A DNA stretch of 38,773 bases from positions 1 through 38,773 of the forward strand of contig CAINDP010000184.1 in NCBI GenBank assembly GCA_903847405.1, given 5' to 3'. The translations under genes and the position numbers were made by a program. How positions within the stretch are numbered: the stretch's first letter is position 1; every line of letters begins with the position of its first letter. Source of the stretch: an uncultured Myxococcales bacterium (GTDB lineage: Bacteria; Myxococcota_A; UBA9042; DTJE01). Positions 1 through 38,773 of the stretch are shown piece after piece. The notes under the pieces were generated by a model that did not search any database, was not told where the DNA came from, and saw nothing but the letters and a program-made list of their open reading frames with translations.

Positions 1-137
1 CGCCCCCGCCCGCCGACGACCCGCCGCCCTTCCTGGGCCGCTGGCGCAACGTGTACCTGGCACTGGCCCTGACCGAAGCGACGATCATCGCCCTCCTGGC
101 CCTGCTGACGGTGCTGGCGTCGGGGTGCGCGCGATGA
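1..137 (+). CDS. C-terminal part of a small membrane protein (partial)
   Basis: The 3' end of a gene whose start lies before the window. The visible 44 residues begin with a Pro/Asp-rich stretch, then FLGRWRNVYLALAL, then one strongly hydrophobic segment (about residues 18-40) ending SGCAR. The layout suggests a short cytoplasmic part followed by a single membrane helix at the C-terminus. Its TGA (135-137) overlaps the ATG of the downstream symporter (ATGA), so the two are probably translationally coupled and the protein may be a small partner of that transporter. I do not recognise the family, and the missing N-terminus prevents a firmer call. Confidence 0.6.
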   Translation, partial: PPPADDPPPFLGRWRNVYLALALTEATIIALLALLTVLASGCAR

Positions 138-1846
138 CGGCCCTGGACTGGATCGTGCTGACCGCGACCACCGCCGTCATCGTCGTGTGGGGCATCGTGC
201 GCTACCGCGGCGCCCGGACCCTGGACGGCTACCTGCGCGGCGGCGATTCGCTGCGGTGGCCGACCATCGGCCTGTCCGTCATGGCCACCCAGGCCAGCGC
301 CATCACCTTCCTTTCGGTGCCCGGGCAGGCCTACGAGGACGGGATGCGCTTCATCCAGTTCTACTTCGGCCTGCCGCTGGCGATGATCGTGGTGTCCGCG
401 GTGTTCGTGCCCATCTACTACCGGCTGAAGGTCTACACGGCCTACGAGTACTTGGAAAGCCGCTTCGACCTGAAGGTGCGCCTGCTGGGGGCCGGCCTGT
501 TCCTGGTGTCGCGGGGCCTGGCCGCCGGGATCACCATCTACGCGCCGGCCATCCTGCTGTCGGCGATCCTGGGCTGGCCGCTGCAACTGACCAACCTGGG
601 CATCGGCGTGGTGGTCATCCTGTACACGGTGGTCGGCGGTTCCGAGGCCGTGTCGCAGACCCAGCGGCAGCAGATGATCGTGATCCTGGCCGGGCTGGTC
701 GCGACCGGCATCGTCGCGTTCGGCAAGTTGCCCGAGGGCGTCGGCATGGGCGACGCGGTGTCGCTGGCCGGTGCGCTGGGTCGCGTGAACGCCGTCGATA
801 CGTCGTTCAACTTCAACGACCGCTACAACCTGTGGTCGGGCCTGACGGGCGGCTTCTTCCTGGCGCTGGCCTACTTCGGGACGGACCAGTCGCAGGTCGG
901 ACGCTACCTGGGCGGGAAGTCGGTCACCGAAAGCCGCCTGGGACTGCTGTTCAACGGCATGTTCAAGATCCCGATGCAGGCCGCGATCCTGTTCCTGGGC
1001 GTCCTGGTGTTCGTGTTCCACGTGTTCGTGGCGCCGCCGGTCTTCTGGAACGGCCCGACCCTGGCCGCGGCCCGCGCATCGGCCGACGGGCCCGCGATCA
1101 CCCTGCTGGAGGACCGGTGGGCAGGGGACGTGGAGGCGCGACGGCAGGCGGCGACCGCGTTCATGGCCGCCCAGCACGCGGACGACGCGGCCGCCGAGGA
1201 TGCGGCACGAACCCGGTTGACCACGGCCCAGGGACGCATGGACGAAACGCGGACCCTGACCAAGGCAGCCATCCACGCGGCCGTCCCGGGCGCCGAAACC
1301 AAGGACGCCGACTACATCTTCCTGTCGTTCGCGCTGGCGAACCTGCCCGCCGGCCTGCTGGGCCTGCTGATCGCCGTCATCCTGGCCGCGGCGATGTCGT
1401 CGATTTCCGCCGAACTGTCCGCGCTGGGTTCGACCACCACGATGGACTACTACCGCCGCGTGTTCCGGCCCGACGCCGACAAGCGGCACACGGTCCGCGC
1501 GTCGAAGCTGTTCACCCTGCTGTGGGGCCTGGTCGCGGTGTCCTTCGCCACCTTCGCGTCCCTGGTGGACAACCTGATCCAGGCCGTGAACATCCTGGGC
1601 TCGCTGTTCTACGGCACGGTCCTGGGCCTCTTCATGGTGGCCTTCTTCGTCCGGCGCGTGGGCGCGACCGCCGTCTTCTGGGCCGCCGTCGTCACCGAGG
1701 CCGGCGTCATCGCCTGCTTCCTGTTCACCGACATCGGCTACCTCTGGTTCAACGTCATCGGCTGCATGGGGGTCGTCGGGCTGGGGCTCGCGCTGCAGGC
1801 CGCGGGCTTGGGGCGGCCCGTGGTGCCCACGGATCCTGCCGTGTAG
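134..1846 (+). CDS. Sodium:solute symporter (SSS/SLC5 family)
   Basis: A 570-residue polytopic inner-membrane protein of the SSS family, which moves small organic solutes (sugars, amino acids, vitamins or carboxylates) together with Na+. The N-terminal core has the family pattern: a first helix, YLRGGDSLRWPTIGLSVMAT with the small-residue-rich second helix, ITFLSVPG, and later FGTDQSQVGRYL. Many hydrophobic segments follow. An unusual hydrophilic, Ala/Asp/Glu-rich insertion lies at about residues 315-390, between helices, and looks helical; its role is unknown. The ATG at 134 is chosen over the in-frame GTG at 125 because it overlaps the upstream stop (ATGA). The substrate cannot be deduced from sequence or neighbours. 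Confidence 0.93.
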   Translation: MTALDWIVLTATTAVIVVWGIVRYRGARTLDGYLRGGDSLRWPTIGLSVMATQASAITFLSVPGQAYEDGMRFIQFYFGLPLAMIVVSAVFVPIYYRLKVYTAYEYLESRFDLKVRLLGAGLFLVSRGLAAGITIYAPAILLSAILGWPLQLTNLGIGVVVILYTVVGGSEAVSQTQRQQMIVILAGLVATGIVAFGKLPEGVGMGDAVSLAGALGRVNAVDTSFNFNDRYNLWSGLTGGFFLALAYFGTDQSQVGRYLGGKSVTESRLGLLFNGMFKIPMQAAILFLGVLVFVFHVFVAPPVFWNGPTLAAARASADGPAITLLEDRWAGDVEARRQAATAFMAAQHADDAAAEDAARTRLTTAQGRMDETRTLTKAAIHAAVPGAETKDADYIFLSFALANLPAGLLGLLIAVILAAAMSSISAELSALGSTTTMDYYRRVFRPDADKRHTVRASKLFTLLWGLVAVSFATFASLVDNLIQAVNILGSLFYGTVLGLFMVAFFVRRVGATAVFWAAVVTEAGVIACFLFTDIGYLWFNVIGCMGVVGLGLALQAAGLGRPVVPTDPAV

Positions 1847-1860
1847 GGAAGATGGGGACA

Positions 1861-1919
1861 GGAAAATGGGGCCAGACACCGATTTCCGGGACGTAAATCG
1901 GTGACTGTCCCCATTTTCC
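1861..1919. repeat. REP-like inverted repeat, copy A
   Basis: A 25-base left arm (1861-1885, beginning GGAAAATGGGGCCAGACACC) and a 25-base right arm (1895-1919, ending CTGTCCCCATTTTCC) pair at 23 of 25 positions around a 9-base loop. A further partial left end, ATGGGGACAG, lies at 1852-1861. The element sits 15 bases after the symporter stop. It belongs to the same family as the copies at 2856 and 38713. In other genomes, repeats of this kind (REP sequences) are mobilised by REP-associated tyrosine transposases; none is visible here. It could also form a transcript-end hairpin. Confidence 0.85.
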
Positions 1920-1943
1920 CACGCGGGTTTCCGGGCCGTTCGA

Positions 1944-1972
1944 TTGCCTGGACCACCCGGCTTTGGTAGGTT
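1944..1972 (+). promoter_or_regulatory. Putative promoter of the DUF2911 gene
   Basis: TTGCCT (1944-1949), 17 bases, TAGGTT (1967-1972). The predicted start of transcription is near 1979, giving a leader of about 23 bases before the ATG at 2002. The spacing and the TAGnnT form recur upstream of several other genes here. Confidence 0.45.
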
Positions 1973-2001
1973 GGGGGGCTTCCCTACTCGTGGAGAACAC
2001 C

Positions 2002-2850
2002 ATGATTCGTCGCACGCTGGCTTTCACGATCGCCCTCGCCGCCTACGGCCTGGGCATGTCCGCATTCGCTCAAACCGCACCCCTGCCCCTCCCGGCGGCC
2101 AGCCCGCACGCGTCGGTGACGCAGACGGTCGGCGTGACCGACATCACGGTCGACTACTCGTCCCCGGGCGTGAAGGGACGCGCCATCTTCGGCGGGCTGC
2201 TGCCGTGGGGAAAACTGTGGCGCGCCGGGGCCAACGCGGCCACGAAACTGACGGTCAGCCGTGACGTCACGGTCGCCGGGACCGCGGTCAAGGCCGGCAC
2301 CTACTCGATGTTCGCGATTCCGAACGAGGCCATCTGGACGCTGATCCTCAACACGAACGCCAACGCCAACACCGACGCCTACGACCCGAAACTGGACGTC
2401 CTGCGCGTCGAGGTGAAGCCGACGGCGATTCCGCCACGGGAGCGGCTGGCCTTCGTCTTTGCCGACACGACCGACGACGGCGTGCGCCTGGACCTGGAGT
2501 GGGAAAAGACCCAGGTCTCGCTGCCGATCCTGGTCGCCACGTCGGCCCTGGCGAAGTCGGACATCGAAGGCTATGTCGGCGCGGCCTGGCGCCCGCTGGC
2601 GACCGCGGCCCGCTACACGGCGGAAACGCTGAAGGACCCGGCGCGCGCCATGCAGTTGATCGACGCGTCCATCGCCGTGCAGCAGACCTGGTACAACGTC
2701 TGGATCAAGGCCGGCTTCCTGTCCCAGGCCAAGGACAACAAGGGCGCCTACGCGCTGGCCCGGAAGGCCCACGAACTGGGCCTGAAGGACAAGATGTTCT
2801 TCTACAAGGACCAGGTCGAAAAGGCGCTGAAGGAGTGGCCGAAGAAGTAG
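2002..2850 (+). CDS. Secreted DUF2911-domain protein
   Basis: A 282-residue exported protein. It starts MIRRTLAFTIALAA and has a typical Sec signal peptide ending near AFAQ (about residue 24). The mature part matches the DUF2911 family: SPHASVTQTVGVTDITVDYSS, then KGRAIFGGLLPWGKLWRAGAN, KAGTYSMFAIP and W..ILN, followed by a C-terminal helical part (about residues 195-282) with a TPR-like look (ARAMQLIDASI, AYALARKAHELG). The biochemical function of the family is unknown; it is common in Bacteroidota and Myxococcota as periplasmic or surface proteins. The ATG at 2002 is preceded by GGAG (1992-1995); an upstream in-frame start would place extra residues in front of the signal peptide and is less likely. 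Confidence 0.9.
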   Translation: MIRRTLAFTIALAAYGLGMSAFAQTAPLPLPAASPHASVTQTVGVTDITVDYSSPGVKGRAIFGGLLPWGKLWRAGANAATKLTVSRDVTVAGTAVKAGTYSMFAIPNEAIWTLILNTNANANTDAYDPKLDVLRVEVKPTAIPPRERLAFVFADTTDDGVRLDLEWEKTQVSLPILVATSALAKSDIEGYVGAAWRPLATAARYTAETLKDPARAMQLIDASIAVQQTWYNVWIKAGFLSQAKDNKGAYALARKAHELGLKDKMFFYKDQVEKALKEWPKK

Positions 2851-2855
2851 GCTGC

Positions 2856-2878
2856 AAAATGGGGACAGCCTCCTATTT
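2856..2878. repeat. REP-like repeat, copy B (half element, forms bshA stop)
   Basis: AAAATGGGGACAGCCTCCTA plus TTT: one arm of a variant of the same repeat family, with no opposite arm nearby. It begins 6 bases after the DUF2911 stop. Read on the minus strand (AAATAGGAGGCTGTCCCC) it contains the last sense codon AAA and the TAG stop of bshA, so the repeat borders and defines the 3' end of both convergent genes. Confidence 0.7.
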
Positions 2879-4054
2879 CCCCTGCCGTCCCAGCACCCGC
2901 CGGTAACACGCCTCGTACGCATCCAGCAGCGGCCCGTCCTGGAAGTGCGTGACTGCCCGCGCCCGGGCCTGGTGCCCGGCCTGCTCCCGACGTTCCCCGG
3001 GCGCCAGCAGCGACAGCACGGCGCGCGCCATGCCGTCCACGTCCCCGCAGGGCACCAGGTGGCCCCCCTCGTCGCCGTCCACCAGGTCGGGCAGCCCGCC
3101 CACGTCGGAGGCCACCACCGGGACGCCGCATGCCATCGCTTCCAGCGCGGCAACGCCGAAGCTTTCCGTTTCGCTGGGCAGCAGGAACACGTCGCAGTGC
3201 TGCAACAGCGGCACCAGGTCGTCCTGGCGCCCCAGGAAGCGCACGCGGGGTTCCAGGCCCTGCGAACGTGCACGCGCCTCGACGCCGGCGCGATCGGGGC
3301 CGTCCCCGATCATCAGCAGCCTGCACGGCAGCACCGCGTTCACGCGTTCGTACACCGCCAGCACGTCGTGGACCCGCTTGACGGGGCGGAAGTTCGACAC
3401 GTGGACCAGCGTCGGCGCGCCCGCGACCGCATCGTCCGTCGGGCCGCCCGTGCGTTCGAAAAGGTCCCGGATGCGTTCCGGCTGCCGGGCCCGGGGCGGC
3501 ACGAACTGCGCGCAGTCGACGAAGTTCGGGATGACCTCGATGTCCAGCCCGGGCAGATCCAGCACGGCGCGGGTGGCGTCGGCCAGGAAGCGCGACGGCA
3601 CCGTCACGGCGTCCGAGCGTTCGACCGACAGGCGCGTGACCGGGGTGTAACTGGGGTCCGCGCCGATGACCGTGATGTCCGTGCCGTGCAGGGTCGTCAC
3701 GATCTTCGGGCTGCGCGGGCCCAGCACCGCGGCCGCCAGGAAGGCGCTGGTCGCATGGGGGATCGCGTAGTGCACGTGCAGGATGTCGAGGTTCGCCGAC
3801 GTGGCCACCTCGACCATCCTGGAGGCCAGGGCCAGCGTGTAGGGCGGGTACTGGAAGACGGGGTAGTCGCGCACCTCGACCCGGTGGAACGCGGCCCCCG
3901 GCGTCGCAGTGAAGCGGCGCGGCGGGTCGGTGCCGATGAAGTGCACGAGGTGCCCGCGGCGGGCCATGGCCATGCCGATCTCGGCGGCGATCACGCCGCT
4001 GCCCCCGTAGGTCGGGTAGCACACGATGGCGATCCGGAGGGGCTGGTCCGTCAC
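2873..4054 (-). CDS. bshA: N-acetyl-alpha-D-glucosaminyl L-malate synthase BshA
   Basis: A cytoplasmic GT-B, GT4-family glycosyltransferase of 393 residues. It transfers GlcNAc from UDP-GlcNAc to L-malate, the first step of bacillithiol synthesis. Hallmarks are an N-terminal IVCYPTYGGSGVIAAEIG (residues 10-27), HGTDITVIG, VSNFRPVKRVHDV at the start of the second domain, and a nucleotide-sugar site LLPSETESFGVAALEAMACG. Length matches the family. The start is GTG at 4054, and it overlaps the TGA of bshC (GTGA), which indicates translational coupling. The stop codon is contributed by a REP-like repeat. The deacetylase BshB is not in this window, so the middle step must be encoded elsewhere. Confidence 0.96.
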   Translation of the reverse strand: MTDQPLRIAIVCYPTYGGSGVIAAEIGMAMARRGHLVHFIGTDPPRRFTATPGAAFHRVEVRDYPVFQYPPYTLALASRMVEVATSANLDILHVHYAIPHATSAFLAAAVLGPRSPKIVTTLHGTDITVIGADPSYTPVTRLSVERSDAVTVPSRFLADATRAVLDLPGLDIEVIPNFVDCAQFVPPRARQPERIRDLFERTGGPTDDAVAGAPTLVHVSNFRPVKRVHDVLAVYERVNAVLPCRLLMIGDGPDRAGVEARARSQGLEPRVRFLGRQDDLVPLLQHCDVFLLPSETESFGVAALEAMACGVPVVASDVGGLPDLVDGDEGGHLVPCGDVDGMARAVLSLLAPGERREQAGHQARARAVTHFQDGPLLDAYEACYRRVLGRQGK

Positions 4055-5670
4055 GGCAGGTCCACCTCGACGAGGTCCGAATGATACGGGATGACGGCCG
4101 CGATGAGTGCGGCCACCAGCGCCTGCGGGCCGTGCCGTGCGGCGAACGCCGGGAATCCGTAGACACGCTCCTGGGGGGTGTCTTCGGGCCAGAGCAGGTT
4201 CTTCAGGCGGTCCAGGCGCGCGACGCGGACGGTGTCGGACCGGTCGGCGACGTGGTGGACCCGGTGGGCCAGGCGTGCCAACTGGTGTTCGATGGCCTCT
4301 TCGGCCTTGCGCGCCACGCGGTCGAAGCCCGGGTCGTCCGCGGCGGCCTTGCCCAGGGCGGCCAGGGTCGCGGCCAGCGCCTCCCGGACCGGCGCAATCG
4401 CGGCTTCGGGGTCCACGGGGGCGTCCCCGTCGCGGGCGACCAGTTCCGCCAGAAGGTCTTGCCGCGGCGCGCCGGCGTCCAGCGGAGCGATGGCGAGCTG
4501 CCGGGAAAGGCGGCGGGCGGACGGTTCAACGATCAGGAAGCGGGCGCGCGGGACGGCCAGCGGCATCGGGCGCTCGAAGATTTCGTACAGCGGCGGCAAC
4601 TGGGCGAAGTAGGCCAGTTCCCCCGGCCCCCCGAGATAGGCGGCCGTCGGCAGCCAGATGTCCTGCAGCACGGGCCGCAGCAGCGCCGTCGTGGAAAAGG
4701 CGCGCGGCGAGGTTTGCAGGGCCGTCTGGAGGTCCTTCGCGCCGACATGGCCTTCCGCGCCTGCCAGCGCCCAGTGGCCATCGTCAGGGATCAGGCGATA
4801 GCGCGGCCCGTCGGGGCCGCCGGGGTGGAAGCACGACAGCGCGGCGCCCTCGCGGATGGGAACCTGCACCTTGAAGCCCGCCGCTTCGAGGGCCGCGGCG
4901 CGACCGGCCAGCGCGGCGGCGATGTCCCCGGCGCGCGCGATGGCATGGGCGTGGATGGGCACCGACAGCGCCGCCAGGGCGGGGTCGCGCGGATCCACCA
5001 GGAGGAGGCCCTCGTCGGCGAACAGTTCGGCCATGACCCCCGCGAAGGCATCGCCGAACGTCGCCTGGGGGCGATAGCGGCGGCGCAGCAACTCCAGCGT
5101 CGCATCCGCGTGGGGCAACCCGCCCAGGGCGTTGGCGAGTTCATCGAGCACAGTGTTCATCCCGGCGCCGAGGAAGCGGTGGGACAGGGACACGCGGGCG
5201 CCCTGGGAACCCAGGTCGTCGGTGATCCGGATGCGCCGGACCGCCCCGGTGACGGGATCGGGCAGCGCGACGGTGCGGACCTCCTCGAAATCGGCGTCCT
5301 CGGTCTGCAGCCAGAACACGGCCACGGCGGGGTGGCCCGTTTCGGCCTCCAGGGCCCGCGCGGTCGCGACGGCGGCGGCGGCCTTGTGCAGCGTGTACAG
5401 AGGCCCCAGGCACAGGCCCACCTGCTGCCCGGTGACGACGGCGACGGCCCCCGGTTCGGCCAGGCGCGCCAGGGCCGCGGTCCGCGAAGGGCTCTGGGGA
5501 CGCCGGGCCTCCTGCGCGACGATCGCCGCGTGCACCGCGGGATCGATGGGCCGCAGCGCCGCCGCCTCGACCGCCCGTCGGCGCTGCTCCGGGTCCCGGA
5601 AGGCCAGCGGCAACAGCGCGGTGGCGCGCGGCTCGCCCCGCAACCAGGAAGGGGTGAAGGCGTCGGGCAC
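4051..5670 (-). CDS. bshC: Bacillithiol biosynthesis cysteine-adding enzyme BshC
   Basis: A 539-residue protein that is proposed to add cysteine to GlcN-malate in the last step of bacillithiol synthesis. Family signatures are VTGQQVGLCLGPLYTLHKAA, AVFWLQTEDADFEEV, PTAAYLGGPGELAYFAQLPPLY near the active-site region, and a long helical C-terminal coiled-coil part (about residues 380-480). The open frame runs far upstream, but the start is set at GTG 5670: it has GGGAGG six bases before it and gives the usual family length (about 540). It is the first gene of a two-gene operon with bshA. A TATAAA box lies 22-27 bases upstream. Confidence 0.94.
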   Translation of the reverse strand: MPDAFTPSWLRGEPRATALLPLAFRDPEQRRRAVEAAALRPIDPAVHAAIVAQEARRPQSPSRTAALARLAEPGAVAVVTGQQVGLCLGPLYTLHKAAAAVATARALEAETGHPAVAVFWLQTEDADFEEVRTVALPDPVTGAVRRIRITDDLGSQGARVSLSHRFLGAGMNTVLDELANALGGLPHADATLELLRRRYRPQATFGDAFAGVMAELFADEGLLLVDPRDPALAALSVPIHAHAIARAGDIAAALAGRAAALEAAGFKVQVPIREGAALSCFHPGGPDGPRYRLIPDDGHWALAGAEGHVGAKDLQTALQTSPRAFSTTALLRPVLQDIWLPTAAYLGGPGELAYFAQLPPLYEIFERPMPLAVPRARFLIVEPSARRLSRQLAIAPLDAGAPRQDLLAELVARDGDAPVDPEAAIAPVREALAATLAALGKAAADDPGFDRVARKAEEAIEHQLARLAHRVHHVADRSDTVRVARLDRLKNLLWPEDTPQERVYGFPAFAARHGPQALVAALIAAVIPYHSDLVEVDLP

Positions 5671-5692
5671 GCGGGTCCTCCCGTTCACGACC

Positions 5693-5701
5693 TTTATAGC
5701 A
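5693..5701 (-). promoter_or_regulatory. Putative extended -10 promoter of bshCA
   Basis: On the minus strand the bases read TGCTATAAA: an extended -10 (TGn) next to TATAAA. It lies 22 bases before the bshC GTG, so the leader is short. A TTGGAC lies farther upstream but at 20-base spacing, so the extended element may carry the main recognition. Confidence 0.4.
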
Positions 5702-5706
5702 TGGGG

Positions 5707-5736
5707 TTCGCCGGGGAAGTCCAATGACGGGATAAT
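5707..5736 (+). promoter_or_regulatory. Possible promoter of the papain-like lipoprotein gene
   Basis: TTCGCC (5707-5712), 18 bases, GATAAT (5731-5736). The -10 is good, the -35 poor. The leader would be about 75 bases. Confidence 0.25.
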
Positions 5737-5817
5737 GGGCGACAGCGGGGGCGGCGACGTCCGCACCATCGACCAGGTCACACGGTTCATCGAAGAATGG
5801 CGAACGGGAGGTGAACG

Positions 5818-7716
5818 ATGTGGAATCCGATTTGGGTCGGGGCGGGAATCGGTGCGGCGGGCCGCAGGGCCCCGGGGCTGTTGGTGGCCGTCGTCCTGAT
5901 GTTTCTGGCGGCAGGATGCGGCGAATCCGGCACGACGGCCCCGCCCGACCTGCCGCTGACGGTCGCCAGCGCCACCATCACGGCGGCCGCGGGCGGCACG
6001 GTGGCGCTGCCGGATGGCACCCGCGTGGTGATCCCGCCGGGGGCGCTGTCCGCCGACACGACGGTGACGGTTTCCCGACCGCCGGCCCAGGTCTTCCACC
6101 CGGAGGGTTGGCTGGCGTCCGTGCTGCTGGAACCCGCGGGGACCACCTTCACGACGCCCGTCGACATCACGATCCCCTATGACCCGACGGGCATCGAAAC
6201 CCCGGACGACGTGGCTCTGGTCCACAGCAGCACGACCAACGAGCCCCGGGACGTCGGCGGCGAATCCAGCGCGACCGAACTGGTGACGGACGTGACGCGG
6301 TCGGCCGGCCGGATCACCGGACGCATCAGCCACTTTTCGCTGCTGGACGTGCTGTGGGTGCCCCAGATGTTCGTGTCGCCGCTGCTGCCCGGCCGGTACC
6401 TGCGCAGCGGCGACCTCCTGTACGCGCTGACCGATGGCGACAACGCCTACCGGAAGGCCTGGATCGTGCCCCTGCACGTGGGGATGTTCTTCGACAACGC
6501 GACCCACGACGGCGTCATCGAGTCCAGCCTCCCCACGGGCGGCTGCAACCCGCCCGCCAACGGCGTCGTGGACTGGCAGGGCTACACGGGTGACTGCGGC
6601 TTCCCGGCCCTGAAGGGCCAGCACGTCTGGGCCGGCGCGCGCCGCCCGCGCAACGTCACGGTCGCCCAGGGCCAGGCGGCGGTGACCAGCGCCCGCGCCT
6701 GGCTGGGCACGCCCTACGGCATGTCGGGCTTCGGCAACGCGACGATCGGCACGGGCGTGGACTGCGTGCAACTGGCCGAACTGGGCTGGAAGGGCGCGGG
6801 CGTCAACGTCACCTACACGCCACGGACGCTGCTGACGCCCTATGCGCAGTACAGCAACACGGTCCCGGTAACGGACATCGAGGTGCGACTGTCGGAAGGC
6901 GAGGTGCGCATCCCGATCGTGGCGGCCGTCCGAATGACCGACATCCTGTCCTTGAGCATGAACAGCTACGACGCGGCCGGCGACGGCCGGGTGGAGGCGG
7001 TGCTGACCCTGACCGCGGACGTGCCCGACATGATCGACGCGGGCCGCGCACGCCTGGAGGACCCGACCCTGCCCCCGAAGGAAACCGGCAAGTTCCCCAA
7101 ACAGGCCGTGAAGGACCTGGTCCTGCGCCCCACCACGGACGACGCCGACCTGACCCAGCACTTCCACCTGCGCGTGCAGGTGCCGTCCCGGGGCTTCGAC
7201 CGGACGTACGAACATTTCCTGTACGTCCACGTCGTGGACGACGTCAGCCAGCCGCCTCCCGGCACGGACCAGAACACGTGCAAGGTGGGGGCCCTGTGCG
7301 ACTACTGCGAAACGCCCCAGGTGGGCAGCGCGTGGCTGGGCGAGATGATGGTCATCTGGGACACGCCCACGCGGCTGTCGCAGTTCGGGCTGACGGGCAG
7401 CAACCCGACCACCGGCGAGGCCATCGAGTTCACGGTCAGTTTCCAGTCCGGCGTCGACGGCCCCGTGCCGGTGGAAACGACCTTCCAGACCGTGACCCGC
7501 AACCGCATCGTCGGGACCTACCTCCACGACCCCGAACTGACGGGGTTCTGCTGCGACTGGTACACCGCGCCGGATGGTACCCGGTCCGCCATCTACGGCG
7601 CACAGATCGACCTGACCTACTCGGGGAAACACGTGAACGGGACCCTCACGGTCCACACGAAGGAAGGGAAGGACGCGACGATCGACGTGACGGGCTGCAC
7701 CTGCCCGTGCACGTAG
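5818..7716 (+). CDS. Lipoprotein with ZU5-like domain and permuted papain-like (NlpC/P60-type) domain
   Basis: A 632-residue lipoprotein. The N-terminus ends in the lipobox LAAGC (Cys34). Residues about 50-120 (VASATITAAAGGTVALPDGT, VVIPPGALSADTTVTV) resemble a ZU5-type beta domain. Residues about 190-330 look like a permuted papain-fold amidase: SGDLLYAL, then VPLHVGMFFDN with His220, and about 95 residues later GVDCVQLAELG with Cys316. His before Cys is the order of the YiiX/YaeF-type permuted NlpC/P60 group, which act on peptides, lipids or amide bonds. The rest (about 340-632) is Cys-containing beta-rich sequence of unknown function, ending in a CTCPCT tail. Start: ATG 5818 with GGGAGGTGA at 5806-5814. 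It is transcribed away from bshC. The fold assignment is by motif only. Confidence 0.8.
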   Translation: MWNPIWVGAGIGAAGRRAPGLLVAVVLMFLAAGCGESGTTAPPDLPLTVASATITAAAGGTVALPDGTRVVIPPGALSADTTVTVSRPPAQVFHPEGWLASVLLEPAGTTFTTPVDITIPYDPTGIETPDDVALVHSSTTNEPRDVGGESSATELVTDVTRSAGRITGRISHFSLLDVLWVPQMFVSPLLPGRYLRSGDLLYALTDGDNAYRKAWIVPLHVGMFFDNATHDGVIESSLPTGGCNPPANGVVDWQGYTGDCGFPALKGQHVWAGARRPRNVTVAQGQAAVTSARAWLGTPYGMSGFGNATIGTGVDCVQLAELGWKGAGVNVTYTPRTLLTPYAQYSNTVPVTDIEVRLSEGEVRIPIVAAVRMTDILSLSMNSYDAAGDGRVEAVLTLTADVPDMIDAGRARLEDPTLPPKETGKFPKQAVKDLVLRPTTDDADLTQHFHLRVQVPSRGFDRTYEHFLYVHVVDDVSQPPPGTDQNTCKVGALCDYCETPQVGSAWLGEMMVIWDTPTRLSQFGLTGSNPTTGEAIEFTVSFQSGVDGPVPVETTFQTVTRNRIVGTYLHDPELTGFCCDWYTAPDGTRSAIYGAQIDLTYSGKHVNGTLTVHTKEGKDATIDVTGCTCPCT

Positions 7717-7728
7717 GACGCGGGGTTT

Positions 7729-8187
7729 TCAGCCCCCGGTCCCGGCCCGCCGCGCCAGGATTTCCTGGACCAGTTCGGCGGCGCTGCGGACGAACCGCGG
7801 GCACTGGCTGTGGTGCAGGCCCCGGTCCCGGAACGCCTGGAGCCCTTCCGGCGTGGACATGTCGATCCCCAGCAAATCCCGGCACAGCAGGGTTCCGTGC
7901 AGTTGCCGGAACCGGTCCACCAGTTCCCGGGCCGGACCGTAGCCCCGGTCCTTGTCCTCGGCCAGGGGCGAAGGGACCCCGCACGCAAGGCCGAGGGCCA
8001 TCAGCGCCCCCGTCAGGGCGCCGCAGGTTTCGCCGGACCGGGCCAGCCCGCCCCCGAAGGGCGCGGCCAGGCGAAGGCAGGTGTCGCGGTCCAGGCCCAG
8101 GGCGGGACCGCAGGACGCCAACACCGACTGGGCGCAGTTGAATTCCTGGAGCATCAGGGATTCGGCTTCGTCACCGGCCTTCATCAT
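7729..8187 (-). CDS. C_GCAxxG_C_C family redox protein
   Basis: A 152-residue cytoplasmic protein with the spaced cysteine pattern of the C_GCAxxG_C_C family: FNCAQSVL near the N-terminus, GGLARSGETCGALTGALMAL in the middle, and C-terminal cysteines in LLCRDLLGIDMSTPEG and HSQCPRFV. The cysteines are thought to bind a cofactor or act in redox reactions; no enzyme activity is established. Start: tandem ATG codons at 8187 and 8184, six bases after GGGAG; the open frame extends further upstream but the added sequence has no family similarity. It converges on the preceding lipoprotein gene with 12 bases between stops. Confidence 0.85.
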   Translation of the reverse strand: MMKAGDEAESLMLQEFNCAQSVLASCGPALGLDRDTCLRLAAPFGGGLARSGETCGALTGALMALGLACGVPSPLAEDKDRGYGPARELVDRFRQLHGTLLCRDLLGIDMSTPEGLQAFRDRGLHHSQCPRFVRSAAELVQEILARRAGTGG

Positions 8188-8215
8188 CGTCAACTCCCGG
8201 CGGACACCCGGGGAC

Positions 8216-8244
8216 TGTCTACTCCGGCCGGGCCCGGACTGCAA
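8216..8244 (-). promoter_or_regulatory. Putative promoter of the C_GCAxxG_C_C gene
   Basis: Minus-strand TTGCAG (8244-8239), 17 bases, TAGACA (8221-8216), with the ATG about 29 bases downstream. Confidence 0.4.
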
Positions 8245-8296
8245 TCGGGACGCAGGCTGCGCCACGTGCACCCGCCGGGGAGCCGCGCAGGTCGCG

Positions 8297-8325
8297 TTGC
8301 GCTGCGGATCATTCTGCGGCAGCAT
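8297..8325 (+). promoter_or_regulatory. Possible promoter of the phosphoesterase lipoprotein gene
   Basis: TTGCGC (8297-8302), 17 bases, CAGCAT (8320-8325), 42 bases before the ATG. The -10 is weak. Confidence 0.25.
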
Positions 8326-8367
8326 TCCCCGTTACCCGGGGCGGGCCGGCAAGAGGGAGAAGCAGGA

Positions 8368-9771
8368 ATGTCGGAAGGAACGGGAACCCGGGACGGATCG
8401 GCGGGCGTCCTGGCGGTTCGATGGCTGGGCCTCCTGCCGGCAAGCCTCCTGGTGCTGTGCGTCGCGGCCTGCTCCTCGTCCTCGACGACCACGGACGTGC
8501 CCATCGTACCCGACGTACCCGACGTGCCCGTCGTACCCGACGTGCCCGAAGTGCCTGACGTGCCCGAAGTGCCTGACGTGACCGACGTACCCGACATCAC
8601 CGGCCCGTTCCACTGGGCCTCGGGGTGCGAGGGCACGGCAACGCGGAACGCCTGGACCAGCGCCCCTTACACAGACGCCGCGTTCTCCCGCGGGCCCCTG
8701 GTGCAGATGGCCGATCGGGACGGGGCAACGCTGGTCTGGCGGACGGCCACACCCAGCGTCGAAGAGGGCTGCGTCGACCTGGCCTGGGGCCAGGAACAGC
8801 GCACCGTGTGCGGCACCGCCGACGCCAACGGCCAGTACCAGGTGCCCGTGTACGGGCTGCCGGCCGCCACCGAAATCACCTATGCGGTCCGGGTCGGCGA
8901 CATCCACACGCCGCAACTGACCTTCCGCACACTGCCGGACCGCCCCGTTGCCATGAAATTCGCTGTGTTTGCCGACGCCCACAACAACGTCGAAAACCTG
9001 CAGAAGATGTCGCAGGTCGCCCTGAAGGAAGGCGTCGATTTCGCGATCGGCGTCGGGGACCTTACCGGCAGCGGGCAGGTCGTGGAGTTCGACCAGACCT
9101 TCCAGGGGTTCCGGGACCTGGGCACCCGGGTCAACATCTGGGCGGTGATCGGGAACCACGACGAAAAGAGCATCACGGGATACACCGACGCCTTCGTGCT
9201 GCCCGAAGGCAACGAGGACGAGGCGGCCACGGGCCTGGGCGAGGCCTGGTGGTCCCGGCGCATCGGCAACGTGTGGCTCGGCGGCGGCTACATCCGGGAC
9301 TACTACCTTTCCCCGCCCGACGTCGACTGGGGCCAGGTCGGCTGGTTCCGGCGCCAGTTCCAGACGGAGGAGTTCAAGACGGCCCAGTGGAAGCTGTTCT
9401 TCATCCACGAACCCCCGTGGGTCGCCAGCGGCGGCGGCGACTGCACGTACGACGGCGAAAGCAGCCTGCGGAACTCGCTGATCCCGATGCTGTCCGCAGC
9501 CGGGATCCAGACCTCGTTCCATGGGCACATGCACGGCATCGAGTGGGGGGACGTCGGCGGCGTCCGCACCTACGTCGTCGGGGGGCTGTGCGGCTGCGGC
9601 CTGGACACCGGTGAATGCCCGCTTCCCGAAGGCCTCCCCCAGCCGTGGAACGTGGCGTACGGCGTCGCGAACTTCGCGATCGTGGAAACCGGCTGCGAAG
9701 GCGTCACGGTCCGCCACGTGGACCTCGATGGAAAGGAACTGCACACGCACCCGATCCAGACGTCGCCCTGA
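8368..9771 (+). CDS. Lipoprotein metallophosphoesterase, purple-acid-phosphatase-like
   Basis: A 467-residue lipoprotein: signal segment, lipobox CVAAC (Cys35), then a 35-residue Asp-Val-Pro tether (about residues 43-77), a beta-sandwich of the fibronectin type kind found in purple acid phosphatases (about 95-195), and a calcineurin-like phosphoesterase domain (about 196-455). All five metal-binding motifs are visible: FADAHNN (Asp203, His205), GVGDLTG (Asp231), GNHDE (Asn263, His264), FIHEPPW (His347) and FHGHMHG (His385, 387). It should hydrolyse phosphoesters at the cell surface or in the periplasm using a two-metal centre. Start: ATG 8368 preceded by AGGGAGAAGCAGGA. Neighbours downstream are two lipoproteins with similar acidic tethers, one PstS-like, which suggests a role in phosphate acquisition. 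Confidence 0.9.
   Translation: MSEGTGTRDGSAGVLAVRWLGLLPASLLVLCVAACSSSSTTTDVPIVPDVPDVPVVPDVPEVPDVPEVPDVTDVPDITGPFHWASGCEGTATRNAWTSAPYTDAAFSRGPLVQMADRDGATLVWRTATPSVEEGCVDLAWGQEQRTVCGTADANGQYQVPVYGLPAATEITYAVRVGDIHTPQLTFRTLPDRPVAMKFAVFADAHNNVENLQKMSQVALKEGVDFAIGVGDLTGSGQVVEFDQTFQGFRDLGTRVNIWAVIGNHDEKSITGYTDAFVLPEGNEDEAATGLGEAWWSRRIGNVWLGGGYIRDYYLSPPDVDWGQVGWFRRQFQTEEFKTAQWKLFFIHEPPWVASGGGDCTYDGESSLRNSLIPMLSAAGIQTSFHGHMHGIEWGDVGGVRTYVVGGLCGCGLDTGECPLPEGLPQPWNVAYGVANFAIVETGCEGVTVRHVDLDGKELHTHPIQTSP
8494..8598 (+). repeat. In-frame minisatellite encoding the Asp-Val-Pro tether
   Basis: 105 bases built of 9-base units of the form GAC GTN CCC, including two exact 18-base tandem copies of GACGTGCCCGAAGTGCCT (8539-8556 and 8557-8574). 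All units are multiples of three, so copy changes lengthen or shorten the tether without a frameshift. Confidence 0.85.
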
Positions 9772-9845
9772 CGGGTGACGGGTTTTCTGGCGGGAGGGTC
9801 CGCCCCATCCGCCGCTTCCCCCCTTGATCGCGCCCACCGCCCACC

Positions 9846-9875
9846 TTGCTTCTTCCCCCCTCGATTCGGGATACT
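9846..9875 (+). promoter_or_regulatory. Putative promoter of the Cys-rich and PstS-like lipoprotein genes
   Basis: TTGCTT (9846-9851), 18 bases, GATACT (9870-9875), 35 bases before the ATG at 9910. Confidence 0.35.
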
Positions 9876-9909
9876 GTCGTCCGTCTCACGCTCGCCCGGG
9901 AAGGTCGGA

Positions 9910-11754
9910 ATGCTACGCGCACCGTCCGTGCTGTCGTCCGTCTGCTTTGCCTCACTGGTGGCCGGCGCCGTGGCCTGCGGCACGGGCGCCGCGAACCCCG
10001 ACGACCTCCGGCCCGACACCCACGACGCATACGACGTCGCGGACGTTACGGACACCGCGGACGCCGACCTGCCGAACCCCGACATCGACGCCCCCATCGA
10101 GCCCCGCGAACACCCGACCTGCTGCACCGCGGCGCTGTGCGCCCAACTGCAGGGGACCTGCGATGCCGAAACCTGCCGGTGCGTTCCCGCGGCCGCCTGC
10201 TGCACGACCGAACTGTGCGCCGCCGCGGGCATGGCCTGCGACGCCGGCACGTGCCGCTGCGCCCGGGTGACGTGCCAGGTGGAAGGCGCGCACTGCGACG
10301 AATCCCTGGTCCCCGGGGAGGACGGCCGCCTGGTCTGCACGGCGACCTCGGCGGGCCTGGTGTGCCTGCGGCGGGTGGAGGGCTGGACGGGCTGCGCGGG
10401 GGGCGTCTGCGGCAACTGGGGCTCGGGGTCGTGCACCTGCGGGTGGTTCGGTTGCACGCCCTGGGAGGACTTCTGCGGACCGGACCAGGACTGCGTCACC
10501 GGACCCTACCAGCCCTTGACCAGCGGGACCTGTGGCGTGGCCGGAAACGTGGGCGAAGGGGAAGTCTGCTTCAGTTCCGACGTGTGCGCCTCGGGCCTGG
10601 CCTGCCAGTCCGTCTGCGTGCGGGTGGAATGCGGGCTGGCGCCCGGCGCCCCGTCCTGTCCCGCGGGGCGGGTCTGCCGGCCGCTGGACGCCTGGGGCCT
10701 GCTGGGAACCTGCCGCGTGCCCTGCGATCCCTACGACCCCGCGGGCCCCTGCGGGCCGGGCCAGTGGTGCCGCGGCCCCTGCGCCTACCTGGAGTCCGCG
10801 CTGTTCTGTTCGGAGGCCGATGCCCCGACCTACGGCCTGCTGGGCGGATGGTGCACCCCCTACCGGGACGGCTCGATCCCCCAGGAAGGGGCGGCCTGCG
10901 ATTCGGCGCCCTGTGCGCCCGGCTTCCTTTGCGCGGGCGGCGTGTGCCTGGAGGCATGCCCCGCCGGCCTTCCGCCCGATGCTGCCGTGCGCGACCAGGC
11001 CGCCTGCGCCCCGGGCCTGGAATGCGCCCCGGTGCAGGCGAACTGGCCGATCGTCACCGCCGGGGGCGCCTGCGCGACGCCCTGCGATCCCTTCGCGGTC
11101 GACCCGAACGCCGCGTGCCCGCCGGACCGCGTATGCACGATGTCCGCCTTCGCGACGCCGTCCCTGGCCCACTGCCTGCCCCAGACCTGGCCGCTGGCCG
11201 GTCCCGGCGAGTACTGCTCGCCCCAGGGCTACGCCTGCCAGGCCGGTCATGCCTGCGTTTCCCTGGGCCCCCGCCGGGCGTACCGGTGCGAACCGGCTTG
11301 CCGGGTGGGCGCCGCCGCCGGGGATCCCGACGCCTGCCCTGCGGGACAGCGGTGCTTCCGGTTCTACGACCCGATGGCGAATGCCTGGGCGCCCTGGGGT
11401 TCCTGCGCGACGCCCTGCGAGCCGTTCGCGACCGACGACGCCTCCGGGTGCCTGCCCACCGCCGCCTGCGAACCCCGGGACCGGGATCCCGCCACGGGAC
11501 GACTGGTCGGGTTGTGCTATGACCGCGACTCGGGAACCGAGGGCCAGCCCTGCCTGTCCGCGGAACCGGGGACCCAGCAGGGATGCGCGCCGGGCCTGAC
11601 CTGCCGGCCCGAAGGCGCCGGGTTCCGGTGTCGGGTGCGGTGCGACGCGGAAGGGGCGCAAACGGGCCAGGGAAGGTGTCCGGACCAACAGACGTGCCGG
11701 CGGGCCTGGCCGCCCGCGGGCGAACCGGTGATGGCGGGCTGCGTGCCGAAATGA
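9910..11754 (+). CDS. Cys-rich lipoprotein with acidic tether
   Basis: A 614-residue lipoprotein of unknown function. The signal peptide ends LVAGAVAC (lipid-bearing Cys at about 22), followed by an Asp-rich stretch of about 40 residues (DVADVTDTADADLPNPD). Two EGF-like Cys modules follow (CCTAALCAQLQGTCDAETC and CCTTELCAAAGMACDAGTC), then a long array of disulfide-type modules with recurring CxxPCDPxxxxxxxC and CAPGxxC patterns to the C-terminus. The dense, evenly spaced cysteines imply an extracytoplasmic, disulfide-bonded surface protein. The ATG at 9910 is chosen because it places the lipobox correctly; the ribosome site (AAGGTCGGA) is modest. The next lipoprotein gene follows after 18 bases, so they form an operon. 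Proteins of this style are frequent in Myxococcota. Confidence 0.85.
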   Translation: MLRAPSVLSSVCFASLVAGAVACGTGAANPDDLRPDTHDAYDVADVTDTADADLPNPDIDAPIEPREHPTCCTAALCAQLQGTCDAETCRCVPAAACCTTELCAAAGMACDAGTCRCARVTCQVEGAHCDESLVPGEDGRLVCTATSAGLVCLRRVEGWTGCAGGVCGNWGSGSCTCGWFGCTPWEDFCGPDQDCVTGPYQPLTSGTCGVAGNVGEGEVCFSSDVCASGLACQSVCVRVECGLAPGAPSCPAGRVCRPLDAWGLLGTCRVPCDPYDPAGPCGPGQWCRGPCAYLESALFCSEADAPTYGLLGGWCTPYRDGSIPQEGAACDSAPCAPGFLCAGGVCLEACPAGLPPDAAVRDQAACAPGLECAPVQANWPIVTAGGACATPCDPFAVDPNAACPPDRVCTMSAFATPSLAHCLPQTWPLAGPGEYCSPQGYACQAGHACVSLGPRRAYRCEPACRVGAAAGDPDACPAGQRCFRFYDPMANAWAPWGSCATPCEPFATDDASGCLPTAACEPRDRDPATGRLVGLCYDRDSGTEGQPCLSAEPGTQQGCAPGLTCRPEGAGFRCRVRCDAEGAQTGQGRCPDQQTCRRAWPPAGEPVMAGCVPK

Positions 11755-11772
11755 CCCGCCGGGGAGGTGACC

Positions 11773-12861
11773 ATGAGGACGCGCGAAACGCGGATCGCGA
11801 CGGGATGCGCGCTGGTGCTGTGCCTGGCCGGCATGGCCTGCGAATCGGCGGGCGGCGGCGGGCTTGACGCGGACGTCCCGGAGGTCCCGGGCGACGTGCC
11901 GGCCGACCTCCCTGCCGACACCCCGGACGTGCCCGCCGACGTCCAGGAAGTTCCCCCGCCGCCGGTGACGCTGGAAAACTACCCCCGGGTGGACGGCAGC
12001 ACCTCCAACATCCCCCTGGCCCGGATCATCGCCTGCGAACTGCTGGGAGTGCCCTGGGAGTGGGACTACCAGCCCACGTCCCCCGATTCGAACTTCCCCG
12101 AAAAGACGGTCTTCCCGGCTCCGACCACGCCCGAGCAGGACATCCTGGCGGCCGGGATCCTGGAACGGACCGTCCACACCAAGACCCACCAGTCCTATTT
12201 GAACCTGATCGACGGCACGAAGGACCTGATCCTGGTCGCCAGCGCGCCCTCGACCGACGAACGGGCCTACGCTGTGGAAAAGGGCGTCACGCTGGTCTGG
12301 ACGACCCTGGCCCTGGACGCGCTGGTCTTCCTGGTGAACCAGGAGAACCCGGTGACCGGGCTGACCACGGCACAGATCCGGGGCGTGTTCCTGGGCGAGG
12401 TGACGAACTGGAAGGACGTGGGGGGCCTCGACCAGGCCGTCAGCCCGTACATCCGGCCCGAAAACTCGGGCAGCCAGCAGTTGATGCAGGAACTGGTGAT
12501 GAAGGAATCGACGATGCCCGCCTGGCCCGAGGATCTGGTCATCCAGGGCATGGGCGGACTGGTCGACAAGATCAAGGAGGACCCCAACGCCCTGGGATAC
12601 TCGGTGTACTTCTACGTGACCTACCAGTACTCCATCGGGGGCATGCGCACGGTGGCCGTGGACGGCGTGGCGCCTGCCGCGACGACGCTGGCCGACGGGA
12701 CCTACCCCCACGTGGCGCCGGTCTACGTCGTGACCCGGACGGACCTGGCGCCGACCCACCTGGCGGCGCAGATGCGGGACTGGCTGCTGGCGCCGGGCGG
12801 CCAGGCGGTGGTCGCGAAAAGCGGGTACGTGCCGGTGCTGCCGGGTGCGACGGCGCGGTGA
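11773..12861 (+). CDS. PstS-like phosphate/anion-binding lipoprotein (orphan)
   Basis: A 362-residue lipoprotein with a lipobox ending in C at about residue 23 (AGMAC), an Asp-Val-Pro tether of about 40 residues (DVPEVPGDVPADLPADTPDV), and a PstS-type periplasmic binding domain (about 68-362). Family features are RVDGSTSNIPLARII (the anion-binding helix start), DLILVASAPSTDE, LDALVFLVNQENPVTGLT, IRGVFLGEVTNWKDVGG, and PYIRPENSGSQQLMQELVM. PstS proteins bind phosphate for an ABC importer, but no pstC, pstA or pstB is nearby, so this may capture phosphate at the surface or sense it. Start: ATG 11773 with GGGGAGGTGA upstream; an in-frame GTG lies inside that ribosome site. Confidence 0.88.
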   Translation: MRTRETRIATGCALVLCLAGMACESAGGGGLDADVPEVPGDVPADLPADTPDVPADVQEVPPPPVTLENYPRVDGSTSNIPLARIIACELLGVPWEWDYQPTSPDSNFPEKTVFPAPTTPEQDILAAGILERTVHTKTHQSYLNLIDGTKDLILVASAPSTDERAYAVEKGVTLVWTTLALDALVFLVNQENPVTGLTTAQIRGVFLGEVTNWKDVGGLDQAVSPYIRPENSGSQQLMQELVMKESTMPAWPEDLVIQGMGGLVDKIKEDPNALGYSVYFYVTYQYSIGGMRTVAVDGVAPAATTLADGTYPHVAPVYVVTRTDLAPTHLAAQMRDWLLAPGGQAVVAKSGYVPVLPGATAR

Positions 12862-12931
12862 GTTCCAGGATCGGCGTTCCAGGACCCGCCGGAGGCGCGC
12901 CCTTCCCCGCGCCCGCTGCACCCGCGCCGAC

Positions 12932-12960
12932 TTGACGCTGCCGCGCGGCGGCCGTACATC
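12932..12960 (+). promoter_or_regulatory. Putative promoter of the AI-2E family gene
   Basis: TTGACG (12932-12937), 17 bases, TACATC (12955-12960), 28 bases before the ATG. Confidence 0.45.
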
Positions 12961-12987
12961 CATGCTCCACGCACGAGGTTTGAAGGC

Positions 12988-14067
12988 ATGGCCGATCCAG
13001 CCAGCGACCGTCCGGACCCGAACCCCGGCGCCCTGCGGTGGGGCGCGATCCTGTTCGCCCTCGCCGCCGGGCTGATGCTGTGGCCGATGTGGCCTCCCCT
13101 GGTCCTGGCGGCGTGGTTCGCGGTCCTGGCGCGTCCCCTGATGGACTGGTTCAGTCGCATCCTGCGCGGCGGTCACCGGGCGGCGGCGGCACTGACGCTG
13201 CTGCTGTTGTTGCTGGTCCTGGTGCCCATCGGGCTGTTCCTGGCGTCCCTGATTTCCGCCGCGGTCGAACTGGTCCAGACCCTGCTGAAGTCCCCGGGCG
13301 GCAAGGAGGCGCTGGAATCGATCGTTTCGGGCGGCGCCGGCGACGACGTCCAGATCGGGCTCAGCGACATCGTCCCCCTGGCGAAGCAGTATGGCGAGCG
13401 CGCCTTCGGCCTGGTCGCGACCATCGCCGGGGCCACGGCCGCGGGCATCTTCGGGATCTTCGTGTTCGTGCTGGCGGCCTATGCCTTCCTGGCGGAGGGG
13501 CCGCAGACAACCGCCTGGGTCCAGGACCACCTCCCCATCGCCCCGCGGAACTTCCGGCGATTCGCAGCCGCCTTCACCGAAACGGGCCGCGGCCTGGTGA
13601 TCGGTCTGGGGGTCACCGGCATCATCCAGGGCATGACGGCGACGGTCGCCTACCTTGCCCTGGGCATCCCGCGCGCGCTGGTCCTGGGCGTCCTGACCGC
13701 GCTGGCCTCGTTCATCCCGTCGGTGGGGACGGCGCTGGTCTGGATCCCGATCGCCGTGGGCCTGGCCCTGACCGGCCGCTGGGTCAGCGCGATCATCATG
13801 GCGGCCATCGGCGTGCTGGTCATCGGCGTGATCGACAACCTCCTGCGCCCCCTGCTTTCGCGCCATGGCAGCCTGAAACTGCCGTCCTTCGTCCTGCTGG
13901 TGTCGATGTTCGGCGGCCTGGCGACGGTCGGCGGCTGGGGGCTGCTGCTGGGCCCGCTGGTCGTGCGGCTGGCGGTGGAAGCGGTGTCCATCGAGCGCGA
14001 CGAACGCCTTGCGCGCACCGGCGCTGCCCCGGCCGAGCAGGGGCCCGACGCGTCCCCGCCCCCCTAG
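12988..14067 (+). CDS. AI-2E family transporter (PerM/YdiK type)
   Basis: A 359-residue inner-membrane protein of the AI-2E transporter family. It has two N-terminal helices (about residues 18-50), a third at 65-90, a soluble helical region (about 90-150), then the conserved C-terminal set of helices with GITGIIQGMTA-like sequence (GVTGIIQGMTATVAYLALGI), SFIPSVGTALVWIPIAV and IGVIDNLLRPLL. Family members export varied small molecules or ions; the AI-2 role is proven only for some. The ATG at 12988 is preceded by GAGG and AAGG. Its TAG stop shares the CTAG tetranucleotide with the stop of the convergent outer-membrane gene. The substrate is unknown. Confidence 0.93.
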   Translation: MADPASDRPDPNPGALRWGAILFALAAGLMLWPMWPPLVLAAWFAVLARPLMDWFSRILRGGHRAAAALTLLLLLLVLVPIGLFLASLISAAVELVQTLLKSPGGKEALESIVSGGAGDDVQIGLSDIVPLAKQYGERAFGLVATIAGATAAGIFGIFVFVLAAYAFLAEGPQTTAWVQDHLPIAPRNFRRFAAAFTETGRGLVIGLGVTGIIQGMTATVAYLALGIPRALVLGVLTALASFIPSVGTALVWIPIAVGLALTGRWVSAIIMAAIGVLVIGVIDNLLRPLLSRHGSLKLPSFVLLVSMFGGLATVGGWGLLLGPLVVRLAVEAVSIERDERLARTGAAPAEQGPDASPPP

Positions 14068-15371
14068 AACACGTGGTTCAGATCGGCGTAGATTCCGATG
14101 GGGACGCCGGTGGCGGCCGAGTCCGGGGAATAGGAAAAGTCGAAGCGGGCCAGCACCGTTTCGCCGACCTGCACCCGGATGCCGACGCCGGTGCCGAACT
14201 TGATGCCCGCGCCGTGCCCGTCCAGGACCGGGTTCGGCCGGTAGTCGGCCCAGACCCGCCCGACATCGGCCAGAACCAGGGCGCCCAGGCGGAACCGCTC
14301 GCCGAACATGTAGAACGTCCAGAACATCGACCGCAGCTCGACGTCCGCGCCGATCTTGATCTTGCCGTGGTACCGGCCCTCGGGCACGCCCCGGAAGCCG
14401 TCGCGGCCGCCCGGGTACTCGCGGTTCTCGAAGGCGGACGCCCGGGACAGTTCATAGAACGGGACGTTGCCGAACAGCAGGTCCGTGAAGACCCGCGACG
14501 CCAGCACCAGGTACTCCCCGTAGAGGGGCACGTACGAACGGCCATCCAGCGTCAGCCCGCCGAAATGCAGGTCCGTCCCCATGCCCGGCGACACCCGCAC
14601 CTGGGCCTCGCACAGGAAGCCCTTGGACGGCGTGTACTCGTGGTTCCGCGTGTCGTACGTCACGCCCGCCGCCAGTTGCAGCGCCACGTGATCCTGCAGG
14701 CCCCGCACGACGTTCCGGTCCTTCCACAGGGCGCTGTTCGTGTAGATGTCGCTGCGCTCCCACAGCACGCGGGCGCCCGTCATCACGTACAGGTGCTCCA
14801 GCAGCCGGTACCGCAGGTTGACGCGCAACAGCGGCTCGAACTGCCGGTACTGGTAGCGCTGGCGGTTGGGGGTCACCACGGGGCCCGCCGACGGGTCCTG
14901 GGACGGCCACTCGAACCGGCTGGCGTTGCCCAGGCCGAAGTACCCGGAGTTGTTCCGCTGGTTGTACTCGGCATAGATCCACAGGCGCAGCCGGCCGCCC
15001 AGCAGGCTGGGCACGTCGATGCGCAGGAAGTCCATGTGCACGGGGACATACAGGCCCCGCCCGTCCCACCATTTCAGGCTCATGGCGAACTGGGCCTGCA
15101 CGCGGTACTTGTACGGCGAATAGGCCGGGTCGAACTTCGCGACGATGGGCTGGATGCCCAGCATCAGGCCCATGTCGGTGTTTCCGCCGACGACGGGGAA
15201 CGGCGCCCACTCCAGGCGGTTGGGGTCCCGGACCGTCGTCTTCACGGGGTCGGCAACCGCGGCAGGCGGGGGCGCGACGGTCGCCGGTTCGTCCGCACGG
15301 ACCGATGGCGCGGCCACGATCAGCGCAGCCAACACCAGCAACCTGCCGAGCCGGTTCGCGGGCCCCGACAT
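14064..15371 (-). CDS. Omp85-type (BamA/TamA-like) outer-membrane barrel without POTRA domains
   Basis: A 435-residue outer-membrane protein: signal peptide with cleavage near VRADE, then a short Pro/Ala linker, then a beta-barrel of the bacterial surface antigen (D15) type. Alternating amphipathic strands, many aromatic residues, the late EYPGGRDGFRGVPEGRY element (compare the substrate-gating loop region of Omp85 proteins), LVLADVGRVWAD near the end and a terminal Phe (YADLNHVF) all fit. No POTRA repeats precede the barrel, so it may be a barrel-only member of the family, perhaps in lipid or protein insertion. Two ATGs are possible. ATG 15371 has GAGGGG seven bases upstream; ATG 15392 would lie almost at the predicted transcription start, so 15371 is preferred. 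Confidence 0.85.
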   Translation of the reverse strand: MSGPANRLGRLLVLAALIVAAPSVRADEPATVAPPPAAVADPVKTTVRDPNRLEWAPFPVVGGNTDMGLMLGIQPIVAKFDPAYSPYKYRVQAQFAMSLKWWDGRGLYVPVHMDFLRIDVPSLLGGRLRLWIYAEYNQRNNSGYFGLGNASRFEWPSQDPSAGPVVTPNRQRYQYRQFEPLLRVNLRYRLLEHLYVMTGARVLWERSDIYTNSALWKDRNVVRGLQDHVALQLAAGVTYDTRNHEYTPSKGFLCEAQVRVSPGMGTDLHFGGLTLDGRSYVPLYGEYLVLASRVFTDLLFGNVPFYELSRASAFENREYPGGRDGFRGVPEGRYHGKIKIGADVELRSMFWTFYMFGERFRLGALVLADVGRVWADYRPNPVLDGHGAGIKFGTGVGIRVQVGETVLARFDFSYSPDSAATGVPIGIYADLNHVF

Positions 15372-15402
15372 GGACGGCCCCTCGTCCCCCATGGACCGTC
15401 CT

Positions 15403-15430
15403 AGCCTATTGGCCGGCGGGGGCGTGTCAA
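15403..15430 (-). promoter_or_regulatory. Putative promoter of the Omp85-type gene
   Basis: Minus-strand TTGACA (15430-15425, perfect), 16 bases, TAGGCT (15408-15403). The predicted start of transcription is near 15395, so the upstream ATG at 15392 would have almost no leader. Confidence 0.5.
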
Positions 15431-15467
15431 GGCCATCGACATCCGGAAAGTCACTTGTCGGCGGGTG

Positions 15468-15496
15468 TTGACGAACCGGATCACGGGCGATAGCGT
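15468..15496 (+). promoter_or_regulatory. Putative promoter of the FadL-type gene
   Basis: TTGACG (15468-15473), 17 bases, TAGCGT (15491-15496), 65 bases before the ATG at 15561. It is arranged back to back with the Omp85-type promoter. Confidence 0.45.
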
Positions 15497-15560
15497 CGCG
15501 AATCGGCGGAAAGGGCTGCAACCGGGGGGGACTTGCCCGGTCCACAGAGGAGGTCGGTCG

Positions 15561-16916
15561 ATGAACCGTTTCCCGACATCCGGCATCACGGTGGGTCGCA
15601 CCGGATCGACGCGATGCGGCAGGTTCGCCGCCGGCCTCCTGGCTTGCGCATGGGTGCTGTCGCTGCCCGGGGACGTCCTGGCGGGCGGTTTCCACACGCC
15701 CGACTTCGGCACGCGCCGCAACGGGATGCTGGCGGTCATGGGCAAGCCCGACGACGTGACGGCCGTCTTCCACAACGTGGCCGGCCTGACGCTGCTGGAA
15801 GGGACCAACCTGTACCTGACTGCCCAGTACACCTACGCGGACCTGGGGTTCCGGTTCTATGACTCGAAGGGGATCCTGCGCCCGGATCACGAAATCACGC
15901 CGGTCACGTCCTGGGCCATCGTCCCCTTCCTGGGAGTGTCCTCGGACCTTGGCACGAAGCGCCTGCGCGTGGCCCTGGCCGTCTACGCTCCGAACCTCTA
16001 CGGCGCGGACCTGCCGGCCGACGAGCCCAGCCGGTACCACCTGACGAAGGGGTTCTTCTTCGCGGCGCACCTGACCGGGGCCGTGGCCTGGAAGGTCACC
16101 GACAAGTTCAGCATCGGCGCCGGGATCAGCGCGGTGTACCTGGTGATGCAGGGCACGCAGTTCATGAACCCGCTGGTGAACAACAACCCCGACCTGCGGT
16201 TCGACAGTTCGGCGAAGGTCCGGGACTGGGACATCAAGGTGGCCCTGGACGGTCGGGGCTGGACCTGGGACTGGAACGTGGGCCTTCTGTTCCGGCCGAT
16301 CCCGACGCTGGGCATCGGCATGTCGTTCACCAGCGGGGCGGACGTTTCGCTGGAGGGCCCGGTGACGATCCGGGCGTCGCGGGCGACCAGCGTGCCGATG
16401 AAGGGCCGGCAGACGACGACCTTCGCGATCCCCTTCTGCCTGCGGGCCGGCATCAACTGGGAGTTCGTGAAGGACTTCGAACTGGGGCTGGATGCGTCGT
16501 ACTGGCACTACCAGGTGAACCAGGAACAGCAGATGAAGGTGGACGCGTCGATCGCCAGCCTGGTCGGATCCGGCGGCGTCGTGCGCACGCCCAAGGAATT
16601 CACGAACTCCTGGAACGTGAGCGTCGGGCTGCTGTACCGGGTGATCCCGCAGGTGGACCTGATGATCGGCTTCCAGCGCGATGCCAGCCCGATCCCGACC
16701 CGGACGATGACGGTCGAGAACCTGAACCGCGGCCTGACCAGCGTATCGATGGGAGTCCGCTGGCGCGCGGCCCACTGGGTCACGGTCGGACTGACCTACA
16801 TGCGCACCTGGGCCGACCTGCTGGTCCTGCAGGACAGCGTGCTGAACCCGCCCACGAACGGCAAGGGGCACGGTTCGATGTCCCACGTGGCGGCCGACCT
16901 GCTGTTCCACCTGTAG
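15561..16916 (+). CDS. FadL/OmpP1/TodX-type outer-membrane transport protein
   Basis: A 451-residue outer-membrane barrel of the FadL family, which lets long-chain fatty acids or other hydrophobic compounds cross the outer membrane. The signal peptide is long (about 42 residues) and ends VLA before GGF; a mature start at a Gly-Phe is usual for the family. The N-terminal hatch contains RRNGMLAVMGKPDDVTAVFHNVAGL, equivalent to the family's NPAGL element. The barrel follows with alternating strands and ends in VAADLLFHL. Start: ATG 15561 with GAGGAGG at 15547-15553. The small DUF123 gene begins 3 bases after its stop. The ligand cannot be read from sequence. Confidence 0.9.
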   Translation: MNRFPTSGITVGRTGSTRCGRFAAGLLACAWVLSLPGDVLAGGFHTPDFGTRRNGMLAVMGKPDDVTAVFHNVAGLTLLEGTNLYLTAQYTYADLGFRFYDSKGILRPDHEITPVTSWAIVPFLGVSSDLGTKRLRVALAVYAPNLYGADLPADEPSRYHLTKGFFFAAHLTGAVAWKVTDKFSIGAGISAVYLVMQGTQFMNPLVNNNPDLRFDSSAKVRDWDIKVALDGRGWTWDWNVGLLFRPIPTLGIGMSFTSGADVSLEGPVTIRASRATSVPMKGRQTTTFAIPFCLRAGINWEFVKDFELGLDASYWHYQVNQEQQMKVDASIASLVGSGGVVRTPKEFTNSWNVSVGLLYRVIPQVDLMIGFQRDASPIPTRTMTVENLNRGLTSVSMGVRWRAAHWVTVGLTYMRTWADLLVLQDSVLNPPTNGKGHGSMSHVAADLLFHL

Positions 16917-16919
16917 GCG

Positions 16920-17396
16920 ATGGGAACCCCGATGATCGCGCCCCCGGACCCGAACTCGGGCCTCTACGTGGTCGTGCTGCAGATCCAGGCCCGCCTGTGC
17001 GTCGACGTCGGCGCGCTGGGGCCGCTGCACTTCGACGCCGGGACCTGCCTGTACGTGGGCAGCGCCCGTCGGAACCTGCGCCAGCGCATCGCGCGGCACC
17101 TGGCGGCGACCAAGCGGGTGCGATGGCACGTGGACTACCTGACGACGAACCCGGGCGTCCGGGTGGTCGGCGCCGTCGTGGTCACCGGGGCGTCATGGTC
17201 GGAATGCGCGTTGAACCAAAGCCTGGGGGCAAGCCTCGACGGCGCAGTGCCCGTGCCGCGTTTCGGGAATTCGGATTGCCGCGCGCACTGCCCGGCGCAC
17301 CTGTGGTGGCACGGGGGCGTCGTGTCGCTGCAGGACGTCGCAGCCCTGGTGCCGGCGGCGCAGATCGTCGTGGGAACGGCGCGCACGGCGGGTTGA
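16920..17396 (+). CDS. DUF123 / GIY-YIG-like small protein
   Basis: A 158-residue cytoplasmic protein of the DUF123 family, distantly related to GIY-YIG nucleases. The two diagnostic strands are SGLYVVVLQI (GIY-like, residues 13-22) and CLYVGSARRNLRQRIARHLA (YIG-like, then the Arg helix); then RWHVDYLTT and, at the end, DCRAHCPAHLWWH. In other organisms this domain stands alone or is fused to endonuclease III, suggesting a DNA-related role, but no activity is established. The ATG at 16920 lies 3 bases after the FadL stop, which suggests coupling. A second ATG at 16932 with GGGAA before it is possible. Confidence 0.85.
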   Translation: MGTPMIAPPDPNSGLYVVVLQIQARLCVDVGALGPLHFDAGTCLYVGSARRNLRQRIARHLAATKRVRWHVDYLTTNPGVRVVGAVVVTGASWSECALNQSLGASLDGAVPVPRFGNSDCRAHCPAHLWWHGGVVSLQDVAALVPAAQIVVGTARTAG

Positions 17397-17401
17397 TCCT
17401 T

Positions 17402-18526
17402 CTACCCCTGCGCCCCCCGGGTCCGAAGCCCCTCGAGGTATTCGCTGCCCTGTTCCATCAGCGCCACGAAGCCCTCCTCGTCCCGCCGGGCGACGCACCC
17501 CACCACGTCCTCGATCGCCTGTCGCAGGGCCTCCAACGGCGCGCTGCCGTGGGCGTTCAGGGCCTGGATTTCGTAGTACAGACGCGGATTTTCACCGGCG
17601 ACCCGGGACGCGACGTCCAGTTGGGCGTCGAAGGTGGTGCTGGAAATGCGGTCCAGGGCCGCCGCGGGAAGGTTGCTGCGGGAAAGGGCCGTGAAGAACG
17701 CGATGTTCAGCGCGTGGGACATGCCCAGCACGAACCCCATGACCCGGTCGTGGTCGTCCAGGCTCATGTCCACCATTTCGGCCATGGTCGGCGCAAACAG
17801 CGCCCGGGCCTCCTCGGTGGCCTCGGGCACGCCCACGTCCACGAAGACCACGTGGCGCCCGGACAGCAGGGCCACGTCGGGCCCGAACATGGGATGCACG
17901 GACGTCACGCGGACACCGGCAGCCACCAGGGCCTCGAAGGCGCCCCGCAGAGGGCTTTTCAGGGAGCCCACATCGAAGACCAGGCCCCTGGGGCGGCTGT
18001 CCGCCAACTGGCGCAGGATGGCGCCGGTGGCCGCCAGGGGCGCCGCCACGACGATGAGGTCGGGGTCCGCCTCCAGGCCGTGCCAGTCGGCCACGTGGTC
18101 CACCCATTCCCGGGGATCCGCCGGGCCCGAGGGGTCCGCCGAGATGACCCGGAAGCCCTGGGACCGCAGGAAGCGCCCGAACCAGCGCCCCATGCGCCCT
18201 TCGCCGCCGATGACCAGGGCGGTCCGGCCTGCGCCCGAGCCCCGGGCCATCACCCGGTCGTGCTCCTGCACCTGCAGGGACGCCCGCACCAGCGAATGCA
18301 GCAGGGTCACCGCCAGGTCGGGGGGGACGCCGGCACGCACGGCCGCCTTGCGGGCCCGGGCCATCACCTCGTCCTCGCGCCCCGTGTCCCGGTCCGGGCG
18401 GCCCACGGCGCGCTTCATGCGGCCGACCTCGGCCACCAGTTCCATGCGCCGGGCCACCAGCGTCAGCAGGTCGTCGTCCAGCGCATCCAGGCGTGCGCGC
18501 AGTTCCCGAAGGTCGTCATCCGGCAT
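17402..18526 (-). CDS. tyrA: Chorismate mutase / prephenate dehydrogenase (T-protein)
   Basis: A bifunctional cytoplasmic enzyme of 374 residues converting chorismate to prephenate and then to 4-hydroxyphenylpyruvate with NAD(P)+, for tyrosine synthesis. The N-terminal AroQ-type mutase (1-90) keeps the catalytic pattern as judged by eye against the E. coli enzyme: Arg10, Arg27, Lys38, Asp47, Arg50 and Glu51. The dehydrogenase starts with VIGGEGRMGRWFG (nucleotide-binding glycines, residues 105-117); VHPMFGPD carries the catalytic-type His, and MSHALNIAFFTALS follows. No extra regulatory domain is seen. Start: ATG 18526, just after GGGGAGG. It is transcribed divergently from the aroG-ilvE-pheA operon over a 145-base region, which suggests shared control. 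Confidence 0.95.
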   Translation of the reverse strand: MPDDDLRELRARLDALDDDLLTLVARRMELVAEVGRMKRAVGRPDRDTGREDEVMARARKAAVRAGVPPDLAVTLLHSLVRASLQVQEHDRVMARGSGAGRTALVIGGEGRMGRWFGRFLRSQGFRVISADPSGPADPREWVDHVADWHGLEADPDLIVVAAPLAATGAILRQLADSRPRGLVFDVGSLKSPLRGAFEALVAAGVRVTSVHPMFGPDVALLSGRHVVFVDVGVPEATEEARALFAPTMAEMVDMSLDDHDRVMGFVLGMSHALNIAFFTALSRSNLPAAALDRISSTTFDAQLDVASRVAGENPRLYYEIQALNAHGSAPLEALRQAIEDVVGCVARRDEEGFVALMEQGSEYLEGLRTRGAQG

Positions 18527-18608
18527 CCATCCTCCCCGGGGGCTCTGACAGGGCTGAACCACGCCCTGGGCGCGTCCGCGAACCCATAATCCCCACCCGA
18601 TTCAAGGA

Positions 18609-18628
18609 CCATTATACTCATACAGTGG
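18609..18628. promoter_or_regulatory. Divergent -10 elements and imperfect dyad between tyrA and aroG
   Basis: An A/T-rich island in GC-rich DNA. It holds TATAAT on the minus strand (18616-18611, toward tyrA) and TATACT on the plus strand (18613-18618, toward aroG). The 20 bases CCATTATACTCATACAGTGG form an imperfect dyad (6 of 10 pairs). No good -35 is found for either direction, which would suit activator or repressor control. It does not match the E. coli TyrR or TrpR boxes. Confidence 0.35.
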
Positions 18629-18671
18629 CGCAGATCGGGGCATGGGGCTCCGGGTCCCGCCGGAGAACGGG

Positions 18672-19739
18672 ATGGAGAGGAATCCGCTCTGCGACATCAA
18701 CGTCGTTTCCAAGACCCTGCTGCCCACCCCCCGGGAAGTCGAGGCGCGGCGCCCCCTGCCTCCCGAGGCGGCGGTCACCGTGACCCGGGCGCGGCGCACC
18801 GTGGCGGACATCCTGGAGCACCGGGACCCGCGCTGGTTCGTGGTGGTCGGGCCCTGTTCGATCCATGACCTGACCGCGGCCCGGGAGTACGCCGAGCGCC
18901 TGCGCGCGCTGGCCGACGAGGTGTCCGACACGCTGTTCGTGGTCATGCGGGTCTACTTCGAAAAGCCCCGGACCTCGATGGGGTGGAAGGGCTTCGTCAA
19001 CGACCCCTACCTGGACGACTCGTTCCGCATCGCCGAGGGGTTGCTGCTGGCCCGGGGGCTGTTGCTGGACCTGGCCACCATGGGCCTGCCCACCGCCACC
19101 GAGGCCCTGGATCCCATCACGCCCCAGTACCTGGGCGACCTGGTGGCCGTGTCGGCCATCGGGGCCCGTACCACGGAATCGCAGCCCCACCGGGAGATGG
19201 CCAGCGGGCTTTCCACGCCCGTGGGCTTCAAGAACGCGACCGACGGCGGCCTGGAGGCGGCCGTGAACGCCATGCACGCGGCGGCGCAGCCCCACTCGTT
19301 CCTGGGCATCGACCAGCGGGGGCAGTGCGCGGTCTTCCGGACCCGGGGGAACCGCCTGGGCTACGTGATCCTGCGGGGCGGCGACCGCCCCAACTACGAC
19401 GCCGCCACGGTGGCCCGGACCGAGGAGGTCCTGGCGGCCGCCGGCCTGCCCCTCCGCATCGCCGTGGACTGCAGCCACGGCAACTCCGGAAAGGACCCCC
19501 TGCGGCAACCCGACGTGCTGGACGACTGCATCCGGCAGCGCCTGGCAGGGAACCGCTCGATCGTGGGCGTGATGCTGGAAAGCCACCTGCACGCGGGCAA
19601 TCAATCGCTGGGTCCCGACCCGTCCACGCTGCGGTACGGCGTGTCGATCACCGATGCGTGCATGGATTGGGACACCACCGCGCGCGTGCTGCGGGACGCC
19701 CGGGAGCGCCTGCGGCCGACCATGGAGAACCCTCGATGA
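18672..19739 (+). CDS. aroG: 3-deoxy-7-phosphoheptulonate synthase, class I (AroF/G/H type)
   Basis: A 355-residue DAHP synthase, the first committed enzyme of aromatic synthesis (phosphoenolpyruvate plus erythrose 4-phosphate). All class I motifs are present: VVVGPCSIHD with the metal ligand Cys62, MRVYFEKPRTSMGWKGFVND, GARTTESQPHREMASGLS, VGFKNATDGG, DCSHGNSGKD (metal His), MLESHLHAGNQ (metal Glu) and SITDACMDW (metal Asp). Start: ATG 18672 with GGAG at 18662-18665; an earlier in-frame start at 18642 lacks a ribosome site. Its TGA overlaps the ATG of the aminotransferase gene (ATGA). The symbol aroG is used for the class; which amino acid inhibits it cannot be told. Confidence 0.96.
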   Translation: MERNPLCDINVVSKTLLPTPREVEARRPLPPEAAVTVTRARRTVADILEHRDPRWFVVVGPCSIHDLTAAREYAERLRALADEVSDTLFVVMRVYFEKPRTSMGWKGFVNDPYLDDSFRIAEGLLLARGLLLDLATMGLPTATEALDPITPQYLGDLVAVSAIGARTTESQPHREMASGLSTPVGFKNATDGGLEAAVNAMHAAAQPHSFLGIDQRGQCAVFRTRGNRLGYVILRGGDRPNYDAATVARTEEVLAAAGLPLRIAVDCSHGNSGKDPLRQPDVLDDCIRQRLAGNRSIVGVMLESHLHAGNQSLGPDPSTLRYGVSITDACMDWDTTARVLRDARERLRPTMENPR

Positions 19740-20776
19740 GCGCCGTGCCCGACTGGGATGCCCTGGGATTCGGCTTCCTGCCGACGGACTGGATGTACCG
19801 CGCCCAGGGCGACGCCGCCCGGGATCCGGCCTGGGACGCGGGCCATTTCGTGCCCTTCGGGGACGTGTCGCTGTCCCCCGCCGCCGCCGTGCTGTCCTAC
19901 GGGTGTGGCTGCTTCGAAGGGCTGAAGGCCCAGCGGGGCGTGGACGGCCGCGTGCGCATCTTCCGGCCCGACGCCCACGGCGCGCGCTTCGCCCGATCGG
20001 CGGAACGGCTGGCCCTGCCGCCCTTCCCGGTGGATCGCTTCGTCGCGATGGCGGCCGGGCTGGCCCGGCGCAACGACGCCTGGGTGCCGCCCGCGGGCAA
20101 GGGCAGCCTGTACCTGCGCCCCATGATGCACGGCACCGAACCCCTGCTGGGCGCCCGTCGCCCGCGCCTGGCCGGCGTGATCGCCTACGCATCGCCCGTC
20201 GGGAACGCCCCGGGCCTGGATCAGGGCCTGCGCCTGAAGGTGATGGCCAGCGCCCGGGCCGCCCTGGGGGGCACCGGCGGCGCCAAGGCCATGGGGAACT
20301 ATGCCGGCGTGCTGCTGCACAAGGAGGCCGCGGTCCGCGAGGGCTTCGACGACCTGCTGTACCTGGACGGATCCGGCCGCCTGCAACTGGGCGAGGCCTC
20401 GGGCGCGAACCTGTTCTGCGTGCTGGACGACGGAACGCTGGCGACCCCGCCCCTGGACGACACGATCCTGCCGGGCATCACCCGGGATTCCGCCCTGCGC
20501 CTGGCCCGGGACGTCCTGGGCCTGCCCGTCCAGCAGCGCCCCCTGTCGCTGGTCGAGGTCCGGGCCCGGGCCCGGGAGGTCTTCTGCACCGGGACGGGCT
20601 GGACCGTGCGCCCGGTCGCGATGCTGGGCGGCGACGGCTGGGAATGCCGGCTGGGCCCCCCGAAGGTCGCGACGCAACTGGGGGAGGCGCTGGCGGACAT
20701 CCGGTCGGGCGCCGGGGCCGACCCCTTCGGATGGACCGTGGACGTGGCAGGCGTGGCGGACGGGGAGGATCAATGA
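19736..20776 (+). CDS. ilvE: Branched-chain-type aminotransferase (class IV PLP)
   Basis: A 346-residue fold-type IV aminotransferase close to the BCAT class II group. Key features are LSYGCGCFEGLKAQRG (residues 53-68), YLRPMM, the PLP lysine Lys184 in GGAKAMGNYAG, LGEASGANLFCV, and LPGITRDSALRLARD. Branched-chain enzymes make the last step to Leu, Ile and Val with glutamate as donor. Here the gene sits between aroG and pheA, joined to both by ATGA overlaps, so it may also transaminate phenylpyruvate and hydroxyphenylpyruvate; that is inference from position, and the nearby ilvA fits the isoleucine role. GGGGAGG before the pheA start lies inside its 3' end. Confidence 0.9.
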   Translation: MSAVPDWDALGFGFLPTDWMYRAQGDAARDPAWDAGHFVPFGDVSLSPAAAVLSYGCGCFEGLKAQRGVDGRVRIFRPDAHGARFARSAERLALPPFPVDRFVAMAAGLARRNDAWVPPAGKGSLYLRPMMHGTEPLLGARRPRLAGVIAYASPVGNAPGLDQGLRLKVMASARAALGGTGGAKAMGNYAGVLLHKEAAVREGFDDLLYLDGSGRLQLGEASGANLFCVLDDGTLATPPLDDTILPGITRDSALRLARDVLGLPVQQRPLSLVEVRARAREVFCTGTGWTVRPVAMLGGDGWECRLGPPKVATQLGEALADIRSGAGADPFGWTVDVAGVADGEDQ

Positions 20777-21981
20777 AGGAACTGGATGCGCTGCGGCGCC
20801 AGGTGGGCACCGTGGACCGCCGCATCGTCGCGGACCTGGCCCGCCGGCAGGAGCTGGTGTCCCGCATCGTGGCCATCAAGATCGCCCAGGGCCTGGAGCT
20901 GCGGGACCGGACCCAGGAGGCCGCCGTGCTGTCCGAGGTGATCCGCCTGGGGCGCCTGCACGGGCTGGACGCCGGCTACATGACGCGCCTGTTCCACCCG
21001 ATCATCGATCACTCGGTGGACATCCAGCGGGAGCTGCTGCTGCGGGCCGACGTCGACGGGGCCGCCACCCGGCGCGCGGTGCGGGTCGCGTACCAGGGAA
21101 CGGACGGCGCCTACAGCCACCTGGCGGCGATGAAGCACTTCGCGCCGGTGCTGCCGCGCGTGGTGTTCGCGGGCCTGCACTCCTTCCTGGACGTGACCGA
21201 CGCCGTGGAGTCCGGCCAGGCCGACTACGGGGTGCTGCCCATCGAGAACACCACCGCCGGCAGCATCAACGAGGTCTACGACCTGCTGCGCCGGGTCAAC
21301 GTTTCCATCGTGGGCGAGGCCGTCCAGGAGGTCGATCACTGCCTGCTGGTCCTGGACGAGGTGCCCCTGTCGGATCTGCGGCGCGTCTATTCGCACCCCC
21401 AGGCCCTGGCGCAGTGCAGCGAGTTCCTGGCGACCCTGAAGGACTGCCGGGTCGAAAGCTACACCGACACCGCGATGGCGGTGGAAAAGGTCCGCGACGA
21501 CGGCGACCCCACGCAGGCGGCCATCGCCAGCGAGGCGGCGGGCGAGCACTTCGGCCTGCGGGTGCTGCGGCGCGGCCTGGCCAACCAGCCGGAAAACTTC
21601 ACGCGGTTCGTGGTGGTGGCCCGGGAGCCCCGGGCGGTGGACCTGCGGACCCCCTGCAAGACATCCCTGCTGCTGGCCACCGACCACCGGGAAGGCGCGC
21701 TGGCCCGCTGCCTGAACCTGCTGGCGACCCACCACCTGAACCTGACGAAATTGGAAAGCCGCCCCCAGCCCCACACGCCCTGGGAGTACCACTTCTACAT
21801 CGACGTCGAGGGGAACGTGGCGGACCCGGACACCGGCGAGGCCCTGGAGGCCCTGCGGGACCAGACGCGCTTCCTGAAGGTCCTGGGCTGCTACCCTGCG
21901 CTGGCGGGCCTGTCGGCGCCGCAGAAGGCGGGCGTGTCGAAGCGGCCGGCGACCCGTCAGGGCGCCAGGAAGAGCCGGTAG
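20773..21981 (+). CDS. pheA: Chorismate mutase / prephenate dehydratase (P-protein)
   Basis: A 402-residue bifunctional enzyme for phenylalanine synthesis. The N-terminal mutase (1-90) has Arg8, Arg25, Lys36, Asp45 and Glu49, but Gln48 stands where the E. coli enzyme and the neighbouring TyrA have Arg. The dehydratase (about 100-285) shows VAYQGTDGAYSHLAAMKHF, GVLPIENTTAGSINEVYDLL and the catalytic NFTRF motif (QPENFTRFVVV). A C-terminal ACT domain (about 290-380) carries LTKLESRPQPHTPWEYHFYI, the phenylalanine-binding ESRP motif, so feedback control is expected. Start: ATG 20773 in an ATGA overlap, GGGGAGG at 20762-20768. The 3' end overlaps the ilvA 3' end by 25 bases. Confidence 0.96.
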   Translation: MKELDALRRQVGTVDRRIVADLARRQELVSRIVAIKIAQGLELRDRTQEAAVLSEVIRLGRLHGLDAGYMTRLFHPIIDHSVDIQRELLLRADVDGAATRRAVRVAYQGTDGAYSHLAAMKHFAPVLPRVVFAGLHSFLDVTDAVESGQADYGVLPIENTTAGSINEVYDLLRRVNVSIVGEAVQEVDHCLLVLDEVPLSDLRRVYSHPQALAQCSEFLATLKDCRVESYTDTAMAVEKVRDDGDPTQAAIASEAAGEHFGLRVLRRGLANQPENFTRFVVVAREPRAVDLRTPCKTSLLLATDHREGALARCLNLLATHHLNLTKLESRPQPHTPWEYHFYIDVEGNVADPDTGEALEALRDQTRFLKVLGCYPALAGLSAPQKAGVSKRPATRQGARKSR

Positions 21982-23474
21982 GCGGGGTTGTCGGTTTCCT
22001 CCGCCCACGCGAAGTTCAGCGCCTCCAGGTGCGCCAGGAAGGCCGCGTCGTCGGCGGGCGGGACCTGGATCCCGACCAGCACGCGACCATGGTCCGCGCC
22101 GTGGTTCCGGTAGTGGAACAGGCTGATGTTCCACGCGGCCCCCACCGACGTCAGGAAGCCCAGCAGGGCGCCGGGACGCTCGGGGAACTCGAAGCGGAAC
22201 AGGCGCTCGTTTTCCAGGCCCGCCACCCGGCCGCCCACCATGTAGCGCACGTGCAGCAGGGCCATCTCGTCGCCGCTCATGTCCACCACGGGCAGGCCCG
22301 CCGCGCGGATGGCCTCGACGACCCGGTTCTTTTCCGGACGCCCGCCGGACAGCGCCAGGCCCACGAACACCCGGGCGCGGGCGGGGTCGCCATAGCGGTA
22401 GTTGAACTCGGTCACGAAGTGGTTCCCGACCACGTTGCAGAAGGCCAGGAAGGACCCGGGCCGCTCCGGGATCTCCACGGCCAGCAGGGCCTCGCGCTCG
22501 GCGCCCAGGTCGGCCCGCTCCGCCACGTGGCGCAGCCGGTCGAAGTTCATGTTGGCGCCGCTGACCAGCGTCACGACGGTCATGCCGGCCACGGGGTTCG
22601 TCGCCGCCCAGCGCTTCAGGCCGGCCACCGCCAGGGCGCCCGCGGGCTCGGCGATGGACCGCGTGTCCTCGAAGATGTCCTGCACCGCGGCGCAGATCTC
22701 GTCGTTGGACACCAGCACGATTTCGTCCACGCACTCCTTCGCCAGCCGGAAGGTTTCGTCCCCGACCCGCCGCACCGCCACGCCGTCCGCGAACAGCCCG
22801 ACCCGCGGCAGCGTCACCGGCTGGCCGGCCGCCAGCGCCGCGTGCATGGTGGGGGCGTCCTCGGGCTCCACGCCGATGATGCGGACCTCCGGACTGAGGG
22901 CCTTCAGGCAGGTGCCGATTCCGGCGATCAGGCCGCCGCCTCCGATGGGAATGAAGACCACGTCGAAGCCGGCCGGACGCTGGCGCAGCAACTCGATCGC
23001 GATGGTGCCCTGCCCCGCGATGACCTCGGGGTCGTCGAAGGGATGCACGAAGACCATGCCGTCCCGGATCGCCAGTTCGCGCGCCCGATCGCAGGCCGCG
23101 TCGTAGTCGTCCCCGTGCAGCACGACCTCGCCGCCCAGGTCCCGCACCGCCTCGACCTTGATCGTGGGCGTGGTGACCGGCATGACGATCACCGCCCGCA
23201 GGCCCCGGCGCCGGGCGGCCAGGGCGACCCCCTGGGCATGGTTGCCGGCCGATGCGCAGATGACCCCGCGATGGGCCTGATCGGCTGGGATCTGGGCGAT
23301 GCGGTTGGCGGCCCCGCGGATCTTGAACGAAAAGACCGGCTGCAGATCCTCGCGCTTCAGCAGGACCTCGGCGCCCAGGCGACGCGACAGGCGCGGGGCC
23401 CGCTCGAGGGGGGATTCGATGGCGACATCATGCACTTGCGCCTTCAGGATGCGCTTCAGGTAGGCCTGCGACAC
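21957..23474 (-). CDS. ilvA: Threonine ammonia-lyase, biosynthetic
   Basis: A 505-residue PLP enzyme that deaminates threonine to 2-oxobutanoate, the first step of isoleucine synthesis. The catalytic domain (1-325) shows Lys51 in SFKIRGAAN, SAGNHAQGVALAA, and the phosphate-binding glycine loop PIGGGGLIAGIG. Two ACT-like regulatory domains fill the C-terminus (about 335-415 and 425-505, starting VEIPERPGSFLAF and FEFPERPGALLGF), matching the long, isoleucine-inhibited biosynthetic form. Start: GTG 23474, five bases after GGGGAGGG. It converges on pheA with a 25-base coding overlap. No clear promoter is visible in the 129 bases upstream. Confidence 0.96.
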   Translation of the reverse strand: MSQAYLKRILKAQVHDVAIESPLERAPRLSRRLGAEVLLKREDLQPVFSFKIRGAANRIAQIPADQAHRGVICASAGNHAQGVALAARRRGLRAVIVMPVTTPTIKVEAVRDLGGEVVLHGDDYDAACDRARELAIRDGMVFVHPFDDPEVIAGQGTIAIELLRQRPAGFDVVFIPIGGGGLIAGIGTCLKALSPEVRIIGVEPEDAPTMHAALAAGQPVTLPRVGLFADGVAVRRVGDETFRLAKECVDEIVLVSNDEICAAVQDIFEDTRSIAEPAGALAVAGLKRWAATNPVAGMTVVTLVSGANMNFDRLRHVAERADLGAEREALLAVEIPERPGSFLAFCNVVGNHFVTEFNYRYGDPARARVFVGLALSGGRPEKNRVVEAIRAAGLPVVDMSGDEMALLHVRYMVGGRVAGLENERLFRFEFPERPGALLGFLTSVGAAWNISLFHYRNHGADHGRVLVGIQVPPADDAAFLAHLEALNFAWAEETDNPAYRLFLAP

Positions 23475-23603
23475 GACGTCCCTCCCCGGATGCCTGACAG
23501 TGTACCTGCCACGGGTCGAAATGCCCCCCTTTGCGCTGGTAATCCGTAGGGTTCCAACGACATAAAGCGGGGAACGGGAGGGGGCGCGGAAACGGGTGTC
23601 GGA

Positions 23604-24740
23604 TCAGGTCTGGACCGGCAGGACCTTCCCTTCCCGCAGGCGGACCTGGTTCATGCGGATGCCCAGTTCGGTTTCGTAGCGGCGGACCAGGCGCGTTTCC
23701 ATTTCCGTCATCAGCGACACGGCATGGCCCTCGGCGCCCGCCCGGCCCGTCCGCCCGACCCGGTGCAGGTAGGCCTGGCTTTCGGTCGGCACGTCCAGGT
23801 TGATGATGTGCGAAACCCCCTTGATGTCCAGGCCGCGCGCCGCCAGGTCCGACGCGATCATCACGTGGACCTTCGCGCTGCGGAAGTCGTCCATCGCCTT
23901 CTTGCGTTCCATCTTGTCCCGGGCGCTGTGCAGGTCGGCCACGGCCACCTGGTGATGGGCCAGTTTCGCCGTCAGCTCCTCGGCGCGATCGTTGCGGTGG
24001 ACGAAGACGATGGCCCGCTGGGGCGTCACGGCGTTCAGGAACTTGCGCAGCAGTTCCACCTTGTCCCGCGCCTCGCAGACGAAATACGAGTGGTCGATGT
24101 TGGCGTTGACGGGGCTGAGGCTGGCGCGCACCAGGACCAGCTCCGGCGCCAGGGCCGTGCTTTCCTTGGTGCACTCGCGCCGCTCGGTGGCCGACGCGAA
24201 GATCAACTGGCGATCCCCCGGGGCGGCCTTGACGATCGCCCGGACGGATTCCAGGAACTCGCCGCCCAGCAGGCGGTCGGCCTCGTCGATGACGATGCAC
24301 TTCAGCCCCTTGGCCTTCAATTTGTTCAGGCCCATCAGGTCCCGGATCCGCCCCGGCGACCCGATGACGATCGACGGCTTCTTCTTCAGCTTATCGATCT
24401 GCCGGGTCATGCCCACGGCGCCGATCAGCAGCGCCGACGTGACCGGCACCCCCGAGTTGGCGGCCAGCAGGACCGCCTCGCGCTGGATCTGGATCGCCAG
24501 TTCGTGGGTCGGGGCCAGCACGATGACCTGGGTCGCCTTCAGCGTCGGGTCGATCCGGCAGAACAGGGGCAGGAAGTACGCCAGGGTCTTGCCGGTCCCC
24601 GTTTCCGCGTGCAGGTAGGCGCTCTTCCCGGCCAGCAGCATCGGCACCGACTCGGCCTGGATGGGCGTCGGCTCGGTGATTTCGGCCTTGGCCAGGCCTG
24701 CCACGAGGGCCGGCGGGAGTCCCAGGTCGGCAAATGTCAT
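23604..24740 (-). CDS. DEAD-box ATP-dependent RNA helicase
   Basis: A 378-residue helicase core with almost no C-terminal extension. Motifs in order: Q motif (EPTPIQ), I AETGTGKT (45-52), Ia PTHELAIQ, Ib GSPGRI, II DEAD, III SAT, IV IVFVHRN, V ARGLDIKG and VI HRVGRTGRAG. It should remodel RNA in the cytoplasm, for example in ribosome assembly or mRNA decay; the short tail gives no clue to the target. Start: ATG 24740, six bases after GAGG, preferred over ATG 24761, which has no ribosome site. The upstream region holds a TATATT box. Confidence 0.95.
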   Translation of the reverse strand: MTFADLGLPPALVAGLAKAEITEPTPIQAESVPMLLAGKSAYLHAETGTGKTLAYFLPLFCRIDPTLKATQVIVLAPTHELAIQIQREAVLLAANSGVPVTSALLIGAVGMTRQIDKLKKKPSIVIGSPGRIRDLMGLNKLKAKGLKCIVIDEADRLLGGEFLESVRAIVKAAPGDRQLIFASATERRECTKESTALAPELVLVRASLSPVNANIDHSYFVCEARDKVELLRKFLNAVTPQRAIVFVHRNDRAEELTAKLAHHQVAVADLHSARDKMERKKAMDDFRSAKVHVMIASDLAARGLDIKGVSHIINLDVPTESQAYLHRVGRTGRAGAEGHAVSLMTEMETRLVRRYETELGIRMNQVRLREGKVLPVQT

Positions 24741-24811
24741 CGGGGTCCTCGTTGCGGTCATGGCCGACGATCCGGCGGGGTGACGTTCATTTCACGGTTC
24801 GGCACCCGCCC

Positions 24812-24817
24812 AATATA
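24812..24817 (-). promoter_or_regulatory. Possible -10 element of the helicase gene
   Basis: Minus-strand TATATT, about 72 bases before the helicase ATG at 24740. No convincing -35 is present at normal spacing. Confidence 0.3.
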
Positions 24818-24874
24818 CCGCACCTGGACTGGTTTGGACGAGGGTCGGACCCGGGACCGCGTCGGACCGGTAAT

Positions 24875-24904
24875 TTGTTGCGTCCGAAACATCAGTGGTA
24901 GCCT
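24875..24904 (+). promoter_or_regulatory. Putative promoter of the large lipoprotein genes
   Basis: TTGTTG (24875-24880), 18 bases, TAGCCT (24899-24904), 34 bases before the ATG at 24938. Confidence 0.4.
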
Positions 24905-24937
24905 GCCGACAGGATTCAAGAATCGCGGGAGGAACCG

Positions 24938-27900
24938 ATGGCGGCTCGGATCGGCACGCTTGGCCTGTTCCTGGGTGTTCTGGGCATCTTCGCGCTGGGC
25001 TGCCAGGACGACGGGGCGGGCACGACCCGGCCCAGCAGCATCCACACGGTTCACTTCAACCTGGGGACGGGGACCTTCCTGCCCCAGGGCGAGGACTACC
25101 ACCTGCACGTCGCGGGCGAGCGCCACAAACTGGTGGAGCACGACGCGGCCAGCCGGGCGCTGTTCGCCAACCTGGCGGACGACCCCACCCCGCCGACCCA
25201 CTACGCCGAAGACGTCGAACTGCCCGACGACCGGCTGGTCATGATGTACGTGACGCAGCGGACGAACACCACCGGGGCGCTGGACCGGCTGGGGGACGTG
25301 CCCCACGGTCTGGCGGCCGTGGCGCTGCACATCCCGCAGAAGGCCAGGGAGGCGGCGCAGGCCCTGATCCTGAAGTCCGCGTCCACGACCGGAAAACTCC
25401 GGAGCGCCTTGCTGCCGCTGGATCCGACGCAGATCGACAACTACGACTATACGCAGGTCGCCGAAACGATCCTGTTCCACCATCCGATCGTCGCGAACCT
25501 GGACCCCACGTGGGCGGCGTACATCCTGTACCAGTACATCATGGTGGCGCCGGGGCTGGACGAGCTGACCTACGCCCTGACCGATCTGGGCCCCCACGGG
25601 TGGTACCAGATGAACCCCATCACCAACGACGACGGGACTCCGTGGCTGGCCACCGAGGACCACGACGGCGACGGCCAGCCCGACAACACGCCCCTGTACC
25701 AGTACCAGATCGTGGACCAGGTCCAGGTGGCCGGGGCCGAGGCGATGGCCTCGGTCGTCAACGCCATCCACAACGACCCCCTGCTGAAGGACCTGCACTG
25801 GACCGTGGCCCCGGGCACCGCGACGAACGTGGAGGATCCGTCGGACACGGATTCGACGTCGTCGGGCCTGACGTCGGTCCGCAGCGCGGCGACGGACGGG
25901 TACACCCTGCACCTGTCCAACGAAGGGTACCGGCACATGTTCCGTACGCGGGTCGAGTCCCAGGACGGCACGAACGTCAAACTGGCGTTCTCGAACTCGG
26001 CGATCCGGCACCTGACCAACTTCATCCGTTTCTATGACGAAAACGGCACCCTGCTGGTACTGACCGACGACGAGTGGTCGTCCCTGATCGGGATGTGGCC
26101 CTCCAGCATGGAAAGCGCCGACACGAAGTTCATGGGCATCTCCAACCCGGTCACCACCATCCTGGGCATCCCGATCACCGGCAACGTCTTCGAGACCACG
26201 GCGCAGTTCACGTTCCCGGCCCGGGCCCGCACGGCGAAGATCAGTTCGGGAACCCTGGGCACGGGCGGGGAGCGGGATCCGTTCGTCGAGGCGGTGGGCG
26301 CCGACTTCACCATGGCACTGGAACTGGCGCTGCCCACGGCCTGCCTGGTGATGGCCCTGGGCCCGGACGATTCAAAGGACATGGTGGACCTGGTCCTCAA
26401 CACCCCGCAACTGGCGTCCGCCATCGTGCAGTTCATGTACGGGGTCCTGTGGAGCAAGTCCGACCTGTCGGTTTCGTCGGTCCTGAAGAAGGTCGGCGCC
26501 GTCGGGGGGGACGTCCTGGCCCGCATGCTGCTGAACAAGGCCGCCGCGAAGCTCTTCGCGAAGATCGTGACCAAGAAGGCGGCCGAGGACGCGGTCCCGT
26601 TCTCGGGCTGGGCGGCGATGGCCGCGGACATCCTCTGCACGGGTGCGATGCTGGCCGAAACCGGCTACGCAGTGCTGTCCTCGCCCCACGTCATCCGGAA
26701 CGACCTGACGATGACCCACGACATCACCCTGACGATCGACTGCGACCCGCGGGACTACCAGTTCCCGGCAACCTCGACGACCTACGTGGTGGACGCGATC
26801 CTGTCGGACAGCGACACCCGCACGACCGGCCTGATCACGCTGCCGACGACGACCGTGTCGGACCCCATCGTCGTGACCTTCAACGACGTCCCGGCCGGCG
26901 GCCAGGTCCGGTTCGACGTGCGCTTCTACACCAGCACCGGCTGGATGGTGGCACGGGCGACCGAGGAGTCGCGGGCGCCGGTCGCGAACGTCAACGACGC
27001 CGGCGGCACCCGCATGACCAGGACCCTCACGCTGCTGGAGAACCTGGTTCCCCTGAACGCGGACTCGATCTACACGCACAAGCAGCGCCTGGTGTACCAG
27101 GGCGGCAAGCACGCCTGGCAGGCCGGAGCGGCGCCCACGGCCACGGCGGCCGACCTGACGGCGACCGGGCTGGCAGACCTGGGAAACGTGACACTGCTGC
27201 AGAAGGAAGGCGGCCTGGCCTACACGTGGCAGGGCGCGCCCCAGGGACTCGCGACATGCGCATCGTCCACCACCGCCACGACCCTGTGGACGGTCCAGGG
27301 GATTTCGCTGAAGCAGGATCCCGAAGGTGGCCTGCAGGCGATGGGCTGCGGGACAGCCGAAAAGCCGTATGTCCTGTATGACATGGACGCGACCTCCTGG
27401 GACGCTGCCCAGAACCTGATCGTGCTGCCGTTGAACGGCCGGTGGTACGTGCGGACGCTGACCCAGGGCACCGACAAGACCTTCCAGGTGTCGGCCGGAA
27501 GCCTGGGGTCGTTCCCGATGGCCGTGGACTCGATGGTCCGGCACCCCCAGGGAATCCTGATCGCCATCAACCACGGGTACGCCAAGATGTACAGCCTGGC
27601 GCTGGCCGACAGCCCGGTCGCCGACGCGCTGGCCCCCGAGGCCGTCCCGGTGGCGGGCCCCGCCAAGACGCTGGACGGACTGCAGAACAACCCGTACCTG
27701 TTGCGGGATCCGATCGCCCTGCACGTGGCGTCCGACGGGGCCGTGCTGGTCCTGGACGACGTCCACGAACTGACCCAGGGAACCGTGAACGAACAGGTCA
27801 AGGCACGGTTGAAGGTGTTCACGAAGGAAGGCGATCCCGCCCCGTACTTCGGCGGCGCGGACCACCTGGACCTGGTCGAGCCCACCGCCAACGTGCTGGT

Positions 27901-28189
27901 GCGGTACCTGGACTTCGGCCTGGAGGGCCAGGGGTACATCTACGTGCTGTCGTATGCCTATCCCTCGGACCAGGCGTCCTACCAGCCGAAGGCCTCGGAC
28001 TACCGCCTGGACCTCTTCCAGCCCGGGGGACAGTTCCTGGCGCGGACCTCGGGTTTCGCCGCGGCCCGCCTGAGTGTGGACCTGTTCCGCAACGTGTACT
28101 CCCTGAACTTCGAAACGTTCGCCGGACCCGCCGGGCGGCTGGAGCCCTCGATCAGCGAGTGGATCCCTCCGACCCCGCCCGGGCCATGA
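24938..28189 (+). CDS. Very large lipoprotein of unknown function
   Basis: A 1083-residue lipoprotein with lipobox FALGC (Cys22). I do not recognise the family. Three zones can be seen. Residues about 30-440 are mixed alpha/beta. Residues about 445-590 are unusually hydrophobic and helical for a secreted protein (FTMALELALPTACLVMALG, then GGDVLARMLLNKAAAKLFAK and WAAMAADILCTGAMLAETGY). From about 595 there is a beta-rich region, and the C-terminal third (about 700-1083) alternates short strands with turn sequences such as DGAVLVLDD and LEGQGYIYVLSY, compatible with a beta-propeller. The hydrophobic middle could insert into a membrane or be a buried helical bundle. Start: ATG 24938 with GGGAGGA upstream. 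The pentapeptide-repeat lipoprotein gene follows after 33 bases, so they are probably one operon. Confidence 0.85.
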   Translation: MAARIGTLGLFLGVLGIFALGCQDDGAGTTRPSSIHTVHFNLGTGTFLPQGEDYHLHVAGERHKLVEHDAASRALFANLADDPTPPTHYAEDVELPDDRLVMMYVTQRTNTTGALDRLGDVPHGLAAVALHIPQKAREAAQALILKSASTTGKLRSALLPLDPTQIDNYDYTQVAETILFHHPIVANLDPTWAAYILYQYIMVAPGLDELTYALTDLGPHGWYQMNPITNDDGTPWLATEDHDGDGQPDNTPLYQYQIVDQVQVAGAEAMASVVNAIHNDPLLKDLHWTVAPGTATNVEDPSDTDSTSSGLTSVRSAATDGYTLHLSNEGYRHMFRTRVESQDGTNVKLAFSNSAIRHLTNFIRFYDENGTLLVLTDDEWSSLIGMWPSSMESADTKFMGISNPVTTILGIPITGNVFETTAQFTFPARARTAKISSGTLGTGGERDPFVEAVGADFTMALELALPTACLVMALGPDDSKDMVDLVLNTPQLASAIVQFMYGVLWSKSDLSVSSVLKKVGAVGGDVLARMLLNKAAAKLFAKIVTKKAAEDAVPFSGWAAMAADILCTGAMLAETGYAVLSSPHVIRNDLTMTHDITLTIDCDPRDYQFPATSTTYVVDAILSDSDTRTTGLITLPTTTVSDPIVVTFNDVPAGGQVRFDVRFYTSTGWMVARATEESRAPVANVNDAGGTRMTRTLTLLENLVPLNADSIYTHKQRLVYQGGKHAWQAGAAPTATAADLTATGLADLGNVTLLQKEGGLAYTWQGAPQGLATCASSTTATTLWTVQGISLKQDPEGGLQAMGCGTAEKPYVLYDMDATSWDAAQNLIVLPLNGRWYVRTLTQGTDKTFQVSAGSLGSFPMAVDSMVRHPQGILIAINHGYAKMYSLALADSPVADALAPEAVPVAGPAKTLDGLQNNPYLLRDPIALHVASDGAVLVLDDVHELTQGTVNEQVKARLKVFTKEGDPAPYFGGADHLDLVEPTANVLVRYLDFGLEGQGYIYVLSYAYPSDQASYQPKASDYRLDLFQPGGQFLARTSGFAAARLSVDLFRNVYSLNFETFAGPAGRLEPSISEWIPPTPPGP

Positions 28190-28222
28190 CCGCGTGACGA
28201 TCGACCGACGCCGGAGGTCCAG

Positions 28223-31096
28223 ATGAAGCGATCCTGCGCCCTGGTGGTCGTGCTGTGGACGATGCTCGGCTGCGGCGACGGGGACGGTGCGGAACCGGCG
28301 CCCCCGGCGATCGAGCGCATGGGGTTCGGCGAGGCCGACCTGCTGGACCCGACGGCCCGCCCCGGACTGCAGCATTCCCGGGTCTTCCAACTGGAAGCGA
28401 CGGGGACGCACGCGGGCGACACGGCCGAAGAGGGAGTCGACCGCGGGCCGCTGTTCGTGGACGAGGCTACGCGCCATCTGTTCTGCTTCGAGGATCCTGA
28501 GGGACAGGCGCACCGCATGCGGATCCTGGACGCCTCGGGCGCGATCCTCCTGGACCTGCCGGCCAACGATTGCGCGAACGTGGACCTCCCTGCGGGCCGG
28601 TATGAACAGGAATTCGAGCACGGCCGACGCGGCCAGAACGGGGCGCTGCCCGCGGTGATCCTGACGCGGCCGGTGCTGGGCGGGGACGCAACCCGGGCGG
28701 CGCTGCAGGAAGCGGGGCGGCTGCGATCCGCAGTGACGGCATCCCCGTCGTGCAACGCGACCGACTGCACGGCGACGCAGGTGGCCTATTCGGCGATGAA
28801 CCTGACCGCGGGACAGGTGGCGCTGTTTCCCTCCACGTGCCCGCCCCAGCCCGCGGACCTGGTCTGGGTCTTCAAGGGGAACTGCGCGGACACGGGCATC
28901 GCGCAGGTCCACGGAATGCACGTGGGTCCGTGGACCCAGACGGTGGTGTACGAGGGGACGAACTGGGCCGGCAGCATGCACGGGTTGAGTTCGCGGGTGG
29001 CCAAGGAGGCCTGCTTCCCCTATGACCAGCCTGCCGTGGCGGGTCGGCACGCGTCGTTGCGGGTCATCCCTTACCCCGACCCGGTCCCTTCGAATCCCTG
29101 CGAAGTGGTTTCAGGGGGGTACTACTGCTCGGGATGCCAGACGACGGGCCCGACGACGCTGCCGGCGAATGCGCAGCAGCCCGTGAACACGACCAGCAGC
29201 TTCACGCCCCCCGCGACCGGCCAGGTGCTGGTGGTCGGCAGCGGGCCTGCGGGGACCTGCTGCCAGGGCGCCCTGGTGCTGCAGGGAGGGTGCCCCGACC
29301 TGGGCCTCTATGGGTTCGACGACACGATCACCAGGATCGCCCTGGGGCCATCCACCGAGGTCGACCTCTTCGGCGACGTCGCCTTCGGCGGCACGAAGTC
29401 CAGCTGGAGCGATTCGGGGTCGAATCCCTACACCCTGCTGGATCACGACGGGTTCCACACGGCGAAGAACGAGGCCTCGTCCCTGATCGTCGACACGTGG
29501 ACGGGAATCGTCGCAGCCACGCTGGTGTCCACGCGCCGCTGCACGGGGTGCAACCTTCAGGGGGCGAACCTGGCGGGCCTGGATTCCGGGGGCACGCTCG
29601 TCGAGCTTTCCGGGGCGAACCTGGCGGGAGCCACCCTGACGGGAGCCCAGATCCCGGGGGCGAACCTCGCGTCGGCGTTGCTGCAGGGCGCGAACCTGTC
29701 CATGGCGAACCTGAAGGGCGCCAACCTGGGCAGCGCGAAACTGGGCGAACTGCGGGACGCGACCGGGAAGATCACCATCGCGGCGGCGACGCTGGACGGC
29801 GCCTGGATGGAGGACGTGATCCTCAGCGGGCCCGCGGATCTGACGGCGGTGTCGGCCAAGGGCGTGTACTTCTACGCCGGGGACGCGGCGGCTGCCACGG
29901 TGGCCGGGTCGACGCTGTTGCGGATCGACTTCACCGGCGCCGTCCTGAAGGGGTTGAACCTGCACGGGGCCACGATCGCCGGGGCCAGTTTCTACCAGGC
30001 GGATCTGACCAAGGCGATCCTGACGGCCGCAATCGCGACGGACGCCACGCAGGGCCACGTGGACTTCCGCCAGGCGTCGATGCAGGGCGCGGACATGACC
30101 GGCACGGACTTCGATCGGGCCGACTTCACCGGCGCGCTGCTGAACGCGACGAAGGTTTCGACCCTGGTCCGGACGGTGCAGGGCGTCGGGAAGGACGCGG
30201 CCGGAAACCTGGCCTACGTGCCCCAGTATCAGGCCTTCACGTGCGACGCCCAGATCCCGAACATGCTGCCGCAGTCCACCACCTCCGCGACGACCTGCCC
30301 CGATGGCGCCCCGGGGCCCTGCACCGGGAACGGCGGCGAGTCGGGACCGGCCTGCCCGGGGGACTGCGGCGGGATCGGCAGCCAATGCGCGACCCCACGG
30401 CACTGCGTGGCGGTGGACTGGCCCTCGGGGATCGGCCCGGGGCACTGGGCATGCAGCAAGGGGGTGTGCACGGCGAGTGGCAGCACCTCGACGTGCGGGA
30501 ACGGCACGTGCGACGCGGCAGGCGGCGAAACCCCGGCATCGTGTCCTGCGGATTGCGCGCTGGATTGCCAGTTGCCCAGCCACTGCTGGGCGCTGCCCTG
30601 GGTCGGAACCGCGCCGGGAAACTGGATGTGCGGCAAGACGACGGGACTGTGCGCCGCCAGTGCGCAGAGCCTGTTCTGCGGGGACAAGATCTGCATGGAC
30701 GCCGTGGGTGAAAGCCCCGCGTCCTGCCCGGCCGACTGCGGCACCGCGGCCGCCTGCAGCGGGACCGCGAACCGGTGCGCGAACCTGGCCTGGCCCCATG
30801 CGGACTGCCAGGGTTCCTGGAGCTGTTCCAGCGGAGCCTGCCTGGCGACGTGCGACACCGTCCACTGCGGGGACGGAACCTGCAACTGGACCGCGGGCGA
30901 AAGTCCCCGCTCCTGCCCGCGGGACTGCGTCATGGGGGGCTGCACCGAACGGGCCCACTGCGCGGGCCGGCCCTGGCCGACCGGCGTGTTCCCCGGCCAC
31001 TGGGAATGCGTCAACCGCATTTGCAGCACGATCACCGAGGACAACACCTGCGGCGACACGTTGTGCGATCGGAACGGCCGCTGGGTCCTGCCGTGA
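28223..31096 (+). CDS. Lipoprotein with beta/gamma-crystallin-like segment, pentapeptide repeats and CGxGxC repeats
   Basis: A 957-residue lipoprotein (lipobox TMLGC, Cys17). In the order seen: an N-terminal domain (20-170); a Cys-containing domain (about 170-310); a segment at about 350-430 that resembles beta/gamma-crystallin Greek keys (YGFDDTITRIAL, EVDLFGDVAFGG, KNEASSLIV); pentapeptide repeats (about 440-645) of the A(N/D)LxG type, such as LQGANL, LSGANL and LQGANLSMANLKGANL; and a C-terminal array (about 690-957) of Cys modules of the form CGxGxCxxxxGExxxSCPxDC. Pentapeptide repeats make a right-handed beta helix. The final module is incomplete. Start: ATG 28223 with GGAGG at 28213-28217. 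The role is unknown; it is likely exposed at the cell surface. Confidence 0.85.
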   Translation: MKRSCALVVVLWTMLGCGDGDGAEPAPPAIERMGFGEADLLDPTARPGLQHSRVFQLEATGTHAGDTAEEGVDRGPLFVDEATRHLFCFEDPEGQAHRMRILDASGAILLDLPANDCANVDLPAGRYEQEFEHGRRGQNGALPAVILTRPVLGGDATRAALQEAGRLRSAVTASPSCNATDCTATQVAYSAMNLTAGQVALFPSTCPPQPADLVWVFKGNCADTGIAQVHGMHVGPWTQTVVYEGTNWAGSMHGLSSRVAKEACFPYDQPAVAGRHASLRVIPYPDPVPSNPCEVVSGGYYCSGCQTTGPTTLPANAQQPVNTTSSFTPPATGQVLVVGSGPAGTCCQGALVLQGGCPDLGLYGFDDTITRIALGPSTEVDLFGDVAFGGTKSSWSDSGSNPYTLLDHDGFHTAKNEASSLIVDTWTGIVAATLVSTRRCTGCNLQGANLAGLDSGGTLVELSGANLAGATLTGAQIPGANLASALLQGANLSMANLKGANLGSAKLGELRDATGKITIAAATLDGAWMEDVILSGPADLTAVSAKGVYFYAGDAAAATVAGSTLLRIDFTGAVLKGLNLHGATIAGASFYQADLTKAILTAAIATDATQGHVDFRQASMQGADMTGTDFDRADFTGALLNATKVSTLVRTVQGVGKDAAGNLAYVPQYQAFTCDAQIPNMLPQSTTSATTCPDGAPGPCTGNGGESGPACPGDCGGIGSQCATPRHCVAVDWPSGIGPGHWACSKGVCTASGSTSTCGNGTCDAAGGETPASCPADCALDCQLPSHCWALPWVGTAPGNWMCGKTTGLCAASAQSLFCGDKICMDAVGESPASCPADCGTAAACSGTANRCANLAWPHADCQGSWSCSSGACLATCDTVHCGDGTCNWTAGESPRSCPRDCVMGGCTERAHCAGRPWPTGVFPGHWECVNRICSTITEDNTCGDTLCDRNGRWVLP

Positions 31097-31276
31097 CGGA
31101 CGGGGGCCTTCCGGCCTGACGCACCCGGCACTCCGCGATTCCCCGTGCCCCGAAACCTCCTGCCCGCGAAACAAATCCCGTTTCCCCTCGATAACCGGTC
31201 CGTGCGCCGGGTCCACAGGCCATCGGCGCGCCCGGCGGATCGGAGGTCCGGAGCGGACTGGAGGGAGGGGACTGCG

Positions 31277-34200
31277 ATGACACGGGGCATGCGGTGCGGG
31301 TTCGTGGGGATCGTGCTGGTGGCGGCGTGGGTGGGGAGCGGGTGCGGGGACGGGGGCGGGGATGGGGGCGGGGACGGGTACGGGGACGGGTACGGGTACG
31401 GGTACGACACACGCGGGGCGGACCGTCTGGAGGGCGTGGTGTTCGACCTGGGATGGAAGGACGGGGTCGGCGACGGTACGGTCGCGGCCGATGTCCGCCC
31501 GGATTCGGCGGCCGACGTGCTTCCGGACGGGCACCTCGACGTCCGCCTGGACGGCGCCGCCGGCGACCCCGGGTGGCCCGATCAATGGGACTGCCCGGGA
31601 GCCTTCGGGTGCCCCTGCGACCGCAACGAGGAGTGCGTCAGCGGGTTCTGCGTGGAGGCCCAGGATCGGTACCGGTGCAGCCGGATCTGCCAGTCCGAGG
31701 ACGCGTGCCCCCAGGGATGGAGGTGCGGCCTGGTCGGCGGGACCGGCGGCGTGGACCTGCTGTACGTGTGCGTCGACCCGTTCGCGCGGCTGTGCCAGCC
31801 GTGCCTGCAGGATCAGGAATGCGCGCCGACCGTGGGCGCGGGCAACCGGCGGCACGCGTGCATCCCGCTGGGCGCCGAAGGCAGTTTCTGCGGCGTCGAA
31901 TGCACCGCGGACAAGGAGTGCCCGGACGGCTTCAAGTGCGCGGAGGCGCCGGGGGTCGTGCCGGCCGCGCGCCAGTGCCTGCCCCGGGGCGCGACGTGCG
32001 AGTGCACGCCGAAGTTCCGCATCCAGGGGAACCGGACACGGTGCTCGGTGACCAGCGCGGCGGGGACGTGCCGGGCGGAACGCACCTGCGACCAGGCCTG
32101 CCCGGCGGCGAAGCCCGAAACCGAAACCTGCAATGGCATCGACGACGACTGCGATGGAACCGCCGATGAAGGCACCAACGGGCAGTCCTGCAAGCTGGCC
32201 AACGTCTACGGGACCTGCACGGGGACGGCGCGCTGCGTCGGGGGCCACGAGTTCTGCGAGGGCACGTCCGCCGGCCAGGAGCTGTGCAACGGCATCGACG
32301 ACGACTGCGACGGCCAGACGGACGAGCGGGACGCCATCGGCTGCACGGTCCGGTACCGGGACGCCGACGGGGACGGTTACGGCGCGACCGGCAGCGGGCA
32401 ATGCACCTGCCGCGCAGCGCCTCCCTATGTCGCGACGCAGGAAGGGGACTGCGACGACGCGAAGGCCGCGGTGCACCCGGGGGCTTTCGAAACCTGCAAC
32501 GGCAGCGACGACGACTGCGACGGCCGGGCCGACGAGGACACGCTGGGCCAGTGCTTCCCGACCGTCTGCGACACGGCGCGCGGGGCGTGCAAGGCGGCCT
32601 GCGACGGCCCCCAGGACTGCCAGTCCGGGACCGAGTGCGTGAACTTTGCCTGCCGCACGATCCCCGGCGTCCCCTGCCAGCGGGACGACCAGTGCGGCGG
32701 GGGCTTCTGCACCGACGGCGTGTGCTGCCGGACGCGCTGCAACGGGGTGTGCGAGTCCTGCGCCCTGCCCGGCCGCGTCGGCCAGTGCGACCCCATCCCG
32801 CCGCTGCAGGATCCCCAGGACGAGTGCGCGGCACAGGCTGCCGGCACCTGCGGGTCCACTGGGTTCTGTTCGGGCAACCGGTCGTGCACGCTGCACGCGG
32901 CCGGAACGCCGTGCGCCCCCCCGACCTGCATCGACGGCGCCACGCTGGCCCGCGCCGACCTGTGCGACGGGGCCGGGTCGTGCCGGGACGGCGGCACCAC
33001 CACCTGCGCGCCGGCATCGTGCGACGTCGGCGCGGGAGCCTGCCGGCAATCGTGCGTGCTGGACCCGGACTGCCAGGCCGGATACCTGTGCGTGGCAGGC
33101 CGGTGCGCCCGGGACATGGGCCAGGCCTGCGTGGTGGACGGCGAGTGCGCCAGCGGGTTCTGCGCCGACGGCGTCTGCTGCCGGGGGCGGTGCGGCGGCA
33201 CGTGCGAGGCCTGCAACAACGCGGGGCGGGCGGGCTGGTGCGACCCGGTGCCGGACGGCCTGGACCCGGCCGACGAATGCCCCCAGGAATCCGCGGCGGG
33301 ATGCCGCTTCACGGGCACCTGCGGGGGCGCCCGGACCTGCCGACTGCACGCCGCGGGCACGGTGTGCATCGGGGCGTCCTGCGCGTCCGCGTCCACGTCC
33401 AACGCGCCCGACACGTGCAACGGCGCGGGGCTTTGCTTGGACAACGGGACCCGGACCTGCGCGCCCTATGCGTGCAACGTCGCCACGGGGCAGTGCGGCG
33501 CCTGGTGCGCCACGGCGTCCGACTGCGCGTCGGGGTACGTGTGCCAGGCGTCCACGGGCCAGTGCCTGAAGTCCGAGGGGCAGGCCTGCACCGGCAACCT
33601 GGAATGCCAGGGCGGCACCTGCTGCAGCGGGGTCTGCCGGGACCTGCAGACAGACCGGAACCATTGCGGGACCTGCGGGACCGTGTGCCGCAACGAGCAC
33701 GGCGGGACGTCCTGCGTGGCGGGCGTTTGCCGGCCCACCTGCGACACGGCCTGGGGCGACTGCGACGGCAGCCGCAGCAGCGGGTGCGAAACGTCCCTGC
33801 GGACCACCACCGACTGCGGCAAGTGCAAGGCGGCCTGCGTCCGGACCGACGGGACCGCGACGTGCGAAACGGGCGCCTGCGCGCTGGACCGGTGCGACGC
33901 GGGATTCGCCAACTGCGACGCCACCGAGGCGAACGGCTGCGAACTGGACCTTTCCCGCACGCCGAACACCTGCGCCACCGCCGAGTGGGTCGGGTCGAAC
34001 TGCGGGGACACCGGCAGCGGCGCGTTGTGCCCGACGGCGTCGTGGCGGTCGTTCGCGGTGCGGTCGGGTCGGGCCGGCCACTGGTTCCGGGCCCGGGTGC
34101 AGGAGTGCTCGGACTGCTGCGCGGACGTCGCCACGCGGATCACGCTGACCGTCCCGGCCGGCGTGGACTATGACCTGTTCGTGTACAGCGCCTGCGGCAG

Positions 34201-34375
34201 CCTGACGGCATCGTCCACCCGGGGCGCGGGCGCCACGGAGCAGGTCACGGTGCGGCGCGGGGACGACTGCCTCAGCGGCGACAGCGGCTTCGACTACGAG
34301 GTGGAGGTACGCTACGGCAGCGGGTCGTCGTGCGAGCCGTGGATCCTGGGCTTCGACGGCACCACGGCGTCCTAG
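31277..34375 (+). CDS. Cys-rich lipoprotein with MopE-type metal-binding repeats and PPC-like C-terminus
   Basis: A 1032-residue lipoprotein: lipobox VGSGC (Cys23), then a Gly/Asp/Tyr tract (GDGGGDGGGDGYGDGYGYGY) and an Asp-rich tether to about residue 100. A Cys-rich part follows, with three MopE-type motifs, CNGIDDDCDGTADE, CNGIDDDCDGQTDE and CNGSDDDCDGRADE (about residues 285, 335 and 407), which in MopE-like proteins are associated with metal binding. Two tandem copies of a Cys module of about 130 residues lie at about 464-590 and 614-744, both with GFCxDGVCC and CxLHAAGTxC. The C-terminal 110 residues (WFRARVQ, ITLTVPAGVDYDLFVYSAC) resemble a pre-peptidase C-terminal domain. Start: ATG 31277 after GGAGGGAGGGGA. 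The stop shares CTAG with the convergent CoA-transferase gene. Confidence 0.88.
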   Translation: MTRGMRCGFVGIVLVAAWVGSGCGDGGGDGGGDGYGDGYGYGYDTRGADRLEGVVFDLGWKDGVGDGTVAADVRPDSAADVLPDGHLDVRLDGAAGDPGWPDQWDCPGAFGCPCDRNEECVSGFCVEAQDRYRCSRICQSEDACPQGWRCGLVGGTGGVDLLYVCVDPFARLCQPCLQDQECAPTVGAGNRRHACIPLGAEGSFCGVECTADKECPDGFKCAEAPGVVPAARQCLPRGATCECTPKFRIQGNRTRCSVTSAAGTCRAERTCDQACPAAKPETETCNGIDDDCDGTADEGTNGQSCKLANVYGTCTGTARCVGGHEFCEGTSAGQELCNGIDDDCDGQTDERDAIGCTVRYRDADGDGYGATGSGQCTCRAAPPYVATQEGDCDDAKAAVHPGAFETCNGSDDDCDGRADEDTLGQCFPTVCDTARGACKAACDGPQDCQSGTECVNFACRTIPGVPCQRDDQCGGGFCTDGVCCRTRCNGVCESCALPGRVGQCDPIPPLQDPQDECAAQAAGTCGSTGFCSGNRSCTLHAAGTPCAPPTCIDGATLARADLCDGAGSCRDGGTTTCAPASCDVGAGACRQSCVLDPDCQAGYLCVAGRCARDMGQACVVDGECASGFCADGVCCRGRCGGTCEACNNAGRAGWCDPVPDGLDPADECPQESAAGCRFTGTCGGARTCRLHAAGTVCIGASCASASTSNAPDTCNGAGLCLDNGTRTCAPYACNVATGQCGAWCATASDCASGYVCQASTGQCLKSEGQACTGNLECQGGTCCSGVCRDLQTDRNHCGTCGTVCRNEHGGTSCVAGVCRPTCDTAWGDCDGSRSSGCETSLRTTTDCGKCKAACVRTDGTATCETGACALDRCDAGFANCDATEANGCELDLSRTPNTCATAEWVGSNCGDTGSGALCPTASWRSFAVRSGRAGHWFRARVQECSDCCADVATRITLTVPAGVDYDLFVYSACGSLTASSTRGAGATEQVTVRRGDDCLSGDSGFDYEVEVRYGSGSSCEPWILGFDGTTAS
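31346..31405 (+). repeat. G-rich hexamer tract within the lipoprotein tether
   Basis: Sixty bases of near-tandem GGGGAC, GGGGGC, GGGGAT and GGGTAC hexamers with ten runs of three or more G, right after the lipobox codon. It encodes alternating Gly, Asp and Tyr. It meets the sequence rule for G-quadruplex formation on the coding strand, and its 6-base units allow length change without a frameshift. Confidence 0.85.
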
Positions 34376-36144
34376 GCTTCCGCGAAGGGGCGGCCGTCCT
34401 TCGAAGGCACGTGGATCGTCGAGCCCGCCTGCGCCGAGCCCTTCGTCCCCCACTTCAACTGGAAGCCCATGCCCGTGAGGATCGAGGCGTCCAGAACCTC
34501 CACATGCCCGTCCAGCGGCAGCACGATCTTCGAATCGGGCGCAGCGTCCAGGATGTCGCGCTGGATGTCCACGCCGGGGGCCACCTGGTACAGCTCGACC
34601 CCGCGGGCGGTCAGGCGGAAGTTGCCGACGTTCGTGCAGTAGTAGACGTGCTGGCCCTTCTTCAACGCCTCGTGGGCGCTGAACGTGATCTCCTCGACGT
34701 TCGCGACGAACTTGGGAATGCCGGGCTTCTGGATCACCAGTTTGCCGTCGATCAGTTCCATCTGCGCCCGGGCCATCCACTGGCCGACGAAGATGATGTT
34801 GCGCGCGTAGGTGACCAGGTTGATGAAGCCGCCGGGCCCGACGTACTCCTTCACCTTGGAGGACTTCTTGGACACGTTGACGTTGCCGTGGGCATCGACC
34901 TGCAGCATGCCCAGGATCGTGACGTCCAGATGCTCCTCGATGTAGTGGAACATTTCGGCGGACGTGATCAACTTCTGGGGGTTGATGGCCATCCCGAAGA
35001 AGAACCCCGGGGCCGGCGTGCCGCCGATGACGCCCGTTTCGATCATGAACGTGATGTCCTTGCCCAGGCCGCCCTCGGTGGCCAACCGGCCGACCTCCTG
35101 GGGCAGGCCGTAGCCGATGACCGTCCGCACGCCGGGGTGGCCGGCGTCCGCGAACACGGCGGCCGCCTGGCGCGCCAGGGCGTGATCGACGGGCCGGCGG
35201 ACCGGGTCCATCTTGGTGACCTTGTTCAGGGCCGCCAGCCGTTCCATCGTCGGCCCGATCGGGGCGCTCTGGCCCAGCGTGAACTCCTTCATGCACTTGC
35301 GCTGGGGGATCATCAGGGTCTGCTCGTTCCGCGGGTTCACGACGATCGCGTCCACCTGCTCGGCGCGCAGGAAGATCGCCGCATCGTCGCGCGGGATGAT
35401 CCCGGTCACGCTGATGATGACCACGCCGCCATTGGCCCGGGCCGCCACGGCGCCCTCCCGGACCTCCGTGTAGATCGCCGAATCCTTCATGTAGATGTTG
35501 CCGTCGGCGTCGGCATAGGTGGCCATCAGCGCCGTCGCGGTGATCTTCGGGATCCGGTAGCGCAGCAGGTCGCCTTCCACCTCGACCAACTGGGGGCCCT
35601 TGCCGGGCTCGACCTGCGAGCCGGTGCCCACGCGCGGGTCCATGAAGGTCCCGATGCCCACGTCGGTCAGGACGGACTCCTCGCCCCGGCCCTGGCCGTC
35701 GATCATGTGCGTGACGGTGCCCTGGGGCAGCACCGACAGGGTGACCTCGCCCCGTTCCGCCATGGCCAGGACGGCCGTCACGGTTTCGTGGTGGCCGCTG
35801 ATGAACCAGGTGATCAGGCCCTTCTTGCAGCACTCCTCGACGCTGCCGGGCGCCTTGCCGCGAGCGCCCGCGCCGCCGGCGCTGATCCAGGTGATGTTCG
35901 CGGGGTGGCCCGTCCGCTCGAAGGAATCGCGCACCAGGTGGTAGCACGTCGCCGGGCGCATGCTGGCGGTCATGCCGCAACCCACGATCACGGCCTCGTC
36001 GGGGATCAGCGAAGCAGCCTCGCGACCGGTCATGAACTTCGGGCTGTTCACGTTGCCCGGCTTGTAGTCCAGGTCGATCTTGCTCTTGTTCAGCATCCAG
36101 GTGACCGCCTGCTTGATCACGGACAGTTTCAGCAAAAGGCCCAT
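34372..36144 (-). CDS. Family I CoA-transferase (propionate CoA-transferase-like)
   Basis: A 590-residue cytoplasmic enzyme with alpha and beta halves fused in one chain, as in propionate CoA-transferase and YdiF. It exchanges CoA between acyl-CoA and a carboxylate. Features are ITWISAGGAGARGKAPG and GTFMDPRVGTG in the first half; GVVIISVTGIIPRDDA; and in the second half VIGYGLPQEVG, then IETGVIGGTPAPG with the putative catalytic Glu369, VDAHGNVNVS, GPGGFINL and APGVDIQRDIL. The chain is about 60-70 residues longer than the usual about 520, with an N-terminal extension (MGLLLKLSVIKQAVTWMLNK) that looks amphipathic. Start: ATG 36144 after GGGAGG. It has its own predicted promoter. The exact substrates are not clear. 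Confidence 0.88.
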   Translation of the reverse strand: MGLLLKLSVIKQAVTWMLNKSKIDLDYKPGNVNSPKFMTGREAASLIPDEAVIVGCGMTASMRPATCYHLVRDSFERTGHPANITWISAGGAGARGKAPGSVEECCKKGLITWFISGHHETVTAVLAMAERGEVTLSVLPQGTVTHMIDGQGRGEESVLTDVGIGTFMDPRVGTGSQVEPGKGPQLVEVEGDLLRYRIPKITATALMATYADADGNIYMKDSAIYTEVREGAVAARANGGVVIISVTGIIPRDDAAIFLRAEQVDAIVVNPRNEQTLMIPQRKCMKEFTLGQSAPIGPTMERLAALNKVTKMDPVRRPVDHALARQAAAVFADAGHPGVRTVIGYGLPQEVGRLATEGGLGKDITFMIETGVIGGTPAPGFFFGMAINPQKLITSAEMFHYIEEHLDVTILGMLQVDAHGNVNVSKKSSKVKEYVGPGGFINLVTYARNIIFVGQWMARAQMELIDGKLVIQKPGIPKFVANVEEITFSAHEALKKGQHVYYCTNVGNFRLTARGVELYQVAPGVDIQRDILDAAPDSKIVLPLDGHVEVLDASILTGMGFQLKWGTKGSAQAGSTIHVPSKDGRPFAEA

Positions 36145-36190
36145 CGTGTCCTCCCAGTGCGCGGTCGAAAGGGTACCCAATCGTGGCGGC

Positions 36191-36219
36191 ATTGTCCTAC
36201 AGATCAGAAAGATGAACAA
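36191..36219 (-). promoter_or_regulatory. Putative promoter of the CoA-transferase gene
   Basis: Minus-strand TTGTTC (36219-36214), 17 bases, GACAAT (36196-36191), 47 bases before the ATG. It lies after the MFS stop, so the CoA-transferase need not depend on the MFS transcript. Confidence 0.4.
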
Positions 36220-36252
36220 AGTCGGATTTCACGGGGCCGGCGGACGCCAGGG

Positions 36253-37620
36253 TCACGGCTGCCGGACCCTTCCCCGGGCCAGCGATGCGAACACGCCCAC
36301 GCTGCACAAGGCGATCCCGCCCATGAACACCGCGTGGAGCGCGTGCAGGAACTGCGGGAACAGGTCGGGCGTGATCTTCGTGTGGCCCATGGTCAAGGCG
36401 AACGCAACCATCACAATGCCCATGCTGAGCATCTGGCCGACCAGGCGCATCGTGGCCAGCGTGGCCGAGGCGACGCCATAGGAACGGCGCGGGACCGCCC
36501 CCATGATCGCGTTGGTGTTGGGGGACGAGAACAGGGCGAACCCCAGGCCCATGATCGCCAGGCTGGCCGCCACGATGCCCAGGTGCGTCGACGCGTCCAG
36601 GAACGCCAGGGGCACCAGTCCGACGATGCTCAGGAACATGCCCGAGGAGGCCAGCAGGCGGGGCTGGAGGCGATCGGACAGCCGTCCGGCCAGCGGCGAG
36701 AACGCGGCCTGCAGCACCGGCTGGATCACCATCAGGAGGCCCGCGTCCCGGGGCGTCATGCCGCGCACGTACTGGAGGTACAGGCTGAGGAGGAACATCA
36801 CCGCGAAGGTCGCGGAGTAGTTGATGAGGGCCGCCAGGTTCGACCAGGCGAAGACCGGGTTCCCGATGAACAGCGACAGATCCAGGACGGGGTGGGCGGT
36901 CCGCAGTTCGTGCCGGACGAAGACCCCCAGGAGGACCAGGCCTCCGACGATGCACGCCACGCCCGCGGGGCCCGGCAGCAGCGACAGGCCGGTCATCAGA
37001 ACCGCCAGTCCCCCGGCATAGATGACGGCCCCCGCGACGTCGAACGGATCGCCCTTCGCCTCGGCCCACTCGCTGCGGATGCCCGCCAGGACGACCACCA
37101 GGCCGGCCACGCCCAGTCCCGCGCCCAGCAGGAACAGGCTGCGCCACCCGAATGCGTGCGTCATCAGGCCGCCCAGGAAGGGCCCGGTGGACAGGCCCAC
37201 GTAAACCAGCCCGATGTTGACGCCCAGGACCCGCCCCCGATCCCCCGGGGGGAAGACCGAGGTCAGCAGCGCCGTGCTGGTCCCGAAGATGAGCGCCCCG
37301 CCGACGCCCTGGAGGGCGCGCAGGGCGATCAGCGCCTCGATGGAGGGCGCCGCCGCGCAGGCCAGGGACGCCAGGGTGTGCACGATCATCCCGGCGGTGA
37401 ACGCGCGGCGGCGGCCGTGGATGTCGGCCAGCTTGCCCAGGGGCACCAGCGACATGGCCGCGGCCAGCAGGAAACTGGTGGCGACCCAGTTCAGCAGGGT
37501 CGTTTCGGCGCCCATCTCGAGGCCGATGGTCGGCAGGGCGATGGTGACGGCGGCGCTCATGAAGGGCGTCAGGAAGGCCGCGATGCCGGTGGCGATGAGG
37601 ACGGCGACCTGCTCGCTCAT
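36253..37620 (-). CDS. MFS transporter, probable drug:H+ antiporter (DHA2/EmrB-QacA type)
   Basis: A 455-residue inner-membrane transporter. MFS signatures are GKLADIHGRRRAF (motif A, between helices 2 and 3), ALRALQGVGGAL (helix 4, with the Arg of motif B), and GVNIGLVYVGLSTGPFLGG (antiporter motif C). About 13-14 hydrophobic segments can be counted, which suits the 14-helix DHA2 group that exports drugs or other hydrophobic compounds by proton antiport. The TGA is followed 109 bases later by the CoA-transferase ATG. Start: ATG 37620 with GAGG seven bases upstream and a predicted promoter at 37645-37673. The substrate is unknown. Confidence 0.92.
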   Translation of the reverse strand: MSEQVAVLIATGIAAFLTPFMSAAVTIALPTIGLEMGAETTLLNWVATSFLLAAAMSLVPLGKLADIHGRRRAFTAGMIVHTLASLACAAAPSIEALIALRALQGVGGALIFGTSTALLTSVFPPGDRGRVLGVNIGLVYVGLSTGPFLGGLMTHAFGWRSLFLLGAGLGVAGLVVVLAGIRSEWAEAKGDPFDVAGAVIYAGGLAVLMTGLSLLPGPAGVACIVGGLVLLGVFVRHELRTAHPVLDLSLFIGNPVFAWSNLAALINYSATFAVMFLLSLYLQYVRGMTPRDAGLLMVIQPVLQAAFSPLAGRLSDRLQPRLLASSGMFLSIVGLVPLAFLDASTHLGIVAASLAIMGLGFALFSSPNTNAIMGAVPRRSYGVASATLATMRLVGQMLSMGIVMVAFALTMGHTKITPDLFPQFLHALHAVFMGGIALCSVGVFASLARGRVRQP

Positions 37621-37644
37621 GGGTGGCCTCGGGTTCCGTCGGCC

Positions 37645-37673
37645 AATCTACCTCCGGAGTCCCGGCGCGTCCA
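37645..37673 (-). promoter_or_regulatory. Putative promoter of the MFS gene
   Basis: Minus-strand TGGACG (37673-37668), 17 bases, TAGATT (37650-37645), 25 bases before the ATG. Confidence 0.4.
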
Positions 37674-37678
37674 TTCCG

Positions 37679-38206
37679 TCAGCGGGCGCGGGGGCCTTCG
37701 ACCCTCACGAAAAGCGTCCCGCGGTAGTTCAACCACTGGACCTCCATCGTGCCCCGGAAGCGCAGGACGTTCGCGTCACCGTCCACGAAACCGTTCGTGA
37801 TTTTCAGGGACCCCGTGGTGGCCAGGGCCTTGAAGCGGCAGGGCGCCTGGGGCACGAACGAAAACATCGTCCGGCCGACCTTCTTCATGTCGAAGCGGCA
37901 GGACTGCCCGGACCATGCATGGGTCAGCACCACGTCGGGGCTGCCGTCGGCGCCGGTTTCCAGGCGCGCCTCGATCCGGGTGCCCAGGCGATCCTTGCCG
38001 GCGGGGTTCCAGGGGGACACGGCCAGGACGCGCACCTCGCCGCGCAGCGTGTACTGCCCGCCGGGCTGCGATCGCGTCGCCGCACCGGACGGCCGTCCGG
38101 CCCGATCCAGCGCCCGGGCCTCGGGCTCGCCGCCGCCGAATCCCGCAAGAAAGCCGAAGGCCGCAACGAACAACAGCACATGAATGGTCCCGAGTCGGGT
38201 CGCCAT
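37679..38206 (-). CDS. Small secreted protein of unknown function
   Basis: A 175-residue exported protein. The N-terminus MATRLGTIHVLLFVAAFGFL and following Gly-rich stretch form a signal peptide with cleavage probably near EARA (about residue 34); there is no lipobox Cys. The mature part is beta-rich (YTLRGEVRVLAVSP, TRIEARLET, SCRFDMKKVGRTMFSFVP, NYRGTLFVRVEG) and has two cysteines that could form a disulfide. I recognise no family; a small beta-barrel or sandwich is likely. The start is ATG 38206 with GGAGG five bases upstream; the open frame continues further up but without a ribosome site. It is transcribed divergently from the ArsR-type gene across a 156-base region holding a dyad, so it may be under its control. 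Confidence 0.75.
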   Translation of the reverse strand: MATRLGTIHVLLFVAAFGFLAGFGGGEPEARALDRAGRPSGAATRSQPGGQYTLRGEVRVLAVSPWNPAGKDRLGTRIEARLETGADGSPDVVLTHAWSGQSCRFDMKKVGRTMFSFVPQAPCRFKALATTGSLKITNGFVDGDANVLRFRGTMEVQWLNYRGTLFVRVEGPRAR

Positions 38207-38309
38207 GGAAACCTCCATTCCCGTCCGGGCGAACAGACGGACGGATCCGGGGCATATTCGCGACCCATGGGACCGTGACGAAAGACGGGCGTTCGAAGAT
38301 TTCCCGGCA

Positions 38310-38349
38310 ACATGTTTCCCGCTTGACATATGATAGGTCTGAAACTTGT
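38310..38349. promoter_or_regulatory. Candidate ArsR-type operator (symmetric dyad)
   Basis: Arms ACATGTTTC (38310-38318) and GAAACTTGT (38341-38349) are complementary at 8 of 9 positions. The 22-base spacer has the palindrome CATATG (38327-38332) exactly at the centre of the dyad. TTGACA (38323-38328), a likely -35, lies inside it, although no clear -10 follows. The position, 14 bases before the ArsR-type ATG, suits autoregulation. Confidence 0.5.
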
Positions 38350-38362
38350 CGGCGGAGGAACC

Positions 38363-38704
38363 ATGGCCCCGAAGCGAAAGATGGAACAGGCTGCGGCCCT
38401 GGCGGGCATCCTGTCGAACCCCATGCGGCTGGCGATCGTGGAACGTCTGAGGGAACGCCCGACCATCGTGGGCGACCTGGTCGACGCCGTCGGCGAAAGC
38501 CAGGCCACGGTGTCCAAGCAACTGGGCATCCTCCGGGACGCGGGCCTGCTGCAGTGCCGCCCCGACGGCCGATGCCGCGAATACGCCCTGGCCGATCCAC
38601 TGCTGGTCGATGCCGCCCTGGAGGCCCTGCATGCCCTGGCGGCGCAGGCCGCCGCGATGGGTGCGAAATGCCGCGCGCGGCGCTCGACGGGGCCCGTCGG
38701 GTAG
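38363..38704 (+). CDS. ArsR-family winged-helix transcription regulator
   Basis: A 113-residue DNA-binding protein. The winged helix-turn-helix runs from about residue 10 to 85: LAGILSNPMRLAIVERL, RPTIVGDLVDAVGESQATVSKQLGIL (the recognition helix around ATVSKQL), then the wing LLQCRPDGRCREYAL. It lacks the CxC metal site (ELCVCDL) of metal-sensing ArsR/SmtB proteins; the only cysteines are two in the wing and one in the tail, so it may respond to another signal, for example oxidation of the wing cysteines. Start: ATG 38363 after GGAGGA. It probably acts on the dyad just upstream and on the divergent secreted-protein gene. Confidence 0.88.
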   Translation: MAPKRKMEQAAALAGILSNPMRLAIVERLRERPTIVGDLVDAVGESQATVSKQLGILRDAGLLQCRPDGRCREYALADPLLVDAALEALHALAAQAAAMGAKCRARRSTGPVG

Positions 38705-38712
38705 GCCGTCGA

Positions 38713-38773
38713 GGAAAATGGGGACAGACACCGATTATTCGTCCCGAATAATCGGTGTCTGTCCCCATTTTCC
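38713..38773. repeat. REP-like inverted repeat, copy C (perfect palindrome)
   Basis: A perfect 29-base inverted repeat: left arm 38713-38741 starting GGAAAATGGGGACAGACACC, loop TCC, right arm 38745-38773 ending CTGTCCCCATTTTCC. It begins 9 bases after the ArsR-type stop and runs to the last base of the window, so it may continue. It is the best-preserved member of the repeat family seen at 1861 and 2856. Confidence 0.9.

What the first reader, a model, noticed from the sequence alone, without database searches (positions are those of the whole stretch)
24938..31096. Two-gene operon of giant unassigned lipoproteins
The 1083-aa protein has a hydrophobic helical centre (about residues 445-590) unusual for a secreted protein, flanked by beta-rich regions and a possible propeller. 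The 957-aa partner combines crystallin-like, pentapeptide and Cys-module parts. Co-transcription (33-base gap) suggests one surface machine, perhaps adhesive, pore-forming or predatory.
Basis: inference. Interest (0 to 1): 0.6.

Follow-up and report, generated by a model that had tools for sequence, protein, structure and literature searches.

The report
Portable pair of giant surface lipoproteins
Two large neighbouring genes, found together every time the first one turns up in its phylum and again on a plasmid of an insect-associated bacterium, encode an undescribed two-part exported complex whose first protein carries conserved membrane-like helices; what it does is unknown, but an attack or attachment role at other cells' membranes is the leading guess.

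Summary
In detail: 24938-28189 (1083 aa) and 28223-31096 (957 aa) are real lipoprotein genes 33 bases apart. P1 has a hydrophobic helical centre between beta-rich regions and a C-terminal NHL propeller. P2 has an N-terminal beta domain, a betagamma-crystallin domain, a pentapeptide solenoid and a Cys-module tail peculiar to this window. The pair survives its own refutation test. Of 379 Myxococcota genomes searched, the same five hold P1 and P2, adjacent and in the same order, and one of the five is in another class. A full-length but leaderless P1 homologue lies with a homologous pentapeptide protein in one gene cluster of a Xenorhabdus bovienii megaplasmid. P1's nearest relative is in another class, which suggests horizontal transfer. 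Helix A of the centre is as uniformly hydrophobic as P1's own signal peptide in all six homologues. That favours a membrane-interacting centre but does not prove it, because both structure models were low-confidence. Best explanation: a portable two-component surface complex in which P1 engages membranes and P2 is a beta-solenoid adhesin or scaffold. 'Adhesive, pore-forming or predatory' remains inference. I found no published description in the library searched. P1 outside its propeller matched no Pfam family or solved structure.

The parts
24938..28189 (+). P1, 1083-aa lipoprotein: leader, beta/alpha N-terminal half, beta region, hydrophobic helical centre, beta region, NHL propeller
   Evidence: five Myxococcota members and one Xenorhabdus homologue
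24927..24932 (+). ribosome-binding site of P1 (GGGAGG)
   Evidence: sequence
24938..25003 (+). P1 lipoprotein signal peptide, residues 1-22 (ends ..FALGC)
   Evidence: leaders also on G004, G009, G010 and G059 copies, absent in Xenorhabdus
25868..26257 (+). P1 residues 311-440, beta region with invariant N353 and R357 (motif N-x3-R-H/Q)
   Evidence: alignments A1 and A7; strands in low-confidence model
26270..26707 (+). P1 hydrophobic helical centre, residues 445-590
   Evidence: composition, hydropathy, family helix analysis, model helices
26291..26359 (+). helix A, residues 452-474, TM-like in all six homologues; conserved mid-helix acidic/Gln residue and Pro
   Evidence: family mean hydrophobicity 0.61, moment 0.09, same as the signal peptide
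26399..26461 (+). helix B, residues 488-508, hydrophobic on all faces on family average
26594..26671 (+). helix D, residues 553-578, conserved (I/V)P(F/V)xG(W/Q) start
27413..28177 (+). P1 C-terminal NHL-type beta-propeller, about residues 826-1080
   Evidence: profile A1 vs PDB NHL domains 2.4e-14; Foldseek TRIM2 NHL 1.2e-5
28213..28217 (+). ribosome-binding site of P2 (GGAGG) in the 33-nt intergenic gap 28190-28222
   Evidence: sequence
28223..31096 (+). P2, 957-aa lipoprotein
28385..28672 (+). P2 N-terminal beta domain (about residues 55-150), also found fused to RebB elsewhere in the genome
   Evidence: conserved in all five P2; model pLDDT about 55-79 at 71-130; paralogous domain E 4.3e-10
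28814..29092 (+). possible first crystallin-like domain, residues 198-290
   Evidence: inference from strand pattern and GPxT-x-(V/I)(V/I)Y-type sequence; no significant hit
29207..29503 (+). betagamma-crystallin domain, residues about 329-427
   Evidence: profile A6 vs spherulin 3a, 7.8e-6
29534..30157 (+). pentapeptide-repeat solenoid, residues about 438-645
   Evidence: PF00805 1.9e-27
30290..31093 (+). window-specific Cys-module tail, residues 690-957 (three CGxxxC...SCPxDC modules and a truncated fourth)
   Evidence: absent in G004, G009, G010, G059 and Xenorhabdus P2

Best explanation
P1 and P2 are the two subunits of one exported complex encoded by a portable two-gene unit. Shown by sequence: the pair is adjacent, same-strand and co-inherited; both proteins carry lipoprotein leaders in Myxococcota and none in Xenorhabdus; P1 ends in an NHL propeller; P2 holds a pentapeptide solenoid and a betagamma-crystallin domain. 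Inferred: in Myxococcota both subunits are anchored in the outer membrane and act at the surface. P2 serves as an elongated adhesin or scaffold. P1 holds a helical centre packed between beta domains that can enter or bind a membrane (hydrophobic helices A, B and D), as colicin- or toxin-type hairpins do. The complex would therefore act on or attach to the envelope of a neighbouring cell.
For: Co-occurrence: P1 and P2 were each found in the same 5 of 379 Myxococcota genomes, and the pair is adjacent in each. P1 has a 1000-aa homologue in Xenorhabdus (6e-46; 8e-107 from the G004 copy), in one gene cluster with a pentapeptide protein whose non-repeat C-terminal cap matches P2 of G004 and G010 (z 16-17). 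The unit is portable: the flanking genes differ in the loci read, it is absent from both same-genus genomes, and window P1 groups with a genome of another class (42% identity against 28-35% within its own family). Membrane-like helices are conserved: helix A has H 0.61 and moment 0.09 against 0.62 and 0.09 for the signal peptide, while control helices range from -0.29 to 0.31. P2's N-terminal domain recurs in a lipoprotein fused to RebB, the Pfam 'Killing trait' R-body family.
Against: No structure supports membrane insertion: the models have mean pLDDT 42 and 39. Uniformly hydrophobic helices also occur in buried globular cores. The mid-helix Pro and acidic residue in helix A are unusual for a plain TM helix. 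No secretion system, toxin or immunity gene was recognised beside the unit in the Myxococcota loci read. No match to any defence family.
Confidence: 0.4

Rival explanations
1. Structural surface or coat proteins. P1 and P2 are stable, beta-rich coat or matrix lipoproteins (spore, aggregate or biofilm), and the helical centre is an ordinary globular core.
For: The best match of P2's crystallin domain is spherulin 3a, with weaker matches to Myxococcus Protein S and bacterial crystallins. Spherulin 3a is an encystment protein and Protein S a spore-coat protein (background knowledge). Pentapeptide solenoids and propellers are rigid scaffolds.
Against: The homologous pair sits on a megaplasmid of Xenorhabdus, which does not sporulate (background knowledge), and has no leaders there. 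The pattern is patchy and looks horizontally spread. The hydrophobic character of the helices is kept in all six homologues, though a globular core could also keep it.
Confidence: 0.28
2. Envelope ligand capture or homeostasis. P1 is a BtuG-like propeller lipoprotein that captures a solute, and P2 is a YjbI-like secreted pentapeptide protein that shapes the outer membrane.
For: Foldseek finds BtuG2 and BT1954 surface lipoprotein propellers among the top matches (model of low confidence). A secreted pentapeptide protein, YjbI, acts at the outer-membrane surface of Caulobacter (PMC12864828).
Against: No transporter or TonB-dependent receptor was recognised beside the copies read. The sequence profile matches NHL domains of TRIM type, and nothing specific to BtuG was tested. 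P2 carries extra crystallin and beta domains.
Confidence: 0.15
3. Enzymatic or biosynthetic accessory. The propeller is catalytic, and the unit serves a natural-product pathway, as its position beside a polyketide synthase in Xenorhabdus might suggest.
For: A type I PKS lies beside the unit on the Xenorhabdus plasmid. There are weak matches to strictosidine-synthase and lactonase propellers and to ScyF NHL (2.5e-5, below cut-off).
Against: No polyketide or peptide synthase genes were recognised beside the pair in the Myxococcota loci read, where flanks by eye include helicase, hydrogenase-like, biotin-synthesis and efflux genes. Lipoprotein export of both genes is unusual for a pathway enzyme.
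Confidence: 0.08

Closest known systems
Xenorhabdus bovienii CS03 megaplasmid hypothetical protein WP_046338262.1 with pentapeptide protein WP_038201898.1 (no published description found)
   Same: P1 is homologous from its N-terminal domain through the helical centre and propeller to the final SxW(I/M)PxTP motif; the pentapeptide protein shares the solenoid and, with G004 and G010, the C-terminal cap; same gene order.
   Different: No signal peptides; two Gly-rich genes lie between; different P2 head (a beta-trefoil-like N-terminus, by eye); extra modules in both proteins; a PKS neighbour; about 26% identity to the window.
NHL-repeat beta-propellers (TRIM71/Thin NHL; BtuG-type surface lipoproteins as structural neighbours)
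   Same: C-terminal about 250 residues of P1 match by profile.
   Different: Only this domain; the rest of P1, about 800 residues, has no match in Pfam, NCBIfam or the PDB.
Pentapeptide-repeat proteins, including secreted YjbI
   Same: P2 residues 438-645 form a standard pentapeptide solenoid; P2 has an export leader.
   Different: Extra N-terminal beta and crystallin domains, lipid anchor, constant genomic partner P1.
Spherulin 3a / betagamma-crystallins
   Same: One domain of P2 matches spherulin 3a over about 90 residues.
   Different: Embedded in a 957-aa multidomain lipoprotein; calcium-binding motif not tested.
Colicin-type or other alpha-helical membrane-inserting toxins
   Same: Analogy only: hydrophobic helical segments inside a soluble protein, helix A as hydrophobic as a signal peptide on all faces.
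   Different: No detectable sequence similarity; no functional evidence.

Membership tests
NHL beta-propeller (P1 C-terminus) | NHL repeats detectable by profile | tested here: met
   Profile A1 vs Thin/TRIM71 NHL, 2.4e-14, 3 stretches; single-sequence Pfam is below cut-off
Pentapeptide-repeat protein (P2) | PF00805 above gathering score | tested here: met
   94.9 bits against 20.2
betagamma-crystallin (P2 domain) | Sequence match to the crystallin fold family | tested here: met
   spherulin 3a 7.8e-6, one domain only
betagamma-crystallin (P2 domain) | N/D-N/D-x-x-S/T-S calcium motifs | not tested
   not examined systematically
Outer-membrane lipoprotein | Signal peptide II leader with Cys | tested here: met
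   Hydrophobic leaders ending in Cys in all Myxococcota P1 and P2 with an intact start; judged by eye and hydropathy, no signal-peptide predictor was available; localisation itself not testable here
Pore-forming / membrane-inserting protein | Membrane-inserting segments | tested here: inconclusive
   TM-like helix A in all six homologues, B and D less so; model confidence too low
Known anti-phage defence systems | PADLOC model match | tested here: not met
   0 families at E 0.01 for P1, P2 and the Xenorhabdus homologues
Known gyrase-protecting Qnr/MfpA pentapeptide proteins | Score above the NCBIfam cut-off | tested here: not met
   Qnr 27 bits against 240; MfpA 27 against 360; P2 has an export leader

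The most novel reading that the evidence does not exclude
A horizontally spread, undescribed two-component machine: a membrane-inserting helical protein with a propeller, paired with a pentapeptide-solenoid adhesin. It is displayed as lipoproteins by free-living Myxococcota and released without leaders by an insect-associated bacterium, and is used against neighbouring cells.
Probability: 0.2. Interest if true: 0.8.

Novelty: new variant of a known kind. Interest (0 to 1): 0.5.

Why it matters
The pair defines a family that no domain library used here recognises: P1's first 800 residues match nothing in Pfam, NCBIfam or the PDB. It links Myxococcota with an entomopathogen symbiont through a shared two-gene unit. 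If the helical centre inserts into membranes, this would be a new type of two-subunit contact effector. If not, it is still a co-inherited surface complex that can now be tested by knock-out in a culturable Xenorhabdus strain.

Tried and rejected
Single-sequence searches of P1 against Pfam, NCBIfam and the PDB and a first genome-collection scan found nothing. Whole-protein AlphaFold with 4-5 sequences gave low-confidence models, so the Foldseek lists were used only for propeller and solenoid. Phages and viral contigs hold no P1 relative. The profile hits of the centre to myoglobin (E 0.1-2) were rejected as chance. A longer operon including the downstream MopE-type lipoprotein (31277-34375) was rejected because that gene does not follow the pair elsewhere. 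A known phage-defence role was rejected. Promoter and RNA-family scans were empty, and the one terminator-like site found was on the minus strand and below chance expectation. Paper searches found no description of the pair.

Full report
Observation. The window is one contig (C184) of a 5.65-Mb, 273-contig genome. Two ORFs lie exactly where stated: P1, 24938-28189, 1083 aa, and P2, 28223-31096, 957 aa, separated by 33 nt. Each has a GGAGG-type ribosome site, third-position GC of 0.93 and 0.90, and a hydrophobic leader ending in Cys. No terminator-like site lies between them, so co-transcription is plausible but not shown.

Domain anatomy of P1. No Pfam, NCBIfam or PDB match is found with the single sequence. 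A profile of the family identifies the C-terminus as an NHL propeller (Thin/TRIM71 NHL domains, 2.4e-14), and Foldseek on the weak model agrees (TRIM2 NHL, 1.2e-5). A profile of residues 33-690 matches nothing in the PDB up to E 10. Residues 445-590 are the most hydrophobic stretch (54% AVILMFWC against 38% elsewhere).

The helical centre. Family averages over six homologues give helix A (452-474) hydrophobicity 0.61 and moment 0.09, the same as the signal peptide (0.62, 0.09). Helix B gives 0.43 and helix D 0.44, both with low moments, and the segment between them is charged. Helices elsewhere in P1 give -0.29 to 0.31. Helix A therefore looks like a membrane-insertion candidate, conserved at 26-42% overall identity. 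This does not separate insertion from a deeply buried core. The AlphaFold model, built from five sequences, has mean pLDDT 42 and about 30 in this region.

Domain anatomy of P2. Its parts are an N-terminal beta domain (best-modelled part), a region with at least one betagamma-crystallin domain (spherulin 3a, 7.8e-6), pentapeptide repeats (1.9e-27), and a Cys-module tail. Its fourth module is cut short by the stop codon.

Conservation of the pair. P1 was found in G000, G004, G009 and G010 of the same family and in G059 of another class. That is 5 of 379 Myxococcota genomes. P2 without its repeats was found in the same five and in none of the other 374. In G004, G009 and G059 the P2 gene follows P1 directly on the same strand. 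In G010 the contigs break inside each gene, but P1's end and P2's start lie on one contig. These searches used a prefilter and scored only the best few candidates per genome, so absences are at that sensitivity. The phylum is named from the public records of three of the genomes, titled Myxococcota or Deltaproteobacteria.

A distant pair in Xenorhabdus. tblastn against plasmids gave one record, the Xenorhabdus bovienii CS03 megaplasmid (4e-33). Its 1482-aa protein aligns to window P1 over about 1000 residues (24%, 6e-46) and to the G004 copy at 8e-107. It has no leader. Two Gly-rich genes follow, then a pentapeptide-repeat protein. Because repeats align easily, I tested the non-repeat C-terminal cap of that protein: it matches the caps of the G004 and G010 P2 at z 16-17 against shuffles, and without gaps over 73 residues for G004. 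The window's own P2 cap is too divergent to show this (z 3.5). The locus lies beside a type I PKS and has transposase genes on both sides.

Mobility. The flanking genes differ in the loci read and both same-genus genomes lack the pair. In a six-taxon tree, window P1 groups with G059 of another class (42% identity) rather than with its own family (28-35%), with full local support. Horizontal transfer is the simplest reading; old paralogy with losses is not excluded. The P2 tree is weakly resolved.

Interpretation. The genetic evidence for one two-part unit is strong. The cellular evidence is limited to leaders. I prefer a surface complex that engages other cells' membranes, for three reasons: the conserved TM-like helices; the presence of the unit both in Myxococcota metagenome genomes and in an insect-associated enterobacterium; and the reuse of P2's N-terminal domain in a lipoprotein fused to RebB, an R-body family named 'Killing trait' in Pfam. 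All three are circumstantial. The main rival is a structural coat role, given the resemblance to spherulin 3a and Protein S. A secreted pentapeptide protein acting at the outer membrane has a precedent in YjbI (PMC12864828).

Novelty. No matching description was found in the held literature or in curated families. The individual P2 domains and the P1 propeller are known kinds. The P1 N-terminal and central 800 residues and the pairing are, as far as these tools show, undescribed.

Noticed in passing
L078:6369-7169 (G000:C210:23368-24168): A 266-aa lipoprotein of the same genome joins a P2-like N-terminal beta domain to a RebB R-body domain (PF11747, 4.5e-28). It is the only RebB match in the 13 genomes of the family.
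   Followed up: partly
31065-31096: The fourth Cys module of P2 is truncated by the stop (CGDTLCDRNGRWVLP). Another frame still spells SCRD, so a frameshift or assembly error near the end of the gene is possible.
   Followed up: partly
25658-25684: P1 residues 241-249 spell an EF-hand-like DHDGDGQPD loop, present only in the window's copy.
   Followed up: no
31277-34375: Downstream Cys-rich lipoprotein with MopE-type putative metal-binding motifs (PF11617, 1.7e-16); by eye, similar Cys-rich lipoproteins lie near other copies but not as a conserved neighbour.
   Followed up: partly
L079:8268-10196: Between the Xenorhabdus P1 and P2 homologues lie two Gly-rich (GGNGGNGG) genes with no leader, the second with a weak collagen-repeat match.
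   Followed up: no
L079 P1 homologue residues about 1065-1092 and 1262-1312; P2 homologue residues about 486-513 and 664-715: Possible shared accessory module in both Xenorhabdus proteins (E 0.05 and 0.12 only).
   Followed up: partly
9775-11754: 659-aa ORF of the window with no Pfam match, directly after a calcineurin-like phosphoesterase gene.
   Followed up: no
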